From: Chloroflexota bacterium
GTDB lineage: Bacteria > Chloroflexota > Anaerolineae > Aggregatilineales > Phototrophicaceae
Direction of reading: 5' to 3'
Assembly (NCBI GenBank): GCA_016223085.1
Contig: JACRPS010000006.1
Coordinates: forward strand, 186,001 to 250,000
Length of the DNA: 64,000 nt
The position numbers and the translations under genes were made by a program. Shown in pieces: positions 1 through 64,000 of this stretch. Position 1 is the stretch's first letter, and every line of letters begins with the position of its first letter. The notes beneath the pieces were generated by a model, which saw only the letters and a program-made list of their open reading frames with translations, searched no databases and had not been told where the DNA came from.

Positions 1-1912
1 TGTGGGCATCCAGAACGCGGGCAACCTCCGGTGCGGCGACGGGACCGACGGCATTCTGCAATCCAGCATAAGCGGTTGCCCGATCTGGCGCGGCGTAGTA
101 ATCGCGCACCGCGCGCTCCGTGGCGGGCGGTTCATGGGCAGCCTCACGTCCCAGACGCTCACGCTCGGCGGGCAGCGCGCCGGAGGCGGTGATGACCAGC
201 CGCAGGTCTTCTGCTGAAAACGCGCGGGTAGTTTCATCAGGCAAGCGCTGCGCTACGGCTGATTGAAAAGCCGGGCTGCTGGCGGGCAGCGCTGGGTTGG
301 CGGCGCGAACGGCTTTCACCGCTGAAACGATCTCCAGCAGTTCATCTTCGCTGTGCGAGTCCATGATGTGCGCCATCTGCGGCGCAGCCGTGCCAAATGC
401 CCGCTCCATACGGATTTCGCGCGCCTTTTCCGAACGTGGATGGTAATAGTCGCTGACCGCTTCTGCCGGGTCACTAGCTGCCGCGCGCTGGGCATCGGCG
501 CGACGGCGTGGAACAACAACGCCGCCAACGATAGGGCCTAATGCCGAACGCGCAATTGCCCCTTCGGTGAACTCACCCGCGAACTGCCCGATGCGGGTTT
601 CCCGCAGACCCGGCAGCATCGAGGTCATATAGGCGGCGCGCGACAGCGTGGGGTTGTTGCCAAGCGCGATGCCCGCCGCCTGCGTCAGGTTGCTGCCTGT
701 TGCCAGCGCCATCGCGCCACCGGCGGCCCCCAACGCCGCACCAGTCGCCATTCCGGCTGCGCCTGCGGCGACACCGCCGGGGGACAGCATCGTCCCACCC
801 GTCACCTGTCCCATCGCCCCGAACAGCCGGTTGATACCGTTCCAGATGGCTTTGAACGCCGCCAGCAGCAGGATGAAGACCAGCACCAGCCCGACCAGCA
901 CCGTGCCCAGCGTGACGACGGCGTTGCCTGTCACCGCCCCCACCAGCACAAAGCTGATGATGAGCGACAGGAACAGCGACATCAGCACCGACTGGACCAA
1001 CAACTCGATCACCAGGTTCAGCACACTCCACACCAGCACCTCGGTGTGTTTGAAGAAGGCAAACAGAATGGCGATGAAGGCGGAGGCAAACGCCAGCCCC
1101 ATGGCAATCGCCAGCGCCAAGTGGATGATCTGCTCCAGCACCCCGAAAACGGAAATGAAGCCGCCCATGAACAGCCGGGCGATGCCCTGTACAGCGCGCG
1201 CCAGCGATGCTTCACGGGCCTCACGGGACAGATCACCGAAGAACGCCCCACTGGTGGCAAAATCGAAGTAACCGTCTAGCGCAAGATACGACCAGGGCAG
1301 ACGGTCAATCGGGTGCGGCGGGTTGGGCGGCGCAATCACGTCATAGGCATCCGCGCCGAGGTAGCTCATCGCCACATCCAGGCCATCCACGTACTGGTCG
1401 CTGGGCAGAAACGCCCCAAACTGATTGGTCGGCGCGGTGATATCGGCTTCCGCGCCGCTGCCGACCTGATCCAGCGCCGCCAGCGCGCCGCCGCCTTCGC
1501 TGAGCAGGTTCAGCCCTTCCTCGTAGAACGCGCCAGCAATGCCGCGCCGCATCTCCTCGACACCCTGATAGAGCTGCGGGCCGCCCTGAAATAGCAGCAG
1601 CGCCACCAGGAACCAGACCACCGCGCTCTTGAACTCGACCACGCGAATCCGCAGGAACACGCCCATCAGGTAAGTGCCCGCCAGCACCAGCAGCGCAATG
1701 GTGAACACCGGGCCGAGAAACACCTCGGTCTGTGCCCCCAGCGAACTGAGCAGCGGCGTGAAGGCCTGGTTGATCAGCCAATCGGTGATCGCCATCACGA
1801 CATAGCCGGTCAGCAGCACCGCCCGCTGCAAGCCCCACAGCACGGCAGCGATCTCATAGAGAAAGCTGTAGAGCATCTGCATTACCGGGACGACAATCGC
1901 GCCATCGAGCAT
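1..1912 (-). CDS. TrbL/VirB6-like conjugation membrane protein (C-terminus beyond window)
   Basis: The reading frame is open from an ATG at 1912 to the left edge, giving 637 codons without a stop, so the gene is 3'-truncated by the window. The protein starts MLDGAIVVPVMQMLYSFLYE and has about seven hydrophobic segments in residues 10-365 (for example around 25-45, 60-105, 255-285, 295-350), a Gly/Ala-rich stretch near 375-410, then a soluble, charged tail. This is the layout of polytopic TrbL/VirB6-type channel proteins of type IV secretion. Family assignment is by architecture; no diagnostic motif was found. It follows the upstream lipoprotein gene by 15 nt and is probably in its operon, supporting an element-backbone role. 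Confidence 0.6.
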   Translation of the reverse strand, partial: MLDGAIVVPVMQMLYSFLYEIAAVLWGLQRAVLLTGYVVMAITDWLINQAFTPLLSSLGAQTEVFLGPVFTIALLVLAGTYLMGVFLRIRVVEFKSAVVWFLVALLLFQGGPQLYQGVEEMRRGIAGAFYEEGLNLLSEGGGALAALDQVGSGAEADITAPTNQFGAFLPSDQYVDGLDVAMSYLGADAYDVIAPPNPPHPIDRLPWSYLALDGYFDFATSGAFFGDLSREAREASLARAVQGIARLFMGGFISVFGVLEQIIHLALAIAMGLAFASAFIAILFAFFKHTEVLVWSVLNLVIELLVQSVLMSLFLSLIISFVLVGAVTGNAVVTLGTVLVGLVLVFILLLAAFKAIWNGINRLFGAMGQVTGGTMLSPGGVAAGAAGMATGAALGAAGGAMALATGSNLTQAAGIALGNNPTLSRAAYMTSMLPGLRETRIGQFAGEFTEGAIARSALGPIVGGVVVPRRRADAQRAAASDPAEAVSDYYHPRSEKAREIRMERAFGTAAPQMAHIMDSHSEDELLEIVSAVKAVRAANPALPASSPAFQSAVAQRLPDETTRAFSAEDLRLVITASGALPAERERLGREAAHEPPATERAVRDYYAAPDRATAYAGLQNAVGPVAAPEVARVLDAH

Positions 1913-1927
1913 GTGAGCCTCTCCTGC

Positions 1928-2884
1928 CTACTGACCGCACCAGGTACACCAGGGCGGGTACTGCGGGGTCCGTGAAGGGGTTGGGGTGGGAGCCAGCCCG
2001 CTCGGTGTCGGCACGATCACGCCCGAACCAGGATTGATCGTGCACTCGGCGCTGACATCGCTGGCCCAGTAAGCAACGTTGCCGCCCACTAGGTCGCCAT
2101 CACGTCCATCCGCCAGCGGATCCAGCACCCAGCCAAAACGGACGGGTTCGCCAACGGGTGTGAACGCGGTCAGGGTCAGGCGGTAGACCTGTCCCGGCTG
2201 CACCTCCAGCGCGTCCAGCGCCTCCGGCTCTAAGGCGATCCCGACGGCCTGCGCCGCTTCCGCCGATGCCCACCACTGCCCGGTACGCGGCATCCCCTCC
2301 GCGCTCACTTCGGCGACGAACACTTGTCCGCCGGGGATGGTGGCGTATACCACCTGCCCGACATTTTCAATTTCAATCTGCCAGGCGACCACCTGACGTG
2401 CGGCATCCAACGGATAGACCTGCACACCTTCGATCCGCAGGCGCAGGCTGATTTCCGACTCGAAACCACCGGTATAAACGTCTGCGCCGAGGAAGAAACG
2501 TCCGGTCAGGACATAAGGGGTTGGAGTCGGCCACGGGGTATGGGTCGGACGTGGCGTGCTGGTCGCGCCGGGGACGTAGTAGCCCGGTGTGCTGTAGCTC
2601 CCGCCGGGACGCGGCGTATTGGTCGCGCAGACGGAGCCGTTCCAGATGCAGCCCGGCACCGGGGTATAGGTGGCATAACCGGAAGGGGGTCTGTAAATGG
2701 GCGGTTGCGCCTGCGTCGGTGCTTGCGTATGGGTCGCCAGCGGCGTACTGGTGGCGCAGATGAACTGCGGCAGGTCGCGGATGCGGATATTACCCGCTGC
2801 CGCCGCCCCGCAGGCGAGTATCGCTGCCAGCAGCATGAGTCCGGCGAGAACCATCGAGAGGGTGGGATGTTTCGTGTCGGTCAT
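1928..2884 (-). CDS. T/P-rich putative lipoprotein of the element backbone
   Basis: A 318-residue secreted protein. The N-terminus is a hydrophobic signal ending in ILACG, a plausible lipobox with Cys25. Residues about 43-125 are a Thr/Pro/Tyr-rich linker of the kind common in Chloroflexota surface proteins. Residues 125-285 form a beta-rich domain, and the C-terminus returns to T/P repeats and ends in two cysteines (WCTWCGQ). I do not recognise the globular domain. The start overlaps the stop of the upstream gene by 4 nt (ATGA), indicating translational coupling, and the TrbL-like gene follows at once. A surface component of the transfer apparatus is an inference from this position. Confidence 0.6.
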   Translation of the reverse strand: MTDTKHPTLSMVLAGLMLLAAILACGAAAAGNIRIRDLPQFICATSTPLATHTQAPTQAQPPIYRPPSGYATYTPVPGCIWNGSVCATNTPRPGGSYSTPGYYVPGATSTPRPTHTPWPTPTPYVLTGRFFLGADVYTGGFESEISLRLRIEGVQVYPLDAARQVVAWQIEIENVGQVVYATIPGGQVFVAEVSAEGMPRTGQWWASAEAAQAVGIALEPEALDALEVQPGQVYRLTLTAFTPVGEPVRFGWVLDPLADGRDGDLVGGNVAYWASDVSAECTINPGSGVIVPTPSGLAPTPTPSRTPQYPPWCTWCGQ

Positions 2885-4179
2885 GGGATCAACCCCGGCT
2901 GTGTGCCCGCGTCCAACAGCAGCGTCCAGCGCGCCGTTTGTGCGCGCCCGCGCGCTGACCGCACGTTGAAGGTCTCGCCCAGGTACGGCACGACGACGGT
3001 TACGGCGTTCGTGGTCAGCGCTTGCAGCGTGACAAACCCCCGCGCATCGGTCAGCGCGGCAGCCAGCGGCTGATTGGTCGCCGCATCCAGCAGCCGCACC
3101 GACATCCCCTGCACGCCTTCATTGGCATCCGCGCTGTCATTGCGGTTCAGGTCATAGGCGATGACGACCTCAACACTAATGAGCGACTGCGGGATAGCGG
3201 TTGGTGTGGGCTGCGGTGTGGGTGGCGCGGAGATCAGGTCAACGCGGATGGCATCTCGGCGCGTCTCACCCTGGGAGGTGCTTTCAGCGAGCGGCACATC
3301 CGTCGGAGCAGGACGTGTGGGCATGAGCGGGCCGTAGAATACGTCCAGCGCATCAATGTTGATCAATGTCACGCCGGAACGATCCGCCAGCGCGACCACA
3401 TCCACGACGTGATAGCCGGAAGGGAAGAAGAACGGCCCGGCGTAGTAAAAACCTTCCTCGTCAGTGCGCGTGTCGTAGACCCCTTGTGCTACCCCATCCA
3501 GCAGCAGGGCAAAGCGTCCACCCTGCGGATGCGCCCGGTAGATCAGGCGCACGCCGTCCCCGGTAAAGGGAAAGCGCAGCGTCGCCCCCGCCGAGGCCGA
3601 TTCGTGATACGCGCCATCCGATGCGGCGCGGTGGCGGGTGAGCGCCCACGAGCCGATCACCTGGATCATCTCAATGCTCTCATGCCGCGACCAGCCATAG
3701 GCGCGGGTTGCCGTCATGAGGGGTGTCGGTTGGATGGGAATGGCAGACGGCAGGGGCAGCAGCGTGGGTGGTAAAGGTGTCGCCGGAACGATGACCGTTG
3801 CCGGGATGATAATGGTGGCAGGTACGATAATCGTCGCCGGAACGACCACTGTCTGGACCAACGGTGTCCAGGTCGGTGAAGGCGGCGTGACGGTTGCGGT
3901 TGCGCTTGCAGTGGGTGTTTCCGTCAGCACAGCGATTGCTGTTGACGTTTCGGTTAGGGTTGCCGTCGGCGAGGACGTTGCCGAAGCCGTCGGGTTCAGG
4001 GTTGCCGTCGGTGACGGTGTGTCCGTCAGCACGAACGTCGGTTCCTGCGTGACCTCCTGCGCGTCAAGCGGGTGCGCTAATGGCGCTGCGCTCAGGCTGG
4101 CGACCACCACCGCCGCCGTCACGATGAGCGCTGAGCGCAGCAGGTGAGTTTTGTGGTGACGGAAACTGCCGAATCGCAT
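2881..4179 (-). CDS. Secreted T/P-rich protein with Cna-B/SdrD-like domain
   Basis: A 432-residue exported protein. A GTG lies two codons upstream, but the ATG at 4179 is preceded by a TGAGG-like ribosome site and is preferred. After a signal peptide (about residues 15-40) come T/P/A repeats with VVVPATIIVPATIIIPAT-type pseudo-repeats (to about 155). A jelly-roll-like domain with aromatic residues follows (about 165-295), then a second short linker, then a Cna-B/SdrD-like beta domain (about 345-430) with an acidic DLNRNDSADANEGV loop that resembles a calcium site. It is first gene of the apparent operon with the lipoprotein and the TrbL-like gene. A role in cell contact during transfer is plausible but unproven. 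Confidence 0.6.
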   Translation of the reverse strand: MRFGSFRHHKTHLLRSALIVTAAVVVASLSAAPLAHPLDAQEVTQEPTFVLTDTPSPTATLNPTASATSSPTATLTETSTAIAVLTETPTASATATVTPPSPTWTPLVQTVVVPATIIVPATIIIPATVIVPATPLPPTLLPLPSAIPIQPTPLMTATRAYGWSRHESIEMIQVIGSWALTRHRAASDGAYHESASAGATLRFPFTGDGVRLIYRAHPQGGRFALLLDGVAQGVYDTRTDEEGFYYAGPFFFPSGYHVVDVVALADRSGVTLINIDALDVFYGPLMPTRPAPTDVPLAESTSQGETRRDAIRVDLISAPPTPQPTPTAIPQSLISVEVVIAYDLNRNDSADANEGVQGMSVRLLDAATNQPLAAALTDARGFVTLQALTTNAVTVVVPYLGETFNVRSARGRAQTARWTLLLDAGTQPGLIP

Positions 4180-4267
4180 GAACACCTCAGGAGGAAGGAC
4201 GGAAACGTGACCTCCTTCACGGTATCATGCGGGCTATGTACAACCGTAACAGAACCCTGAGAGCGGC

Positions 4268-4311
4268 GGCTCAGGAAAATGAGGGGGACGGCTCAGATAA
4301 ATGAGCGGGAG
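4268..4311. promoter_or_regulatory. Two tandem 22-bp operator-like repeats
   Basis: Two adjacent units begin GGCTCAG at 4268 and 4290, exactly 22 bp (two helical turns) apart. Each is itself an imperfect inverted repeat of the form CTCA-N6-TGAG. They lie between the start of the secreted-protein operon and the 3' end of the NarL-type regulator. Binding by that regulator or another protein is inference. Confidence 0.4.
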
Positions 4312-4314
4312 GTT

Positions 4315-4980
4315 CTAGGCGGAGATGCGGCGCGTATCTGGCAGGATGCCAAGCTGCACGGCACTGTCCAGCAGTTCGCCGTTGGTCTCGACTTCAAATA
4401 GGTCACGGAGAAAGCGCTGCACCTGATAAATGGCGGTGGTGCTTCGCCCTAACTGCGCCGCGATGCGCCCGCCTGACCAGTGCTGCCCCATCAGCCGCAG
4501 CACTTCCAATTGATAGGGTGTGATGCGAGGTCGGATATTTTGGGTGTAGTGGTCGTTTTGAGCCATCGCCGCAGCAGCAGTTGGTGAAAGGTAGGTGCCA
4601 CCCTCAAGGATGTCGCGGATGGCGTGGGGAATGCGTTCGATCAGGCTGTCTTCCAGACAAAGACAGCCCTTCACACCCTGCTGCATCAGAGAACAAATAT
4701 GAACTGGATTACAATAGGGCGTTACGATGAGAGGAATAATATCAGGAAATCGCTCGCGGATGCGTGGAAGCACCTCTTCAATTCGATGTCCGTAAGCCAC
4801 CAGGATTAGTATTTCCGGTTGAATACGGTTGCTTGTCACGGCAGCGAGGGCATCTGTTAGGTCTGTCTCAGCAAAAGTGCTGTAGGGTTTGATTACCTCT
4901 TGGATACCCTTGACCAACAAGTCGCACTTTCCAATGACCAGGATCGATGGTGATGCGAATAACGCTCTTTCGGATGCCAT
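4315..4980 (-). CDS. NarL/LuxR-type regulator with degenerate receiver domain
   Basis: A 221-residue protein. The N-terminal half (about 10-130) has the length and secondary-structure pattern of a response-regulator receiver, but the site where the phospho-acceptor Asp belongs reads ILILVAYG, so the usual Asp is missing. The C-terminal part (about 155-215) is a LuxR/GerE-like helix-turn-helix (ITPYQLEVLRLMGQHWSGGRIAAQLGRS). It is probably a phosphorylation-independent or ligand-controlled regulator. It is the last minus-strand gene after the cupredoxin/ATPase group, but a 100-bp gap before it allows its own promoter. Confidence 0.7.
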   Translation of the reverse strand: MASERALFASPSILVIGKCDLLVKGIQEVIKPYSTFAETDLTDALAAVTSNRIQPEILILVAYGHRIEEVLPRIRERFPDIIPLIVTPYCNPVHICSLMQQGVKGCLCLEDSLIERIPHAIRDILEGGTYLSPTAAAAMAQNDHYTQNIRPRITPYQLEVLRLMGQHWSGGRIAAQLGRSTTAIYQVQRFLRDLFEVETNGELLDSAVQLGILPDTRRISA

Positions 4981-5081
4981 GACCTCATCTCAAGAAACTA
5001 ATCTGATTTCTGAGAATTGTATCATGTTTTTAGGTTTTTTGTGTCGAGCAATAGCAAAAGTGCCTGTTGAGTAATGGGCTG

Positions 5082-5330
5082 TTACGGTTTACGAAATGCC
5101 TTCGCTGTCTCAATTCTATCAGCAAACAAGCGGATAATATTGAGAATGCAGCGTCCCCAGCAGAGAATCAGCATCACGATGAGCGAAGCGATTGCCACAG
5201 TAATTGCCGTCTGTGCGCCAAAAATCGGAGCAATCAAAAGGCCGATAAATGGTAGCGCGCAGATCCACACGGCCAATACCAACCCCATAGTATCCAGACC
5301 TGGCATCTGAACCGACTTCGACCATTTCAT
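5082..5330 (-). CDS. Small two-helix membrane protein
   Basis: An 82-residue protein with two clear hydrophobic segments (about 13-34 and 40-66), the second containing CWGRC. A GGGAGA ribosome site precedes the ATG. No family is recognised. It follows the cupredoxin gene on the same strand after about 90 bp that contain a hairpin. The CxxxC motif inside or beside the membrane could bind metal, but that is a guess. Confidence 0.5.
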   Translation of the reverse strand: MKWSKSVQMPGLDTMGLVLAVWICALPFIGLLIAPIFGAQTAITVAIASLIVMLILCWGRCILNIIRLFADRIETAKAFRKP

Positions 5331-5392
5331 AGTAAGTTCTCCCGTCTCTCTACTTGCCTACTTTATTTGAATGTCTCTCTATATACTCCTAA

Positions 5393-5415
5393 GGCAGGCG
5401 CTCTATTCACCTGCC
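5393..5415 (-). terminator. Hairpin downstream of the cupredoxin gene
   Basis: A GGCAGG / CCTGCC stem with an 11-nt loop lies 9 bp beyond the cupredoxin stop codon. No long T tract follows, so it may be a weak terminator or an mRNA-stabilising hairpin. Confidence 0.4.
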
Positions 5416-5423
5416 TGCACAGT

Positions 5424-5801
5424 TTACTCAACAACAAGTTTGCCCCGGAACATCCCCATCTGGCATTGGAATTCGTATTCACCAAGTTTGTCCGGCATCA
5501 ACTCAACGGCCACAGTCTCACCTTCCGGCAGTTTAGTGCTCTTTTTGAAGTCTGGGAAGACGACCATTTCGGAGCAGGATGCCGACTCGGTTCGCAGGAA
5601 GTTAAGCCTTACGGGTTTGCCGTGATCGACGATAATAATGTCTGGTGTATAGCCGCCTTTGACCAGCACCACTGCTTCTTGATAGCCGCTGCTGCCCATC
5701 GTGGCCTTCACCCCAGGATGCTTGACCAGCCAGAAGAACCAGATGATAAAGGCAATTAGCCCAAGCCCAGCGATAGTCACAATGATTTTGTCGGGGGTCA
5801 T
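5424..5801 (-). CDS. Membrane-anchored cupredoxin
   Basis: A 125-residue protein. The ATG at 5801 has an AAGGAG site 8 nt upstream and is preferred over a GTG three codons earlier. Residues 5-28 form an N-terminal membrane anchor. Residues 40-125 match a Cupredoxin_1/EfeO-type blue-copper fold, with the sequence SASCSEMVVFP around Cys76 and FQCQMGM near Cys113-Met117. The ligand set looks Cys/Met-based rather than the plastocyanin His-Cys-His-Met set. Such domains are commonly found attached to or beside copper ATPases. It lies downstream of the DoxX and ATPase genes on the same strand, so it probably hands copper to or from the periplasmic face of that system. Confidence 0.75.
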   Translation of the reverse strand: MTPDKIIVTIAGLGLIAFIIWFFWLVKHPGVKATMGSSGYQEAVVLVKGGYTPDIIIVDHGKPVRLNFLRTESASCSEMVVFPDFKKSTKLPEGETVAVELMPDKLGEYEFQCQMGMFRGKLVVE

Positions 5802-5859
5802 AAACGTCACTCCTTACCTTCTCACATGGTATTTCACGGAATTCCCTCCAAAACCGACT

Positions 5860-6465
5860 TCAATCGGTTGCCGGTTCCGCAATCGGCACCGCCTCAGGCA
5901 CTAGAACGCCCTGACGTTTCATCCAGGGTGTTCCAAGTCGAGGGAGAAGCCAACGATCTGCGCCATACCATCCTGCGGTTTTCCACGCCAGAATCAGGAA
6001 CAGCGCCGCTAATCCGAACAGGGCGTTACTGCTCGCCGTGCCGGCCATGATAAAGTTCCAGTTCATGAACGCCCCGAAAAAGGCGGCAATCCCGACGAAC
6101 GCCCCGATGATTAGGGCGACACCGACTAAGGTTTCGCCAAAGGCGATCAGCGGGCCAAACCACGTGTAGGCTTGCCCATCCAACAGTCCCTGGATGAAAC
6201 CGCGATACCAATCGAACGTGATCGGCGGGCGGCCTGCTTCAGGTATCTGAATAGCGCGTTCCCAGAAACCTTGTAGGGCGATCCCACCCTGCATCCAATC
6301 TGGATTCTGCAATTTGCCCCAGCCTGAACTGAGCCACTGCCAGCCCAGCAGCACGCGGACGATTAGCCAAAACCATGCGAACCGAGTATCGGCAAACAGA
6401 AAGCGGCCAATAGGCGGATCCTGAACGACAACTCCCCGCAGCGTTTTCACATTGTGCTCAGACAT
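5860..6465 (-). CDS. DoxX/DoxD-family membrane protein
   Basis: The ATG at 6465 (MSEHNVKTLRG) follows an AGGAGA site; the longer frame back to 6549 adds a poor, unlikely leader. The 201-residue product has four hydrophobic helices and the DoxX-family pattern (LLGWQWLSSGWGKLQNPDW near 42-60, then ALIIGAFVGIAAFFGAFMN). It resembles the DoxD subunit of thiosulfate:quinone oxidoreductase and many DoxX proteins of unknown function. It sits between the ATPase and the cupredoxin in one transcription unit, suggesting a role in respiratory-chain or sulfur-linked redox work in the membrane. Thiosulfate oxidation itself is not supported because no DoxA partner is seen. Confidence 0.75.
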   Translation of the reverse strand: MSEHNVKTLRGVVVQDPPIGRFLFADTRFAWFWLIVRVLLGWQWLSSGWGKLQNPDWMQGGIALQGFWERAIQIPEAGRPPITFDWYRGFIQGLLDGQAYTWFGPLIAFGETLVGVALIIGAFVGIAAFFGAFMNWNFIMAGTASSNALFGLAALFLILAWKTAGWYGADRWLLPRLGTPWMKRQGVLVPEAVPIAEPATD

Positions 6466-6562
6466 TATGCTTCTCCTGTGTTCTACACTCATTTGCGTGC
6501 CTGTAAGCGAGTTTGATTTACTCCACCGATGACACTCAGGTGTCGCCAAGGTAGGTGATATT

Positions 6563-9088
6563 TCAGTGGGCTGGTTTCCACCCTTTCAGGCGATTGGCGT
6601 TGCTAATCACCGTTACGCTGCTGAAAGACATCGCAAGGGCAGCGAGCAAGGGCGATAACAGAACACCCAAGAAGGGATAGAGAACACCGATTGCCATGCC
6701 TACATCAGCTTGTGCTAAGGCGGGAGCATCGTTGATGCCGTCACCGACCATTGCCACCTTCTTGCCCGCAAGCTGCAATGTCTGCACGTTGAAGGCTTTG
6801 TCCTGTGGTAGCACTTCAGCAAGGACACGATCTACCCCTACTTGTCGCGCAATGGCATTGGCAGTGCGTTCGTTATCCCCGGTGATCATAACCACTTCCA
6901 GCCCCATCTTTTTCAGCGCAGCAATGGCGACTTTAGAGTCTTCTTTGACAGTATCGGCGACCGCGATAATGCCAGCCAATTCTCCATCGAGGGCAATAAA
7001 CATCGGGGTTTTGCCGTCGTCAGCCAGCGCCTTCGATCTTTCCTCCAACCCATTCAGACATATACCTTCGCGGCTCATCAGTTTCAGGTTGCCAATCAAA
7101 ATCCGGTGTCCTTCAACAGCCGCCGAAACCCCATGGCCTGGAATAGCCTCGAATTCGCTGGGTTCGCTCACTGCTAAACCACGCGCCTGTACCCCTTCGA
7201 CTATTGCCAGCGCGAGGGGATGCTCAGACGACCTTTCGACAGAGGCCGCCAAACGCAGTATCCTATTTTCATCCTGTCCGGGAGCGAGTATGACATCCGT
7301 CAGAACAGGTTTGCCGTGCGTGATGGTCCCAGTTTTGTCAAGGATGATGGTATTCAGTCGTTCAGCCGTTTGGAGGGCATCCCCAGACCGAATGAGAATG
7401 CCATTTTGCGCCCCCAGACCAATCCCTGTGGTCAGGCTCATGGGTGTCGCCATCCCAAGCGCACATGGGCAGGCGATAATTAACGTGGTCACAGCGATAA
7501 TCAGCGCATAGGCTAGAGACGGTGCCGGCCCGAAGTTATACCAGACGATGAATCCCAGAATGGCGAGGATCATCACCGCAGGGGTGAAATAGCCCGAAAC
7601 GCGGTCAACAATGCGCTGGATCGGCACTTTGCTTCCCTGCGCGTCCTGTACCAGCCGAATAATGTTTGCCAGTGCCGTATCTTTGCCGACCTTGGTCGCG
7701 CGGAATTTGAAACTGCCGGTTTTGTTGATTGTCGCGCCGATCACCTCATCACCGAGCTTCTTGGACAGAGGTAGCGACTCACCAGTAATCATCGACTCGT
7801 CCACTGCTGACTGACCTTCGATCACTTCGCCATCTACCGGGATTTTTTCACCGGGTCGAACAATAACGATGTCGTTAACCAGCACTTCTTCGACAGGAAT
7901 GTCTAGTTCTGTGCCTGCTCGCACCACCCGGGCCGTTTTTGCTTGCAGCCCGATCAGCTTCTTAATTGCTTCAGAGGTGCGTCCTTTCGCCTTTAGCTCC
8001 ATTGCCAGGCCGAGTACAACCAATGCGGTCACCACCACCGTCACATCGTAGTAGACATCGGTAAACTCCTCGGATGGGAAAATACTGGGGAAAAGCAGGG
8101 CGATGGTCGAGTACAGCCAAGCCGTCCCCGTTCCGATGGCAATCAGCGTGTGCATATTTGCCGAGCGATGTTTTAGCCCCTCCCACATGCCGACAAAAAA
8201 CTGGCTGCCGGAGTAGACCAATACTGCAAGGCTGGCAACTCCCATTGCGTACCAGATGTAACGTAAACTGTCGCTGCCGCGCGGGAACCAGTCGCGCAAA
8301 ATTGGGAAAATCCAGGGGTAGGAGAGGATCATCGTCGGAACACCGACAGCGGCAGCAAACCACCATTTACGCATTAGCATCCGATATTCCTTCTCGGTTG
8401 CCTGCGCTTCTTTATCAATTTCTGGTTCCGACGCTTCCACGGCGCGCGTCGCTTTATAGGGGCCAGCGTTTTCAATCGCTTGTGTCAAGCGGCTCAGATC
8501 GCCTATGCTGGGAGCATACTCCACGCGGACTTCATCAGTGGCCGCATTCATAGTGCTATCCAGCACACCCGGAACTGCTTTCAGGGCAGTTTCAATTCTT
8601 CCAACACATTCAGCGCAGTACAGACCTTTGACCCTGAGCCTGAGATGCTGAATACCGGGCGTAAAGCCAGCGCTTCGCACTGCCTCCAGCAAGTCAGACA
8701 CATTGGCACTTTCAGGATCATAGTCAATGAAAACACGGCTCTCTTTGGTGTTCACAATAGCTCGGCTGACACCAGGAATAACGGTAATAGCGCGTTCCAA
8801 CGCCGGGCCACCTGATCGTTGAAGCCCGATAACGGCCAATTCGATTCGGATGGGCGCACCTGCGCCATTGCGGCTACTCTGAACATAGTCATGGTGCGCC
8901 GTATCGACTGGATTAACGTTACTTGCATGGTTATTGTGATGTGAGCGATGCCCGTATTGATGTGGGTTGCGATCAAAGGTGTCGACGCATTGTTGAGAGC
9001 AGAAGAAGAAATCCTGCCCCACGTGTTCACGGGTTGCAAATACAGACTGTGGCTCAACATCCATACCACACACGGGATCTTTCGCCAT
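6563..9088 (-). CDS. YHS-HMA copper P1B-ATPase with internal deletion
   Basis: The ATG at 9088 follows a strong AAGGAGGTG site; the GTG ten codons upstream is rejected. The 841-residue protein has an N-terminal YHS domain ([11 protein letters not shown], residues 3-45), a His-rich linker, one HMA-like domain that lost its CxxC (about 80-145), a second HMA with CAEC (about 150-215), then a P1B-1 ATPase core: TGES, CPC in ACPCALG, DKTGT, SEHP and GDGIND are all present. After [20 protein letters not shown] the sequence jumps to [14 protein letters not shown], so about 55-60 residues including the TG(T/S)D segment and transmembrane helix 7 are missing in frame. The C-terminal MSFSS helix remains. 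It may be inactive or have another role; an assembly collapse cannot be excluded. First gene of a minus-strand unit with doxX and cupredoxin. Confidence 0.9.
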
Positions 9089-9172
9089 GATTTCACCTCC
9101 TTGCTGACACCTACTCACATTCTAGGGCTTAAGCCAGAGCCGGATAAGCGCTATCCAACTCGTTTATCCCCC

Positions 9173-9213
9173 CGCTAAATGGCGTATCTGAGGTAAGCAA
9201 CTTAGCGCTTATG
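9173..9213. promoter_or_regulatory. Copper-island operator, site 1 (two half-sites 23 bp apart)
   Basis: CGCTAAATGGCG (9173-9184) followed by TAT, then AACTTAGCGCTTAT at 9199-9212. The GCG cores are 23 bp apart, the same spacing as in site 2. The sequence lies between the divergent ATPase (start 9088) and HMA gene (start 9262) and can serve both. Confidence 0.55.
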
Positions 9214-9261
9214 TCGAGTTCCCATGCGTAGTATGCTCAGGGTATGGAGAAAGAGGTGGAC

Positions 9262-9594
9262 ATGATGCTGACCAAGGGAAATGTTGAACTAGACAAAGCC
9301 ATTGAACCAGTAGAAAGCCAAAACGATCAAGCAGTCTTTTTCACGGCGACGGTGGCCTTTTTGGACGTGCTAAACATGGATTGTTCAAAGTGCGCCGCGT
9401 TGGTTCGTAAGGAGCTTTCGCAGTTAGACGGCGTTCTCGCCGTTGAGGTTTTCCTTGAAAAAGGTGTCGTTGTAGTCACCTATGATCCCAATCGGGTTAC
9501 GACCGATGGACTGCTGGCGAGTATCGCGAAAGCTGGGTTAAGTGAATGCCGTTACTATGCGGCAACCTTAATCGGAAATGAACCCGCTCGATAA
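9262..9594 (+). CDS. Small HMA-domain metal chaperone (CopZ-like)
   Basis: A single heavy-metal-associated domain with an N-terminal extension. The GAGGTG at 9253 favours an ATG at 9262 or 9265 over the in-frame ATG at 9244. The metal site is MDCSKCA (CxxC) at about residue 40, and the beta-alpha-beta-beta-alpha-beta pattern continues to about residue 95 (ELSQLDGVLAVEVFLEKGVVVVTYDP). No signal peptide, so cytoplasmic. It is divergent from the YHS-HMA ATPase and shares its operator region, which fits a Cu(I) chaperone feeding that pump. Confidence 0.8.
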   Translation: MMLTKGNVELDKAIEPVESQNDQAVFFTATVAFLDVLNMDCSKCAALVRKELSQLDGVLAVEVFLEKGVVVVTYDPNRVTTDGLLASIAKAGLSECRYYAATLIGNEPAR

Positions 9595-9696
9595 ATGTGC
9601 TATATACGATGGGCGGGATAAGAGCCATCGCTCGCAAAGTGACAACGTGCAGCCAGTATCCACAACCCACTGGCTGAATTAACCAAGAGGTTGAAA

Positions 9697-10737
9697 ATGT
9701 CGGATCGAAAAGTAAGAGTGGCAGTCAATGGCTACGGTGTTATCGGTAAACGGATCGCCGATGCAGTGGTGGCACAGGACGATATGCAGTTGGTTGGAAT
9801 CGCCGATGTAGTCACCGATTGGCGTATTAAGGTGGCAGTTGAAAAAGGATATCCACTCTTCGCTTCAACGCCAGAGGCTGCTGATCACATGCAGAGTGCG
9901 GGTATCCCGGTTGCCGGTGATCTAACGGATTTGCTGTCACAGGTAGATGTGATCGCCGATGCGACTCCCAAAAAAGTTGCTGCAAGCAACTTGGAAAAGT
10001 ATCGCGCCGCTGGCGTGAAATCAATTTTCCAGGGCGGTGAAAAGCACAGCCTGACTGGACATTCCTTTGTCGCCCAGGCAAACTATGCTTCCGCCTTAGG
10101 TCTAGACACCACCCGTGTGGTGTCGTGCAATACGACCAGCATTGTCCGAACATTGGGTGTGCTCAAGAACGCGGGACTGCTCAAAAGAGCGCGGGGCGTG
10201 CTGATCCGTCGCGCAACCGACCCCTGGGAATCAGATCATACAGGCGTAATGAACACCGTTGTACCGGAGAAGGACATTCCATCCCATCAGGGGCCTGACG
10301 CGCAAACCGTTATTCCCGATCTGGATGTTGTGACCATTGCGGTTGTAGCGGCACATACCACCAGTCACCTCCATGCCTGGAGCGTTGAACTCACTCGCGC
10401 CGTAACGAAAGAAGAAGTGCTTGATGTTTTTCGTTCTGCGCCGCGTATTGCCTTCCTGAAAATGTCGGATGGCGTTGTGGCCCTCAATAGCACACTGGAA
10501 ATGATGTCCGACTTGGGTCGGCCACGTGGTGACATGTGGGAAGTTGGATTGTGGGAAGACGGTTTGACCGTTAGCGGGCATGAAGTGTTTTACAACTATC
10601 AGGTCTACAACCAGGCCATTGTTGTGCCTGAAACCATTGACGCCATTCGTGCCTTGACAGGTATTGAAGCAGACGGCATGAAATCAATCGCCAAAACCGA
10701 TCAGGCATTGGGATTGGTGCGTCAGTTTACCTCGTGA
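9697..10737 (+). CDS. gap: Type II (archaeal-type) glyceraldehyde-3-phosphate dehydrogenase
   Basis: A 346-residue enzyme of the archaeal-type GAPDH class. It has an N-terminal Rossmann motif (VAVNGYGVIGKRIADAV, from residue 7) and the catalytic-Cys motif SCNTTSI near residue 140. The ATG at 9697 follows AAGAGGTTG; a TTG two codons earlier is less likely. The family oxidises glyceraldehyde-3-phosphate with NAD(P). Bacteria normally use the unrelated-in-detail type I enzyme, so presence here in a metal island is unusual. Type I GAPDH is a known target of copper, silver and oxidants through its active Cys, so a spare enzyme could be protective; this is inference. It follows the HMA gene on the same strand after about 100 bp. 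Confidence 0.85.
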   Translation: MSDRKVRVAVNGYGVIGKRIADAVVAQDDMQLVGIADVVTDWRIKVAVEKGYPLFASTPEAADHMQSAGIPVAGDLTDLLSQVDVIADATPKKVAASNLEKYRAAGVKSIFQGGEKHSLTGHSFVAQANYASALGLDTTRVVSCNTTSIVRTLGVLKNAGLLKRARGVLIRRATDPWESDHTGVMNTVVPEKDIPSHQGPDAQTVIPDLDVVTIAVVAAHTTSHLHAWSVELTRAVTKEEVLDVFRSAPRIAFLKMSDGVVALNSTLEMMSDLGRPRGDMWEVGLWEDGLTVSGHEVFYNYQVYNQAIVVPETIDAIRALTGIEADGMKSIAKTDQALGLVRQFTS

Positions 10738-10792
10738 CCGATAACGTACGTTTTGCCTTTGGCGATAATTTTTCGAAAGCAGCGCAACACTG

Positions 10793-11473
10793 ATGGAAGA
10801 GAAATCACAGAAGTACATCCCCGCCTTGCGCTACGACTGGCTAACGGCGGTGTACGATCCAATTCTCCGGTTGACACTGCGCGAGTTCGAGTTCAAGAAC
10901 ACCTTGGTCAAAGCTGCCCAGGTTCAGCTCGGTCACCGCGTTCTTGATCTTGGCTGTGGTACGGCCACACTGACGCTATTGATTAAGCAGGCACAACCCA
11001 ATGCTGAAGTTGTCGGCATTGATGGTGACGAAAAGGTGTTAACGCTCGCTCGACAGAAAGTCTCACAAACCGGGATGGTAGTTGCACTCGATCATGGGAT
11101 GGTCTACAACTTGCCTTACCCGGACAACAGCTTTGATCACGTATTTTCAAGTCTGTTGTTCCATCACCTCTCCAGGGAAAACAAACTCCGTGCTATACAT
11201 GAAGTGTTTCGTGTGCTTCGCCCAGGTGGGCAACTTCACGTGGCAGATTGGGGAAAAGCAGCGAACCCGCTCATGCGAGCACTCTTTCTTCTGGTGCAAC
11301 TTCTCGATGGTTTCTCAACAACAGCGGATAATGTCAATGGACTACTGCCGTCGTTTTTTAGTCAGGTTGGTTTTGAAGGTGTGGTATTGGTGCGCCAGTA
11401 CGTAACCGTTTTCGGAACCCTGTGCCTCTATAACGGACAAAGACCAGTTCAGGGTTTAGCTTCCCAGCGCTAA
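10793..11473 (+). CDS. Class I SAM-dependent methyltransferase
   Basis: A 226-residue cytoplasmic protein with the SAM-binding motif I VLDLGCGTATLT (about residues 49-60), motif II VVGIDGDEKVL, and a UbiE/Methyltransf_11-like HVFSSLLFHHLSRENKLRAIHEVFRVLRPGG block. Substrate is unknown. There is no cysteine set of the ArsM type, so arsenite methylation is not supported. It is 55 nt after gap and probably cotranscribed. Its 3' end overlaps the convergent L,D-transpeptidase gene by 18 bp. Confidence 0.75.
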   Translation: MEEKSQKYIPALRYDWLTAVYDPILRLTLREFEFKNTLVKAAQVQLGHRVLDLGCGTATLTLLIKQAQPNAEVVGIDGDEKVLTLARQKVSQTGMVVALDHGMVYNLPYPDNSFDHVFSSLLFHHLSRENKLRAIHEVFRVLRPGGQLHVADWGKAANPLMRALFLLVQLLDGFSTTADNVNGLLPSFFSQVGFEGVVLVRQYVTVFGTLCLYNGQRPVQGLASQR

Positions 11474-13135
11474 CCTCCCCAAATCGCTCTGTGGCGCAAA
11501 CTCGCTGGAGATGATCTCGACAATTGTGCCGTCCTCGGCCCACTCATACAAACGCTGTGCATCCTCATTACGAGACATCACACAGCCAAGCGTGTATGGA
11601 GCACCTACATTTCCATCGCCTAGATAGGTGTTGTCAGGCAGCAAAACGGCTCCATGAAACCCATTCATCAAACCTGGCACCACTTCATAAAGCCCCATGA
11701 ACCATTCCATCTCCCATTGCCCGCACCCTGAATCATCACACAACAAATAACTGCTTCCATAGGCGTTCTGTTCATGACTCAGGATTTGGAATATACCGGG
11801 TGATGTTGGCGCACGTTCAATGCCGGATGAGATCGCCCAACTAAACACTTGCTGCCCATTTTCATAGGCGACAAGCCATTGTGTGTCCAGATTCACAACA
11901 ATGCGCTTCGAGGGAATCGGTTCGAGGGGTATAGTGACATCCTGTGGCGGTAGATTGAGTTCATCCCCCGGTGAAAGCACACTCAAATCGACTTGAGGGT
12001 TTGCCTGCTCAATCAGGTAAAAAGGAATGCCTTTTTTGCGAGCGATGCGATAGCCTGTGTCACCAGAAACGACTGTATAAGTTGTCGGGTAGTAGCGGAT
12101 ACGCAGCGACACTGAAGACTGAGCGCTGCGAATAACTGTCGTGATGCGTTCCAGGCTTTCCTCGCTATCAAAATATCGAGAGGTATCCTCAAGGTTGATC
12201 GCTGTGCTTTGGGCTTCGAGAAATGACAGCACCGCAGACTCTCGAATACCCAACCCGCTGGTGGTTGCCTCTAGCCAGGCGGTAAAATCTTCCCTATCGA
12301 CTGTCCAGTTCAGCATTTCATTAGTGAAAGGATCGTAGGCGGTGATGGTAAATGGCTGCCCTGCAAGCAAGTGCGCTTCCTCCAGATAGGGAGCGGGATC
12401 GACAACTTCTGGCAGCAGAGGATTGAAGATGAGTTCGAGTCGCTGGCGGCTGACCACTGAACCGGGGTCTTCAAGAAGATTTGACAGCGTGTCGGAGATG
12501 TTTAAGGCTCGCCCATCTCGACCAGGTACACCCACGAACTGCTCACCCTGCCAGGCATAGTCAGCATTGTACGGGGGGATATCCACCTCATCTATAAGCG
12601 ACTCAAAGTACGCCTGTGCGACTTCAGAATCGAGGCTTACACTTGGTTCAACCGAATAACCAAAAGGAATGCCTGCCAAACCTGCGGCTCGTGCTGCCTC
12701 AGCGGTGCGGCGCGCATCCAATCGGAGTCCAAGCTGCGAGGGAGCAACCATCCATGTGCGCTCTCCATCAGTCAGTTCGATTTGAAACTCGCCATGCCAG
12801 GCTTCGAGAAGCCGTGTACTTGCATCCTCTAACGACATGTTGCCGAGAAATACTCCCAGAGACCAGACGTTTGGGAAAATACGACCCGACAGCAACTGTA
12901 GCTCAATCAACACTATCAGCAGAACAACAAGGCTGAGTGTAGTTACGGGTCCGAAACGCAAAAAAGATTGTTTCAGCCATCGAACGATCCCGTTCCGGCT
13001 GTCAATGGATGTGGCAGTTTCTGATGCCATCGGCACAGCATGGCGTACATGAGGCTGGCGCATTCGACCCTGGCGCATCAAATGGCGCTGCCGAGCGTTT
13101 CCAGTTTTGGACGAGGTAGGCTTATCAGTCTCCAT
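11456..13135 (-). CDS. L,D-transpeptidase (YkuD) with PG-binding and LysM domains
   Basis: A 559-residue envelope protein. A single membrane anchor lies at about 60-85. Next come a PG_binding_4-like region typical of VanW/Ykud proteins (about 90-320), a LysM domain (YTVVSGDTGYRIARKKGIPF, about 355-400), and a C-terminal YkuD domain. The catalytic region shows NGFHGAVLL and LGCVMSRNEDA, giving the His and Cys of the family. It would make 3-3 peptidoglycan cross-links or attach proteins. It is the last gene after C39 peptidase, TlpA, DsbA and DUF3105 on the same strand, so it probably belongs to an envelope-stress operon under the copper-type operator at 17.0 kb. Confidence 0.85.
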   Translation of the reverse strand: METDKPTSSKTGNARQRHLMRQGRMRQPHVRHAVPMASETATSIDSRNGIVRWLKQSFLRFGPVTTLSLVVLLIVLIELQLLSGRIFPNVWSLGVFLGNMSLEDASTRLLEAWHGEFQIELTDGERTWMVAPSQLGLRLDARRTAEAARAAGLAGIPFGYSVEPSVSLDSEVAQAYFESLIDEVDIPPYNADYAWQGEQFVGVPGRDGRALNISDTLSNLLEDPGSVVSRQRLELIFNPLLPEVVDPAPYLEEAHLLAGQPFTITAYDPFTNEMLNWTVDREDFTAWLEATTSGLGIRESAVLSFLEAQSTAINLEDTSRYFDSEESLERITTVIRSAQSSVSLRIRYYPTTYTVVSGDTGYRIARKKGIPFYLIEQANPQVDLSVLSPGDELNLPPQDVTIPLEPIPSKRIVVNLDTQWLVAYENGQQVFSWAISSGIERAPTSPGIFQILSHEQNAYGSSYLLCDDSGCGQWEMEWFMGLYEVVPGLMNGFHGAVLLPDNTYLGDGNVGAPYTLGCVMSRNEDAQRLYEWAEDGTIVEIISSEFAPQSDLGRLALGS

Positions 13136-13210
13136 AGCATTTCCCCTTAAACGCCTGAATCAGATGGTCTTGGCTCCTATTTCATCGTCTCACGCCACAC
13201 TCAATGGACT

Positions 13211-13831
13211 TCATGATTTAGCTATTGGCTCACCAATCCCGCCCGAACAGCGTGCCCCAGGCTCAGGGGATTGCGGCCCTTGCTCATAGTTACTGATGAA
13301 GTCGATCAGGCGGCTATCGTAGGCATCTTCAATCTGCAACTGATACCCCCATGCCGTTACCACAATCGGACTCGCCAATCCAGGGTATGGGCTGAGCAAT
13401 CGGTGGCTGCCACCACGTGTGATCTCATGCAGTCTTTCTATTTGTTCGGTTGGAAGTTCGGGACGGTAAGTGATCCAGACAGCGCCATGTTCCAGTGAAT
13501 GCACAGCCAGATCATTTTGAATCGGGGTATCGTAAACACCGCAGTTTTGCCAGGTTGGATTGTGAAGACCGCCTATAGGGGGTAGTTCATCGTTCGGGTA
13601 AGTGGTGAACTCTTCATGTCCACGCGGGAGTCCGAACACACGCTCAATGCCGTCAATATTAACAATTCGATTTTGCCAGGCGTTAAAAGCCACCACTGCG
13701 ATGATTCCAAGAATAAACAGAATCGTTCCGCCGATGATGCCGCGCTCAACGGTGAGGAGATGGCTATATCGGGTCAATAGCCCTTGTTGAACCTTCGTCG
13801 TGCGTTTTGTGGGTGCAGCTTTTTTACGCAT
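13211..13831 (-). CDS. DUF3105 membrane-anchored protein
   Basis: A 206-residue protein with one membrane helix (about 32-53) and an extracytoplasmic domain matching the DUF3105 family: HNPTWQNCGVYDTPIQNDLAVHSLEHGAVWITYRP with conserved His, Cys and SLEHG residues. The family has no established function; its conserved HSLEHG and Cys residues suggest metal binding. Genes for DUF3105 often adjoin DsbA-like and copper-related genes, as here, where it follows the DsbA-like gene on the same strand after 72 bp. Confidence 0.8.
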   Translation of the reverse strand: MRKKAAPTKRTTKVQQGLLTRYSHLLTVERGIIGGTILFILGIIAVVAFNAWQNRIVNIDGIERVFGLPRGHEEFTTYPNDELPPIGGLHNPTWQNCGVYDTPIQNDLAVHSLEHGAVWITYRPELPTEQIERLHEITRGGSHRLLSPYPGLASPIVVTAWGYQLQIEDAYDSRLIDFISNYEQGPQSPEPGARCSGGIGEPIAKS

Positions 13832-13903
13832 AAACGAACCTCAGAGATGGGATGCGGATAGTGGAGCAGATCACAGCGTGCCAGAAATCATGTGAGATGT
13901 CAT

Positions 13904-14722
13904 CTATGGATTGTTGCCTGCTGTCGCCAGCTCTTCATCAATCATGGCGGCAAACGTCGCATAGGGTTGCGCCCCAATGAGCGGACGACCATTGATGAAA
14001 AATGTCGGTGTGCCAGTAGCGCCTAAGCGCTGCGCTTCTGTTGTATCTGCCAACACCTCGTCCCGTATGACAGTGTTATCCAAACATGCTGAAAATTCCT
14101 CAACATTGATTTCTGCCTGCTGAGCGTAACTTAACAGCCTCTCGCGCCCAAAACTGCCCTGGTTCGCAAATAACAGATCGTGATAAGCCCAGAAGGCAGA
14201 TTGTTCATTCGCGCATTCGCTGGCGACAGCGGCATCAACAGAGGTTGGACCGAGGATGGCAAAATCTCGGTACACGAAGCGAAGCTGATCACCATAGTTT
14301 TCACGCAGAAGCGGCAGTGTGTCTCGAACAAATCGAGCACAGTAAGGACAGTTGAAGTCGCTGAACTCGACAATGGTCACTGGCGCGTCGGCAGGCCCAT
14401 GTGAGGGGTCATCATCAGGGCTGACTTCAAGGCGCGTGCCAGGATTGTTCAGACTCGGTACAGGGCGATCTCCCTGTGTATCTGCAAAGCTCTCGATGGC
14501 CGTCGCTACCGCCTGACTGATGACCTGCTCAGTAGAACGTGCTGAATTGTTCATCAACAAGACAGCAGCCAATCCGCCAAGAATGAAAAAGACGGTGGCA
14601 ATCACGACATTGTTAAAGATTGTACGTGGGATAACAAAGACCTCTGACTGAGCGGTCGCTTCATGCTGTGAGGGCACCGGTTCTTGTTGCATATTCTGAA
14701 TAGTGTCACTCATCTTTATCAC
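13904..14722 (-). CDS. DsbA-like thiol-disulfide oxidoreductase (CPYC)
   Basis: A 272-residue membrane-anchored protein of the Thioredoxin_4/DsbA class. The anchor is at about 32-55, and the thioredoxin domain at 95-268 carries FSDFNCPYCARF and the cis-Pro loop GATGTPTFFINGRP. Another Cys pair (ASECANE and SACLDN) could form a structural disulfide. The frame can start at GTG 14722, overlapping the upstream stop as GTGA, or at ATG 14713. It is translationally coupled to the TlpA-like gene. It would form disulfides in extracytoplasmic proteins, a process disturbed by copper. Confidence 0.85.
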   Translation of the reverse strand: MIKMSDTIQNMQQEPVPSQHEATAQSEVFVIPRTIFNNVVIATVFFILGGLAAVLLMNNSARSTEQVISQAVATAIESFADTQGDRPVPSLNNPGTRLEVSPDDDPSHGPADAPVTIVEFSDFNCPYCARFVRDTLPLLRENYGDQLRFVYRDFAILGPTSVDAAVASECANEQSAFWAYHDLLFANQGSFGRERLLSYAQQAEINVEEFSACLDNTVIRDEVLADTTEAQRLGATGTPTFFINGRPLIGAQPYATFAAMIDEELATAGNNP

Positions 14723-15504
14723 TCACCTTGACTCATGATCTCGGCGATATATCCATCAACTTCATCACTGACAAGCGCCCCAAGTACGACGCGCTTCACA
14801 ATACCGTTCCGATCTACGAAGACGCTCATCGGCAGTCCCATCATGCCATAGGCATCGTTGCTGACATGACCAGCTTCGTCCAGCAGAACAGGAAACGGAA
14901 CATCAAACTCCTCAACAAATGCGGTGACGGCTTCGAGGCTGTCTTGTTCTGTGACGTTCAGCCCCAGTATGACAAGACTTTCACTCTGATAACGCTGATA
15001 GACGTTGATAAGCAGCGGCATCTCGAGGCGGCAAGGTGGACACCAACTCGCCCACAAATTAATCAATATCGGCTGACCGCGCAGTTTCGACAGTGTGATT
15101 AAGTCTCCTTCAAGCGTCGGCAATGTGAAGTCAGGAGCGAGTTGTCCAACAAACGCGCCGCCAAACCCTCCGGTTGAGGCAGCCCCAATAATGACTGGGG
15201 TGGGTGTCATTTCATCAACAATTGTCGCTGTCTCTATCGGCACTTGGGAGCTTCTGAGTCTGGCGGCAGCTGTGGCCGAGGAGTCCAGGGCATCAATGCG
15301 CGCTGCTGTAACTGTGGGAACGCCTGAAATGAAGGTCAGCAGGTTGGTGTCCTCCTGCCCGGCTGCGCGCAGCCATATCTTGCTTAACAAAACAGCCACC
15401 AGGCAGATGACGACAACCAGGAAAATCCACTCCAAGAACATATTGATGCGAGAAGGTCGCCTGCTGTCATATATTGGGTGCCGTTTCATGCCGACATTCT
15501 CCAT
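14719..15504 (-). CDS. TlpA/ResA-like thioredoxin-fold protein (WCPPC)
   Basis: A 261-residue membrane-anchored protein with a helix at about 23-45, a low-complexity spacer, and a TlpA/AhpC-TSA-type domain from 120 to 258. The active site is NLWASWCPPCRLEMP. The family reduces apocytochrome c or other periplasmic disulfides. The start at 15504 abuts the stop of the upstream gene (TAG-ATG), but the ATG at 15489 has a GGAGAATG site and may be the true start. It is the middle gene of a set with C39 peptidase and DsbA, giving a reductive and an oxidative partner side by side. Confidence 0.85.
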   Translation of the reverse strand: MENVGMKRHPIYDSRRPSRINMFLEWIFLVVVICLVAVLLSKIWLRAAGQEDTNLLTFISGVPTVTAARIDALDSSATAAARLRSSQVPIETATIVDEMTPTPVIIGAASTGGFGGAFVGQLAPDFTLPTLEGDLITLSKLRGQPILINLWASWCPPCRLEMPLLINVYQRYQSESLVILGLNVTEQDSLEAVTAFVEEFDVPFPVLLDEAGHVSNDAYGMMGLPMSVFVDRNGIVKRVVLGALVSDEVDGYIAEIMSQGE

Positions 15505-16926
15505 CTAGCCTGAGTTCAATGTTGAAAGTGCTTCTTGGGCAGCAGCAAAATTGGGATTGATACGCAGCGCCTGTTCAAAGGCGGTTTCAGCTTCAGCAAA
15601 CTGCCCCTGAGCTGCATAGAGCTGCCCCTGCCAATAGAAAGTCTCCTCAATATATTGACCTCCATTGTTGAGGTTAGCGGCGATCAAGGCCATCAGGTCG
15701 TCGTAACGTCCGACATTGAAGTAAGCCTCGTAAGGGCCGAACTGATACCACATCATGCGCCAGGGCAAACTAAACCGTCGTGATTGGTCGTAAGCAACCG
15801 CCGCCTCATCATAGCGACCAAGTGCCACAAGCGACGTTCCCATATTGAACCAGGCAAAGCCATCCTGAGGATTTGCTCGTGCTTCATCTCGTGCAGTTTG
15901 CAGCGCAAATTCCCCAGCGCGTGCGGGATCAGCCCAATCACCGAGCAACAATCTCAGCCATTGCTCTTCCTCCGGGCGGTACAGAACAATGAATTTCCGA
16001 TTGAACTGCCTCCAATCGGAGTCGACTTCATCGTAAGGAATTGCGATGCCGTTTCCATGGTCGCCCGTGCCGATGTAGCTGTCGTAGGCGAAGAAAACGC
16101 CCTGGTAATCATCGTAGCCCACAAGCAAGCGATAATGTCCTAACCAGTCGTAGCCTTCAGGCATAAAGCCAATCGCGATGATGACCGGATAACCATTGGC
16201 AATAAACGCTTTGATCAGATCAAGTGTGCCGCCCATACGTGAAATGGCCCGTACCCCTGAGCGCTCATTAACAAAAGATGTCATCTCCAGCGAGGTAACA
16301 TTTTTGTCTTCGTCATCGGGTTTAAGAACCGAAGCCGCAAATTCCTGTCCTTCTTGCCAGCCGAAATAACTGAGACCCATCGTAATTGTTGCTGGGCCGC
16401 AGTTGTTCCAGGTCTGTCGAACATAGCGAAACCCATTGAGGTAAGCTGTCGGCGGTAATGGAGTTGAAGCAGGTTGCAGCGTCGTGGATGCTTCAGGTAA
16501 AGTGGATGTTGGTGTAGGTGTCTCTGTAGCCGTGAGGGTTGGCGTTGGGGTTGCAGTCGATAATATGACCGAGATGGTTGGGCTTGGCGATGGGATACTA
16601 ACGGTTACTTCAGGTGTCGGCGTCACAAGCGCCACACTCAAAAGATCATCCGGTGACACCCCGTTACTATAAGTGGGGAGCGGTGTCGGCAGCGCCAGCC
16701 CCGCACCAGGATTTGGCGGCAGAAAAGCTTCCATGAAAGGTGCCATATTGATAACGCGCTGCTGCTGACCGGGGCGTAAGACATCTCTGAAGACAAAGAT
16801 GCTTCCTAAAGTGCCTACAATCAGCAGCAAAAATCCCCCGCCCACCAGTACCATGAGCCAACGAGGTGGAGGTTGTATTTCAGTCACGCTGGGCTGCGTG
16901 TTATCCGGGCTGTTCAATATGTGCAT
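15505..16926 (-). CDS. C39-type peptidase with T/P linker and TPR repeats
   Basis: A 473-residue protein. A membrane anchor at about 24-47 is followed by a T/P/S-rich spacer (to about 160) and a Peptidase_C39_2 domain (about 165-320). The catalytic Cys lies in QTWNNCGPATITMG, the His in GHYRLLVGYDD and the Asp nearby in FAYDSY. Residues 345-470 form TPR repeats (FAWFNMGTSLVALGRYDEAAVAYDQ; AETAFEQALRINPNFAAA). It probably cleaves extracytoplasmic peptides or proteins; TPRs suggest a protein partner. First gene of the envelope operon, with the double operator directly upstream at 16991-17028. Confidence 0.85.
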   Translation of the reverse strand: MHILNSPDNTQPSVTEIQPPPRWLMVLVGGGFLLLIVGTLGSIFVFRDVLRPGQQQRVINMAPFMEAFLPPNPGAGLALPTPLPTYSNGVSPDDLLSVALVTPTPEVTVSIPSPSPTISVILSTATPTPTLTATETPTPTSTLPEASTTLQPASTPLPPTAYLNGFRYVRQTWNNCGPATITMGLSYFGWQEGQEFAASVLKPDDEDKNVTSLEMTSFVNERSGVRAISRMGGTLDLIKAFIANGYPVIIAIGFMPEGYDWLGHYRLLVGYDDYQGVFFAYDSYIGTGDHGNGIAIPYDEVDSDWRQFNRKFIVLYRPEEEQWLRLLLGDWADPARAGEFALQTARDEARANPQDGFAWFNMGTSLVALGRYDEAAVAYDQSRRFSLPWRMMWYQFGPYEAYFNVGRYDDLMALIAANLNNGGQYIEETFYWQGQLYAAQGQFAEAETAFEQALRINPNFAAAQEALSTLNSG

Positions 16927-16990
16927 CCAATGAACGCAAGAGCCAACTCAGAGGAATTGTAAAGATGCTCTGCAATCGTTGAATGCGTTG

Positions 16991-17028
16991 TTTAGCGGGG
17001 TGACACTAGGCAATTTAGCGTATTGCCG
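16991..17028. promoter_or_regulatory. Copper-island operator, site 2 (two half-sites 23 bp apart)
   Basis: TTTAGCG at 16991 and AATTTAGCGTATTGCC from 17013. The TTTAGCG elements are 23 bp apart, identical to the spacing in site 1. Read on the minus strand the second element is AATACGCTAAATTGCC, close to the elements at 36530 and 28881. It lies 65-100 bp upstream of the C39-TlpA-DsbA operon. Confidence 0.55.
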
Positions 17029-17060
17029 TTTATTGAAGCATGGTTTCAAAGCGGGTCAGA

Positions 17061-18110
17061 TTAGTTAAGTTTGGCGAGGTAGGTTTCCGGGTTCTGCTGG
17101 AAAGCGCCCTGGCAGACTGGGCAGCAGAAGTAATACTTCTCCCCTTCGTAGCGGACACTGCCATACGCCTGCTGGGGTTGTATCCGTGCGCCGCAGACCG
17201 GGTCTTTGACCGTTTCGGTAGGTTGATCAGGTTTGCCCAGCGGTAACTCCACAACAAGGTTCGTCCCGCTATCCGGCGCGCTCATAATCTGGATTGTCCC
17301 ATAGAGATGCTGAATGCGCTCCTGCATTCCAAGCAGCCCATAATGACCAGTCCTAGCGAGCTGATCGAAATTTTCTGGAGGACGGAAGCCTACCCCATTG
17401 TCGCATATGCTGAGGCGTACCCTTTGTGGCTGATAATCGATTTCAACTGAAATCCAGGTTGCTTGACCATGTCGCTGTGCATTGTGGATCGCTTCCTGCG
17501 CCACTCGGAACAGCGAAAGCTCATGCCCGGCTTGCAGGCGGCGTTCGATGCCCGTCGTTCGCACTTTCACTTCTGCGCCCGATTCGCTCTCAGCCAACAT
17601 TCGCAGAGCAGGAACTAAACCCAGCTCTTCCAAGGCGGGAGGACGGAGATTGGCGATAAGACGTCGTAATCCCTCAATGGTTTCGACAGCTTGCAAGCGC
17701 GTTGTTTTGAGCATCCCGCTGGCTCGCACCGGGTCTTTTTCTAACCAGCTTGAGGCAAAATCAAGGCTTTGAGCGATTGCCACGAGTGACTGGATGGTAT
17801 CATCGTGGAGTTCATGCGCGATCCGCGCCCGCTCCGCTTCCTGACCATCGGTCAGGGCATGGCGATAGGCAATACCATCGTCGTGACTGCGGCGGACATG
17901 TGCCGCCATGCTCGCCATGGTGCGCCGCAAAATGCCAATTTCAGGAATACCGCCGCATGGCTGCTGGAGTGCCGCAAGATTGCCGCGTGACAGATCTGCT
18001 GTCTGTAAAGCCAGCTTTCGCAGCGGCCTCAGAACGCGATAAACGAGCCAGAAGTTTGTGACCGCGAATAACACCAAAACCGTGAGCGCAACGTGAAACC
18101 AGTCCGTCAA
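17061..18110 (-). CDS. NarL-system histidine kinase with C-terminal YHS domain
   Basis: A 349-residue kinase. One N-terminal membrane helix (about 7-25) is followed by a HAMP-like linker, a HisKA_3 dimerisation domain with phospho-acceptor His102 in ARIAHELHDDT, and an HATPase domain (FRVAQEAIHNAQRHG; GVGFRPP; GLLGMQERI). Residues 302-349 are a YHS domain (KDPVCGARIQPQQ, then YYFCCPVCQGAF) with Cys306, Cys329, Cys330 and Cys333. There is hardly any extracytoplasmic part, so sensing is likely cytoplasmic through the YHS domain. A matching YHS domain sits on the ATPase at 6563-9088. TTG is the start; it overlaps the regulator stop as TTGA behind an AAGGAGGT site. Confidence 0.9.
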   Translation of the reverse strand: MTDWFHVALTVLVLFAVTNFWLVYRVLRPLRKLALQTADLSRGNLAALQQPCGGIPEIGILRRTMASMAAHVRRSHDDGIAYRHALTDGQEAERARIAHELHDDTIQSLVAIAQSLDFASSWLEKDPVRASGMLKTTRLQAVETIEGLRRLIANLRPPALEELGLVPALRMLAESESGAEVKVRTTGIERRLQAGHELSLFRVAQEAIHNAQRHGQATWISVEIDYQPQRVRLSICDNGVGFRPPENFDQLARTGHYGLLGMQERIQHLYGTIQIMSAPDSGTNLVVELPLGKPDQPTETVKDPVCGARIQPQQAYGSVRYEGEKYYFCCPVCQGAFQQNPETYLAKLN

Positions 18111-18748
18111 CTCTGACCTCCTTCGACAAGACTAATCAGTCCGCGTGCCAGCCCTGCGGTTACCGCTTCGGTGCGTGTTGTCACACTGAGCTTTTGATAG
18201 ATATTCTGCAAGTGTCCCTGCACCGTGCGATCCGAGATGAACAACGTTTTTCCGATCTGTTTATTTGTCAACCCACGAGCAGCGCAGGTCAGGATTTCAA
18301 GCTCACGGTCAGTCAGACCTTCGACCAGAGTAGTTGTACTGGGAATATGTTGAGCCGCCTTTGCCATCACGCCTGCATCAAATGCCGGGCGGCCAACCGC
18401 AACATCTTGCAGCGCCTGGTATAACTGCGAAAGTTCTGCCGTTTTTAACACAAAGCCATCTGCGCCGGCATCGAGCAAAGCATGAACATAAACGGGATCA
18501 TCGTATGCAGTCAGCACCAGGACACGCACATCAGCATTATCGTCCAGGATGCGGCGGGTAGCCTCGACTCCGGTCAGTTCTGGCATGTGAATATCCATCA
18601 CCACCACCTCAGGATGAAGTTCACGCGCCAGTCTGACGGCCTCTGCGCCGGTTGCCGCTTCGCCAACGATCTCGACTCCCAGGCTTTCCAGGTACATACG
18701 TGTTCCTTGACGCACAATTTTGTGGTCTTCCGCTAAAAGCACGCGCAT
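18107..18748 (-). CDS. NarL-family response regulator
   Basis: The ATG at 18748 overlaps the stop of the upstream GDCCVxC gene and follows GAGGAA. The 213-residue protein has a receiver domain with phospho-acceptor Asp52 (VVVMDIHMPELTG), the conserved acidic pair in LLAEDH, Thr/Lys near VLTAY and LKTAE, and a LuxR-type helix-turn-helix (GLTDRELEILTCAARGLTNKQIGKTLFISDRTVQGHLQNIYQKL, split as recognition helix near 180). It is cotranscribed with the YHS kinase and is the best candidate for the factor binding the CGCCAAATGGCG operators. Confidence 0.9.
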   Translation of the reverse strand: MRVLLAEDHKIVRQGTRMYLESLGVEIVGEAATGAEAVRLARELHPEVVVMDIHMPELTGVEATRRILDDNADVRVLVLTAYDDPVYVHALLDAGADGFVLKTAELSQLYQALQDVAVGRPAFDAGVMAKAAQHIPSTTTLVEGLTDRELEILTCAARGLTNKQIGKTLFISDRTVQGHLQNIYQKLSVTTRTEAVTAGLARGLISLVEGGQS

Positions 18749-18945
18749 CAGCTTGTTTCCTCTTCTTGCTTTGGAGGACATGGAACGCTACCGTAGGAGC
18801 AGAATACGCAGCAGTCGCCAAGTTTCGGACGCAGCATAACCCCGCAATTGACACACTGATAAAGTACTCGACAGCTATCGATTGGCATTGTTTCTGCTTT
18901 GGCGAAACTGCACTCAGGGCAGACTATGATGGATTCCAATTGCAT
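18748..18945 (-). CDS. GDCCVxC-type small zinc-ribbon-like protein
   Basis: A 65-residue protein starting at the ATG at 18945 with AAGGAG upstream; an earlier GTG is rejected. It has two CxxC-type knuckles (VCPECS, QCVNCG) and the signature GDCCVFCSYGSVPCPP. This is the GDCCVxC family, in which the first Cys is selenocysteine in some relatives; here it is Cys. The function is unknown, but family members commonly sit in metal and arsenic clusters. It is the first gene of the operon with the response regulator and the YHS kinase, so it may act as a metal-binding accessory of that signalling system. Confidence 0.85.
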   Translation of the reverse strand: MQLESIIVCPECSFAKAETMPIDSCRVLYQCVNCGVMLRPKLGDCCVFCSYGSVPCPPKQEEETS

Positions 18946-18995
18946 CGCACACACTCCTTAATTTCATGATAAACGCACTCATGATTGTCAAACAC

Positions 18996-19012
18996 CGCCA
19001 AATGGCGCATAT
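18996..19012. promoter_or_regulatory. Copper-island operator, site 3
   Basis: A perfect 5-2-5 palindrome CGCCA-AA-TGGCG at 18996-19007 followed by CATAT. It lies midway between the divergent GDCCVxC-regulator-kinase operon (start 18945) and the copZ-like gene (start 19083), so the two-component system probably regulates itself. Confidence 0.6.
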
Positions 19013-19082
19013 CAAATACCTGAATAACGATTAAGCTCAATCATGAATGGCAACTATCCACGTTTATCAGGAGTTGTTCTTT

Positions 19083-19292
19083 ATGGAAACCAAAACCTTC
19101 AAGGTCCCGAATATGACCTGCAATGGCTGTGTCAGCACCGTCAGGGGCGAGATCGAGCAAATTACGGGCGTCGTTCATGTTGATGTGAACAAACCGGCAC
19201 AACTGGTTACAGTGGAATGGCAGACGCCTGCTTCATGGCCGTTGATCGAACAGAAGCTGATTGAAATCGCGTATCCGCCTGTCGAAGCGTAA
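19083..19292 (+). CDS. copZ: CopZ-like copper chaperone
   Basis: A 69-residue single HMA domain with the metal site NMTCNGCVSTV. The ATG at 19083 has AGGAG upstream; the longer frame from 19047 would add a poor leader. Length and motif fit Cu(I) chaperones that deliver copper to the HMA domains of CopA. It is convergent with copA, separated by a shared terminator, and has the operator palindrome 75 bp upstream. Confidence 0.88.
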   Translation: METKTFKVPNMTCNGCVSTVRGEIEQITGVVHVDVNKPAQLVTVEWQTPASWPLIEQKLIEIAYPPVEA

Positions 19293-19314
19293 ACAAAACA
19301 CCAGAGAGAAAGAG

Positions 19315-19344
19315 AAACGACCCCGCATTTCGCTGGGGTCGTTT
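19315..19344. terminator. Bidirectional terminator between copZ and copA
   Basis: A perfect 10-bp stem AAACGACCCC / GGGGTCGTTT with a 10-nt loop, A-rich on one side and T-rich on the other. It ends both convergent transcripts. Confidence 0.85.
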
Positions 19345-19373
19345 CGATTACCCATTCTAATGGTAGTCAGGAA

Positions 19374-21938
19374 CTATGCCACAGCAGGCGAGGTGGTTTT
19401 TTCTGGGGTTTGGATGATGCCTTTTTCCAACACTGAAGCATCCAGGATACGGGCATTGCGAAGCCGCAGACTATTACTCACCACGAAGATCGAGGAAAAG
19501 GCCATCGCTGCCCCGGCAAGGATAGGTACAAGCGCCCCGGCCATTGCAACTGGAATGAGCAGGATGTTATAGATGAACGCCCAGAATAGATTCTGGTAAA
19601 TCGTCCGCATAGTGGCGCGGCTGAGTGTGATGGCGCGCGCAACGCCACGCAGATCGCCGCTCACCAATGTCACATCCGAGGCTTCCATCGCAATGTCCGT
19701 GCCGGTGCCGATGGCGATGCCAACATCCGCCTGCGCCAGCGCGGGTGCATCATTGATACCGTCACCGACCATTGCCTCGCGCTTGCCTTCAGCCTGCAAC
19801 TGCTTAACGGCCTCGACTTTCTGATTGGGTAACACTTCAGCCAGGACTCGTTCAATTCCTACCTCGTGTGCAATGGCCTGAGCCGTTTTTTCGTTGTCCC
19901 CAGTGACCATGACCACTTCCAGTCCCAGTTGGTGCAGTGCCGCAATCGCTTCTCGCGAACCATCTTTCACAGTGTCGGCAATGCCGATCAAGCCACCCAT
20001 AACGCCGTCTATAGTGACGATGACTACCGTGCGCGCTTTGGCTTGGAGCGCCTCAATTTGCGCTTGTGTCTGTTCCAAGATATGTCCCTGCTCGCGGATG
20101 AAGCGTGGGCTACCCACCAATACGATTTTACCCTCGACAACAGCGCGAATGCCCCGCCCGGACTCGGACTCAAACGATTGAGGCTGTGTAAGAGCAATAC
20201 TGCGTTCCTGCGCCGCTTTAACCACCGCCTGCCCCAGTGGATGCTCGCTGCCACGTTCGGCGGTAGCTGCCAGCCGCAGCAGCTCAATGAGATCGAATCC
20301 ATTTAAGGAGACAATATCGGTGACGCTCGGTTCGCCCTTGGTGATCGTGCCGGTTTTGTCCAGTGCTACTACCCGCACCCGCTTGGCGTTTTCCAGCGCT
20401 TCACTGCTCTTGAACAGAATTCCCATCTCCGCGCCACGTCCCGTACCGACCATAATCGCTGTTGGGGTTGCCAGTCCTAGGGCACACGGGCAGGCAATGA
20501 CCAGGACAGCAATGGCGGGGACGAGCGCGCCCACAAACGAAGTTTGCCCGATAATGAGCCACCCAATGAAAGTGAGCGCCGCCAGCACCAGGACGATAGG
20601 CACAAACACGCTCGATACACGATCAGCAACCCGTTGTATTGGCGCCTTTGACCCCTGTGCCTGTTCGACCAGGCGGATGATTTGCGCCAGGGCAGTTTGC
20701 GCGCCTACTTTCTGCGCTTCGATAATCAACCGTCCCTGTTTGTTGATGGTTGCGCCAATGACTTCGCTGCCAGTTTCTTTGTTCACTGGCAGGCTCTCGC
20801 CAGTGAGCATCGATTCGTCTACCGATGAGCGGCCTTCCACTACGATGCCGTCTACCGGGATACGCTCACCGGGTTTGACGACCAGCACATCGCCGAGCAG
20901 CACGTCGTCAATCGCAATTTCGATTTCCTGATTGTCGCGCAGCACGATCGCTGTTTTGGGAGCCAGCCCCATCAGCTTCTTGATGGCCTCACTGGTGCGC
21001 CCTTTTGCCCGCGCTTCCAGCAGTTTGCCCAGTGTGATCAACACCAGAATCACGGCACCGGTCTCAAAGTAAACATGATCGCCGATAACATCTGTAAAAC
21101 CAAAGACGATGCCTGCCAGCACGGCTACGCTGTAGATATAAGCGGCCATCGTACCGATGGCGATTAGAGTATCCATGTTGGTGTAGCCGTTGCGTGCAGC
21201 CTTGTATGCGCCAACCACGTACTGTTTACCAACGATAATCTGCACGGGAGTCGCCAGCAATCCAAAAATGAACGGCCAACCCGACCACAACAGCCAATCC
21301 AGGATGGGAGTGGGACCAGTCATTGTGCCGTTCATAATATGGGTTGCCATCGGATTGGAACCCATAAAACTTGCCATATACAAATCGCGTGCCATGCTCA
21401 ACAGGAATAAAGGCAGCGCAAAGATTGTGCCGATGATCACCATTCTCTTCTGCCTGTCAATCTCGGCTTGGCGCACAGCACGTTCAGCATCTTCTGGAGC
21501 ATCCATATTCGACAGGTCGAGAACCCCGTAGCCTGCTGCTTCCACCGCTTTGATCAGATCGCCGCGCCGTACAGCGTTGGGCAAATAAGTCACGGTCGCT
21601 ATTTCGGTTGCCAAATTGACATTGACCGACAGCACACCCGATTGTTTGGCGACTGCCCGTTCAACATTGCGAACACAGCTCGCACACGTCATTCCGGTAA
21701 TCGGCAAATCAATAGAAGCAATAGCGACACCGTAACCCGCATTTTTTACCTGCTGGGCAATTTGATTGACGTCTGTTACTGCCGGATCAAAGCTCACTGA
21801 AGCACGTTCAGTTGCCAGATTGACTGAGGCCGCTTGTACTCCTACAGTTTTTTCTAACGCCCGCTCAACGTTACGTACACATCCTGCACAGGTCATCCCT
21901 GTGATGGGAATCTCGATCTTGATGTCCTCACGCACCAT
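19374..21938 (-). CDS. copA: CopA Cu(I)-exporting P1B-1 ATPase
   Basis: An 854-residue intact pump. The ATG at 21938 follows GAGGAGA; the frame runs further up but that part is not coding. Two N-terminal HMA domains carry GMTCAGC and GMTCASC. The core has all P1B-1 marks: TGES, CPC ([13 protein letters not shown]), [46 protein letters not shown] in helix 7 and MAFSS in helix 8. It moves Cu(I) out of the cytoplasm. It lies downstream of the GNAT gene and has its own operator-like site at 22002. It serves as the reference that reveals the deletion in the ATPase at 6563-9088. Confidence 0.95.
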
Positions 21939-22001
21939 AACAAATTTCTCCTCGTGTCCATTTCTGAATTTATGGTAATTACTTTGGCCTGAGCAGAAAC
22001 G

Positions 22002-22017
22002 CGCTAATTGGCGGGTT
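22002..22017. promoter_or_regulatory. Copper-island operator, site 4
   Basis: CGCTAATTGGCG (22002-22013) followed by GGTT, 64 bp upstream of the copA start and just after the stop of the GNAT gene. It matches the palindrome at sites 3 and 5 with two changes. Confidence 0.5.
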
Positions 22018-22695
22018 CTAATCCCTGCAGCACCCACACTCCCCTGACCAACAGTTCGGCTCCGATGTACTCCCTGAGCGCTTCAAGGCAAGAACACAGC
22101 GCCAGCAGGGAGCAACGGTATGGATCATTGCAGGGTGCAGTATTTTGACACCCAGTAACAATGCGTCTTCTAGTGCGCTGAATGAACCGTTACTAATTAA
22201 CCCGACGCCACGCTCATGTTTCAAAAAAGAGAGTTTGCCAACAGGTTGGAAACCTGCCTTCATAATTCCACGACCTGAAGCGTGATTTTCTGGGGCACGA
22301 ATAATCCAAAATCGATCCGTGTTTAGAATTTCCGTTTTGAGAATTCGCTGAAGCAGATGAGGATATATTCCCAATCCGCGCCAAGGAGTGAGGGTGACAA
22401 AATCCCACAGATAGAGATGTCTGGATGGCAACTGAAAGGAGAGATCGAGTTCACCCACATGGGCGCTTCTCGTGGCTACCCAACCGTAGGCTGTAGGAAC
22501 ACCTTTCAGCCAGGCAACGTAAGAATGATGACCATTCTCGCGACGCCTGGCAATCTCAAGTTTGCTCATTTGGGTCAAATTTGCGAGTACGGTATCGTCC
22601 ATCTCTCTCAGGACAGTAAGATCGACAAATTCCGGTAAGGTAGGCAGTGAATCATTACAACCCCAACTAGCCAGCACTTGGTTTGCCACCTCCAC
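22018..22695 (-). CDS. GNAT-family acetyltransferase with Cys-rich tail
   Basis: A 225-residue protein. The middle part (about 45-165) has the GNAT fold pattern, with [22 protein letters not shown] for the acetyl-CoA-binding turn and [18 protein letters not shown] for the last strands. The C-terminal 60 residues hold [12 protein letters not shown] and end [12 protein letters not shown], six cysteines that look like a metal-binding appendage. The substrate is unknown. It lies directly upstream of copA on the same strand and behind the operator at 22742, so it is likely copper-induced. Confidence 0.7.
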
Positions 22696-22741
22696 TTATA
22701 GGATAGTGACTACTGTAAAAAACTAGCCGTAAGGACGGATG

Positions 22742-22757
22742 CGCCAAATGGCGTATT
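22742..22757. promoter_or_regulatory. Copper-island operator, site 5
   Basis: A perfect CGCCA-AA-TGGCG palindrome at 22742-22753 followed by TATT. It lies between the divergent GNAT-copA unit and the cytochrome c gene. A further half-site, AATGGCGCATAT, occurs at 22856-22867 at the 5' end of the cytochrome frame. Confidence 0.6.
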
Positions 22758-22844
22758 GCTCGATGAAGAAGCTCTGGGATAAGCTAAGAAAAGCATCATT
22801 TAGAGTATTCAGAGGCTTTTTAGGCAAAGGAATGCCTTTAAACA

Positions 22845-23414
22845 GTGGATGAAAAATGGCGCATATCTTGCTGTGGACTGCCGTTGATCTTCACGATGTG
22901 CGTTTGTTCCACACTGATTTTGATCGCTGCCGCACGTTCTACGTCTGAGAGGCAGCAGACTCAAATGGTGGATGGGCGTTCGAATTCTGCACAGATGCAG
23001 CATTCATCGGGTGACGCACAAATTCAAATACTCGGCAGACGATTTTATGAAATCGAGCTTACGCAGGGACAAGCTAGTTACACACAGTATTGTGCTGCCT
23101 GTCATGGTATTGACGGTCAGGGGCAGTTCCCCGAAGCGCCGCTTGAACCCGATGCCACCGGACGGATCGGCGCGCCGCCGCATAACGAAACCGGGCATAG
23201 CTGGCACCACAGCGATGTGCTGCTCATCCGCTATGTCACCGAAGGCGGTTTCAGTGACCCAGCCCGTTTTTACATCATGCCGCCCTTTGGTGACATCCTG
23301 ACTGATGAACAAATCTTGCTCGTCATTGCCTACATCAAAACGATGTGGACAGACGAACAGCGCGCATCGCAGCGACAGTTGACTGAAGACGAGCAAAGCA
23401 TGTTCTCTGGTTAA
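22845..23414 (+). CDS. Exported mono-haem cytochrome c
   Basis: A 189-residue protein with a hydrophobic N-terminal segment, haem-binding CAACHG (near residue 84), and a Met ligand in FYIMPPFGD. The sequence between is His-rich (PPHNETGHSWHH). It is closely related to the cytochrome at 26920-27387 and shares PPHNE.GH.WHH and IAYIKTMWTDEQR. The GTG start at 22845 is uncertain because the operator half-site overlaps the first codons; an ATG at 22896 is an alternative. It is probably cotranscribed with the selenoprotein gene that follows after 53 bp and may be its electron partner. Confidence 0.8.
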   Translation: MDEKWRISCCGLPLIFTMCVCSTLILIAAARSTSERQQTQMVDGRSNSAQMQHSSGDAQIQILGRRFYEIELTQGQASYTQYCAACHGIDGQGQFPEAPLEPDATGRIGAPPHNETGHSWHHSDVLLIRYVTEGGFSDPARFYIMPPFGDILTDEQILLVIAYIKTMWTDEQRASQRQLTEDEQSMFSG

Positions 23415-23467
23415 AGCGGGCGACGTGCATAGCAGAATATTTTATCTGAGTGTCAAAGGAGGATCTC

Positions 23468-23956
23468 TTGAGCAAATCGAAAAAGCCACAACCTACGAAG
23501 TCATCACAGCGACCCACATGGCTGCTTCCGGCAGTTATTGTTGGCGCAATTGTGGTTGTACTCGCCATCGTTGCCGCTATGACCGGCAGCCGCCGTGAAC
23601 CGTTCGAACCAGAGGTTGCGGGAGCGCCGCGCGCGGAAGTTGACCAGACCAGCATTGATCACGGTGCTGTGCGCTTTGAACAGCCGGTTGAGAGTGTGTT
23701 CCGGGTTCGCAATGTGGGCGATCAACCGCTGACAATCCTGGGCGAACCACGTGTCGAACTGCTGCAAGGGTGCTGACCGCCCCGCGCCGTCGTCAGTTCG
23801 ACGACTATACAGCCCGGAGAAGAAGCAACGATTACGCTGCGCTACACCATGCATGAAGGCATGGGCGGCCAGCATGAGTTCCGCGTGCATGTCCTGACCA
23901 ACGACCCGACTCAGGCAGAGATTCCCTTAACTGTTCGTTCCATGTGGGGTGCGTGA
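23468..23956 (+). CDS. Candidate selenoprotein: membrane-anchored DUF1573-like protein (GC-U-PP)
   Basis: The frame starts at TTG 23468, with AAAGGAGG 9 nt upstream, and continues through an in-frame TGA at 23774-23776 to a stop at 23954. The 162-residue product has one membrane helix (18-40) and an Ig-like DUF1573-type domain (about 58-160: SIDHGAVRFEQPVESVFRV, then ITLRYTMHEGMGG). The TGA is residue 103 in the sequence GCUPPRAVV, where a second Cys would be expected. Codon usage and protein similarity to the family continue unchanged after the TGA. A 17-nt hairpin starts 12 nt after the TGA. Reading as Sec is inference; no sel genes are in the window. Without readthrough the domain would be cut in half. 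Confidence 0.75.
23789..23805 (+). promoter_or_regulatory. SECIS-like hairpin for the DUF1573-like gene
   Basis: A perfect 6-bp stem GUCGUC/GACGAC closes a 5-nt loop AGUUC. It begins 12 nt after the UGA. A small upper stem-loop with GU in the loop about 11 nt after UGA is the known bacterial SelB-binding layout, as in formate dehydrogenase mRNA. Confidence 0.65.
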
Positions 23957-24020
23957 AAACGATTCAAACTCGAAACGAAAGGTGATTCGCTAGAGGGCTA
24001 ACCAGCTTTTCAGTTTCAGG

Positions 24021-24055
24021 AACATGGCACACGGTCGATACAGGTGTGCCATGTT
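24021..24055. terminator. Bidirectional terminator between the two selenoprotein genes
   Basis: A perfect 12-bp stem AACATGGCACAC / GTGTGCCATGTT with an 11-nt loop, followed by TTTTT on the plus strand. It terminates the cytochrome-selenoprotein transcript and can serve the convergent gene as well. Confidence 0.85.
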
Positions 24056-24097
24056 TTTTCGTTGGGATGACCGAAATCCCCCCAATTACTTCGAATC

Positions 24098-24499
24098 CTA
24101 CGGTTCATCGGTTGTAGCCATGCTATTTAGAGCATTTTCAACAGCAGCACGCAGCGATTCGGCTTCGACGATGCCAAAAGAACGATAGACCTCAACACCA
24201 TCCGGGGTGAACAGCATAAAACTGGGATGCCCTGGCAGGTTAAGCGCTTCGAACGTGCGCTGCCCTTCTGCATCGTCCAGCGCATTCAAGGACACAAATA
24301 TCACTTGATCGTGAAATTCATTTTCAAGCCCATGCACGATGGGCGTCATTTGCGCTCAGGGCGGTCAGCCGTCGGTGAAAAAGTAGATAAAGGTAAGCCG
24401 ATCTTGTGCCAAAGGCAGCGTAACGCTGGATTGCAGCGGGGAACTCGCGCAGTCCGTCAGGAGAAACAGCAGCCCCGCCAGCCAATGGAGTTTTTTCAT
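24098..24499 (-). CDS. Candidate double-selenocysteine thioredoxin-like lipoprotein (U-P-P-U)
   Basis: The frame starts at ATG 24499 (MKKLHWLAGLLFLLTDC), a textbook lipoprotein signal with Cys17, and continues through TGA codons at 24367-24365 and 24358-24356 to a stop at 24098. The 133-residue product reads FIYFFTDG-U-P-P-U-AQMTP (U45, U48), then a thioredoxin-like domain with the cis-Pro loop LPGHPSFMLF and DGVEVYRSFG. Both UGA codons fall exactly where CxxC cysteines belong. A 17-nt hairpin starts 11 nt after the second UGA. A gene caller would report only the 83-residue piece from the ATG at 24349. It would act as an extracytoplasmic redox lipoprotein. It follows copB on the same strand. 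Sec insertion is inferred. Confidence 0.78.
24328..24344 (-). promoter_or_regulatory. SECIS-like hairpin for the U-P-P-U gene
   Basis: On the minus strand GCCCAU/AUGGGC form a perfect 6-bp stem with loop CGUGC. It begins 11 nt after the second UGA and 20 nt after the first. Stem length, loop length and the GU in the loop match the hairpin of the neighbouring gene, although the sequences differ. Confidence 0.65.
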
Positions 24500-24516
24500 A
24501 GTCTTCCACAAAGAGT

Positions 24517-24547
24517 GAGTGAGGCGAACCTGATGTTCACCTCACTC
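24517..24547 (-). terminator. Hairpin between copB and the U-P-P-U gene
   Basis: GAGTGAGGCGAAC pairs with GTTCACCTCACTC over 13 positions with one mismatch and a 5-nt loop. It lies just after the copB stop and before the ribosome site of the next gene, without a T run. It may partly terminate or shield the copB mRNA. Confidence 0.6.
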
Positions 24548-24565
24548 TACATCGAACAAGACGAC

Positions 24566-26797
24566 CTACGCACGAGTCAGGTCGAGTCCGCGCAGGAGCT
24601 GCGCGTTGAGCGACACGATGATGGTACTCACCGACATGAAGACCGCGCCAATCGCCGGGTCGAGCAGAATACCGACGGGCGCGAGAATGCCCATCGCCAA
24701 TGGGATGGCAACCACGTTGTAGCCCGTCGCCCAGATGAGGTTCTGAATCATCTTGCGATATGTTGCCCGGCTTAGACGGATGATTTTGACAATATCCATC
24801 GGATTCGAGCGCACCAGAATAATCCCGGCGCTTTCAATCGCCACATCGGTGCCCGCGCCGATGGCAATGCCGACATCGGCGGTGACCAGCGCCGGCGCAT
24901 CGTTGACACCGTCTCCAACCATTGCCACTTTGTTGCCGCCGCGTTGAAGTTCCTGTACTTTGCTGGCTTTGTGCTCCGGCAGCACCTGAGCGAAGTAGGT
25001 GTCGATCTGCAATTCCTGGGCGACTGCCCGCGCCACCGCTTCACTATCGCCCGTCAGCATGGCAACTTTCAGTCCCAGTTCGTGCAATTCACGAACCGCT
25101 TGGCGGCTTTCCTCGCGGATGACATCGGCAATGGCGAACAGCGCGACAATCTCGCTGTCGTTTGCCAGGTAGATGACCGACTGCCCGGCATTTTCCGCTT
25201 GCTGCTGGGCAGCTTCCAGCGCTGCTGGCACGGTCAAACCCTGCTGCTCAAGCAAGCGTGGGCCGCCGATATAATACGCTGCTCCATTGACAGATGCCTT
25301 GACACCGCGCCCGGCCAGACTCTCGAAGCTGCTGACCGCCGCCGGGCGCACGTTTTGCGCCTGCGCATACTGACGGATGGCCTCCGCTATCATATGTTCG
25401 CTGTCGCCTTCCAGTCCGGCAGCTATACTGAGAACCTCCTCTGCGCTTAAACCATTGGTTGCAAAGTGAACAACACCCTGTTCTCCTTTGGTCAGCGTGC
25501 CGGTCTTGTCGAAGATGATATAGTTCAGGTCTTTTGCGCTTTCCAGCGCGATCCGTTTCCGAACCAGCAGGCCGTTGCGCGCGGAAAGCGTTGTCGAGAT
25601 AGCGACCACCAGCGGCACGGCCAGACCCAGCGCGTGAGGGCAGGCGATGACCAGCACCGTCACTGTGTTACGCACCGCACTGGGAACACTACCCGTAAAA
25701 ACGAGCCAGCCGAGCAGGGTGAGCACACCGGCAATGATGGCAATGATTGTCAGGTAGAAGGCGGCACGCTGCGCCAGCGTTTGCGCGCGCGACTGGCTTT
25801 TCTGGGCTTCTTCCACCAGCCGCATGATGCCCGCCAACGCCGTTTGTTCGCCCACCTGCTGAATGTCAACCCGCAGCGAACCGGAGCCGTTGACGGTACC
25901 GCCGATAACCGTGTCGCCGGGTTTCTTGTCCAGCGGGCGGCTTTCCCCCGTAATCATTGACTCATTGACACTGCTCTCACCCTCCACTACCAGGCCATCG
26001 GCAGGGATACTCGCCCCAGGGCGAATCAGCACACGATCTCCCGCCCGTAACTGACTGACCTCGACAGTCTCGGTTTCGCCCGATGGCAGCAGGCGTTCAG
26101 CCGTATCCGGCAGCAGTTTTGCCAGTTCGCGCAGCGCGCCCTGCGCCTGTCCAACGCTGCGTAACTCGATCCAGTGACCGAGCAGCATCACCGTGATCAG
26201 GGTTGCCAGTTCCCAGAAGAAGTCCATTGGCATTCCCATCGCATCCTGCGGCGGGAAGAAGAACACGCTAACACTGTACAGGTAGGCGGTGGTGATCGCC
26301 AGGGAAATCAGCGTCATCATGCCGGGCTGACGCAGAGCCAGTTCCTGCCGCCCCATGCTGAGAAACGGTAGGCCGCCGTAAAAGAAGATGACCGAACCCA
26401 AGATAGGGACGATCCACTGGCTGCCGGGGAATTCCGGCATGGTGAACCCAAGCCACTGCTGCACCATCGGCGAGTAGAGGACAACGATGATTGTCAGCGG
26501 CAGGTTGACGAAAAAGCGATTACGCATCATGGTGATGTGGCCTTCATGCATCACCCCATGACCGCTGTGGGCATCGTGGGCAGTGTGACCACCATGAGCT
26601 TTGTCGGGTTCCAGCATTTCATTGGCCCGGTAATCCGGGCTATGAGCAGCATGATGAGCCGTCTGATCGAGGGACATCCTATGGTGGTCATGTCCCCCGC
26701 TAGAGGCCTGATTCATAGGGTGTTGAGTATCATGATGATGATGATTGTGCTGTTGATCTGGTGTGGTTACATCTGGTTTTTTTGGAGAAGTATCCAT
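24566..26797 (-). CDS. copB: CopB-type P1B-3 copper ATPase
   Basis: A 743-residue ATPase. The N-terminus (1-90) has no HMA domain but is crowded with His and Met (HNHHHH, GHDHHRM, GGHTAHDAHSGHG), the mark of CopB. The core has [33 protein letters not shown] and the helix-6 motif CPH (IACPHALGLAVP) rather than CPC, which defines the P1B-3 class for Cu(II)/Cu(I). Helices 7-8 carry ATGYNVVAIP and MSVSTIIVSLNAQLL. It exports copper across the membrane and complements CopA. It has an operator-like site upstream at 26874 and the U-P-P-U lipoprotein gene downstream. Confidence 0.93.
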   Translation of the reverse strand: MDTSPKKPDVTTPDQQHNHHHHDTQHPMNQASSGGHDHHRMSLDQTAHHAAHSPDYRANEMLEPDKAHGGHTAHDAHSGHGVMHEGHITMMRNRFFVNLPLTIIVVLYSPMVQQWLGFTMPEFPGSQWIVPILGSVIFFYGGLPFLSMGRQELALRQPGMMTLISLAITTAYLYSVSVFFFPPQDAMGMPMDFFWELATLITVMLLGHWIELRSVGQAQGALRELAKLLPDTAERLLPSGETETVEVSQLRAGDRVLIRPGASIPADGLVVEGESSVNESMITGESRPLDKKPGDTVIGGTVNGSGSLRVDIQQVGEQTALAGIMRLVEEAQKSQSRAQTLAQRAAFYLTIIAIIAGVLTLLGWLVFTGSVPSAVRNTVTVLVIACPHALGLAVPLVVAISTTLSARNGLLVRKRIALESAKDLNYIIFDKTGTLTKGEQGVVHFATNGLSAEEVLSIAAGLEGDSEHMIAEAIRQYAQAQNVRPAAVSSFESLAGRGVKASVNGAAYYIGGPRLLEQQGLTVPAALEAAQQQAENAGQSVIYLANDSEIVALFAIADVIREESRQAVRELHELGLKVAMLTGDSEAVARAVAQELQIDTYFAQVLPEHKASKVQELQRGGNKVAMVGDGVNDAPALVTADVGIAIGAGTDVAIESAGIILVRSNPMDIVKIIRLSRATYRKMIQNLIWATGYNVVAIPLAMGILAPVGILLDPAIGAVFMSVSTIIVSLNAQLLRGLDLTRA

Positions 26798-26860
26798 TCT
26801 AGCCTTCCCCTCCCTTCATGACCTGTTTAACGATCTCACCGCATCATAGTCTCCCAGGGC

Positions 26861-26885
26861 GGCGCTTGATATGCGCCATCTAGCC
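26861..26885. promoter_or_regulatory. Copper-island operator, site 6
   Basis: On the minus strand the sequence reads GGCTAGATGGCGCATATC, matching the ATGGCGCATAT part of site 3 and the half-site at 22856. It is about 75 bp upstream of copB. The left half of the palindrome is degraded (GCTAG). Confidence 0.5.
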
Positions 26886-26919
26886 CGTTTCTTGTCAAGA
26901 CGATGTATTTTTGTAGAAG

Positions 26920-27387
26920 CTACTCACTGGCCTCGGCCTCAGTCACTTGCTGCTGGCGTACTCGCTGTTCATCTGTCCACATCGTTTTGATGTAGGCAAT
27001 GATATTCATGACATCGGTTTCAGAGAGCTGATCTCCAAATGCTGGCATGGGATAGAAATTTTCTGGATCAGTGAGACTGACACCACCTTCAAGAACATAA
27101 CGAATGAGCAGTCCATCCCCGTGATGCCAGGTGTGACCGATTTCGTTGTGGGGCGGCGCGCCCAGCCGCCCGGTTACATCAGGCTGGAGGGGAGCGTTTG
27201 GAAACTGCCCTTCGCCGTTCATACCATGACACGAGGCGCAGTTCTGAACATAGAGCTGCTCTCCAAGAGCCAGTTGCTCGTCACTGAAGCGCTCACCTCG
27301 TACCATTATCTCCGGCTCACCCGTACACGCGGCTAGCAGTGTCACAGCTACAACCGCTAACCACACCATAATTCTCATCATTGGCAC
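26920..27387 (-). CDS. Lipoprotein mono-haem cytochrome c
   Basis: A 155-residue protein with a lipoprotein signal (VAVTLLAACTG), haem site CASCHG (near residue 53), and likely Met ligand in FYPMPAFGD. The PPHNEIGHTWHHGDGLL segment and IAYIKTMWTDEQR near the C-terminus make it a paralogue of the cytochrome at 22845-23414. It follows the rhodanese-like lipoprotein gene after 15 bp and YceI before that, so the three form one operon of exported electron-transfer or sulfur-linked proteins. Confidence 0.85.
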   Translation of the reverse strand: MPMMRIMVWLAVVAVTLLAACTGEPEIMVRGERFSDEQLALGEQLYVQNCASCHGMNGEGQFPNAPLQPDVTGRLGAPPHNEIGHTWHHGDGLLIRYVLEGGVSLTDPENFYPMPAFGDQLSETDVMNIIAYIKTMWTDEQRVRQQQVTEAEASE

Positions 27388-27402
27388 GCCTCATCAATTG
27401 TT

Positions 27403-27864
27403 TTACTGTTCACTGTTTAACAATTCACGCCCGCTGGACTCCCAGGCGATCATACCGCCGGGAACATCCCAAAGCTGGGTATAACCGAGGTCAATCAGCG
27501 CCCGGCTGGCTTCCTCGCTCATCCGTCCGCTGCGACAGTACAAAATAATAGGCGCGTTTGGGTCAGGTAACGCGCGGGTCAGCGCTTCTATGTCATTGTA
27601 CGGAATACTCAGGTCGGTTTCGGCGACTTCCCCTTCGTAGGGAATGTGAACATTGACAATCGTATATTGATCGGACTCATTAGCGACAATACTGGCAAAT
27701 TCGTCGATGGTTAGAGTTTGATAACTGTTCGCCGAGAGATTGGAAGCGACCGTTGATTCGGATATTTCTGGAACAGGTGTGCCGGATGTACTGCAAGCTG
27801 TCACGGTAGTTGCCAACACCATCATGATGAAACCGACGAGAGTAGACTGAGGCAGTAGCTTCAT
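27403..27864 (-). CDS. Rhodanese-like lipoprotein
   Basis: The ATG at 27864 (MKLLPQ) follows AAGGAG; an ATG six codons earlier is less likely. The 153-residue product has a lipobox (TTVTACST) and a rhodanese domain (about 48-150) with the active-site loop YCRSGRMSEEASRAL carrying the catalytic Cys. Rhodaneses transfer sulfane sulfur or bind thiol-bound species; an extracytoplasmic form may handle polysulfide or detoxify metals. It is the middle gene of YceI-rhodanese-cytochrome. Confidence 0.85.
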   Translation of the reverse strand: MKLLPQSTLVGFIMMVLATTVTACSTSGTPVPEISESTVASNLSANSYQTLTIDEFASIVANESDQYTIVNVHIPYEGEVAETDLSIPYNDIEALTRALPDPNAPIILYCRSGRMSEEASRALIDLGYTQLWDVPGGMIAWESSGRELLNSEQ

Positions 27865-27895
27865 GAAAAACTCCTTGAACACAGGCTAAAGCGAC

Positions 27896-28792
27896 TTACT
27901 GCTGTACCGCTCGCGCTACGAACTCAAATTCCAGATTGACTGCTTCAGCGACCCCATGATAGTCAAACATATTCTCGGCATCGTTCAAGATGCCAAAGTC
28001 GCTCCGATTGACAACGGTATGGCCCATCCCCCGTAATTCGTTTGCACTCACGACGGTGAGCGATACATCGAACGTTACGGAGCGTGTGGTGCCGCGCAAT
28101 GTCAGATCGCCAGTGACCCGAAACACAATTGTCTGACCCATTTGGACTTGTCTAGGCAATCCACTGATTGAGGTCGGGACGAAATCGGTAAATTCATAAG
28201 CATCCTGGGCCGAAAGCAAGACACAGCAGCGGATAGAGCGATCCCGATCAGCATCATCCGTTTGCAGTGTTCGTAGATTGATGCGAATCACCCCAATCCG
28301 AGAATTTGAAGGTGTATTAAAATCTACAATGATGTCACCCGCGACTTGATTGGTTCTTCCAACGGCTGTCCCAAGAGGCACGGTTTCACTCACAGCAAAA
28401 CGCGCTTCGGACTCGTCAGAAACGATGCGGAATAACTGAGGGGCTAACACAGTAGATGTAGCTGCTATCGCCGCCTGTGGGGATACAACACTTGCAGCAG
28501 TGGGCGCAAACTGAGTTACCCCGTCGTTAACGAGCGTCGGCACCTCAGTAGACGAACCAGAGCCTAACGCTCCCGTCGGCGCTGTAGGTGTACCAAGCAT
28601 CTCGAGTGACAAAGTTGGAGCGCTGATGGGTGCGCTTGGAGCAGCAGTTCCTCCGGTAATGCGAATGAAGAGAAACACGCCGCCCACACCACCAACCACT
28701 GCCCCAATACCTAACATCACCAGACCAAACAAGACCATTTTCCAACCGTTGTTCCGCACTTGTACATTAGAGGCATATCGAGAATATCCCAC
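27896..28792 (-). CDS. YceI-family protein, membrane-anchored
   Basis: A 298-residue protein with an N-terminal membrane helix (about 20-43), an A/P/T-rich linker, and a C-terminal YceI lipocalin-like beta barrel (about 120-295: SDESEARFAVSETVPLGTAVGRTNQVAGDIIVD; GDLTLRGTTRSVTFDVSL). YceI proteins bind polyisoprenoids or related amphiphiles in the periplasm, and relatives occur in stress operons. A second anchored YceI lies at 58334-59146 with the same domain order. It starts the operon with rhodanese and cytochrome, with operator site 7 about 90 bp upstream. Confidence 0.85.
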   Translation of the reverse strand: MGYSRYASNVQVRNNGWKMVLFGLVMLGIGAVVGGVGGVFLFIRITGGTAAPSAPISAPTLSLEMLGTPTAPTGALGSGSSTEVPTLVNDGVTQFAPTAASVVSPQAAIAATSTVLAPQLFRIVSDESEARFAVSETVPLGTAVGRTNQVAGDIIVDFNTPSNSRIGVIRINLRTLQTDDADRDRSIRCCVLLSAQDAYEFTDFVPTSISGLPRQVQMGQTIVFRVTGDLTLRGTTRSVTFDVSLTVVSANELRGMGHTVVNRSDFGILNDAENMFDYHGVAEAVNLEFEFVARAVQQ

Positions 28793-28880
28793 GCTGATTG
28801 TCCTCAGGTTCGTTTGCTAATTGTTGAATACCGATTCCACGCTTATGAAGAATAGCAAGCACAGTGCGAGTCTGGTCATA

Positions 28881-28932
28881 CGCCAAATGGCGTATTTTGC
28901 AGCACAGAAAAACAGGCAATTTAGCGGGTTAA
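28881..28932. promoter_or_regulatory. Copper-island operator, site 7 (two half-sites 34 bp apart)
   Basis: CGCCAAATGGCG at 28881-28892 followed by TATTTTG, then GGCAATTTAGCGGGTT from 28915. The second element shares the 12-mer GGCAATTTAGCG with site 2. The GCG cores are 34 bp apart, 11 bp (one helical turn) more than in sites 1 and 2. It lies between the divergent YceI operon and the DUF2085 gene. Confidence 0.6.
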
Positions 28933-28985
28933 GTAAACCGATCAGAGTCTCTATACTCTCAACAGTGAGGAGAACGGAGAAACCA

Positions 28986-29720
28986 ATGGGTGAACAAGTT
29001 CAGCACCCAGCGAACCACGGAAAACGCTTGCGCTTGGTGCGCGCCACCTATTGGTTCACCAAACACTGGTTATCTCTGTTTGTTGTAATCTTCGGACTTT
29101 ACAACCTCCTGCCTTTTGCAGCACCCGTGATGATGCGCTTGGGATGGTCATCGCTTGGCAGCGTGATTTATGACCTCTATGGAACACAATGTCACCAAAT
29201 GGCGCAGCGTTCTTTTTTCTTGTTCGGTGAGCAGCCCATGTATAACCTGAATGAGCTGCCACTTATCCTCACGGGAAACTCTCTGAACGATACATTGGCA
29301 TTACGCAATTTCCGGGGCAACGAAACGCTGGGGTGGAAGGTTGCCTGGTCGGATCGCATGGTCTATATGTACGGTGGCCTATGGGTTGTCAGTGTCATTT
29401 ATGGTTTGGCATCACGCAAGTGCGCTACGAAACCTATCCGCATCTGGATTTTTATTGCACTTCTGCTGCCATTAGGAATCGATGGATTAACCCATCTGGT
29501 CAGCGATACCGGCGGATTGGCAGCAGGGTTCCGCTACGATAACCGTTGGCTGGCAGCGGCGACGAACAACAGCTTTCCGGCAAGCTTCTATCAAGGCGAT
29601 GATCTGGGTTCATTCAATTCGATCATGCGGTTTGTCACGGGTGTCCTGTTCGCTATCGGCATAGGTGGGCTGCTGCTGCCTTTGTTGGATCAGGAGATGC
29701 GCCGAATTGAAACCACCTGA
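28986..29720 (+). CDS. DUF2085 membrane protein
   Basis: The ATG at 28986 follows a GGAGAA site; the frame further upstream crosses the operator and is not used. The 244-residue protein has five or six membrane helices and the DUF2085 signature DLYGTQCHQMAQRSFFLFG. The family is uncharacterised. Cys/His in the signature suggest metal or haem handling. It is divergent from the YceI operon across operator site 7. Confidence 0.75.
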   Translation: MGEQVQHPANHGKRLRLVRATYWFTKHWLSLFVVIFGLYNLLPFAAPVMMRLGWSSLGSVIYDLYGTQCHQMAQRSFFLFGEQPMYNLNELPLILTGNSLNDTLALRNFRGNETLGWKVAWSDRMVYMYGGLWVVSVIYGLASRKCATKPIRIWIFIALLLPLGIDGLTHLVSDTGGLAAGFRYDNRWLAAATNNSFPASFYQGDDLGSFNSIMRFVTGVLFAIGIGGLLLPLLDQEMRRIETT

Positions 29721-29819
29721 TACGAAAACTGACGCGCTATGAAACGAGAATCGGGTCGGCGGTAGAGGCCGGTTTGTGAAGGGATGTTACGTAGGCTTAG
29801 CTGTTATGGGAGATAGATT

Positions 29820-30032
29820 GTGGAGCAACTGCCGCCCGGCCAATCAGGAGGTGGAAGAAATGTAAAAATGGGTTGGGTCATCGCAGTTGTGTTGATAGTA
29901 TTCATCATTTGGGCGATTTACTTGTCAACCCAAATGGCCGTCATCGAATCAGGTTCGCGCACAATGCCCGGTATGACCCACGAAGCATCGCCAACACAGA
30001 TGCCAGCAGACATGCCGGGCATGGATCATTGA
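29820..30032 (+). CDS. Small Met/His-rich single-helix membrane protein
   Basis: A 70-residue frame from GTG 29820, or a shorter 54-residue form from ATG 29868. One membrane helix (MGWVIAVVLIVFIIWAIYL) is followed by a short exposed tail, TMPGMTHEASP...QMPADMPGMDH. The Met-Pro-Gly-Met and His residues are typical of Cu(I)/Ag(I) binding peptides and match motifs in the DUF305 protein that follows 32 bp later. It is probably an extracytoplasmic copper-binding peptide cotranscribed with it. Confidence 0.65.
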   Translation: MEQLPPGQSGGGRNVKMGWVIAVVLIVFIIWAIYLSTQMAVIESGSRTMPGMTHEASPTQMPADMPGMDH

Positions 30033-30064
30033 TCGTTAATCAAATCGGAAACAAGGAGAATCGT

Positions 30065-30715
30065 ATGAAAAGGTTGTGGCTCATCTTCGGACTGATCATG
30101 TTGACCTTCTCCGCCTTCGCGGCTCCTGCTGTATGGGCTGACGGGCCGAGCGAAGCCCGCATTGGCCGGGCTGAAATGCGCTTCATGCAGGGCATGATTG
30201 ACCACCACCAGATGGCACTGGATATGGCAAATGATTGTCTTGCCAAAGCCGTCACCGAGAGTGTTCGCACGCTATGTCAGAACGTGGTTGATGCCCAGAG
30301 CGCAGAAATTGCACAGATGCAGTCCTGGCTGCAAACCTGGTACAGCATTGACTATGTGCCGATGTCGATGATGTCCATGATGGATATGATGGGCATGATG
30401 AGTGGCGACCGGATGCCCGGCGGCATGATGATGGGCAACATGCCCGGCATGGATCACAGTATGATGGTTGATCCTCCGATGATGATGGGCATGATGGCCG
30501 GGCTGTCACAGCTCGAAGGGGTTGAGTACGAGATTGCCTGGTTGGAGTCCATGATTGACCATCATGAGCACGCCACCAATATGTCGGAACGCCTGCTGCT
30601 GCGGCTGGGGGAAAGTGGACACACCGAACTGCGCGAACTGGCACAGAACATCATCGACGCACAGACTGCTGAAATCGAATCGATGGAGCAGTTGATCGCT
30701 GAGTTGGCGGCCTAA
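30065..30715 (+). CDS. Duplicated DUF305 copper-binding protein with Met-rich insert
   Basis: The ATG at 30065 follows AAGGAGAA. The 216-residue protein has a signal peptide ending AVWADG, then two DUF305 halves, each with the ferritin-like helix motif (MQGMIDHHQMALDMA near 42; LESMIDHHEHATNMS near 162) and a second helix (NVVDAQSAEIAQMQSWL; NIIDAQTAEIESMEQLI). Between them lies a Met-dense stretch (about 98-145: SMMSMMDMMGMMSG, MMMGNMPGMDHSMM). It is exported. DUF305 proteins occur with copper and silver resistance genes; Met clusters suggest Cu(I) sequestration. Confidence 0.85.
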   Translation: MKRLWLIFGLIMLTFSAFAAPAVWADGPSEARIGRAEMRFMQGMIDHHQMALDMANDCLAKAVTESVRTLCQNVVDAQSAEIAQMQSWLQTWYSIDYVPMSMMSMMDMMGMMSGDRMPGGMMMGNMPGMDHSMMVDPPMMMGMMAGLSQLEGVEYEIAWLESMIDHHEHATNMSERLLLRLGESGHTELRELAQNIIDAQTAEIESMEQLIAELAA

Positions 30716-30740
30716 TTTCCGGTGTAAAGTCTTAAAGCAG

Positions 30741-30771
30741 GGGATGGGGGATAAATTCTCCATCCCTTTTT
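30741..30771 (+). terminator. Terminator after the DUF305 gene
   Basis: GGGATGG pairs with CCATCCC across a 12-nt loop and is followed directly by TTTTT, a standard Rho-independent terminator 25 bp after the stop. Confidence 0.85.
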
Positions 30772-30899
30772 GTGTTCGATACACTTGCTCTCATATCTGT
30801 TTTGTCGCCATGCAAAAACAGTCCGAGAATATTTATACTGAATGCGAAACGATTTTATTTGAGAATCAATGCTCGCTTTATTGAGTAGGTTGAGTTTCT

Positions 30900-31559
30900 A
30901 TGTCATCCATTCGCGTTATTCTGGCTGATGACCATGCGGTTGTGCGTAAGGGAATTCGCGATTTTCTCGAAGAGGACGAGGAGATCGAGGTCATTGCCGA
31001 AGCTGGCGATGGCGAGAAGGCCAAAGAACTGATCCTGGCTTTGTCACCCGATGTGGCTGTCCTCGATGTGCGGATGCCCAACGCAACGGGCATTGATGTC
31101 ACTCGTTGGATCCATGAGCAGAATCTCGCTGTTCGTGTCCTGATTCTGACGGCATACGATGATGATCCGTTCATCATTGCGGCACTGCAAGCTGGCGCTA
31201 ATGGCTACATGTTGAAAACCGCCGAAGCCGATGAGATGACCGCCGCGATTCGCGCCGTGCATTCAGGACAGCCGGCGCTGGCACCGGACATCGCCCAAAA
31301 ACTGATGACCCATATGGCGGGTGGTGGACCGACGGAGCAAATTGCGGAACCCATCACGGAGCGCGAACGCGAGGTGCTGCAACTGGCCGCAGCAGGTCTG
31401 ACGAATCGCGGCATCGGCTTGAAGCTGTCGATCAGTGACCGCACCGTGCAGGGACACCTTGCCAGTATGTATGCCAAGCTCCAAGTCAACAGTCGAACCG
31501 AGGCTGTGACGAAGGCGTTGCAACTCGGTTTGATCCACCTGCCGGAGCAAAACCCATGA
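30900..31559 (+). CDS. NarL-family response regulator (second system)
   Basis: A 219-residue protein with receiver domain (acidic pair in ILADDH, phospho-acceptor Asp56 in VAVLDVRMPNATG) and a LuxR-type helix-turn-helix (TEREREVLQLAAAGLTNRGIG, then SISDRTVQGHLASMYAKLQ). The recognition-helix region DRTVQGHL is the same as in the regulator at 18107-18748 and the overall architecture is very similar, so the two may share DNA targets. It overlaps the kinase gene by 4 nt (ATGA). No copy of the island operator was seen directly upstream. Confidence 0.9.
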   Translation: MSSIRVILADDHAVVRKGIRDFLEEDEEIEVIAEAGDGEKAKELILALSPDVAVLDVRMPNATGIDVTRWIHEQNLAVRVLILTAYDDDPFIIAALQAGANGYMLKTAEADEMTAAIRAVHSGQPALAPDIAQKLMTHMAGGGPTEQIAEPITEREREVLQLAAAGLTNRGIGLKLSISDRTVQGHLASMYAKLQVNSRTEAVTKALQLGLIHLPEQNP

Positions 31560-32980
31560 GCCGGTTTTCACATACAATGGCTTTCAGTTTGCATGGTCTG
31601 CGCGCTCAGGTCATTCTGTGGACAGTGCTACCTTTAACGATTCTGCTGATCGTTTTTTCTATCAGTGGTGTCAACAGCCACCAACAATCCATGCAGGCGT
31701 TGGCGACAGAAGAGAATACCCGGTTGGTGCTTGCCCTCACTGAACTCATTTCCGTCCAGTTGGATAATTATGCCCTCCGTAATCAGGTATCCAGGGAGCA
31801 GGTGCCTTTGGAAGCGCTGGATCTGGAACGGATGTTAAACATCAATCATCCAAACGCTGTGAATACTATCGTGCTGTTTGACCAGGATGGCGAGATCTTG
31901 TTCGGAAGGGGCGACTTTCCAGATGCCGCTGCCCTGCATGATTGGCCGGGCATAGCAGAGGTTATGACGGGCAACAGCGGCGTGTTGTTCACCTCACACA
32001 CCATGCATGGCGATGTCGTTGCTTATGCTCCAGTACCAGATAGCGATTGGGGGTTGATTATCCGTGAACCCTGGCACTCGCTCACCGATCCCCTGATCCG
32101 CTTCGAGCAGGTCATGCCCTTTATCCTGTTTATTGCCACCGCCACATCTTTTTTGACGCTGTTTTTCGGGCTGCGTTATGTGGTGCAGCCGCTGCGTGAA
32201 CTGGGTCAACGTGCCAGTTTGATCGGACAAAACGAGTTCCAATCGATTGCGCGACCTATTGGCGGCGTGAAAGAGATTGAAGACCTGCGCGTCATGCTGC
32301 ATGCAATGGTGCAGCGTGTTAAAGGCTACCAGGCTGCGCTGGAAGATTATGCCCGCGCGCTGACGCAGGCACAGGAAGAAGAACGCGCACGCCTGGCGCG
32401 AGAACTGCACGACGAGACGGTGCAAACCCTGATCGCCCTGGGGCATAAAACACAAATGGTACAGCGTCATTTGTCCCGCGACCCCGACCAAGTTGAACAG
32501 CGAGTGAGTGAACTGCGAGAGATGATCGCGCACTCCATTGACGAAGTGCGCCGCTTTAGCCGAGCCTTACATCCCCACTACCTCGATGAACTGGGTTTGG
32601 TGCCAGCCCTGGAAACGCTCACACACGAAGCTGAGGCGGTGTTTAATGTCACCGGCACCCCTGGTCGTTTGGAAGCCGAAAAAGAACTGACGTTGTACCG
32701 TATCGCGCAGGAAGCCTTAAACAACGCCCGCCGTCATGCCCAAGCCCACAGTATTAAGGTCGAGCTTCAGTTTGAACCCGCAGCTGTTCAACTACGGGTG
32801 TGCGATGATGGTCAGGGATTTGAAGTGCCTTCATATCTCAATCTGAACGATCTGACACGCACCGGACATTTTGGTCTGATCGGGATGCGCGAACGCGCTC
32901 AACTGGTGAACGGACAGTTGAAGATTGTGTCGTCCAAAGGCAAAGGCACAACAGTGACCTTGTCTATTGCCAAAACATAG
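31556..32980 (+). CDS. NarL-system histidine kinase with extracytoplasmic sensor
   Basis: A 474-residue kinase. Membrane helices at about 19-37 and 187-205 frame an extracytoplasmic sensor (about 40-185) of the Cache/PAS kind (NTIVLFDQDGEILFGRGDFP; VVAYAPVPDSDWGLII). HAMP follows, then a coiled segment, HisKA_3 with phospho-acceptor His285 (ARLARELHDET), and HATPase (YRIAQEALNNARRHA; GLIGMRERA). Unlike the kinase at 17061 it has no YHS domain, so this pair probably senses an external signal while the other senses a cytoplasmic one. Confidence 0.9.
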   Translation: MSRFSHTMAFSLHGLRAQVILWTVLPLTILLIVFSISGVNSHQQSMQALATEENTRLVLALTELISVQLDNYALRNQVSREQVPLEALDLERMLNINHPNAVNTIVLFDQDGEILFGRGDFPDAAALHDWPGIAEVMTGNSGVLFTSHTMHGDVVAYAPVPDSDWGLIIREPWHSLTDPLIRFEQVMPFILFIATATSFLTLFFGLRYVVQPLRELGQRASLIGQNEFQSIARPIGGVKEIEDLRVMLHAMVQRVKGYQAALEDYARALTQAQEEERARLARELHDETVQTLIALGHKTQMVQRHLSRDPDQVEQRVSELREMIAHSIDEVRRFSRALHPHYLDELGLVPALETLTHEAEAVFNVTGTPGRLEAEKELTLYRIAQEALNNARRHAQAHSIKVELQFEPAAVQLRVCDDGQGFEVPSYLNLNDLTRTGHFGLIGMRERAQLVNGQLKIVSSKGKGTTVTLSIAKT

Positions 32981-33004
32981 CGTTTTGTCGTCGAACTGCT
33001 GCTG

Positions 33005-33211
33005 TCAGAGGTTTCGTTTGGCTTTCTCTTCGGCGAAGTCCAGGATTTCACTCTCGTCATCCAGTTCATAGGACTCATCCTGCGACAGTAAGTCTTCGTT
33101 CTTGCGCTTCGCTTGAAACTCAGACGCACGCTGGCTGCTGCTGCCCCAGCGTGCGAGAACAACGACCACTAACAGCCCCAACACCATGAACACACCCATT
33201 CCGCCCATCAT
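33005..33211 (-). CDS. Small single-helix membrane protein
   Basis: A 68-residue protein, MMGGMGVFMVLGLLVVVVLARWG at the N-terminus as a membrane helix and an acidic/charged tail (DESYELDDESEILDFAEEKAKRN). Similar short proteins with a Gly/Met-rich start occur in Gram-positive-like metal operons (SHOCT-like length), but no motif confirms a family. It follows the secreted protein at 33280 on the same strand. Confidence 0.5.
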   Translation of the reverse strand: MMGGMGVFMVLGLLVVVVLARWGSSSQRASEFQAKRKNEDLLSQDESYELDDESEILDFAEEKAKRNL

Positions 33212-33230
33212 CGCGCTATGCCTTTCTACA

Positions 33231-33262
33231 CGCAGAGGAAGAGGAATCCTCCTTCCCCTGCG
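33231..33262. terminator. Hairpin downstream of the secreted protein gene
   Basis: CGCAGAGGAAGAGGA pairs imperfectly with TCCTTCCCCTGCG. It lies between the genes at 33280 and 33211 and has no T tract, so it may be an attenuator or mRNA-protecting structure. Confidence 0.45.
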
Positions 33263-33279
33263 CTAACTTGTTGTAGGAA

Positions 33280-33843
33280 CTAGCGTTCGCCGTCCGGCCA
33301 GACCAGGATCGGCATGTTGACGATGACACCAGGCTGTTCGATAACCACTTGGCCCGCTTCTTCGGCGGCCAGGATTTCGTCCACGCTGGTCAGTTCACGC
33401 GCTTCAACGTTTTCCTGCCAGGTCACGAGACTGACGGCGCGCAGTGGCGTATAATTCTCGTCGCCTGGCACGCTGTCGAACACATCAGGCTGATAGCCGA
33501 GCGGCCCCATCGCCTCAATCCCGTTGGTGAACACATACACGTTGCTCAGCAGTTCTTCCGGGATTTCTGCCAGACTGGGGACAGTGATCACATCCGGCCC
33601 CATCATTTCTGTCAGGACAGCGGCAACCCCTTCGTCAGAGGCTTCCGGGTGGATGAAATACACTTCTCCACCCTCGTAGTAGGCTAAAGCCAGCGGAGCG
33701 AGATCGTCCACGGAATAGCCCGTATCCATCTCCATGTCCATCCCGCCCCCCGGTTCGGGTGTGGCCTCTTGCGCGCGGGAGACCAGCACGCCGACCAAGA
33801 TAAGGTTGAAAATAGCAATTAAAGTGAACAGCTTCTTGTACAT
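33280..33843 (-). CDS. Secreted protein of unknown function near the multicopper oxidase
   Basis: A 187-residue exported protein: signal peptide (1-24), a short GGGMDMEMD linker rich in Met and acidic residues, then a globular domain of about 145 residues (YYEGGEVYFIHPEASDEGVAAVLTEMMG; NVYVFTNGIEAMGPLGYQPDVFDSVPGD). It resembles an uncharacterised secreted family seen beside multicopper oxidases. No catalytic motif is visible. It lies 63 bp downstream of the propeller-oxidase fusion on the same strand, so it is likely a partner of that protein. Confidence 0.65.
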   Translation of the reverse strand: MYKKLFTLIAIFNLILVGVLVSRAQEATPEPGGGMDMEMDTGYSVDDLAPLALAYYEGGEVYFIHPEASDEGVAAVLTEMMGPDVITVPSLAEIPEELLSNVYVFTNGIEAMGPLGYQPDVFDSVPGDENYTPLRAVSLVTWQENVEARELTSVDEILAAEEAGQVVIEQPGVIVNMPILVWPDGER

Positions 33844-33906
33844 CGAGATTCTCCTATGTGGTGTAGCGGAGTACAGACACCCATCGGCCTGTACTCCGAA
33901 AATTCC

Positions 33907-36351
33907 CTATTCTACTACGTTGATGACCAGCGCCAAACCGCCAGGCTCGACACCATCATTGGTGACGTGATGCAAGATGTGGCAGTGGAACATCCAGGTG
34001 CCCAATTCCGTTGCGACAAATTCAATGTCGTAGCGCTCACCTGGCGCGACACTCAACGTATCGCGCATCTGCCGCGCGCTTTCCGGCACGGGATAACCGT
34101 CGATAGCCACGACCTCAAATGGCATTCCGTGTAAGTGCATGGGGTGAATGAACTGGCCGATGCCGATGAGACGTAAGCGGACTCGCTGTCCGCGCTGCAC
34201 GGTGATAGTCTCCGTTGCCGGGAAGGCATGGCCGTTGATCGTGAAATAATTCGGCTCAGCCTCCGCCATCGGCATAGCCGGGTAGGTTTGCCCGTTTATC
34301 ACCCGCCACTCCGAAAACATCAGGGTCACATCGACATCGGGTGTAGGCTCTTCCGGTTGGGCAGGGTCAATGATAAACGGTGCATACAGCCCGACGCTCA
34401 CCTGTACGTCACTGTCAAAATGCGAATGATACATGAACGTGCCGGCAGGCCGCGCCTCAAACTCATAGACAAATGTTTCGCCCGGCTGGACGGCTTCCTG
34501 GGTAACACCAGGAACACCATCCATGACATTAGGAACATTCAGCCCATGCCAGTGTATGGTGGTCGGTTCTGGCAGGTTGTTCGTGAAGTTGATGCGGACA
34601 CGATCTCCTTCGGTCACACGGATCATCGGCCCTGGTACTGTGCCATTATACGTCCAAGCGGTTACGGCCACATCGTCGAGAATATTCCACAGAACCGGCT
34701 CGGCGCGCAGATCAAAGACCTTAACACCGTCTTCTAGTCGATACTCAAGCGGTTGTCCACCCAGATTTTCCGTCGCCGCAGGCACGCCTACATTGCTAAT
34801 GGGTTCCATGCTATGGCCGCCACCCATGTCCATGCCCGCCATCGCCTCCGGGGTGGCAGTGGGACTCATCATGCCCATCTCCGGCATCATGTCGCCGGTC
34901 ATCATACCCATCATGCCCCGCATGGCTTCCATCTCGGCGCGCATGTCATCGGACATCTCCATACTCATCATGCTGTCCATCATGGCGTGCATATTTTGCA
35001 ACATCGTCATCATGTCCATGCCGGGCATCACTTCGCCGGACATCATCATGTTCATCATGCCTCGCATGACTTCCATCATGGCGCGCATGTTATCGGACAT
35101 CTCCATATTCATCATGCTGTCCATCATGGCGCGCATGTTCTGCATCATCGTCATCATGTCCATGCCGCCAGAACCCATCCCATCCATCGTCCCCGTGCCT
35201 GCTGAAACAGGGGTGGGGGTTGGTGTGACCTCTGCTGATGGATGATGGGCATTATGGTCATCACCTTCACCGGACGCTTGAGCAATCTCAAGTGCGATTT
35301 CCTGAGCGGAAGGCACAACCGCAGGTACTGAAGAGAAGCTAATGCCATTAGGACCGGAACCTACAGGGATGGAGGCAATGACTTCTTGGGTCGTGAGATC
35401 AAGGACAGCGACATTGTCCGCATAGATATTTGTAATGTAAGCGTAGTTTCCCGCTGGCTCAACAACAACACCGTGAGCGCCCTGGCCGGTTTCCAGTGTG
35501 TTCACGACCGTAAAGGTCTCTGTGTCCACAAGCGAAACTGTTGTACCTGGATCACTCTCTGTTCCTTGATTAGCCACAAGTACGTACCGGTTATCCGGTG
35601 TCACAAATACCTGGATAGGCCCAACTCCGACCTCAACCGTACCAACGAGTGTGCGGGTCGCCACATCCACTTTTCCAAGGGCATTGTCCCCATTCAATGA
35701 AACATAAACGAAAGCGCCATCCGGGGAAAATGCGACCTGGACAGGACGCTCGCCAACTTCGATATCGGCCGCTCGAGTGTTCGCTGCTGTTTCAATGACA
35801 CTTAACGTCGTGCCGTTCGCGTTGGCAACGTAGATCCATTGCCCGTCAGGGCTAGGACGTGCCCCGTGGGGAGATTCTCCAACGGGTACAGTTGCGACTA
35901 CAGCCATTGTCTCTGCGTCGATAGCGGTAACTGTGTTTTCACCCCCGTTAGTCACATAGACTGTACTTCCATCAGGAGTCAGGATGACATGTGCAGGATG
36001 CTCGCCGGTGGGAACGGTGCCCATCAGAGCATACGATGTGGCATCAATCTTGATCGCTATTGAGTCCGCCCCACTGACAGCCCAGACGGTTCTACCGTCC
36101 GGCGCAACTTGGAGATTGTGCGGGCCGGCAATTCCCGTAAGGGTCGTAATCACCTCGTTCGTCCTGGTATCAATTACGGAGATACTGTTGCCATATTCAT
36201 TGGCTACCCAAACTGTCCCCGAAATTTGGCTATCTTGGGCGAAAACGGAGGACAAATTTGGAACAAGTCCTACTCCTAAAGTCAGAAAAAGCGCAATGCC
36301 GAGCAGGATCATTGTTCGGCGGGCGCGTTGGTTGATTTTACCGTTTCTCAC
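33907..36351 (-). CDS. Fusion: YVTN beta-propeller, Met-rich repeats, multicopper oxidase
   Basis: An 814-residue exported protein. After a signal peptide (to about 39) comes a seven-bladed-type YVTN/NHL propeller (about 40-345: repeats such as VWVANEYGNSISVIDTRT, VYVTNGGENTVTAIDAET). Next is a T/P/His linker and a Met-dense region (about 385-500) built of two near-identical units of about 48 residues (GMDMMTMMQNMRAMMDSMM and GMDMMTMLQNMHAMMDSMM). Residues 540-814 are a two-domain multicopper oxidase with all four ligand motifs: HWHGLN, YHSHFD, HPMHLHGMPF and FHCHILHH. It would oxidise Cu(I) outside the cell membrane; the Met region can hold copper and the propeller may bind the surface. Inverted operator sites lie upstream. 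Confidence 0.93.
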   Translation of the reverse strand: MRNGKINQRARRTMILLGIALFLTLGVGLVPNLSSVFAQDSQISGTVWVANEYGNSISVIDTRTNEVITTLTGIAGPHNLQVAPDGRTVWAVSGADSIAIKIDATSYALMGTVPTGEHPAHVILTPDGSTVYVTNGGENTVTAIDAETMAVVATVPVGESPHGARPSPDGQWIYVANANGTTLSVIETAANTRAADIEVGERPVQVAFSPDGAFVYVSLNGDNALGKVDVATRTLVGTVEVGVGPIQVFVTPDNRYVLVANQGTESDPGTTVSLVDTETFTVVNTLETGQGAHGVVVEPAGNYAYITNIYADNVAVLDLTTQEVIASIPVGSGPNGISFSSVPAVVPSAQEIALEIAQASGEGDDHNAHHPSAEVTPTPTPVSAGTGTMDGMGSGGMDMMTMMQNMRAMMDSMMNMEMSDNMRAMMEVMRGMMNMMMSGEVMPGMDMMTMLQNMHAMMDSMMSMEMSDDMRAEMEAMRGMMGMMTGDMMPEMGMMSPTATPEAMAGMDMGGGHSMEPISNVGVPAATENLGGQPLEYRLEDGVKVFDLRAEPVLWNILDDVAVTAWTYNGTVPGPMIRVTEGDRVRINFTNNLPEPTTIHWHGLNVPNVMDGVPGVTQEAVQPGETFVYEFEARPAGTFMYHSHFDSDVQVSVGLYAPFIIDPAQPEEPTPDVDVTLMFSEWRVINGQTYPAMPMAEAEPNYFTINGHAFPATETITVQRGQRVRLRLIGIGQFIHPMHLHGMPFEVVAIDGYPVPESARQMRDTLSVAPGERYDIEFVATELGTWMFHCHILHHVTNDGVEPGGLALVINVVE

Positions 36352-36484
36352 GGTTCAGTCTCCTTTGAGAAATGAGTGTCCGACAGGAGTACAGCGTGTT
36401 TGTACTCAAAACTACGTTTACCCTCTTAAAGGATATGCCCGAGCCGGGGATTGGACACGCGCTCTTTGACGCACTGCGGAGTAG

Positions 36485-36545
36485 GCTATTTGGCGGGTGT
36501 ATGCGGCGATTCAGTCAGGGGTAACTTGCAATACGCCATTTTGCC
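36485..36545. promoter_or_regulatory. Copper-island operator, site 8 (inverted pair)
   Basis: GCTATTTGGCGGGT at 36485 and, inverted, AATACGCCATTTTGCC at 36530-36545. They lie between the divergent propeller-oxidase gene (start 36351) and the DUF2933 gene (start 36632), the last intergenic region with clear copies of the motif. Confidence 0.55.
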
Positions 36546-36631
36546 TACTGGCTTACAGGCTGAACAGCGATGTTCAAGTGAGGCACAGAGCAGTATGCTG
36601 GAATCGAGGTCAAATATCTGGAGCATAAGTC

Positions 36632-36916
36632 ATGGAAACGTTGAAGAACACAGCAATGGGTCAGTGGGTCTCATCCCATGTGGGTCTGACAATTTTCGGA
36701 CTGATCGCCGCTACGCTCTTTGTGATGATAATCGCGGCCTCAGCATCCCTTTCGGCTGTCCTGCCCTATTTCCTGCTGCTGCTGTGCCCACTCGCACACC
36801 TCTTCCTGCATAGTGGACATGGTGGACACGCCGAACACGGTGCGAAACAAGTGCAAGACAACATACAACATCATGCGGCATTTGATCCGAGGGTAACGAA
36901 GCAGGACGAAGCGTGA
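36632..36916 (+). CDS. DUF2933-like small membrane protein
   Basis: A 94-residue protein with two membrane helices (about 17-36 and 39-60). The second ends LLLCPLAHLFLHSGHGGHAEHG, the Cys/His-rich signature of DUF2933 proteins, which are often encoded in copper resistance operons. The function is unknown, but the Cys and four or more His residues next to the membrane suggest copper binding. It is divergent from the multicopper oxidase fusion across operator site 8. Confidence 0.8.
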   Translation: METLKNTAMGQWVSSHVGLTIFGLIAATLFVMIIAASASLSAVLPYFLLLLCPLAHLFLHSGHGGHAEHGAKQVQDNIQHHAAFDPRVTKQDEA

Positions 36917-36929
36917 TGAGGAGAAAGCC

Positions 36930-37391
36930 ATGCAGGCTGTCAACAGTGAGCATTGGCGGCGAAATACGCCTAATCCATTGAATTCATACTGGCTGAAAGA
37001 CAAAATCTCGTCCAGAGCAGGACGGCAAACGCGGCTGTCGGCGTCGGACAAACCTCGGTTCTTGACCGATACGCTCCCTCAGTACCTGACTCAGCCTGAA
37101 TACGATGAGGATTACCGACACTGGTCGCCAACATCTCAACCGTTCACATCTGCCGAGGTTTTGCTTCAACACCTACGAGATGGTTGGCAGCTTCAAGATC
37201 GGGTAATTGTGCGGACTTTCCACTGCTTTAGCCGTCGTTGTGTACGGCTTTACTACTTTTCGGTTCTGCTTGATAGCAGGCATTTCGCCATTCCTGTCTT
37301 AGAAAACCCAGTAGTTCTACGTCTGGTATACCAACATGGCCTGAAACTGGTGAATTTCTCTGCCGACTGCGACACCAACATCTTACCCTGA
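36930..37391 (+). CDS. Hypothetical protein between DUF2933 and ligase genes
   Basis: A 153-residue frame with GAGGAGA before its ATG and 13 bp after the DUF2933 stop. No signal peptide or membrane helix. The C-terminal half has alternating hydrophobic strands (RVIVRTFHCFSRRCVRLYYFSVLLDSR; VVLRLVYQHGLKLVNFSADCD) and three cysteines. No family recognised. Close spacing on both sides suggests cotranscription with the ligase. Confidence 0.55.
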   Translation: MQAVNSEHWRRNTPNPLNSYWLKDKISSRAGRQTRLSASDKPRFLTDTLPQYLTQPEYDEDYRHWSPTSQPFTSAEVLLQHLRDGWQLQDRVIVRTFHCFSRRCVRLYYFSVLLDSRHFAIPVLENPVVLRLVYQHGLKLVNFSADCDTNILP

Positions 37392-37402
37392 GAGGAAGCA
37401 CC

Positions 37403-38764
37403 ATGAATCTCTTGACGGTCTTGCGGCTCCTATCCACACTGCGCCCACTTCGCACACACGAGCGTTGGACACGCCCACAGCTTGAAGCCTATCAACAACA
37501 GCAGATTAACCTTCTGCGGGCTTTTGCCTATAAGCACTCCCCGTTTTATCGGCAGTTTCACCAAGGGCTGTTCGATAGACCCTTGTCTGAACTGCCTGTC
37601 CTGACAAAGCAAGTCATGATGGCAAGTTTCGATGAACTGGTGACTGACCCAAAGATTCACCTGGCGGACATTCGTAAACCACACGAAGAAGCACCAGATG
37701 CGCGTTATCTCGGAAAGTACTGGGTCAATGCCACCTCTGGCAGCACAGGTAGCCCCGGAATTTTCTTGTTTAACGATCACGAATGGGCAACGGTGCTGGC
37801 GTCCTTCACGCGCGGTTACGAATGGGCGGGTATTCGCATTAACCTGACACGCCGTCGCAAGATTGCCATCGTTTCCTCGGTCACACCGTGGCATATGTCC
37901 TATATCGTCGGCCAAACGCTCCGCAGCCCTTGGGCCACCACCTTGCGTCTGGCGGCGACAGAACCGATTGAACACATCGTTCAGCAGCTCAATGATTGGC
38001 AACCTGAAGTTCTCATCGCCTATGCTTCGATGATGCGCATCCTGGCAGTGGAGCAGTTGGAAAACCGTCTTCACATCACTCCGCAGGTCGTGTTCACCAG
38101 TTCTGAGGTGCTGACTGATGAAACACGACGGTTAGTCGAAACGGCCTGGGGCAAGCGTCTGTTCAACCAGTATGCTGCGACGGAAACCGCTGGGATTGCC
38201 GCCGAATGTGAGCATCATATGGGGCTGCATCTCTATGAAGATCTCGTTATCGTCGAGAATGTGGATGAACACAATCGCCCTGTGCCGGCAGGCGTTTACG
38301 GGGACAAAGTGTTGGTGACGGTGCTGTTCAACCGCACGCAGCCGCTCATCCGCTACGAAATCGGCGATAGTATTCGTCTCTCCGATAGTGCTGATGCCTG
38401 TGGTCGCCCTTTTAGTGTGGTAGACGGCATCCAGGGGCGGCAGGAGGACACACTGCATTTTCCATCCACTGATGGGAAGCAGGTGGCTATTCATCCCAAC
38501 CTCTTCCACCAGGTGATGGACACCGTTTCTGTCAGCGGCTGGCAGATTATTCATCGTAATGATGGCTTGCATGTGCTTCTAAGCGGCTCAAACTCAACGA
38601 ACGACGAAGCAAAACTTGTCGAAGATATGAGTCGCTCGCTTGCCAAACAATGGGCAGTCGTCCCCAAGATATACGTCGAGCATGTTGACGCAATACCGCG
38701 CACCGCCAACGGCAAAGCGCCGCTGATCAAATCAGAGTTGCATAACCAGCAGCATTCTCTATGA
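37403..38764 (+). CDS. PaaK/CapK-like adenylate-forming enzyme
   Basis: A 453-residue cytoplasmic protein of the phenylacetate-CoA ligase/coenzyme F390 synthetase/CapK group. It has the ATP-binding loop NATSGSTGSPGIFLFN (about 110-125), the YAATETAGIAAEC motif (about 255), and a C-terminal subdomain ending with the conserved Lys in RTANGKAPLIKSEL. It would activate a carboxylic acid as its adenylate. The acid is unknown; there is no partner thioesterase or carrier in view. GAGAGGAAG precedes the ATG. Its position at the end of the copper section is unexpected and may be a separate acquisition. Confidence 0.8.
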   Translation: MNLLTVLRLLSTLRPLRTHERWTRPQLEAYQQQQINLLRAFAYKHSPFYRQFHQGLFDRPLSELPVLTKQVMMASFDELVTDPKIHLADIRKPHEEAPDARYLGKYWVNATSGSTGSPGIFLFNDHEWATVLASFTRGYEWAGIRINLTRRRKIAIVSSVTPWHMSYIVGQTLRSPWATTLRLAATEPIEHIVQQLNDWQPEVLIAYASMMRILAVEQLENRLHITPQVVFTSSEVLTDETRRLVETAWGKRLFNQYAATETAGIAAECEHHMGLHLYEDLVIVENVDEHNRPVPAGVYGDKVLVTVLFNRTQPLIRYEIGDSIRLSDSADACGRPFSVVDGIQGRQEDTLHFPSTDGKQVAIHPNLFHQVMDTVSVSGWQIIHRNDGLHVLLSGSNSTNDEAKLVEDMSRSLAKQWAVVPKIYVEHVDAIPRTANGKAPLIKSELHNQQHSL

Positions 38765-38904
38765 AAATCGTAGTGGATCGCCATTTTGCGATCAAAATCT
38801 TCAATAGCAGGCCAAGGAGTCTATCATCTTAAAGTTGCATTATGAGAATGTTGCTGGATCCAATCACGGAGAGCATGATTCCCAAGACCGCACATGGCCG
38901 TTAG

Positions 38905-39389
38905 ATCGAAGGCTATGTACGGTCTGCACGGTTATGTAGGTTTTTCAGCCCATTCCGTTTTCAATTGGCGACACATCATAGCGGCGCATCATGTCTCGCA
39001 CCTCAGCAGGCTGAACCCCATAGGTCATGCCTTCAGGAGTGCGCTTACGCCGACCATCGTCCAGCAGATGTAGCCGCTTGAGGATGTGACCAATCCACTG
39101 CGCGTCGCCGAATTTTTCGCTGGGCTGTCCCAACAGTCGGGCAACTTCCTCACGAACAACCCCCGCTTTTAGCCAGACGGTTTCCGTCTGATTGCGGGTC
39201 ATAATTTCCAACGCTTGCAGCACCGCTTCCTTCTTCTCGGTCACTCAGCGCCTTCCCCTCGCTGACCTGCTCATCCCATTCAGCAGCATCCGAAATGGCT
39301 TGCAGCAATCCTGCCACTGTCCCCTTTTCTTCAAAGAACGCCGCCAACGCGACCAGCGGCGACCAGAGTTCCCCGGATCGGTTGTGCCG
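38905..39389. repeat. Direct repeat A, related to the primase 3' region (61888-62367)
   Basis: About 485 bp that align in the same orientation with the 3' end and downstream flank of the primase at the right edge, at visibly less than full identity (roughly 85-90% by eye). Homology begins at ATCGAAGG(A)CTATGTACGG and fades out near the HNRSGEL codons. It frames 22.5 kb of cargo with repeat B. Confidence 0.8.
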
Positions 39390-39424
39390 CCCGAATGCGC
39401 CCCGGCACGACCCAAACGAGTTGA
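38945..39424 (-). pseudogene. Broken C-terminal fragment of the element primase
   Basis: The minus strand encodes a sequence nearly identical to the last 155 residues of the primase at 61928-64000: HNRSGELWSPLVALAAFFEE, then SDREE, then AVLQALEIMTRNQTE to IENG. A four-base insertion at about 39233-39240 shifts the frame between SDREE and AVLQALE, so it is visible as two pieces. Everything N-terminal to HNRSGEL is degenerate or missing. It is a relic of a second primase gene. Confidence 0.85.
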
Positions 39425-40017
39425 GTTGTGACCACGAGACGTTGACCTTTCCGGTAAGCAGCTTCTTGTTTTCGCTGCTCCATCCGCGACGATCTGCGCT
39501 CGACGTTCTGTGTGTGGTTTAGCAAAACACATCTTAAATCTCCTATGGAGATGATATGTCCCACATCACAGGATCGAGAGCGGTTGGTACTGCGGGACAT
39601 CGCGATCAGCTGTAGGAGTTCGTCGGGGCACAGTGGCTCCGGGATAACTTACAGCGCCCTTTCGAGCTAACGCGGCCTGGCTAACGATGCATCCGTCTGA
39701 TCGATAACCCGCATGTACTTTTGTTAAGGTGCATTTCTGCACAGGTCTTACCACGTCGGGGTTCGCCGCTGCTCACCCGAAGGGTGGCACGGGCTTGCTA
39801 TGAGAGAAGCGGCGCAAGCCAGAAGCAAACCCGTAGCCGTACCTGCTTGCAGGTATGAGGCAGCGGGGTGGTGTGGTACTGTGCAATGAGAAATGCACCG
39901 AAAGTCATGCAGGAGAGATCAGATCGTGTGATGAAGTAAGGACAAGGAAGAAATGAAAGAAGGGTGCCAAAGTATCCCTGACACCCTTGCTGGTATTACC
40001 TGTTGTCGCGTTTGAGA
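39390..40017. other. Gene-free stretch with a structured RNA
   Basis: No convincing coding frame; the short open frames lack family similarity and ribosome sites. The region contains the end of the primase relic and the structured element listed at 39712-39900. Confidence 0.6.
39712..39900 (+). ncRNA. Structured RNA, likely stand-alone HEARO/omega RNA
   Basis: A nested set of helices closes a compact fold. P1 pairs GGTGCATTTCT (39728-39738) with AGAAATGCACC (39889-39899). P2 pairs GCACAG (39739) with CTGTGC (39879). P3 pairs TACCAC (39749) with GTGGTA (39873). P4 pairs CCGCTGC (39766) with GCAGCGG (39860). Inside are hairpins ACCC-GAA-GGGT, GGCTTGC/GCAAGCC (39792/39814) and TACCTGC/GCAGGTA. 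Order and bits such as CTATGAGAGAAGCGG and CCAGAAGCAAACCCGTAG resemble, from memory, the HEARO RNA that guides IscB nucleases. No IscB gene is nearby; stand-alone copies are known in Chloroflexota. The guide would be the bases just 5' of P1. Confidence 0.55.
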
Positions 40018-40620
40018 TTACCGACCCCAGCCGCCATGATGCTGCCCATCATCCCAGCCATCGTGCATTCCGTTCCATCCGTAGCCGCCCATCATCCCGC
40101 CGTGCATCCCGTTTCCCATCATGCCCGGCCCGTAGCTGTCCATCATTCCACCCATCGGGCAAGGACCAAAACCAGAAGCGGAGAACATGGGCATCTGGGC
40201 TATGTTATCGCGCATCCAGGTAAGCTGCGTGTCCGCCTGTGCCTGCGTAATGTAGCCCGCCTCGACCATCGCAGTCATGTGATCGGTCATCGCTGTCAAC
40301 GTCGCATCGTAAACGGTCTGGACATCGACATCCCGTTCTTCGGCAATTTGAGCAAGTGTCCTGCCGGATTGCAGCTCCGTGAAGAGGGTGTTCACATCAA
40401 TTCCCAGCGCGTCCGCAACCGCTGTCCAAGTCGTATCGCCCTGCCAGTTACCTCCCATCATGCCATGCATGTTCCAGCCATACCCTGGTGTGCCAGGTGG
40501 GTACGGGGTAGGGGACGTATTGCCGTCACTCTGCGCCAACGCGCCCGATGCGCCAATACCAATTGCAGCAATTACAATAAGGGTCAACGTCAGTCCGAGG
40601 AATTTCTCTTTGATTGTCAT
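40018..40620 (-). CDS. Exported Met/His/Gly-rich protein (DUF2680-like)
   Basis: The ATG at 40620 (MTIKEKFLG) follows AGGAGA; the longer frame to 40647 is not needed. The 200-residue product has a signal peptide ending GALAQS, a Gly/Met patch (GWNMHGMMGGNW), a helical core like DUF2680 (about 60-140: TLAQIAEERDVDVQTVYDATL; YITQAQADTQLTWMRDN), and a tail rich in Met, His, Gly and Trp (GMMGNGMHGGMMGGYGWNGMHDGWDD). It probably binds Cu or Ag outside the membrane. It lies just downstream of a CusRS-like pair on the same strand. Confidence 0.75.
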   Translation of the reverse strand: MTIKEKFLGLTLTLIVIAAIGIGASGALAQSDGNTSPTPYPPGTPGYGWNMHGMMGGNWQGDTTWTAVADALGIDVNTLFTELQSGRTLAQIAEERDVDVQTVYDATLTAMTDHMTAMVEAGYITQAQADTQLTWMRDNIAQMPMFSASGFGPCPMGGMMDSYGPGMMGNGMHGGMMGGYGWNGMHDGWDDGQHHGGWGR

Positions 40621-40784
40621 GAGATTTTCTCCTGTAGCCAGTTTCATTCATTACCTACAGGATGCAGCCGTTTCATGTACTGATTATGCTGCTCATGTGA
40701 GATTTTTGTGAAGTTGCGCACCACTTGCAGGGCAAAGTGAAATGGACTGCGAGGAGTTTGCTGGGATTTCTCATGGATGAACAT

Positions 40785-42233
40785 TTAAGCAACGGGAAGG
40801 CGAATCGTGAAGCGTGTGCCGCTCCCTGTCTGGCTTTCCACCTGCACTTCGCCATGATGGGCTTCAATCAGTTGTTTGACAATGGCAAGTCCCAATCCTG
40901 ATCCACCTGTCGCCCGATTGCGAGACTTCTCCGCCCGCCAGAAACGCTCGAAGAGATGGGGAATATCTTCGGGTGGAATACCTGGTCCATTGTCACTCAC
41001 CGAGAGTTCAATACGCCCTTTAGTGCGGTGTGCCGCGACGATCACCCGACTGCCATTCGTGTTGTAGCGAATCGCATTATCGACCAGGTTGGTCATCACC
41101 TGCATGAGTCGCTCCGGGTCGACTTGAACCGGTGGCAGGTCAGACGCAATATCTGTTTCGAGGATAATATTTTTCTCCTGAGCGCTCAGATGCATCCGGT
41201 CAGAGACCTGTTGGACCAATGACCCCGGCTCAACCGTCTGCTTTTGCAAATGAAGCTGCCCGGACTCCGCCAATGACAGGGTGCGCAGATCGGTGATGAG
41301 CCGGTTGAGGTGCAGGGTTTCCTGATGCAGTGAGGTCAGCTCTTCAGGGGTCGTAGGCAGCACACCATCCAGCATAGCTTCGAGGTTACTCTGGATGATG
41401 GACAATGGAGTACGCAGATCGTGCGCGATGTCACCGATCATATTGCGGCGTTCAGCAGCGAATCGTTGCAGGGTTTCTGCCATGTGGTTGAACGTCGCTG
41501 CGACCTGGCTGATTTCATCGTGACCGTTTAACTGAACGCGCTGACTCAAATCACCCGCCGCAATGCCCTGCGCCGCAGTGGACAACCTGCGGAGAGGACA
41601 AATGATCTGAACGAACAGCACCGACCCCAGGATGAGCGCAAGGCTGCCAGCCGCAATACCAGCTAACAAAGCAGAACGGTTCACCGCGCTGAGGAAATCG
41701 CCCGCCGGGGTAGCCGGTATATCCAGCGGCGTAATGATAAGCGTACCGATTTGTTGTCCACTAGCGATGATGGGCGCTCCTTTTGCCAGATCATCAGTTT
41801 GTAAGTAACTGCCGATTAATGTACCCGCAGTATCCACCACCACAGTTCCATTGGCTTGTACCAGAATGATGCGGTCGCTGAAGACCATCGCCATGTCATC
41901 CATCATGTGGGGTTCGTTCATGTCGTGTCCCGACCACCCACCCATGTCACCCATCATGTCGCCGTCCATCATTCCATTGTCCATGCCATTGGAGGTTATC
42001 CTGTAACCCCAGGGATTACGCAGCGCGACATCTATGCCATTCCAACTACCGGAGCGGGTATAGTAATCGGCAGCAACGGGGGCGAGTTGAACTGCCTGCT
42101 GTTGTCCCGTCTGGGTAATGTAGAGTTCAAACTGGTTGGTTGTAGTCTGGCTCATGAGGAAGACGACCATACCAGTGCCCACCAGAATCACCAGCACAAA
42201 AGCCCCCATTAATTTGGTCCACAGACTGTGCAT
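40785..42233 (-). CDS. CusS/BaeS-like sensor histidine kinase
   Basis: A 482-residue kinase with helix 1 at about 9-30, an extracytoplasmic region with a Met/His loop (NGMDNGMMDGDMMGDMGGWSGHDMNEPHMMDDM, about residues 78-112), helix 2 at about 182-205, HAMP, HisKA with phospho-acceptor His in IAHDLRTPLS (about 271), and HATPase (DNAIRYNTNG; DNGPGIPPEDIPHLFERFWR; GSGLGLAIVKQL). The Met/His loop in the sensor makes copper or silver the likely signal. It starts 5 bp after its regulator gene. Confidence 0.88.
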   Translation of the reverse strand: MHSLWTKLMGAFVLVILVGTGMVVFLMSQTTTNQFELYITQTGQQQAVQLAPVAADYYTRSGSWNGIDVALRNPWGYRITSNGMDNGMMDGDMMGDMGGWSGHDMNEPHMMDDMAMVFSDRIILVQANGTVVVDTAGTLIGSYLQTDDLAKGAPIIASGQQIGTLIITPLDIPATPAGDFLSAVNRSALLAGIAAGSLALILGSVLFVQIICPLRRLSTAAQGIAAGDLSQRVQLNGHDEISQVAATFNHMAETLQRFAAERRNMIGDIAHDLRTPLSIIQSNLEAMLDGVLPTTPEELTSLHQETLHLNRLITDLRTLSLAESGQLHLQKQTVEPGSLVQQVSDRMHLSAQEKNIILETDIASDLPPVQVDPERLMQVMTNLVDNAIRYNTNGSRVIVAAHRTKGRIELSVSDNGPGIPPEDIPHLFERFWRAEKSRNRATGGSGLGLAIVKQLIEAHHGEVQVESQTGSGTRFTIRLPVA

Positions 42234-42238
42234 TTGGG

Positions 42239-42925
42239 CTAACCCTCGGTGAACTTGTAACCGATACTCCGCACGGTGAGGATGTAGCGCGGGTCATGGG
42301 TATCTGGTTCGATTTTCTGTCGCAAATTTTTCACATGCTGGTCAATAGTGCGTTCATAGCCTTCATAGCTTGTGCCCTGCGTCGCTTCCAGCAGTTGAGC
42401 ACGGGTATACACGCGACCTGGATAACGCATCATGGTAATCAGCAAATCGAATTCATTGGCGGTAAGTTCAACAGGTACACCAGCAACCATTACACTACGC
42501 CGCTGTAAGTCCGCCCGGATGTCGGCGGCTTCGACGACCTCTGGCGTGATTTCGGTCTGCTCAGTCCGCCGGAGTACCGCCCGCACTCGTGCGACCACTT
42601 CGCGGGGTGAGAAGGGCTTGGTAATGTAGTCGTCTGCGCCTAACTCAAGTCCAATCAGGCGATCTGTTTCTTCCGTGCGGGCTGTCAACATAATGACAGG
42701 CACATTGGAATCGCGCCGTAACGCACGGCAAACATCCAGTCCATCCAGTTGGCCGGGTAAGTTCAAATCAAGGATAATCAACACGGGTTTCTCGTGACGG
42801 AAAGCGGCCAATCCCTGCGTGCCATCTGATGCCCAAACGACTTCGTACCCGGCTTGTTCCAAATAAAGCCGAACCGTCCGCATGATTTTGGCTTCGTCTT
42901 CAATAATGAGAATCTTTTTCCCCAT
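42239..42925 (-). CDS. OmpR/PhoB-family response regulator
   Basis: A 228-residue protein with receiver domain (IIEDEAKIM; phospho-acceptor Asp in LIILDLNLPGQLDGLDV, about residue 53; LTAR; DDYITKPFSP) and a winged-helix DNA-binding domain (about 130-226: ELTANEFDLLITMMRYPGRVYTRAQLLE; IDQHVKNLRQKIEPD; YILTVRSIGYKF). With the kinase it forms a CusRS-type pair that probably controls the Met-rich protein at 40018 and perhaps itself. Confidence 0.9.
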   Translation of the reverse strand: MGKKILIIEDEAKIMRTVRLYLEQAGYEVVWASDGTQGLAAFRHEKPVLIILDLNLPGQLDGLDVCRALRRDSNVPVIMLTARTEETDRLIGLELGADDYITKPFSPREVVARVRAVLRRTEQTEITPEVVEAADIRADLQRRSVMVAGVPVELTANEFDLLITMMRYPGRVYTRAQLLEATQGTSYEGYERTIDQHVKNLRQKIEPDTHDPRYILTVRSIGYKFTEG

Positions 42926-43110
42926 CGTCTGTCTTCCTATAGGTTTCGCCCATCACGTCTCGACGACACAGTGCCTCTACGTGGAAGTATAAGCGCGTAT
43001 TGTGTAGGCTGCGTGTAGCAGAGGTGATTTATGCGTGTGGGACAGGTAAAAGCCTGCTGTACAGCCCTATGCAAATCACATCCGCAAGTTCTCGCTTGTC
43101 AACCGATTGA

Positions 43111-43145
43111 TACTATTATATCATTGAGTGCTGATATAGTGATAC
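43111..43145. promoter_or_regulatory. Operator for the CmtR-like repressor
   Basis: An AT-rich inverted repeat, ATATCA (43118) and TGATAT (43132) inside TACTATTATATCA...TGATATAGTGATA. It lies 18-52 bp upstream of the repressor ATG in an otherwise GC-richer region. Confidence 0.55.
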
Positions 43146-43162
43146 GATAAACAGGTGACGAG

Positions 43163-43519
43163 ATGCTGTTAACCTCTGAAAAACTCGAACTCGAACTGAA
43201 AGCCAAGTTATTTCGCGGGTTTTCTGACACCTCTCGGCTGTCCATCCTGGAGGCACTGCGGGGTAAACCGCTGAATGTTGGCGAAATCGTCGCGGCAACC
43301 GGACTCAGCCAGTCCAACATTTCAAACCATCTTGGATGTTTGCGCGACTGCGGACTCGTCATAAGTGAGCAGCGAGGTCGCTACACCTACTATCGCCTCG
43401 CCGATGACCGGATTGACAGCCTGCTTCGGCTGGTTGAAGAAGTGCTGGCTGATGTTGCCAAAGGGGTTTACCAGTGTACCCGTTATGAATTTCCAGAAGG
43501 AGCCAACAATGGCGAGTGA
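43163..43519 (+). CDS. ArsR-family repressor, CmtR-like (Cd/Pb)
   Basis: A 118-residue winged-helix repressor. The DNA-recognition helix SQSNISNHLGCLRDCGLV contains two cysteines spaced as in mycobacterial CmtR (CLRDC), and a third Cys lies in the C-terminal VYQCTRYE, the place of the third CmtR ligand. This set binds Cd(II)/Pb(II). The gene overlaps the downstream ATPase start by 11 bp, so repressor and pump are one operon under the palindrome at 43111. Confidence 0.85.
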   Translation: MLLTSEKLELELKAKLFRGFSDTSRLSILEALRGKPLNVGEIVAATGLSQSNISNHLGCLRDCGLVISEQRGRYTYYRLADDRIDSLLRLVEEVLADVAKGVYQCTRYEFPEGANNGE

Positions 43520-45611
43520 AAAGACAGTAGAAGTTCCGGTTAAAGGGATGGACTGCGCGGAGTGCGTGGCGCACGTACAACATGCTATTGCTCAGTTACC
43601 GGGGGTTCAATCCGTTGAAGTATTTCTGTCATCCGAAAAAGCGGTCTTGCGCCTCGATCCAGCACGGGTCAGCCTTACCGATATTCGTGCGGCAGTTGCG
43701 GGCGCAGGGTACTCCGTTCCTGAGCCTGCTGAAACAGCCTCCACCGAAACGATGAGCGCAGGTTTTAATCGCTCAATCCTGAGTCTGTTTGGCGTTGTTT
43801 TTGGAGCGGTTTTACTGATTGTCATCGCTGGTGAGGGATTGGGGTTATTTGAGTCCATTACAGATATAATCCCCGCGCCACTGGGTTATGTGCTGGTCTT
43901 GATTGCAGGTTATCCCACGTTTCTCAACGTGGTTCGCGCGGCAATGAAGCGCCAGGTGATTTCGCATACCTTGATGAGTATTGGTGTGATCGCCGCCCTG
44001 GTTGTAGGGCAGTGGGTGACAGCGGCGATTGTCGTCTTTTTCATGCGTGTGGGGGATTATGCCGAACGCTTCACGACTGAGCGCAGCCGCCGGGCGCTCA
44101 AGAATTTAACGGCAATGGCACCGCAGACTGCCCGCGTCGAACGGAACGGGCAGGAACAGGAAGTGCCGCTTGCCGAGGTCCAGATCGGTGAAACCGTCAT
44201 TGTCCGCCCTGGCGAGAAAATACCGGTGGATGGCGAAGTAATTGCAGGACAGGCAACCATCAATCAAGCCGCGATTACGGGTGAATCCATGCCTGTTGAG
44301 GCGGGGATCGGCTCCAAAGTTTTCGCTGCCACCCTTGCCGAACTGGGCAGCCTGCGTATTCGTACCACCCATATTGGTGCAGATACAACTTTCGGGCGGG
44401 TCATTCGTCTGGTCGAAGAAGCGGAAGCGCATCGCGCTGATGTGCAGCGCATCGCAGATAAGTTCTCGGCTTATTTCCTGCCAGTGGTGGCATTTATTGC
44501 TTTACTGACATTTCTCATCAGCCGTAACCCGCTTTCAACGGCTGCGGTGCTGGTGGTGGCCTGTTCTTGCTCACTCGCTCTCGCTACCCCTATCGCTATG
44601 CTTGCCTCAATCGGGGCCGCCGCAAAAATAGGTCTGCTGATCAAGGGTGGCAAATATATCGAAGCACTGGCGCGTGCCGATGTCGTGCTGATTGATAAAA
44701 CCGGCACACTCACATTAGGTCGCCCACAGTTGACTGACGTAATTACCCTCAATGGTATACCGGAAAACGAAATTCTCGCGCTGGCGGCTTCGGCAGAACG
44801 TTACTCTGAACATCCGCTGGCAGAGGCAGTACGGGCCGAAGCCCGCCGCCGCAATATCGCGCTTTACGAACCACAAGCATTCGAGGCTGTTCCCGGCTCT
44901 GGTGTACGGGCACAGATTAATGGCAGCAGCATTAGTGTCGGGAGTCGTCGTCTATTGACACAACCTCTAGCAGTCTCAGTTGATTTGGAGGCCCAGGGAA
45001 AGACCGCCTTATTCGTGCAGCAAGATGGCGAAGTTGTTGGTGTTATGGGCGCGTCGGACACGGTGCGTTCAGAAATTCCGCAGGCTATCGCCGCTTTACG
45101 CGCATTGGGTATCCAGGAGATTAGCATACTCACGGGCGACAACGAGCGAGTTGCTTCCGCTTTAGCGCAGAAATTAGGCGTGAACTATCGGGCAAACCTG
45201 CTGCCAGAGGAAAAAATAGCGATAGTGAAGGAATACCAGGCACAAGGGCATATCGTAGTGATGGTGGGCGATGGTGTGAACGACGCTCCTGCCCTGGCAC
45301 AGGCAAATATTGGGATCGCTATGGGTGCAGCCGGGACCGATGTTGCTTTAGAGGCAGCCCACATCGCGCTGATGCGTGAGGATTGGACACTGGTGCCAGA
45401 AGCCATCCACATCGCACGCCGCACAATGCGCGTCGTCAAGACCAATATTGCCTTTACCGCCATTTACAATCTGCTGGGGCTGACACTGGCTGCCTTTGGT
45501 ATTCTGCCGCCCATCCTGGCTGCGGCTGCTCAGTCGCTTCCTGATCTGGGTATTCTCGCCAATTCGTCACGGTTACTTCGGTTGAAGAGAAACGACCATC
45601 TCACACGCTAA
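43509..45611 (+). CDS. P1B-ATPase with CSC motif
   Basis: The ATG at 43509, inside the repressor 3' end, follows AAGGAG and is preferred to the longer open frame. The 700-residue pump has one HMA domain (GMDCAEC, about 12), TGES, DKTGT (DKTGTLTLGRPQ), [33 protein letters not shown], and in helix 6 CSC (VACSCSLALATP) instead of CPC. The last helix reads AAAAQSLPDLGILANSSRLL, unlike the HEGG/HEG endings of Zn/Co pumps. These variations put it in a little-studied subclass. With a CmtR-like repressor, Cd or Pb export is likely. Confidence 0.9.
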   Translation: MASEKTVEVPVKGMDCAECVAHVQHAIAQLPGVQSVEVFLSSEKAVLRLDPARVSLTDIRAAVAGAGYSVPEPAETASTETMSAGFNRSILSLFGVVFGAVLLIVIAGEGLGLFESITDIIPAPLGYVLVLIAGYPTFLNVVRAAMKRQVISHTLMSIGVIAALVVGQWVTAAIVVFFMRVGDYAERFTTERSRRALKNLTAMAPQTARVERNGQEQEVPLAEVQIGETVIVRPGEKIPVDGEVIAGQATINQAAITGESMPVEAGIGSKVFAATLAELGSLRIRTTHIGADTTFGRVIRLVEEAEAHRADVQRIADKFSAYFLPVVAFIALLTFLISRNPLSTAAVLVVACSCSLALATPIAMLASIGAAAKIGLLIKGGKYIEALARADVVLIDKTGTLTLGRPQLTDVITLNGIPENEILALAASAERYSEHPLAEAVRAEARRRNIALYEPQAFEAVPGSGVRAQINGSSISVGSRRLLTQPLAVSVDLEAQGKTALFVQQDGEVVGVMGASDTVRSEIPQAIAALRALGIQEISILTGDNERVASALAQKLGVNYRANLLPEEKIAIVKEYQAQGHIVVMVGDGVNDAPALAQANIGIAMGAAGTDVALEAAHIALMREDWTLVPEAIHIARRTMRVVKTNIAFTAIYNLLGLTLAAFGILPPILAAAAQSLPDLGILANSSRLLRLKRNDHLTR

Positions 45612-45651
45612 ACCTTACTTTTGAACTTTGGGTGAAGAAAGGATCTGAAAT

Positions 45652-45879
45652 ATGTGTTTGTTTTGTACTGCTGTCCCTATGACGTTTGCGCTAGGGGCGC
45701 GCGCTCATGCCAAGCATATCGAAAGGCGTAAAACGGCTGAGGCACGCGGTGAGCCACCACCAAAGTTTGTTACAGTCCGTACTATTCAGCACGCCACTAC
45801 GGTTGCTTCTGTAACGTTGGTTGTCGGTGCTGTGATATATCACGGGGTGATCAGTCCACAGGTCGGGATGGGAACGTAG
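45652..45879 (+). CDS. Small Cys-containing membrane protein between ATPases
   Basis: A 75-residue protein with an N-terminal MCLFCTAVP (CxxC), a basic central part, and one membrane helix (about 49-66). GAAAGGATC precedes its ATG. No family is known to me. It lies between two P1B-ATPase genes, 40 bp and 25 bp from them, so it is probably part of their operon and may bind the same metal through the CxxC. Confidence 0.6.
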   Translation: MCLFCTAVPMTFALGARAHAKHIERRKTAEARGEPPPKFVTVRTIQHATTVASVTLVVGAVIYHGVISPQVGMGT

Positions 45880-45904
45880 CAGTATTCCCAAAGGATAGTG
45901 ATAG

Positions 45905-48028
45905 ATGAATAACACAAAATTGGATGTCTATGTCGGCAATATGGACTGCGAACACGATGCAGCAAATTTAGAGCGAGGACTGCAAGATTTTCAGGGTATT
46001 GTTGACCTGAAAGTCTACCCTAAAGCCGCTAAGGTTTCGCTGACCTATAATCCCGAAACCACTTCGCCACTGGCGCTGCGCGAGAAGTTGAACGAACTGG
46101 GCTTCCCCCCGCAGGCTGGCCGCGCTGTACCGGAACAGCCCAAGCTCTGGCGCAATCCAAAGGTGATTACAGCGGTAATCTCCGGTGTGCTGCTATTGGT
46201 CGGCTGGCTGTTAGGGCAGGCTACTTTACCACAAGTCGTCACTTATGGCATCTATATCGCTGCGGTTGTGATTGGCGGCTATTATTTTGGACGGGAAGCG
46301 ATTGAAGAACTAATCCTGGAGCGGGAAATCGGCATCGAACTGCTGATGTTGGTGGCAGCGGTTGCCGCGCTGCTGTTGGGTGAACCTGCCGAAGCAGCCA
46401 TGCTCGTTTTCCTGTATTCCATTTCAGAAGCTGCCGAAGGCTATACCGAAGAGAAGACGCGCTCGGCGGTACGCGCATTAATGGATTTAACACCCAAAAT
46501 GGCGCTTGTCCGACGGGAGGGGCGTGAGATCGAAATCCCAGTCGAAGAACTGGCGGTGGGGGATGTCTTCATCGTCAAACCGGGGCAGTCCATTGCCACA
46601 GATGGAGTGGTTCTCACCGGAATGTCGAATGTCAATCAAGCGCCGGTGACGGGCGAAAGTGTGCCTGTTGAAAAGCAACCGGAGGATAGCGTATTCGCAG
46701 GCAGCATCAATGGCGAAGGCGCATTAGAAGTACGGGCGACCAGAACCTTCGCCGACAACACCATTGCGCGGATTATTCATATGGTTGAAGAAGCTCAGGA
46801 GAAGAAAGGCAATAGCCAGCGATTCATCGAGCGCTTCGGCAAGCTGTACAGCCCGGCGGTGCTGCTGGGCGGCATTCTGTTTGCGCTGGTGCCGCCGCTG
46901 CTGTTCAATGGCGCTTGGGAAACCTGGCTGACACGGGCCGTGGTGTTTATCGTTGCGGCTGCCCCTTGCGCGCTCGTTATCTCCATTCCGATTACGATGG
47001 TTGCCACACTGGGAACGGGCGCGCGCAAAGGCGTGCTGATTAAGGGCGGCAAGTACGTCGAGCAGCTTGCCAAAATCACTGTCGTCGCCTTGGATAAGAC
47101 CGGAACGCTTACACGAGGAGAACCCGAAGTCACGGATGTCATCCTCCTACGCGACGGACAGATGCATGGCATCACATCATCAGAGCAGATGTTAGCGGTA
47201 GCCGCCGGGGTTGAACGCCTCAGCCAGCATCCTTTGGCGCGGGCAGTGACGCAGCACGCGGAAACACACGGAATTGTTCCGGCAGTCGTGGCTGATTTTC
47301 GTTCCCTGACGGGCGCTGGGGTGACAGCACGGTTGAATGGTTCCACGATTTACGCAGGCAGCCCCGATCTGTTCGAGAAGCAGTTAAACATTTCCTTAAC
47401 GGGCGGTGTCGCCGAGATCAGAGCTTTGCAGAGCGAAGGCAAAACCGTGGTGGTCGTGGGAGACGCACAAGCACCCTGGGGTTTAATCGCCATCCGCGAC
47501 ACGATTCGCCCGAATGCACGGCAGGCGCTTGAAGGGCTGCATCGGGCCGGTGTGCGCGTGGTCATGCTCACGGGCGACAACGAGCGCACCGCGCAGGCCA
47601 TTGCGCGAGAAGTTGGTGTAGATGAGTTCTATGCCGATCTTAAACCTGAGGACAAGGTAACGCGCGTTCGTGAACTCGCGCAGAAGCACGGCTATGTAGC
47701 AATGGTCGGCGATGGCGTCAATGACGCACCTGCGCTGGCCGAAGCGACCGTTGGTGTGGCAATGGGCGCAGCAGGGACGGATGTAGCGCTGGAAACCGCC
47801 GACGTTGCACTGATGGCCGATGATCTGGAAAAGCTCGTCTATGCCCTCCAACTTGCCAAACGCAGCAAATCCGTCGTGAACCAGAACCTGGCGCTGTCTG
47901 GAGTTGTAATCGGTGTGCTGGTCCTAGGCGCACTGTCAGGAGCATTTACTCTGCCAATTGCAGTGCTGGGACACGAAATCAGCGAGTTCGTCGTCATCGG
48001 CAGTGGTTTGCGTATGTTACGCGCATAG
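45905..48028 (+). CDS. P1B-ATPase with APC motif and degenerate HMA
   Basis: A 707-residue pump. The N-terminal HMA-like domain (1-72) has GNMDCEHDAANLER, so one Cys of CxxC is replaced by acidic/His residues. The core has TGES, DKTGTLTRGEPEVTD, SQHPLARA and GDGVNDAPALAEATVGVAMGAAGTD. Helix 6 reads AAAPCALVISIP (APC, where Zn pumps have CPC and Co pumps SPC), and the last helix carries HEISEFVVIGSGLRML. It fits a Cd/Zn/Co exporter of unusual motif class. Third gene of the CmtR-type operon; a hairpin follows. Confidence 0.9.
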   Translation: MNNTKLDVYVGNMDCEHDAANLERGLQDFQGIVDLKVYPKAAKVSLTYNPETTSPLALREKLNELGFPPQAGRAVPEQPKLWRNPKVITAVISGVLLLVGWLLGQATLPQVVTYGIYIAAVVIGGYYFGREAIEELILEREIGIELLMLVAAVAALLLGEPAEAAMLVFLYSISEAAEGYTEEKTRSAVRALMDLTPKMALVRREGREIEIPVEELAVGDVFIVKPGQSIATDGVVLTGMSNVNQAPVTGESVPVEKQPEDSVFAGSINGEGALEVRATRTFADNTIARIIHMVEEAQEKKGNSQRFIERFGKLYSPAVLLGGILFALVPPLLFNGAWETWLTRAVVFIVAAAPCALVISIPITMVATLGTGARKGVLIKGGKYVEQLAKITVVALDKTGTLTRGEPEVTDVILLRDGQMHGITSSEQMLAVAAGVERLSQHPLARAVTQHAETHGIVPAVVADFRSLTGAGVTARLNGSTIYAGSPDLFEKQLNISLTGGVAEIRALQSEGKTVVVVGDAQAPWGLIAIRDTIRPNARQALEGLHRAGVRVVMLTGDNERTAQAIAREVGVDEFYADLKPEDKVTRVRELAQKHGYVAMVGDGVNDAPALAEATVGVAMGAAGTDVALETADVALMADDLEKLVYALQLAKRSKSVVNQNLALSGVVIGVLVLGALSGAFTLPIAVLGHEISEFVVIGSGLRMLRA

Positions 48029-48048
48029 ATAATCCCATCTTGTAGCAG

Positions 48049-48077
48049 GGCATGTCTCTCTAATTGAGAGATATGCC
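48049..48077. terminator. Bidirectional hairpin between convergent operons
   Basis: GGCATGTCTCTC and GAGAGATATGCC pair over 12 positions with one mismatch and a 5-nt loop. It sits 20 bp after the ATPase stop and just before the 3' end of the convergent methyltransferase gene. Confidence 0.7.
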
Positions 48078-48085
48078 ACATGTTG

Positions 48086-48700
48086 TTAAAACTTCTGATA
48101 CAACGTGATCTTGTATCCGAAACGACCGTAAGTGGCAGGTACTTCGTAAAGGAATTTGAGTGGTGCGGCAGCAGCAATTGGCTCCAGCTTCCGATTGATG
48201 TCCGAAAAAGCAAAATTGGCGAGCAAATTCGCCAATCGCCTTAGCAAAGAAGGCTGCTCTTTTTCTGGCAGGAACTTGTCAAATACCACAGCGCGTCCGC
48301 CTGGCTTCAGAACACGCGCCGACTCCCGAATACAGGCGATGGGATCGGGAATGACTGCAAGGATGAGATGCAGCACAACCGCGTCGAAACTTTCGGAAGC
48401 CAATTCTAATGCTTGACCATCCATCGTCGCTGCTTGCACTGGACGTTTCAATGCCTCTGCTTTGCGGCGAATATGCCCCACCATGGCTGGGGTAATGTCA
48501 ACCGCAGTAATCTCTACGCCTTCTGGAATATACTGAATATCTTCCCCTGTTCCCGCGCCAACCAATAACACCCGCTCACCCGCTTTGAGTTCCAACAGTT
48601 GAATGGACCGTTTACGCGAAGTGTTGAAGGATCGCACAATCCGATCATAAATAGGGGCATAAAGCGTGTAACGGATGCGATTCCATCCATTGGTATTCAC
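48086..48700 (-). CDS. UbiE-like SAM methyltransferase
   Basis: GTG at 48700 (VNTNGWNRIRY) follows GGAGAAG and is preferred; an ATG at 48742 would overlap the dsbA-like gene by 23 bp. The product of about 204 residues has motif I VLLVGAGTGEDIQYI, motif II ITAVDITPAMV, and Methyltransf_11-like SFDAVVLHLILAVIPDPIACIRESARVLKPGGRAVVFDKF. It resembles phosphatidylethanolamine or quinone methyltransferases. Substrate unknown; no metalloid-binding cysteines. Last gene of the five-gene SmtB-type operon. Confidence 0.8.
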   Translation of the reverse strand: MNTNGWNRIRYTLYAPIYDRIVRSFNTSRKRSIQLLELKAGERVLLVGAGTGEDIQYIPEGVEITAVDITPAMVGHIRRKAEALKRPVQAATMDGQALELASESFDAVVLHLILAVIPDPIACIRESARVLKPGGRAVVFDKFLPEKEQPSLLRRLANLLANFAFSDINRKLEPIAAAAPLKFLYEVPATYGRFGYKITLYQKF

Positions 48701-48719
48701 TTTGAAGCTTCTCCGGTCA

Positions 48720-49418
48720 CTAGCGTGCCAATTCCTCTTCAATCATGGCGATAATGGCATCCGCGCTTAGTTCTTCAACCAGGCGACCATTGATAAAAAA
48801 TGTCGGCGTTCCGGTAACGCCTAGCGCTTCGCCATCCGCTTGATCCCGCTCGATTCTTGCCAGATAATCCGGGTTTTGAAGGTCGGCAGTAAACTGCTCA
48901 ATGTTCAGTCCTAGTTCAGTTGCATAGCTCATAAAAAGATCAATCTGCGGCGTTCGCTGTTCCCCCCACTCTGGCTGGCGTGCGAACAACATCTCCTGCA
49001 TTTCCCAGTACATACCCTGTGCGCCTGCAGCTTCGGTTACAGTTGCAGCCAATACGGAGTTGTTATGAAGCGGGAAGTAGCGCACAACCAGTCGCACACG
49101 TTCATCGTATTCCTCTAACAACTGTTTCACGAAAGGAAACGCAGCCCGACAGGACTCGCATTCAGGATCAAGGAACTCCACGATTGTGACTGGTGCGGTT
49201 GCAGACCCAAGCGTAGGACTGTCTGATCTGATGAGCCGTGTATCATCAACAGATACAGCAGTGGATTGTCCGCTATCGTACAAAGTAGCCAGCAAAATTC
49301 CGACGATCACAACAGGAATACCGATCATGAGCAGGATAAGTGCTTCACGATTCTCACCTTTACCGCGCTTGGATGACCCGGGTTTAGCGGTTGTTTGTGT
49401 TTTGGATGATTGAGGCAT
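48720..49418 (-). CDS. DsbA-like thioredoxin-fold protein (CESC)
   Basis: The ATG at 49418 (MPQSSK) follows CGGAGAA. The 232-residue protein has a membrane anchor (about 25-47), then a Thioredoxin_4/DsbA domain (75-230) with active site FLDPECESCRAAFPF, and cis-Pro loop GVTGTPTFFINGRLV. It has a different dipeptide from the CPYC protein at 13904, hence a different redox potential. It directly follows the DsbB-cytochrome fusion gene, giving a complete oxidative pair. Confidence 0.88.
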   Translation of the reverse strand: MPQSSKTQTTAKPGSSKRGKGENREALILLMIGIPVVIVGILLATLYDSGQSTAVSVDDTRLIRSDSPTLGSATAPVTIVEFLDPECESCRAAFPFVKQLLEEYDERVRLVVRYFPLHNNSVLAATVTEAAGAQGMYWEMQEMLFARQPEWGEQRTPQIDLFMSYATELGLNIEQFTADLQNPDYLARIERDQADGEALGVTGTPTFFINGRLVEELSADAIIAMIEEELAR

Positions 49419-49490
49419 ATTGTTTTCTCCGTTCAATAGGTGTTTGAGTATTTAATAGAAGCAGCGATCAAGCTGCCTGTTCTTATCACT

Positions 49491-50474
49491 TCAAGGAGTG
49501 AGTGAACGCAAATAGGCAATTACCGCGAGGACTTCGGTATCCGTAAGCGCAGGATTGCCACCACTACCCGGCATCATCATCCCGGTTTGGCTCTGTGGAT
49601 CAGATGGATGTCGCCCAGCTCGAATGAACTCCAGTAGATCATTATCTGAGCGTTCCTGCATAAATTCGGTATTGACCAGCGGAAGTCCTAAGTTTGTAAC
49701 CCCCTGAGCATTCTGACCGTGACAGGCACTGCATTGACTCAGATAAACCCGTTGACCGGTAAGAATGAAGTTTTCTGGATACGGGGTAGTGGAAAGGGCA
49801 ACCGGCGCAACTGTTGTTGCAATCGTGAACTCGTCGGCAGTGGTTTCACTGGAGGTCTCAGTCAGGCGTGCATTCTCGCTTATACGACTGGCAAGACCAA
49901 CGACAACGATGCCTACATACACAGCAATAAGGGCTGCCGATGCCCACTTCAGCCACCTTTGATTGCTTACCTGAGACGAGGTTTCGGTTTGATTCATCTC
50001 CTCATCATCGGAGGGTTTATGCCAGATGACAGCCAGCGTAATGACGGTGAAGGCAGTAAAAGCAGCGAAGGGTATCCCCACAAATCCAAACCATTCAATC
50101 CAGCGCGTGCTACATGGCACACCGGCGGTACAGGGCTGAAGAGTCTCAGGAATTAGCCCGTAGTAAAGGAGGCTGTGATACAGTCCAATACCCAGCCCGA
50201 ATAAACTCAATGGCAAAACATAATACTGAACTCTCCTATCGCGCAGCAGAATACCGATGCCTATAATGACCACCAGCGGGTACATCAAAATACGTTGATA
50301 CCAGCAGAGGTTACACGGGATAAACCCCATCACCTCGCTGAGAAACAGACTGCCTAGCGTGGCAATGAGCGCCTGCGACCACGCAACGTAAATCAGGTAT
50401 TCACGCAGACGGTCTACCCGCGACAGTGTTGCATAACGCAGATAATCTGAAATCTCGTTAATCTGCTCCGTCAT
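49491..50474 (-). CDS. Fusion of DsbB/BdbC disulfide oxidoreductase and cytochrome c
   Basis: A 327-residue membrane protein. Residues 25-155 are a four-helix DsbB/BdbC domain with both cysteine pairs: FIPCNLCWYQRI and LQPCTAGVPCSTRW. After a charged linker comes a fifth helix (about 175-195), and residues 235-325 form a class I cytochrome c domain with haem site SQCSACHG and a Met-rich segment (TGMMMPGSGG) supplying the axial Met. DsbB normally passes electrons to quinone; the fused haem offers a direct route to cytochromes. Encoded between the ATPase (3 bp) and DsbA genes. Confidence 0.9.
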   Translation of the reverse strand: MTEQINEISDYLRYATLSRVDRLREYLIYVAWSQALIATLGSLFLSEVMGFIPCNLCWYQRILMYPLVVIIGIGILLRDRRVQYYVLPLSLFGLGIGLYHSLLYYGLIPETLQPCTAGVPCSTRWIEWFGFVGIPFAAFTAFTVITLAVIWHKPSDDEEMNQTETSSQVSNQRWLKWASAALIAVYVGIVVVGLASRISENARLTETSSETTADEFTIATTVAPVALSTTPYPENFILTGQRVYLSQCSACHGQNAQGVTNLGLPLVNTEFMQERSDNDLLEFIRAGRHPSDPQSQTGMMMPGSGGNPALTDTEVLAVIAYLRSLTP

Positions 50475-50477
50475 GGC

Positions 50478-52913
50478 TCATTCCTTTCGATATCCAAGCA
50501 GGCGTAGTGCATTCCCAACGACAACCAGTGTGCTGCCTTCATGTAAGACAACTGCAAAACCAAGCTGAACAATACCCAGCACAGAAGTAAAAATCAGCAG
50601 CACAATCACCCCTAGAGAGATATAGAGATTTTGCTGGATGATCTGGCGGCTGGTGCGGCTCAACCCTACTGCGAACGGCAATTTCCCTAAATCGTCACCC
50701 ATCAACGCAACGTCAGCCGTTTCCAATGCGACTGCCGTTCCAGCGCCGCCCATCGCAATCCCAACCGTTGCCGTTGCCAGCGCTGGCGCATCGTTCACAC
50801 CATCACCGATCATTGCAATCGCCTGATACTTCTGCTCAAGCTGCTTGATGATGTTGAGCTTGTCTTCTGGCATCAGTTCTGACTGCACTTCCGTCAGCCC
50901 CACCTGAGTAGCAACATTCTTTGCCACATCATTGTTGTCACCCGTGAGCATGACAAGATGCTCAATCCCTAGTCCGCGCAGGTTATCCATAACCGCCTTA
51001 ATGTTGGAACGGGGGGTATCGGCTAAACCCAAAATACCGAGGATTTTGGTTCCTTTACTGACAATCATCGTTGAACGTCCGGTTTTTTCCAGTTCCTCTA
51101 CCCTGCCAGTTAAGCTCCCATCCAGCGACATGCCTGCCGTTTCGGTAAACAATTTCACCGATCCCACCAGAACGGGTTCGCCCCCGATAGCGCTGCGAAC
51201 GCCGCGACCCGGCACATTTTCCAGTCCTTCCGCTTTAGGCAGTTGCAGCTTTTTCTCCTGCGCTGCACGAACGACAGCCTGTGCCAACGGGTGATTCGAC
51301 TGCTGTTCCACCGCACCCGCAATACTCAATAGTTCATCTGGGGATGCACCATCCAGAGAGACAACATCGGTGACGTTGAAAGTGCCGCTGGTAATCGTGC
51401 CAGTTTTATCGAAGGCGATGGCTTTGAGCCTGCCAAGATTTTCCAGATGCACACCGCCCTTAATCAATACGCCGTTACGGGCTGCCTGCGCGATGCCTGC
51501 CAGTACCGCTGCCGGAGTGCCAATTGCCAGCGCACAGGGCGAGGCAGCGACTAGCAGCAACATCCCACGATAGAAGCTGTCTTGCAGCGGAAGCAAATTC
51601 AGCAGCGGTGGGATAACAATCAGCAACGCTGTAGCGATGAAAACAGCGGGCACAAAGCGGCTGGTGAAACGGTCCGCAAACTGCTGCGTTGGGCTTTGCT
51701 GACTCTGGGCTTCGGCGACCAGTTTCATGACACGACTCAGGGTATTGTCGGCTGCAACTCGTGTAACACGAATTTCCAGTGCATTGTCCTTATTGACGGT
51801 TCCGGCGAAAACTTCATCGTCAACAGCTTTCGTGACAGGTACGCTTTCGCCAGTGATCGGACTCTGGTCAATCGTACTGCTGCCTACAGCAATCTCACCA
51901 TCTACTGGAATGCGATCCCCGGGTCGGGCAATCACGATATCACCCACTTGAAGCCCCTCAACGGGTTCTTCGACAATCTGACCATTGCGTTTAACCTGGG
52001 CAGTCTTAGGCATCAAAGCCCCCAGTGCGTTAATGGCATTGCGCGCACGATCCAACGCATAATGTTCACCAGCGTGACCGATAGAAAACAGCAGCAGCAA
52101 GAATGCGCCTTCGCCGAGTTCGCCGAGCACGGCTGCTCCTGCTGCTGCCGCCAGCATCAGAATGTCCGTATCCAACTTGCCTTTGAACAGCGCAGGAATA
52201 GCGTGGGTCGCAACGTCGAAGCCGCCTGCAATATAGGCAAGGATGTAAAACACATTCACAGTCAGAGGTGTGAACCCTAAAAAGCGCTCGCCTAACCAGC
52301 CAGTTAGGAAAAACACAGCCGCCAAACCGACCAAGATCAGCGTCCAACGCTCCTGCATCCAATGCGGTAGAAAGACGGGTGCGCTGCCGTGATCGTGTCC
52401 ATGTCCGCCTGCTTCATCCTCATGGTCGTGTTCACCTTCATGCGCGATGCGCTGTTGTGATGGCCCTGTGGAGGCGATCAAATCAACTCCCATACCACGA
52501 ATGGTGCGCTCAATGTTTGCGCGTTGAAGCACTTCGCTGTCATAAGCCACAAAAATCACTCCGGCGGCATAATTGACACTGGCATGGATCATCCCTCTCA
52601 ACTGCTTTAGTTGTCTTTCCAGATTGGGTGTTGCATCGCCACTGTGCATTCCTGTAAAGGGAATTTGCTCATGTCGATAGCGCTGATTGATTTCTGCACC
52701 CGCATCGTGAGCCAACCGCTGAACAGTCGCTAACGAGATCAGGTTGGGGTTATAGTGCAGGCAAAGACGCGCCTCACCGTTTTCATGGACGATGTGCGCC
52801 TTTTCAATGCCACGCTGCTGATTTAAGCGTGTGGTCAGAATGTCCACGCATTCATCCTGTGAGTCCAATTCAGGCAGGATCAGTTTGAGTTCAAGTTGTG
52901 TTGTACTTTCCAT
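50478..52913 (-). CDS. P1B-4-type ATPase (SPC/HEG) with His-rich linker
   Basis: The ATG at 52913 (MESTTQ) is taken, since the longer frame overlaps czcO by 49 bp. The 811-residue pump has two HMA-like N-terminal domains without CxxC, then a His/acid linker (EGEHDHEDEAGGHGHDHG, about 182-200). The core has TGES, SPC in helix 6 (AASPCALAIGTP), DKTGTITSGTF, SNHPLAQA, GDGVNDAPALATATVGIAMGGAGT, and HEGSTLVVVGNALRLL in helix 8. SPC plus HEG is the P1B-4 mark for Co/Zn/Cd. The usual TD after GAG-T reads TAVALETAD. Second gene of the SmtB-type operon. Confidence 0.92.
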   Translation of the reverse strand: MESTTQLELKLILPELDSQDECVDILTTRLNQQRGIEKAHIVHENGEARLCLHYNPNLISLATVQRLAHDAGAEINQRYRHEQIPFTGMHSGDATPNLERQLKQLRGMIHASVNYAAGVIFVAYDSEVLQRANIERTIRGMGVDLIASTGPSQQRIAHEGEHDHEDEAGGHGHDHGSAPVFLPHWMQERWTLILVGLAAVFFLTGWLGERFLGFTPLTVNVFYILAYIAGGFDVATHAIPALFKGKLDTDILMLAAAAGAAVLGELGEGAFLLLLFSIGHAGEHYALDRARNAINALGALMPKTAQVKRNGQIVEEPVEGLQVGDIVIARPGDRIPVDGEIAVGSSTIDQSPITGESVPVTKAVDDEVFAGTVNKDNALEIRVTRVAADNTLSRVMKLVAEAQSQQSPTQQFADRFTSRFVPAVFIATALLIVIPPLLNLLPLQDSFYRGMLLLVAASPCALAIGTPAAVLAGIAQAARNGVLIKGGVHLENLGRLKAIAFDKTGTITSGTFNVTDVVSLDGASPDELLSIAGAVEQQSNHPLAQAVVRAAQEKKLQLPKAEGLENVPGRGVRSAIGGEPVLVGSVKLFTETAGMSLDGSLTGRVEELEKTGRSTMIVSKGTKILGILGLADTPRSNIKAVMDNLRGLGIEHLVMLTGDNNDVAKNVATQVGLTEVQSELMPEDKLNIIKQLEQKYQAIAMIGDGVNDAPALATATVGIAMGGAGTAVALETADVALMGDDLGKLPFAVGLSRTSRQIIQQNLYISLGVIVLLIFTSVLGIVQLGFAVVLHEGSTLVVVGNALRLLGYRKE

Positions 52914-52936
52914 GCTGTTTTCGCCCTTTCTCGCGC

Positions 52937-54031
52937 TTACGAAACAAATTCTTGAGAGACTTGATCGGCGCGAGAAATGTCCCACGTTTGTAAAATGTGT
53001 TTTGTGAGGTAAAGCGCATCTTCGCCAACGCCTGCTATCAAAGCTGATCCGCGCGTCCGCTGCCAGGAACGCCCAATAAAGTACAGATTTTTGACTGGCG
53101 AAATCCCTGCTTCATGGATGAAATTTCCTTCTCCATCCTTCACTTCGGGGATTGCCATCCAATCACTATTGTCTTGATACCCGGTTGCCCAGATCACGCT
53201 GTCCACCTGAGCCGTATCACCACTGCTGAAACGAACGGTTTTTCCGTTGACCTCGATCAGTGATTTCTGAACCTGAACGCCTTTGCGTTGCAGGTCACTC
53301 AAATGATTTCCTCTCTCGGGAAAGGGATCTACTCGACGCATATACTGACCCAGCGCAGACTGCGCTGATACGCGCATCATGCCAAGCTTGTCCAGCCACC
53401 ACCAGACACTTTTGCCCAATACCTTTTCAGGAAGCAGTCGGCGAGAGCGACCCGTTGCCAGCAGAACAGGATGCGTTCGCGCCAGTTCCTCAGCAATATC
53501 GCGTCCGCTTGCGCCGTCTCCCACCACAAGAACTGTACCCATTGGGATTTGCGCCGCGTTCTTGTAGGTTTCGGGGGTAAATTGCCCAATCTCAGGCGCG
53601 AAATTCTTTGCAATAGACGGTATTTTGGGCTTCTGAAAAGGTCCTGTTGCTAGAACGACAATCTGGCTCGAAAATTTGTCGCCCGCTTGAGTCGTCGTTT
53701 GAAAACCACCCTCTACCTGCTCAAGCAAGCAGATTTCTTGATTTAGATGAATTGGAAATCCAAAATGGTTGGCGTAGTGATCCAGATAATCTGCGAATTC
53801 GTCCCGGGTTGCGTAGCCCTTTGGATAGCCTTGAAGCGCCAATCCGGGGAGTGCGCTGAACGAGCGAGGCGTGAAAAGGGTTAATCCATCATAGCGATTG
53901 CGCCAGCTATCCCCGATTTGAGCGTTTCGCTCGACCAGTTGATAACGCAAAGTTGTTGACTTGAGATGATAGGCAAGCGCAAGTCCGGCTTGCCCTGCTC
54001 CAATAATGAGAATATCCGTTTCGTAGTGCAT
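52937..54031 (-). CDS. CzcO-like flavin-dependent oxidoreductase
   Basis: The ATG at 54031 (MHYETDILIIGAGQAG) follows AGAGAAG; the frame upstream crosses the operator. The 364-residue protein has the FAD-binding GAGQAGLA at residues 10-17, an NADPH-binding GDGASGRDIAEELA (about 183-196), and the ATGYQDN motif of flavin monooxygenases. It belongs to the CzcO/YUCCA-like group often beside Zn/Cd/Co pumps, though its substrate is unknown. First gene of a five-gene operon, behind the operator at 54098. Confidence 0.88.
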   Translation of the reverse strand: MHYETDILIIGAGQAGLALAYHLKSTTLRYQLVERNAQIGDSWRNRYDGLTLFTPRSFSALPGLALQGYPKGYATRDEFADYLDHYANHFGFPIHLNQEICLLEQVEGGFQTTTQAGDKFSSQIVVLATGPFQKPKIPSIAKNFAPEIGQFTPETYKNAAQIPMGTVLVVGDGASGRDIAEELARTHPVLLATGRSRRLLPEKVLGKSVWWWLDKLGMMRVSAQSALGQYMRRVDPFPERGNHLSDLQRKGVQVQKSLIEVNGKTVRFSSGDTAQVDSVIWATGYQDNSDWMAIPEVKDGEGNFIHEAGISPVKNLYFIGRSWQRTRGSALIAGVGEDALYLTKHILQTWDISRADQVSQEFVS

Positions 54032-54097
54032 GTTTTCTTCTCTGCTCGTGAACCTGATGAAATCGTGTTGGTCGCTGCTATTGAAATTCAGTATCAA

Positions 54098-54119
54098 TGT
54101 ATGAACACTTATTCATGTG
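54098..54119. promoter_or_regulatory. SmtB/ArsR operator upstream of the czcO operon
   Basis: TGTATGAACACTTATTCATGTG, an imperfect 12-2-12-type palindrome with ATGAA-N6-TTCAT arms. It matches the copy upstream of the repressor gene at 54537, so the same repressor should control both. Confidence 0.7.
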
Positions 54120-54156
54120 TTTAGTGAAAAAAGAGAGCCAGCAGTTTGCTGACTAT

Positions 54157-54522
54157 CTATCCATGCTCAACGTGTAACAGCCCCTGCTTGAATAAACCTC
54201 GCACATGGTCGTCATCGAGGGCATAGTAGACGTGCCGCCCTTCTTTGCGGAAACGCACCAGATTCAACTGACGCAGATGGCGGAGTTGATGCGAGATGGC
54301 GGATTGCGTCATTCCTAGTGTCGCTTCAAGGGTATGAACGCAAACTTCGTTCTCCAGCAGGAGCGAAATGAGCCGCAAGCGGTTGGGATCGCTCAGTGCC
54401 TTAAAGACTTCGGCGAGGCGGTTTGCAGTGGATGGGTCAATCAAATGCTCATTCAGGATCGCAATCTGCTCGGCATCTTCATCCTGGCAAATGGTCGCAG
54501 TAGTGTGTGGGTCGAGAGGCAT
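54157..54522 (-). CDS. ArsR/SmtB-family repressor (Zn/Cd type)
   Basis: A 121-residue winged-helix repressor. It has an N-terminal Cys (TICQDEDAEQ), CVHTLEATLGMTQSAISHQLRHLRQLNLV as the DNA-binding helices, with Cys in the place of the CadC ELCVCDL motif, and a C-terminal helix DDDHVRGLFKQGLLHVEHG with the Asp-x-His...His-x-x-Glu/His set of the alpha5 Zn site of SmtB. It probably senses Zn/Cd/Co. It has its own operator (54537) and a second copy in front of the czcO operon, transcribed in the same direction. Confidence 0.88.
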   Translation of the reverse strand: MPLDPHTTATICQDEDAEQIAILNEHLIDPSTANRLAEVFKALSDPNRLRLISLLLENEVCVHTLEATLGMTQSAISHQLRHLRQLNLVRFRKEGRHVYYALDDDHVRGLFKQGLLHVEHG

Positions 54523-54536
54523 CCGTTACACCATCA

Positions 54537-54560
54537 ATACATGAACAAGTTTTCATGTAT
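54537..54560. promoter_or_regulatory. SmtB/ArsR operator upstream of the repressor gene
   Basis: ATACATGAACAA followed by GTTTTCATGTAT, a 24-bp near-perfect palindrome with two mismatches, 15-38 bp upstream of the repressor ATG. It is close to the known 12-2-12 SmtB/CadC consensus. Confidence 0.8.
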
Positions 54561-54608
54561 TTTACGCCTTTGGCTAAATTTGTCAAGCAACTCTTATTCT
54601 GTCACCCT

Positions 54609-55391
54609 TCACACCAAGATGAACACTCCCAGACTGATGAGTACAGCAAGGCTGCAAAAAGTACTTTGAAATGAAAGTTGATCTAACGATGAACGGTCTC
54701 CCAGTAGGGCAGCAACACGCTCGGAACTCACCGTAAATCCGACAACTGCTGTTTTACTCAGAAGCGCTGCTGTGGATGGTGGCATCGTGAGCAGTCGGTG
54801 TAATGCGCCCGCCAACACTGCTTTGCCAACCTGCTGAATGGCGTACTGATCGGCTTTCATTTCCAGGTCAGTTGTGAAGCGGTCATAAAGGCGCTGCGAG
54901 ATAGGCAAAAAGAAAAATGTTCTGCTCAACACCGACCCAATGAGGATACGCAGCGGATCAAATTGACGACGGTGATACTCCTCATGCGATAGTGCAGCCT
55001 TCAACTGTTCCTGCGAGAGCAAATCCATTAACCCCATACTCAAGCAAATACGAGGTTTGAAAAAGCCAAAGCAGAGCGCAAACGGCTCCTCGGTAGGAAG
55101 AAAGATAACTCTGGAGGAGTCGATCTCAAGTTCATCGACGACGGTTTGAACTCGTGAAGGCAGCTTGACTGACGCAAAGTAGAACATCCGCCTCGTGAAC
55201 TGTATTGTGCGCCAAAGCTGGAGAAAAAACGCCATCAGGGTATTGACAGCGAGAAGCGTTATAACAGCAAGCAATTTTAGGGTTACATATTCAGGATGAT
55301 ACAGCGGCAGCATCAAACAAAGCATAATACATGGGGCGGAAAGGATTAGCAGGATTGGCAGTAAGTTAGGCGGGAACTCAGCTTTGTTCAT
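54609..55391 (-). CDS. BlaR1-like M56-family membrane metallopeptidase
   Basis: The ATG at 55391 lies in the 3' end of the BlaI gene. The 260-residue protein has membrane helices at about 10-28, 35-60, 145-165 and near the C-terminus, and a zinc-protease motif ALSHEEYHRRQFDP (HExxH) at about 135. It lacks the penicillin-binding sensor domain of BlaR1 and so is a short M56 peptidase. It probably cleaves the BlaI-like repressor encoded just upstream when the cell meets its signal. Coupled overlap supports the pair. Confidence 0.85.
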   Translation of the reverse strand: MNKAEFPPNLLPILLILSAPCIMLCLMLPLYHPEYVTLKLLAVITLLAVNTLMAFFLQLWRTIQFTRRMFYFASVKLPSRVQTVVDELEIDSSRVIFLPTEEPFALCFGFFKPRICLSMGLMDLLSQEQLKAALSHEEYHRRQFDPLRILIGSVLSRTFFFLPISQRLYDRFTTDLEMKADQYAIQQVGKAVLAGALHRLLTMPPSTAALLSKTAVVGFTVSSERVAALLGDRSSLDQLSFQSTFCSLAVLISLGVFILV

Positions 55392-55815
55392 CGGTGTTCG
55401 ACCCCGTATCACGCGCTAACTCTGCCAATCGCGCAAGCTGTTCTGGGTCAATTTCATCCAACTCTTTGAGAAATTGAGCGACAGCAACATCTCCAAAATC
55501 CCGAAGCAGGGTTCGTACCGCCTCACCTACAGCAGCGGCTTCCGCTTCTTCGCGTGAATGGACAGCGCGATACAGATAGGCTTTACCCGGCCTCTCAGTT
55601 ATTAGCCATCCCTTTTCAGTCAGGCGGTTCATCACGGTCATCACCGAAGTATAAGCCAATGCGCGTCCTTGTTCGTTGAGTGCTGCCACGATGTCTGAAA
55701 CATTGGCTTGTTCACGCATCCAAATAACTTCCATGACAGCCAGTTCCAATTCACCCAGAAACTTACGTAAGCCGTCACCCGCTTTTTGGTTTACAGGATA
55801 AGGTTTCGGTGGCAT
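55378..55815 (-). CDS. BlaI/MecI/CopY-family repressor
   Basis: The ATG at 55815 (MPPKPY) is preferred over one five codons upstream. The 145-residue protein has the BlaI winged helix (about 20-90: LGELELAVMEVIWMREQANVSDIVAALNEQ; AYTSVMTVMNRLTEKGWL) and a C-terminal dimerisation helix region (VRTLLRDFGDVAVAQFLKELD). The CopY-type CxCx4CxC tail is absent, so copper is not sensed directly; the M56 peptidase is the likely trigger. It is divergent from the multicopper oxidase across a box at 55900. Confidence 0.88.
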   Translation of the reverse strand: MPPKPYPVNQKAGDGLRKFLGELELAVMEVIWMREQANVSDIVAALNEQGRALAYTSVMTVMNRLTEKGWLITERPGKAYLYRAVHSREEAEAAAVGEAVRTLLRDFGDVAVAQFLKELDEIDPEQLARLAELARDTGSNTDEQS

Positions 55816-55871
55816 TTCATATCCTTCCACTTATGCCAAGTATAGCCTTAAACCACTCAACTTCAAGTCAC

Positions 55872-55917
55872 TTGACATTATTTTTAGAATAGCCTAAACT
55901 ACTACACAACTGTAGTA
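55872..55917 (+). promoter_or_regulatory. Sigma-70-like promoter with overlapping BlaI-type operator
   Basis: TTGACA at 55872-55877 and TAAACT at 55895-55900 with 17-bp spacing. The palindrome TACTACA-CAAC-TGTAGTA (55900-55917), a BlaI/CopY-type TACA...TGTA box, covers the expected transcription start of the oxidase gene. Confidence 0.75.
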
Positions 55918-55946
55918 AAACATCAAAATTTGGAGGGGCGAATATT

Positions 55947-57116
55947 ATGAATCAACGATTGCAGCAGCTTGTATCGAGGCGGGGCTTTCTTGGCCTCAGC
56001 ATCGGTGGCGCTGCCAGTGTGATTGGCGCGAGTCTGTTAGGTCGGGGAGCGCAGGCACAAGACGCAACCCCTGAACCCACCGCCATGCCCGGCATGACCC
56101 ACAGCGGTGAAGGGAACGGACACAACGCCATGATGCGTGAAATGCTGGTTGGCGCAGTTGACCACGAGCGCAATGGGTTTGACCCCATGCAGATGCTGGT
56201 GGATTGGGATTATGGCACGATCTCAGGTGAGACCAATGAAGGTCGTCCCATCCGCGAGTATGATATTTCGGCGGGAGACATCGAGATTGAAATCGCGCCG
56301 GGCATTTTCTTTCCTGCCTGGGCATACAATGGGCGTGTGCCAGGTCCGAGTATTCGCTGTACGGAAGGTGATCACCTTCGCATCAACTTTGCGAACTTCG
56401 GCGCTCATCCTCACACGATGCACTTTCACGGCTTTCATCCAGCAGAGATGGACGGTGTAGATGGGGAATATCGCGGGGCAATCGCACCGGGCGAAAGTTT
56501 TACTTACGAATTTGATGCCGATCCCTTCGGCTGCCACCTGTATCACTGCCATGCCGCTCCGCTGAAGCGACATATTCACAAAGGCATGTATGGCGCATTC
56601 ATTGTCGACCCGCCTGGAGGTCGTCCTCCTGCCCGTGAATTTATGATGATGATGAATGCCTTCGATACCAACTTCGACGCAGGCAATGAGATTTACGCGG
56701 TCAATACGGTTGGACATGAGTTTATGCGCCGCCCAATTCCCATCAAGGTCGGAGAACTGGTTCGCATCTATCTTATCAACATTATTGAGTTCGATCTCAT
56801 CAACAGTTTTCACCTCCACGCCCATTTCTTCGATTACTACGACACAGGCACGACGCTGCAACCCACACTGAGAATGGTGGACACGATCATGCAAGCGCAG
56901 GGGCAGCGCGGTATTCTGGAATTTCGCCCGCGCTATCCGGGTCGCTATATGTTTCATGCACATGTCAGCGAGTTTGCGGAACTCGGCTGGATGGGCTTTT
57001 TCAACGCCGTCAATGAAGCCGATTACGGGGCAGCGTTAGCCGAAATCGGCTTGAATGATGAGTGGGACTTCAAAAGTATGAACGGCAGCACTGTGCGCCA
57101 ACCGGAGGTGAGCTAA
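55947..57116 (+). CDS. Tat-exported two-domain multicopper oxidase
   Basis: A 389-residue enzyme. The signal carries twin Arg (SRRGFLGLS) and ends at AQAQD. A short Met/His segment follows (MPGMTHSGEGNGHNAMMREM). The two cupredoxin domains have ligand motifs HTMHFHGFH, CHLYHCHAAP, SFHLHAHFFDYYD and YMFHAHVSEFAELGWMGFF. The type 1 site thus lies in the first domain (CHLYHCH...M), as in nitrite-reductase-like or two-domain oxidases. It may oxidise Cu(I) or other metals; nitrite reduction cannot be excluded. GGAGGGGCG precedes the ATG. Head of an operon of five plus-strand genes. Confidence 0.88.
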   Translation: MNQRLQQLVSRRGFLGLSIGGAASVIGASLLGRGAQAQDATPEPTAMPGMTHSGEGNGHNAMMREMLVGAVDHERNGFDPMQMLVDWDYGTISGETNEGRPIREYDISAGDIEIEIAPGIFFPAWAYNGRVPGPSIRCTEGDHLRINFANFGAHPHTMHFHGFHPAEMDGVDGEYRGAIAPGESFTYEFDADPFGCHLYHCHAAPLKRHIHKGMYGAFIVDPPGGRPPAREFMMMMNAFDTNFDAGNEIYAVNTVGHEFMRRPIPIKVGELVRIYLINIIEFDLINSFHLHAHFFDYYDTGTTLQPTLRMVDTIMQAQGQRGILEFRPRYPGRYMFHAHVSEFAELGWMGFFNAVNEADYGAALAEIGLNDEWDFKSMNGSTVRQPEVS

Positions 57117-57117
57117 G

Positions 57118-58329
57118 ATGACAACCCAAACCACGCCACAAACGCCCTCTGAATCTGAGCCACAGGGTCTATCCGGCGCAGCGTGGCTGCTGGCGCTCGT
57201 GCCGCTGATCTTGCTGGGTGTCGTGCTGACCTATCTCGTCGCCACCGGCGGCGGGCTGACTGAACTGGCGGGTCCGCCCGTTGAGCAAGTGTCCATTCAA
57301 CGAGTGATGCTACCAGAACCGGGCATTATTCAAGTCGAAGTCGTCAACGACGGTCCCCAAACGGTGACTATTCCGCAGGTGCAGGTGGACGATGCCTACT
57401 TCATGTTTGAGGCTAATCCTTCCACCACCATCCACCGCTTTGGTCGAGCCACCTTTACAATTTACTACCCCTGGGTCGAGGAAGAAACCCATTTGATCGT
57501 GCTGGTCTCGTCTCTCGGAACGCTGTTTGAGGGCGAAGTTCCGGTTGCTGTCGAAACCCCACAGATTTCAACCAATCTCTTCCTGCAATTTGGATTGGTC
57601 GGCTTGTATGTCGGGATCATTCCGGTTGGATTGGGCATGTTGTGGTTTCCCTTCATGCGCCGCCTGAGCCGACAGGCGATGAACTTCATCCTCGCCTTGA
57701 CCGTCGGACTGCTGGTTTATCTGGCAATTGGCACATGGCTGGATGCCAATGAATTTGCGGCGGAACTGCCTGCGTTCTGGCAGGGTGTACCGATGGTGCT
57801 GCTCATCGCGCTGATTACGCTCGGTGTTCTCCTAGCCGTCGGGAGCGTCCGCCGGGGGACAGAAAGCACCCCGCTTGGGATTGCCTATCGAATCGCTTTT
57901 GGGATTGGCTTGCATAACCTAGGTGAAGGATTGGCGATTGGCGCAGCATTTGCTTCCGGCGAAGCGGCGCTCGGCACATTCCTCATTCTGGGCTTCACCC
58001 TGCACAACATTACCGAAGGCGTGGGTATCGCCGCCCCGATTGTGCGGAATAATCCCGGACTCAGACACTTTGCACTACTGCTGTTGATCGCGGGTGGTCC
58101 TGCCGTTCTGGGGACATGGATCGGCGGTTTCGCCTTTAACCCGGTGCTGGCGACGATCTTCCTGGCGATAGGCGTGGGCGCAATCCTGCAAGTGGTCTGG
58201 GAAGTGGGCAAACTGGTGGCGCGGGATACCGAACGACTAGGTTTGCCACTGGTCAATTGGGTCAATCTGAGTGGGTTGGTCGCGGGTTTGGCGCTGATGT
58301 ACTTCACCGCCTTTATGGTCAAGTTCTAG
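57118..58329 (+). CDS. ZIP-family metal transporter with N-terminal extracytoplasmic domain
   Basis: A 403-residue membrane protein starting one base after the oxidase stop. Residues 22-45 are a first helix, 50-150 a beta-rich extracytoplasmic domain (VSIQRVMLPEPGIIQVEVVNDGPQTVTIPQVQVDDAYFMF), and 155-403 a ZIP core with seven or eight helices. Helices 4-5 have HNLGEGLAIGAAFA and HNITEGVGIAAP, the metal-binding motifs of ZupT/GufA. ZIP proteins bring divalent metals into the cytoplasm. The N-terminal domain is unusual and could receive metal from the coupled oxidase, such as oxidised iron or manganese; inference. Confidence 0.88.
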   Translation: MTTQTTPQTPSESEPQGLSGAAWLLALVPLILLGVVLTYLVATGGGLTELAGPPVEQVSIQRVMLPEPGIIQVEVVNDGPQTVTIPQVQVDDAYFMFEANPSTTIHRFGRATFTIYYPWVEEETHLIVLVSSLGTLFEGEVPVAVETPQISTNLFLQFGLVGLYVGIIPVGLGMLWFPFMRRLSRQAMNFILALTVGLLVYLAIGTWLDANEFAAELPAFWQGVPMVLLIALITLGVLLAVGSVRRGTESTPLGIAYRIAFGIGLHNLGEGLAIGAAFASGEAALGTFLILGFTLHNITEGVGIAAPIVRNNPGLRHFALLLLIAGGPAVLGTWIGGFAFNPVLATIFLAIGVGAILQVVWEVGKLVARDTERLGLPLVNWVNLSGLVAGLALMYFTAFMVKF

Positions 58330-58333
58330 ACGG

Positions 58334-59146
58334 ATGAGATCAAGAAATATGGGACAGATGAACACTTTAAAAACGGATCTCCCGCAGGTGACTGAACCTG
58401 TGGGAGCGAAGAAACAACCGGTTGCAAAGCCGACCCGACGAAAAGGATGGTGGGTAATTGCCATCACTGTCATTAGCGCGATTGGGATAGTGGCAGCAGG
58501 CGCTGTCTATATCTGGTTTTCCGGCGGATCGGGGCAGCCCAGTAGTACAACTGCTGCGCCTGCTCTGACAGTCCAATTGGGTGATACCCGTACCCTATTT
58601 CACATTACGCCCGAAGAATCAGAAGTGCGTTTCATCATTGATGAGACCCTGCTGGGTAATCGCAAAACCGTCGTCGGCAACACCGATGAAGTCACCGGGG
58701 ATTTATTGGTAGACTTTCAAAATCCAGCCAACTCGCAGCTCGGCACGATACGGATCAACGTCAGGACACTGGAAACAGACAATGAATTTCGCACACGCGC
58801 TTTGCGTGGGCAAATTTTGCAGGCTGATCAGGCGGAGTTTGAATTTGCGGAATTTGTCCCGTCAGCTTTAACAGGTTTACCGGATACCGTGATATTGGGC
58901 GACTCGTTTGATTTCCAGATCACGGGCAATCTGACGGTGCATGGGGTAACACATGAAGTCACCTTTAACGCAGTCATTACGCCGATCAGTGAAACCCGAC
59001 TTGAAGGCAGTGCCTCTACCATCGTGTTGTATCGGGATTTCGGGATGACAATCCCCGAAGCACCCGGTGTTGCGGATGTGTCCGAAGAAGTAACGTTGCA
59101 AATCGACTTTGTGGCACTGGTAGCCGAAGGCGAAACGTTGCCCTGA
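58334..59146 (+). CDS. YceI-family protein, membrane-anchored (second copy)
   Basis: A 270-residue protein, start at 58334, 58349 or 58358 (ATGs in frame). A Lys/Arg-rich N-terminus, membrane helix (about 40-63), short S/T linker, and YceI barrel (about 85-268: ESEVRFIIDETLLGNRKTVVGNTDEVTGDLLVD; GNLTVHGVTHEVTFNAV). It shares layout and many residues with the YceI protein at 27896-28792, so the two are duplicates at different island positions. It follows the ZIP gene at 4 bp and precedes the DtxR-type gene. Confidence 0.85.
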   Translation: MRSRNMGQMNTLKTDLPQVTEPVGAKKQPVAKPTRRKGWWVIAITVISAIGIVAAGAVYIWFSGGSGQPSSTTAAPALTVQLGDTRTLFHITPEESEVRFIIDETLLGNRKTVVGNTDEVTGDLLVDFQNPANSQLGTIRINVRTLETDNEFRTRALRGQILQADQAEFEFAEFVPSALTGLPDTVILGDSFDFQITGNLTVHGVTHEVTFNAVITPISETRLEGSASTIVLYRDFGMTIPEAPGVADVSEEVTLQIDFVALVAEGETLP

Positions 59147-59165
59147 GGCGGGGATAGGATAGGCT

Positions 59166-59858
59166 ATGGTGACGATGCGCCCTGCAACCGCTGATTCGCA
59201 GTCCGTGCAGGATTTCCTGAAAGCGGTCTACACGCTCCAACAAAAGATGGAGCGTGTCTCCACTAACGCGCTTGCGGAGATGTTGTCCATTTCAGCCCCA
59301 TCCGTCACCGATATGGCGCATCGCATGATGCTGGCTGAACTGGTGAACTACGAAAAGTATCATGGTGTGCGGTTGACGGAAACAGGCGAACGTGAAGCGC
59401 TGCGTGTGATTCGACGGCATCGGCTGATTGAATTATATCTGGTCACGGATTTAGGTTACGCGCTGCATGAAGTTCATGATGAAGCCGAACAACTCGAACA
59501 TGCAGTTTCAGATCGCTTTATCGCCGCGCTTGCTGAAAAACTCGATCATCCAACCCTTGATTCGCATGGGGAAGTCATTCCAGGAATTGATGGGACTTGT
59601 CACTATCGAGAACTGCACACCCCGTCTCAATTCCCAATCGGTATCAAGGCGAAAGTCGCCTGTCTTAACTCAAACAACCCGGAAATCCTTCAGCATCTTA
59701 TGGGTAAAGGCTTTACATTAGGATCGCAGGTCGAGATCATCACACGAGAACCTTTTGAGGGTCCGCTTACGGTTCTGATTGACGGCAAAACGGTGATGGT
59801 GGGTTATACCGTCGCCACTTATATCTCAGTCGAACAAGATAAAGGAGCAGGTAAATGA
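59166..59858 (+). CDS. DtxR/MntR-family metalloregulator
   Basis: A 230-residue regulator with DtxR winged helix (about 12-72: QDFLKAVYTLQQKMERVSTNALAEMLSISAPSVTDMAHRM), dimerisation/metal domain (RLIELYLVTDLGYALHEVHDEAEQLEHAVSD, with the expected Glu/His ligands), and a C-terminal FeoA/SH3-like domain (about 155-225). The family represses metal uptake genes with Fe(II) or Mn(II). Its place in the oxidase-ZIP operon supports control of metal import by this operon product. Confidence 0.88.
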   Translation: MVTMRPATADSQSVQDFLKAVYTLQQKMERVSTNALAEMLSISAPSVTDMAHRMMLAELVNYEKYHGVRLTETGEREALRVIRRHRLIELYLVTDLGYALHEVHDEAEQLEHAVSDRFIAALAEKLDHPTLDSHGEVIPGIDGTCHYRELHTPSQFPIGIKAKVACLNSNNPEILQHLMGKGFTLGSQVEIITREPFEGPLTVLIDGKTVMVGYTVATYISVEQDKGAGK

Positions 59859-60376
59859 AGCAAGTTCGCGGTCTGTTTATGTTTATGTTGATACTCGCGG
59901 CGCTGGTCTATTCGCCAGTCTACGCCCATGAGGGACGCGAAGTTGGAGAGTATACCCTTGAAATTGGCTGGCGTGAGGAGCCTGCCTATACGGGTTTGAT
60001 GAACGGTCCAGAAATTACCGTTAATCGGCACGGGGGTGAAGACGAGCATGATGAGGGAGAAGCGACTCCTGAAGCCGAAGGCGAACATACCAATACAGGC
60101 GAGGAAGATCATGCCGAGGAAAGCACAGGGGTCACGGGGTTAGAAGACACACTGCAAATCGAAGTCACCTTCGGACCCGCATCCAAAACCTTGTCTCTGC
60201 GTCCGGTGCGTAATGAACCGGGTCACTATACTGCTGACCTGATCCCTATGCGCCCCGGCGATTACACGTTCCGGGTATTTGGCACGATTGAAGGGATCGA
60301 GATTGACGAGACCTTTTCTGCATCTGACGGGCAGTTCAGCACAGTTGAGCCGATTGAGGACATTCAGTTCCCCTAA
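59855..60376 (+). CDS. Exported acidic His-containing protein
   Basis: A 173-residue protein overlapping the regulator stop by 4 nt (ATGA). A signal peptide ends at VYAHEG, after which comes a small beta domain interrupted by an acidic/His stretch (about 55-90: NRHGGEDEHDEGEATPEAEGEHTNTGEEDHAEE). The rest (LEDTLQIEVTFGPASKTLSLRPV; YTADLIPMRPGDYTFRVFGTIEG) resembles the periplasmic copper-domain proteins with an Ig-like fold. Metal buffering outside the membrane is likely but inferred. Confidence 0.75.
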   Translation: MKQVRGLFMFMLILAALVYSPVYAHEGREVGEYTLEIGWREEPAYTGLMNGPEITVNRHGGEDEHDEGEATPEAEGEHTNTGEEDHAEESTGVTGLEDTLQIEVTFGPASKTLSLRPVRNEPGHYTADLIPMRPGDYTFRVFGTIEGIEIDETFSASDGQFSTVEPIEDIQFP

Positions 60377-60402
60377 ATTACCTCATCTACATACGAAATT
60401 TG

Positions 60403-60431
60403 CGAAATGCTGAGGACAACTCAGCATTTCG
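60403..60431. terminator. Terminator-like hairpin at the end of the ZIP operon
   Basis: CGAAATGCTGAG pairs perfectly with CTCAGCATTTCG around GACAA. It lies 27 bp after the last stop, and the IS element begins 3 bp beyond it, so the IS inserted directly behind the terminator. Confidence 0.7.
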
Positions 60432-60473
60432 TGTGTAGTGACCCCAAAAAGTTGGACACGAAAAGAGTGTTGC

Positions 60474-61309
60474 TTAACTGACCATCGCCCGCTGGTGTTG
60501 TTCACGCCAGTGCGCCTCTTCGGCAGGCGTGAGATAATCCAACGGTGAGTGGATGCGCTTGCGGGTGTACACATCCTCCAGAAAGTGCCGATCCGCTGGT
60601 AAGCGTCGTGAAAGTCGGCATACTCGCTCAGATCGACTTCCTCTTCCTTAATCGTGCGCATGAGACGCTCCGCATAGCCATTGTCCTCCGGTTTGCCGAC
60701 CGCCGCCATGCTAATCTGGACGTGTGCTTCCTTCAACTGGTCGGTGTAGTCCTTGCAGGCATACTGAAGCCCCTGGTCGCTGTGGTGGATCAGCGGGGAG
60801 TGACCGCCCGCCAGCACCCGCTCCAGTGCCTTGAGCGTCAGGTGATGATCCAGAGAGCGGCTCAGATGCCAGCCGCGCACGGCACAGGTGAACACATCCA
60901 TCAGCACCGCCAGATAGACAAAGCCATGCTCCAGCCGCACGTAGGTGATATCCGCCACCCAGATGTCGTCCGGGCGCGCAGTAGTCTCCCCCTTGACCAG
61001 GTTGGGATAACGCGGGAAGGGATGGTCGCTGTTGGTCGTGCGCGTCTTGCGCTTTTTCACCGGGCGCTGCAAGCCCAACTGCTACATCAGCCGCTGGATG
61101 CGCTTGTGATTGACCGTCCAGCCCGCTCGGCGCAGCAGCGCGGTCAGACGGCGATAGCCATAGGTGGGGTACTCACCCGCCAGTGTCAGCAGCGCTTGGC
61201 GCAGTCCTTCGGTTTCGGTCTCCTCAGCAGCGTGGTAAAACGTGCTGCGCGCCAGCCCGACGACCGCACAGATCTCTGCCAGCGGATAGGCTTCTACTTG
61301 CAGCCTCAT
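60474..61309 (-). pseudogene. IS3 transposase orfB (rve integrase), broken
   Basis: The HTH_21 part (AGEYPTYGYRRLTALLRRAG) and the rve integrase core (DDIWVADITYVRLEHGFVYLAVLMDVF; LIHHSDQGLQYA; EDNGYAERLMRTIKEEE) with the DDE residues are all present. An amber TAG at 61084-61082 interrupts the frame after KRIQRLM. Near 60590 a one-base loss shifts the frame, and the ending continues in another frame as RKRIHSPLDYLTPAEEAHWREQ. Either change would abolish the transposase. Confidence 0.9.
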
Positions 61310-61602
61310 GACCCCTTGCCGTTTCTGCGCGATGTCCCATCCAGCAAGCGCGAGGCTTTTTTTGCGATCTCCAACTGCATTGTCAGCTTCCCGACCATCT
61401 GCTCCAGCTCCGCGATCCGCTCCGCTTCTCTGCTTCTAAACGCGCCTTTCTCAAACGCCTTCGGCGCGGCTGCCAGAAACTGCGCTTTCCAGTCGTTGAC
61501 CATCTGCGCCGTCAGCTCATACTCCCGACACGCCTCGGCGACCGTCTTTTCCCCGCTCAGCAGTTCCAGCACCACCCGGCTCTTGAACATAGGATACTTC
61601 AT
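61306..61602 (-). CDS. IS3 transposase orfA (HTH)
   Basis: A 98-residue transposase subunit with a helix-turn-helix (SGEKTVAEACREYELTAQMVNDWKAQFL) and a leucine-zipper-like C-terminus (EAERIAELEQMVGKLTMQLEIAKKASRLL). It overlaps orfB by 4 nt. Apparently intact, but useless without orfB. Confidence 0.9.
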   Translation of the reverse strand: MKYPMFKSRVVLELLSGEKTVAEACREYELTAQMVNDWKAQFLAAAPKAFEKGAFRSREAERIAELEQMVGKLTMQLEIAKKASRLLDGTSRRNGKGS

Positions 61603-61636
61603 TTAGCCCTGTGTCCAATCTGTGGGGGTCAGTACA

Positions 61637-61927
61637 GGGCCTTAAACACATTCATCTTCATGTTACACCGCGATCACCCTTACACCTACCGGCCATAATC
61701 CCATTCATATGGTTAAGTGTCTTAACGGGTATGTTGGAAAGCCTAAAATTGCGACGACCAGTTTCAGATATCTCAGTTGAAGCTGTTGCGGTGCCATTGA
61801 AAGCCGCATCTGAACAGATGAGGCAAATACTAGTAATTATTTTTTATAATGTGCTGTCAAATACAAATTACCGTACATAGTCGTTGCATCGAAGACCATG
61901 TACGGCATATAGGGTTTAAACGGTTTT
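61637..61927. other. Gene-free stretch between IS and primase
   Basis: About 290 bp of AT-richer sequence without a credible frame. The last 40 bp belong to direct repeat B. No terminator or operator recognised. Confidence 0.5.
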
Positions 61928-62367
61928 TCAGCGTATTCCATTTTCAATTGGTAGTACATCGTAGCGGCGCATCATGTCGCGTACCTCAGCGGGCCGAACC
62001 CCATAGGTCATGCCTTCGGGAGTGCGTTTACGTCGCCCATCATCCAGCAGGTGCAGCCGCTTGAGGATGTGACCAATCCACTGCGCGTCGCCGAATTTTT
62101 CGCTGGGTTGTCCCATCAGTCGGGCAACTTCCTCTCGCACTGCCCCCGCCTTCAGCCAGACGATTTCCGTCTGATTGCGGGTCATGATTTCCAGCGCCTG
62201 TAAGACAGCTTCCTCTCGGTCACTAAGGGCTTTCCCCTCGCTGACCTGCTCATCCCACTCCGCCGCGTCCGAAATGGCTTGCAGCAACCCCGTCACTGCG
62301 CCACGCTCTTCAAAAAAGGCAGCCAATGCGACCAGCGGCGACCACAGTTCTCCAGAGCGGTTGTGCA
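61888..62367. repeat. Direct repeat B (3' end of the intact primase)
   Basis: The counterpart of repeat A at 38905-39389, in the same orientation. Recombination between them would remove the 23 kb with the Cd/Zn and second oxidase modules and restore a single primase end. Confidence 0.8.
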
Positions 62368-64000
62368 ACCGGTGCAAATCGGGGCGTTCAAAGTAGTTGC
62401 GGTGTACATGCGCGAAATCACTCAACGCGAGATTGTAGAGTTGGTGACGGATGGCAGCCGCATCAAAGTCTGCTGGAAACGCCTGCATTTTGCGATCCGT
62501 GCGGCGCATGGGAATAGCGATGCAGCGACTGGCGAGAATGTCCTCCAGCCCGGCAATTGCCGCCAGGATTTTTGGTGAGTAAACATCGAATGCCTGAGGT
62601 TTCATGTCATCACCCATCAGCCTGATCGCGGGCATCCCGGCTTTATAGCCGCTGTTGAGCAGCTGGCGAATCTGCTGCATTCCCGGATCACGCGGATTGT
62701 GATAGCGTTCGGCTTCATCAATCCCGACCGTGCAGCTCGTGGTGTGAATCAGACGGAACATGCTTGGTCCCGTGGGGTCAGAAGTGTTGACCATGTTGAA
62801 CGCCAACGGTTGCGCGACCCGCAACACAGTACTTTTGCCGCTGTTCTTAGGTCCGTTCAACGCCAGATACGGATAGGCCGGAAACATGGTATAGAAGTAC
62901 GTGCCGATGACCCACAGCGTCAAAATGCGGCTTTCCACCGGCGAACGGAAATCGACATAGCGGGTGAAAACATCATGCACGGCGTTAAACACCGCGCCCG
63001 GTTCAACTGCCTCTCCATTCAGAAAACGCTGCACATCCCGATAGCGCCAGCGCATCAGAAATTCGCAGGCATCCGGCAGCGTCCGCAGCGCCACTTCCTG
63101 CCCATTCAACTGAATGATCTGCTGCTCGGTTAAACGCCGCAGCTCGCGGGTGCTGGTGACGAGGTATGGCTGCGTGTTGAGACGATTGTCCTTCGTCCGT
63201 TCGATAATGGTCACGGTCAGCATCGCTACGTCGCGGTGGAAACCCAGCGCGGGCGAGAGCAATGGTATGTCATCGTTGAGAATTTCGGGCATTCCCTCCT
63301 CCTGTACACTCCGATTCGGTTGAACCTGCTGCGCTGCCTTGAGCAAGTCGTTGAACATGCGTGCCTTGATGCCGATTTTCGCCATCTGACTTTTGAAGTT
63401 CGCCATGCCGAACTCGTCCAGTTGAACGGCATACTGAAACAGATGACGGACCGAATCCTCTCGTGCCAGTCCCATCAAACTGCCGACCCTCTGCACTTCC
63501 GCTTCGAGCCAGGGGATAGCGAGATTGAGCAGGTTCGCCGCCTGCTCCGGTGTGGCATTTGCCTTGGCTAACCACTCATTCGCATCCTTCACTTCACTTG
63601 GAAAACGCGGGATATGTGCCGCTACACCGATGCTCTGGCATAGCATCCGTACTTTTTCCGCTGTTTCCGGTACATTGTCCAGCGCGACGAATACACGGCG
63701 ATGCTGCTTCAACCTGGCGAGTAAATCCTCTGAGAGGCTCATCCCGCACAGCCCGACAGCCGCGATGCCCCACTCCGCAAACGTGATCGCATCGGCCTGC
63801 CCCTCGACAATCACTACTTGTTCAGCATCCTCTGCATACAGGGGATTGAAATACGGCTGCCGCTCGCCGATGACCTCGCGGGGCGGGTTATAGTGTCGCT
63901 TGGCAGCGATGGATCGTCCGCTGACATAGACCAATCGCCCTTGATGCAAGTGGACGTAGACCAGCATCTCCGCAGGAAAATCCTGAATGACCTTGCGCCA
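61928..64000 (-). CDS. Mobile-element primase/helicase (Toprim + P-loop), N-terminus beyond window
   Basis: The frame is open at the right edge: 11 codons upstream of the first Met (WRKVIQDFPAE) continue it, so the gene is 5'-truncated by the window. The visible 690 residues start with a DnaG-like Toprim region (LVYVSGRSIAAKRHYNPP; VVIVEGQADAITFAEWG; VFVALDNV). A linker follows, then an AAA/DUF927-like P-loop domain with Walker A LNGPKNSGKSTVL and Walker B TVGIDEAERYHN, and a C-terminal winged-helix-like end. It would prime and unwind the element DNA. An intact version of the fragment at 38945-39424. Confidence 0.85.
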   Translation of the reverse strand, partial: WRKVIQDFPAEMLVYVHLHQGRLVYVSGRSIAAKRHYNPPREVIGERQPYFNPLYAEDAEQVVIVEGQADAITFAEWGIAAVGLCGMSLSEDLLARLKQHRRVFVALDNVPETAEKVRMLCQSIGVAAHIPRFPSEVKDANEWLAKANATPEQAANLLNLAIPWLEAEVQRVGSLMGLAREDSVRHLFQYAVQLDEFGMANFKSQMAKIGIKARMFNDLLKAAQQVQPNRSVQEEGMPEILNDDIPLLSPALGFHRDVAMLTVTIIERTKDNRLNTQPYLVTSTRELRRLTEQQIIQLNGQEVALRTLPDACEFLMRWRYRDVQRFLNGEAVEPGAVFNAVHDVFTRYVDFRSPVESRILTLWVIGTYFYTMFPAYPYLALNGPKNSGKSTVLRVAQPLAFNMVNTSDPTGPSMFRLIHTTSCTVGIDEAERYHNPRDPGMQQIRQLLNSGYKAGMPAIRLMGDDMKPQAFDVYSPKILAAIAGLEDILASRCIAIPMRRTDRKMQAFPADFDAAAIRHQLYNLALSDFAHVHRNYFERPDLHRLHNRSGELWSPLVALAAFFEERGAVTGLLQAISDAAEWDEQVSEGKALSDREEAVLQALEIMTRNQTEIVWLKAGAVREEVARLMGQPSEKFGDAQWIGHILKRLHLLDDGRRKRTPEGMTYGVRPAEVRDMMRRYDVLPIENGIR

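Follow-up and report, generated by a model that had tools for sequence, protein, structure and literature searches.

A conserved thioredoxin-like gene of Chloroflexota with UGA codons at both active-site cysteine positions, encoding a putative double-selenocysteine (UxxU) protein

A 2026 review (PMC13188914) recognizes 119 selenoprotein families. It gives a UxxU motif for the Prx-like PF00578 family, for a mercuric-reductase-like metal-binding protein and for FmdB, and lists thioredoxin (PF00085) as UxxC only and DUF1573 as UGC; PMC9312934 agrees on the Prx-like, mercuric reductase, and DUF1573 entries. UxxU has also been reported in a Prx-like family of marine metagenomes, in a study that describes SelL as Prx-like (PMC2398784), and SelL has a diselenide bond (PMC2397514). 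The motif of SelL is itself UxxU. No UxxU thioredoxin appears among the 119 catalogued families, and a search of the open-access literature, limited to titles and abstract openings, returned nothing describing a UxxU thioredoxin family of Chloroflexota.

We analyzed a 64,000-nucleotide stretch of Chloroflexota DNA (the window), which contains a gene for a thioredoxin-like protein with UGA codons in place of both active-site cysteine codons. We regard this as a real, conserved gene for a double-selenocysteine thioredoxin, with the proviso that Sec insertion and diselenide formation are inferred, in the absence of any wet evidence. The novelty is UxxU in a thioredoxin, the motif itself being known; because the review's rule rests on the same domain carrying a different Sec motif, the protein would constitute a new subfamily. 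A preliminary description of the gene, made without database searches, had stated that no well-described bacterial UxxU lipoprotein beside a copper pump is known, which must be qualified in that UxxU is known from SelL and the Prx-like family.

The UxxU gene, its product and its relatives

The gene lies at 24098..24499 on the minus strand (the preliminary description had given no strand) and comprises 133 codons and a TAG stop. Translated with TGA read as U, its product is MKKLHWLAGLLFLLTDCASS...YFFTDGUPPUAQM...TTDEP, in which the Sec positions U45 and U48 form the motif UPPU. The first in-frame UGA (UGA1, U45), at 24367-24365 on the minus strand, occupies the position of the first, nucleophilic cysteine of thioredoxin, and the second (UGA2, U48), at 24358-24356 on the same strand, that of the second, resolving cysteine; the two are spaced nine nucleotides apart. 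The claims that the frame is continuous and that the UGAs fall exactly at both CxxC positions therefore held in this translation. So did the claim that standard annotation would yield an 83-residue remnant, since standard gene calling recovers only 83 amino acids (24098-24349), starting at Met51 just past UGA2. Met51 was rejected as the start of the gene; methionine occurs at the same place in 11 of 20 CxxC rows.

The product matches Pfam Thioredoxin (PF00085) with 34.9 bits against a gathering cut-off of 23.5, while no NCBIfam model scored above its own cut-off and the Pfam search gave no peroxiredoxin, glutathione peroxidase, PF00578, or PF08534 match at E<=0.001. An AF2 model, computed with Cys substituted for Sec, has a thioredoxin fold with a pLDDT of 88.7; Foldseek ranks thioredoxins at the top (best E 4e-8, TM by target mostly 0.7-0.8), and the solved structures nearest to the model are likewise thioredoxins or proteins with a thioredoxin domain. 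The first strand of the predicted fold precedes the UGAs and the remainder follows them. The proline of the GHP motif (P92), which we take to be at the cis-proline place of thioredoxin, is invariant in the alignment.

The protein begins with a short, hydrophobic leader followed by Cys17 (codon 24449..24451, minus strand), the putative lipidated cysteine, which is invariant in an alignment of 32 sequences. A strict lipobox has Ala, Gly, or Ser before the lipidated cysteine, and one of these is found at -1 in 31 of 31 aligned relatives, whereas the window copy has Asp. The preliminary reading of a lipoprotein-type start thus held in part: the window copy meets the criterion of a hydrophobic signal with an invariant Cys, misfits the strict lipobox at -1, and can be called a putative lipoprotein on sequence grounds. 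Its location on the outer face of the membrane, at the cell surface, is likewise inferred from the signal sequence.

Homologues with Cys or Sec at both positions, whose absence would have refuted the preliminary description, were found. Among 97 distinct matches covering both positions there are 43 UxxU, 27 UxxC, 26 CxxC, 1 UxxS, and 0 CxxU forms, so that the first position is U or C throughout and the second U, C, or, once, S; neither TAA nor TAG occurs at the two active-site positions in any of them. Matches covering only one position or neither were skipped, and each core sequence was counted once. The count is not a census, as loci were fetched by similarity to the UxxU protein family, and several rows with CxxC or UxxC represent ordinary thioredoxins or neighbouring TlpA-like genes. 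By manual count, the same UGA pair is found in about three dozen assemblies; that other assemblies carry the same UGAs excludes sequencing error, which had been named as a further possible refutation.

Some match at E<=0.001 is present in 84 of 98 genomes of the same family, and 22 of the 98 contain a close two-UGA copy (E about 2e-21 or better; manual count). The remaining matches in family genomes are less similar, and many of them contain a single UGA or lack UGA altogether. A scan with one peptide pattern of one genome per species across 84,980 species recovered 30 relatives, all of which we read as titled under Chloroflexi lineages. No relative of the UxxU protein was found in a plasmid collection, and 115 pattern matches in viral contigs included 0 relatives.

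Of nine pairs tried, some sharing a sequence, eight gave a defined dN/dS past UGA2, and in seven of these it is 0.15-0.26. For the window gene and its nearest copy the value past the UGAs is 0.58, based on 13 changes. Although this last pair is higher, the dN/dS values support purifying selection on the region downstream of the UGAs. The tree of the family is built on 95 columns and leaves 40 of 83 inner branches open, so we claim only broad grouping; it omits, as does the acid comparison below, ten rows scoring <48 bits and one TlpA row, leaving 86 of the 97. Within a UxxC group of thioredoxin-like proteins lies one UxxU sequence with the site WUSTU (L086, G059:C7:390320-390625), apparently a second, independent origin of UxxU.

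The UxxU proteins also differ from the classical active site near the motif. In E. coli thioredoxin, deprotonation of the second Cys is assisted by a buried acid, Asp26, located six residues ahead of the first Cys. Selenols are ionised even at neutral pH, and the buried acid would then no longer be needed. Asp or Glu at -6 is present in 0 of 43 UxxU, 16 of 23 UxxC, and 15 of 19 CxxC sequences; the UxxU proteins have Phe (27), Tyr (11), Trp (3), or Leu (2) instead. L086, the UxxU sequence inside the UxxC group, has Tyr there, while the two CxxC sequences that fall within the UxxU group have Asp and His, respectively. Seven of the 23 UxxC sequences likewise lack the acid, among them L082 and L032, both inside the UxxU group. 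Few branches account for the loss (5 independent pairs, of which 2 are supported), and it carries no significance. The missing acid may possibly mark the clade rather than the second Sec, and we take it as no more than a hint that the second position is truly a selenol needing no base.

The SECIS-type hairpin and the selenocysteine machinery

The preliminary description had placed a 17-nt hairpin 11 nt past the second UGA, and this held. The bacterial SECIS-type hairpin GCCCAU-CGUGC-AUGGGC at 24344-24328 (minus strand), recognized by folding and conservation, has 17 nt, with 6 bp and a CGUGC loop. It starts 11 nt past UGA2 and 20 nt past UGA1, and its loop is 17 nt from UGA2 and 26 nt from UGA1. 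The published bSECIS model (PMC13188914, Fig. 2) specifies a loop of 3-9 nt, a stem of 4-16 bp, a G within the first two loop positions, a UGA-to-loop distance of 16-37 nt, and an MFE <= -7.5 kcal/mol. The hairpin satisfies the loop, stem, G, and distance constraints for both UGAs, and satisfies the MFE constraint close to its limit (-7.6 kcal/mol). This answers the preliminary suggestion of a SECIS check. A search of the gene's own genome with Rfam SECIS_1 gave no match; as the model was also silent in every control, the search is uninformative.

As a single sequence the hairpin is only modestly unusual (7 of 200 shuffles equally good; z -2.1), and a longer 40-nt segment that includes the sequence after UGA1 favours an alternative fold of -12.4 kcal/mol. 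The case for the hairpin therefore rests on conservation rather than on single-sequence folding energy. All 6 pairs are formed in 35 of 43 UxxU genes (7 more have five and 1 has four) and in 19 of 23 UxxC genes (the other 4 have five), compared with 0 of 22 CxxC genes; rows scoring <40 bits, namely 4 of the 27 UxxC and 4 of the 26 CxxC, are left out. The hairpin stands at one fixed place relative to UGA1 in both the UxxU and the UxxC forms.

Covariation is evident within the 43 UxxU genes. Stem pair 23-39 is GC in 31 and AT in 6; pair 26-36 is CG in 35, TA in 4, and TG in 4; and pair 27-35 is AT in 33 and GC in 8. The TA form of pair 26-36 comes with a change of Gly to Arg in all 4 cases and the GC form of pair 27-35 with a change of Ile to Val in all 8, so that two double changes alter the amino acid and yet preserve the base pair. 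In total 249 of 258 cells are paired, against a mean of 233.5 after shuffling, and none of 5000 shuffles was as high, though the shuffling ignores kinship. Randomisation of synonymous codons gave a mean of 1.28 full hairpins and a highest value of 6 in 2000 trials, against the 35 of 43 observed. For the CxxC relatives the same control, which drops also one TlpA row and so uses 21 CxxC rows, yielded 47.9 paired cells against 51 of 126 observed, in agreement with chance. Because the observed hairpins far exceed codon randomisation in UxxU genes and match it in CxxC genes, the RNA structure is maintained beyond the demands of the protein, a pattern confined to genes with Sec. From these data we infer a single SECIS for both UGAs, without a systematic test for a second SECIS.

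As for selA, selB, selC, and selD, whose absence was the remaining refutation proposed, all four are present in the gene's own genome, whereas no convincing copies were found in three other UxxU genomes. The own genome scores 73 bits for tRNA-Sec, 449 for SelA, 373 for SelB, and 368 for SelD; the SelD gene itself has an in-frame UGA (L017, G000:C35:83024-83959). In 19 of the 22 genomes with a close UxxU copy, SelA is complete or almost complete in length. Two genomes of the same genus with close copies of the CxxC form, G003 (88% complete) and G005 (97%), show neither SelA nor an above-cut-off SelB, and searches for tRNA-Sec (E<=1e-9) and SelD (E<=1e-30) likewise found nothing, which is the pattern expected upon loss of Sec use.

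The three UxxU genomes in which the machinery went undetected are G037, G049, and G058; SelB did not exceed its cut-off in any of them, and neither tRNA-Sec (at E<=1e-9) nor SelD (at E<=1e-30) was found. SelA has no match in G058 and weak ones in G037 (45.8 bits) and G049 (38.8 bits); these exceed the formal Pfam cut-off of 22.8, but true copies score about 450, and we take the weak matches for paralogues. G037 is 99% complete in about 10 contigs, G049 93% complete in about 1030 contigs, and G058 95% complete in one contig, so fragmentation excuses the missing genes less easily in G037 and G058 than in G049. A single missing gene is weak evidence, since SelD was missed in G012 too, despite the presence of the other three components. 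The UxxU genes of G037 and G049 are closely related to each other and, with a dN/dS of 0.15 past the UGAs, are under purifying selection there. Unbinned or unseen sel genes, recent loss, and transfer are all possible in these genomes, and we cannot choose among them. Their UxxU loci (L021/L101 in G037, L023/L104 in G049, and L034/L161 in G058) have CcdA, DUF2085, TlpA, and cytochrome c in the neighbourhood.

Gene neighbourhoods and a DUF1573 neighbour

The copper pump that the preliminary description had placed beside the gene was confirmed. A heavy-metal P-type ATPase with an IACPH motif, which we take to be CopB-like, is encoded upstream on the same strand (24566..26797, minus), ending 66 nt before the UxxU gene. 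A second heavy-metal P-type ATPase, with two HMA domains and an IACPC motif, is encoded at 19374..22037 (minus) and is taken to be CopA-like. Two cytochrome c domain proteins (22845..23414, plus, with the start codon as per the ORF tool, and 26920..27387, minus) and a rhodanese-domain protein (27403..27882, minus) lie nearby; these genes were assigned from ORFs and Pfam matches. A possible metal sensor, a histidine kinase ending in a YHS domain (17061-18110, minus), is also encoded close to a copper-type ATPase. The intergenic region between the pump and the UxxU gene contains a strong 13-bp hairpin (24517..24547, minus; MFE -24.3 and z -6.75 for a 47-nt segment), which could be terminator-like or attenuator-like, in which case the two genes are perhaps unequally transcribed.

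Convergent with the UxxU gene is a gene for a DUF1573-like protein (23450..23956, plus; PF07610 match of 43.4 bits) with one internal in-frame UGA (23774-23776) in the context GC-U-PP, at which standard calling truncates it (23776). A SECIS-type hairpin follows at 23789..23805 (plus), 12 nt past the UGA. Thirty distinct relatives, including the window copy, have UGA in 18 cases and Cys in 12. A hairpin of >=6 bp starting 11-12 nt downstream is found in 18 of 18 UGA copies; among the Cys copies, 4 of 12 have a 5-bp hairpin and 8 of 12 have none. We infer from sequence that this is a second selenoprotein gene. It adjoins the UxxU gene also in G012 and L085, and lies about 3 kb off in L118 and about 4.6 kb off in L124. 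When the entire window was screened for hairpins that might reveal more selenoprotein genes, only the DUF1573 gene emerged; the screen missed the UxxU gene, which we attribute to an overlap filter, and so is not exhaustive.

The comparison of gene surroundings covered 45 distinct neighbourhoods (42 UxxU, 1 UxxC, and 2 CxxC), each spanning between 3.6 and 18.5 kb; two loci that duplicate others were left out, as was L166, a duplicate of L121. Neighbour labels rest on cluster representatives checked by Pfam, with DUF305 and HMA assigned via window genes, and the halves of UGA-split TlpA genes were merged under one label. A heavy-metal ATPase cluster occurs in 21 of the 45, within 3 kb in 16, a count without a measured background rate for such pumps; a copper ATPase is not seen in the other 24, in some cases owing to short contigs. 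Cytochrome c genes are found in 16 neighbourhoods, followed by DUF2085 (11), methyltransferase (10), rhodanese (9), TlpA-like (8), DsbA-like (8), HMA (6), cupredoxin (5), DUF3105 (5), CcdA-like (4), DUF305 (4), and multicopper-oxidase-like (4) genes, the last label being our own reading. TlpA-like genes with an in-frame UGA (WUQPC) adjoin UxxU genes in L117, L119, L121, and L126 and are further candidates for exported selenoproteins.

Proposed function, alternatives and known systems

We consider it likely that the gene encodes a membrane-anchored thioredoxin with two Sec residues and a diselenide, decoded via one hairpin, and that this protein probably serves copper and cytochrome c homeostasis as a reductase; Sec insertion, the diselenide, and the role are all inferred. 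The firm part of this explanation is a double-Sec thioredoxin with one hairpin, for which decoding is well supported by sequence. The preliminary claim that a UxxU site would form a diselenide remains a reading that only the sequence supports, neither Sec insertion nor the diselenide having wet evidence. According to the proposed mechanism, SelB and Sec-tRNA would insert Sec twice, nine nucleotides apart, on a single hairpin, and the thioredoxin-fold protein would be exported to the outer face of the membrane via its lipoprotein-type signal. The two selenols (U45 and U48) would cycle with a diselenide, and CcdA/TlpA-type electron carriers would feed the extracytoplasmic UxxU reductase, which may maintain in reduced form copper sites, the cysteines of cytochrome c, or the Sec-containing DUF1573 protein encoded next to it. 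Which of these, if any, is the substrate is a hypothesis that could as well prove wrong as right.

A bolder reading joins these elements, and on balance we lean slightly against accepting it as a whole. It holds that a Chloroflexota clade has a true diselenide exported thioredoxin, with one SECIS for two UGAs (at 11 and 20 nt); that the resolving Cys was replaced apparently at least two times, the acid being given up each time; and that the protein works with the Cys-Sec DUF1573 protein in an extracytoplasmic pathway reducing copper and cytochrome c.

Alternative explanations differ in how much of this they leave standing. One that remains possible is that the double-Sec protein mainly binds Cu(I) or another soft metal at its two selenolates, as a chaperone or buffer by the pump. 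The heavy-metal ATPases, cupredoxin, DUF305, and multicopper-oxidase-like genes in the neighbourhoods (21, 5, 4, and 4 of 45) favour metal binding, as does the occurrence of UxxU in a 'metal-binding protein' family of the PMC13188914 catalogue. However, thioredoxin features are retained, including the invariant P92 of the GHP motif and the PF00085 match, and the TlpA-, DsbA-, and CcdA-like neighbours suggest thiol redox chemistry. A cell-surface, Sec-based scavenger of peroxide or selenium species, rather than a disulfide reductase, seems unlikely. Many thioredoxin-fold selenoproteins are thought to have redox or antioxidant roles (PMC13188914), and the inferred surface location would suit a scavenger, but there is no peroxiredoxin or glutathione peroxidase match at E<=0.001 and the gene context is one of copper, cytochrome c, and Dsb/TlpA genes.

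Two further alternatives concern decoding. We judge it very unlikely that UGA1 alone is efficiently read as Sec while UGA2 mostly terminates, leaving little full product and a regulatory role for the short product or for read-through. The hairpin of the UxxC relatives is equally distant from the first UGA, so the register fits UGA1, and the efficiency at UGA2 is unmeasured; nevertheless, the region past UGA2 contains most of the thioredoxin fold and is under purifying selection, and the distance of 17 nt from UGA2 to the loop is within the published 16-37 nt. A reading of the UGAs as sequencing errors or as signs of a pseudogene, or of the 83-residue remnant as a separate gene from Met51, is all but excluded. 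In its favour, M51 after UGA2 opens a standard ORF, and three genomes without detected sel genes carry UxxU copies. Against it, the UGA pair recurs across assemblies with no TAA or TAG in its place, the sequence before UGA1 is conserved and encodes the first thioredoxin strand, and selection persists past the UGAs. Chance, sequencing error, and a pseudogene were accordingly rejected on the grounds of conservation, covariation, and selection, the UGAs, their spacing, and the hairpin all being kept in relatives.

If the double-Sec thioredoxin is as we propose, a single set of related bacterial proteins offers one active site in three versions, CxxC, UxxC, and UxxU. It would then be testable how a bacterial ribosome inserts two close Sec residues with one hairpin, and what a cell gains from a diselenide over a disulfide or a selenenylsulfide. 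Since the buried acid is lacking, the second Sec may alter the chemistry of the active site. Gene calling in Chloroflexota, moreover, apparently overlooks exported selenoproteins encoded beside copper and cytochrome genes.

Among known systems, SelL of aquatic animals and marine bacteria resembles the UxxU protein in its diselenide within a redox motif, which for the UxxU protein is inferred. SelL, however, is Prx-like, whereas the UxxU protein belongs to PF00085 and has no Prx match at E<=0.001 (no SelL sequence was compared); it is also lipoprotein-type, and its 30 relatives among named genomes, found with one peptide pattern, are all from Chloroflexota. The Prx-like thiol:disulfide oxidoreductases of PF00578 (UxxC/UxxU) have the UxxU motif in common with it, but the UxxU protein lacks a PF00578 match at the same threshold. 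Nor does it meet the domain criterion (PF00578/PF08534) of the TlpA/ResA-type thioredoxins of cytochrome c maturation, or the criterion of a classical thioredoxin active site, CxxC or UxxC with a buried acid. Its DUF1573 neighbour shares PF07610 and an in-frame UGA with the DUF1573 selenoprotein (catalogue motif UGC; NCBIfam OS_HP2_seleno), but differs in having a Cys-Sec motif (GCUPP) and an OS_HP2 score of 37 against a cut-off of 100. With the Sec thioredoxin of PF00085 (UxxC; PMC13188914), the UxxU protein has a common fold and Sec at the first position, and its UxxC cousins share the hairpin site; relative to that thioredoxin, it adds a putative Sec at the resolving position and an export signal, and is without the buried acid.
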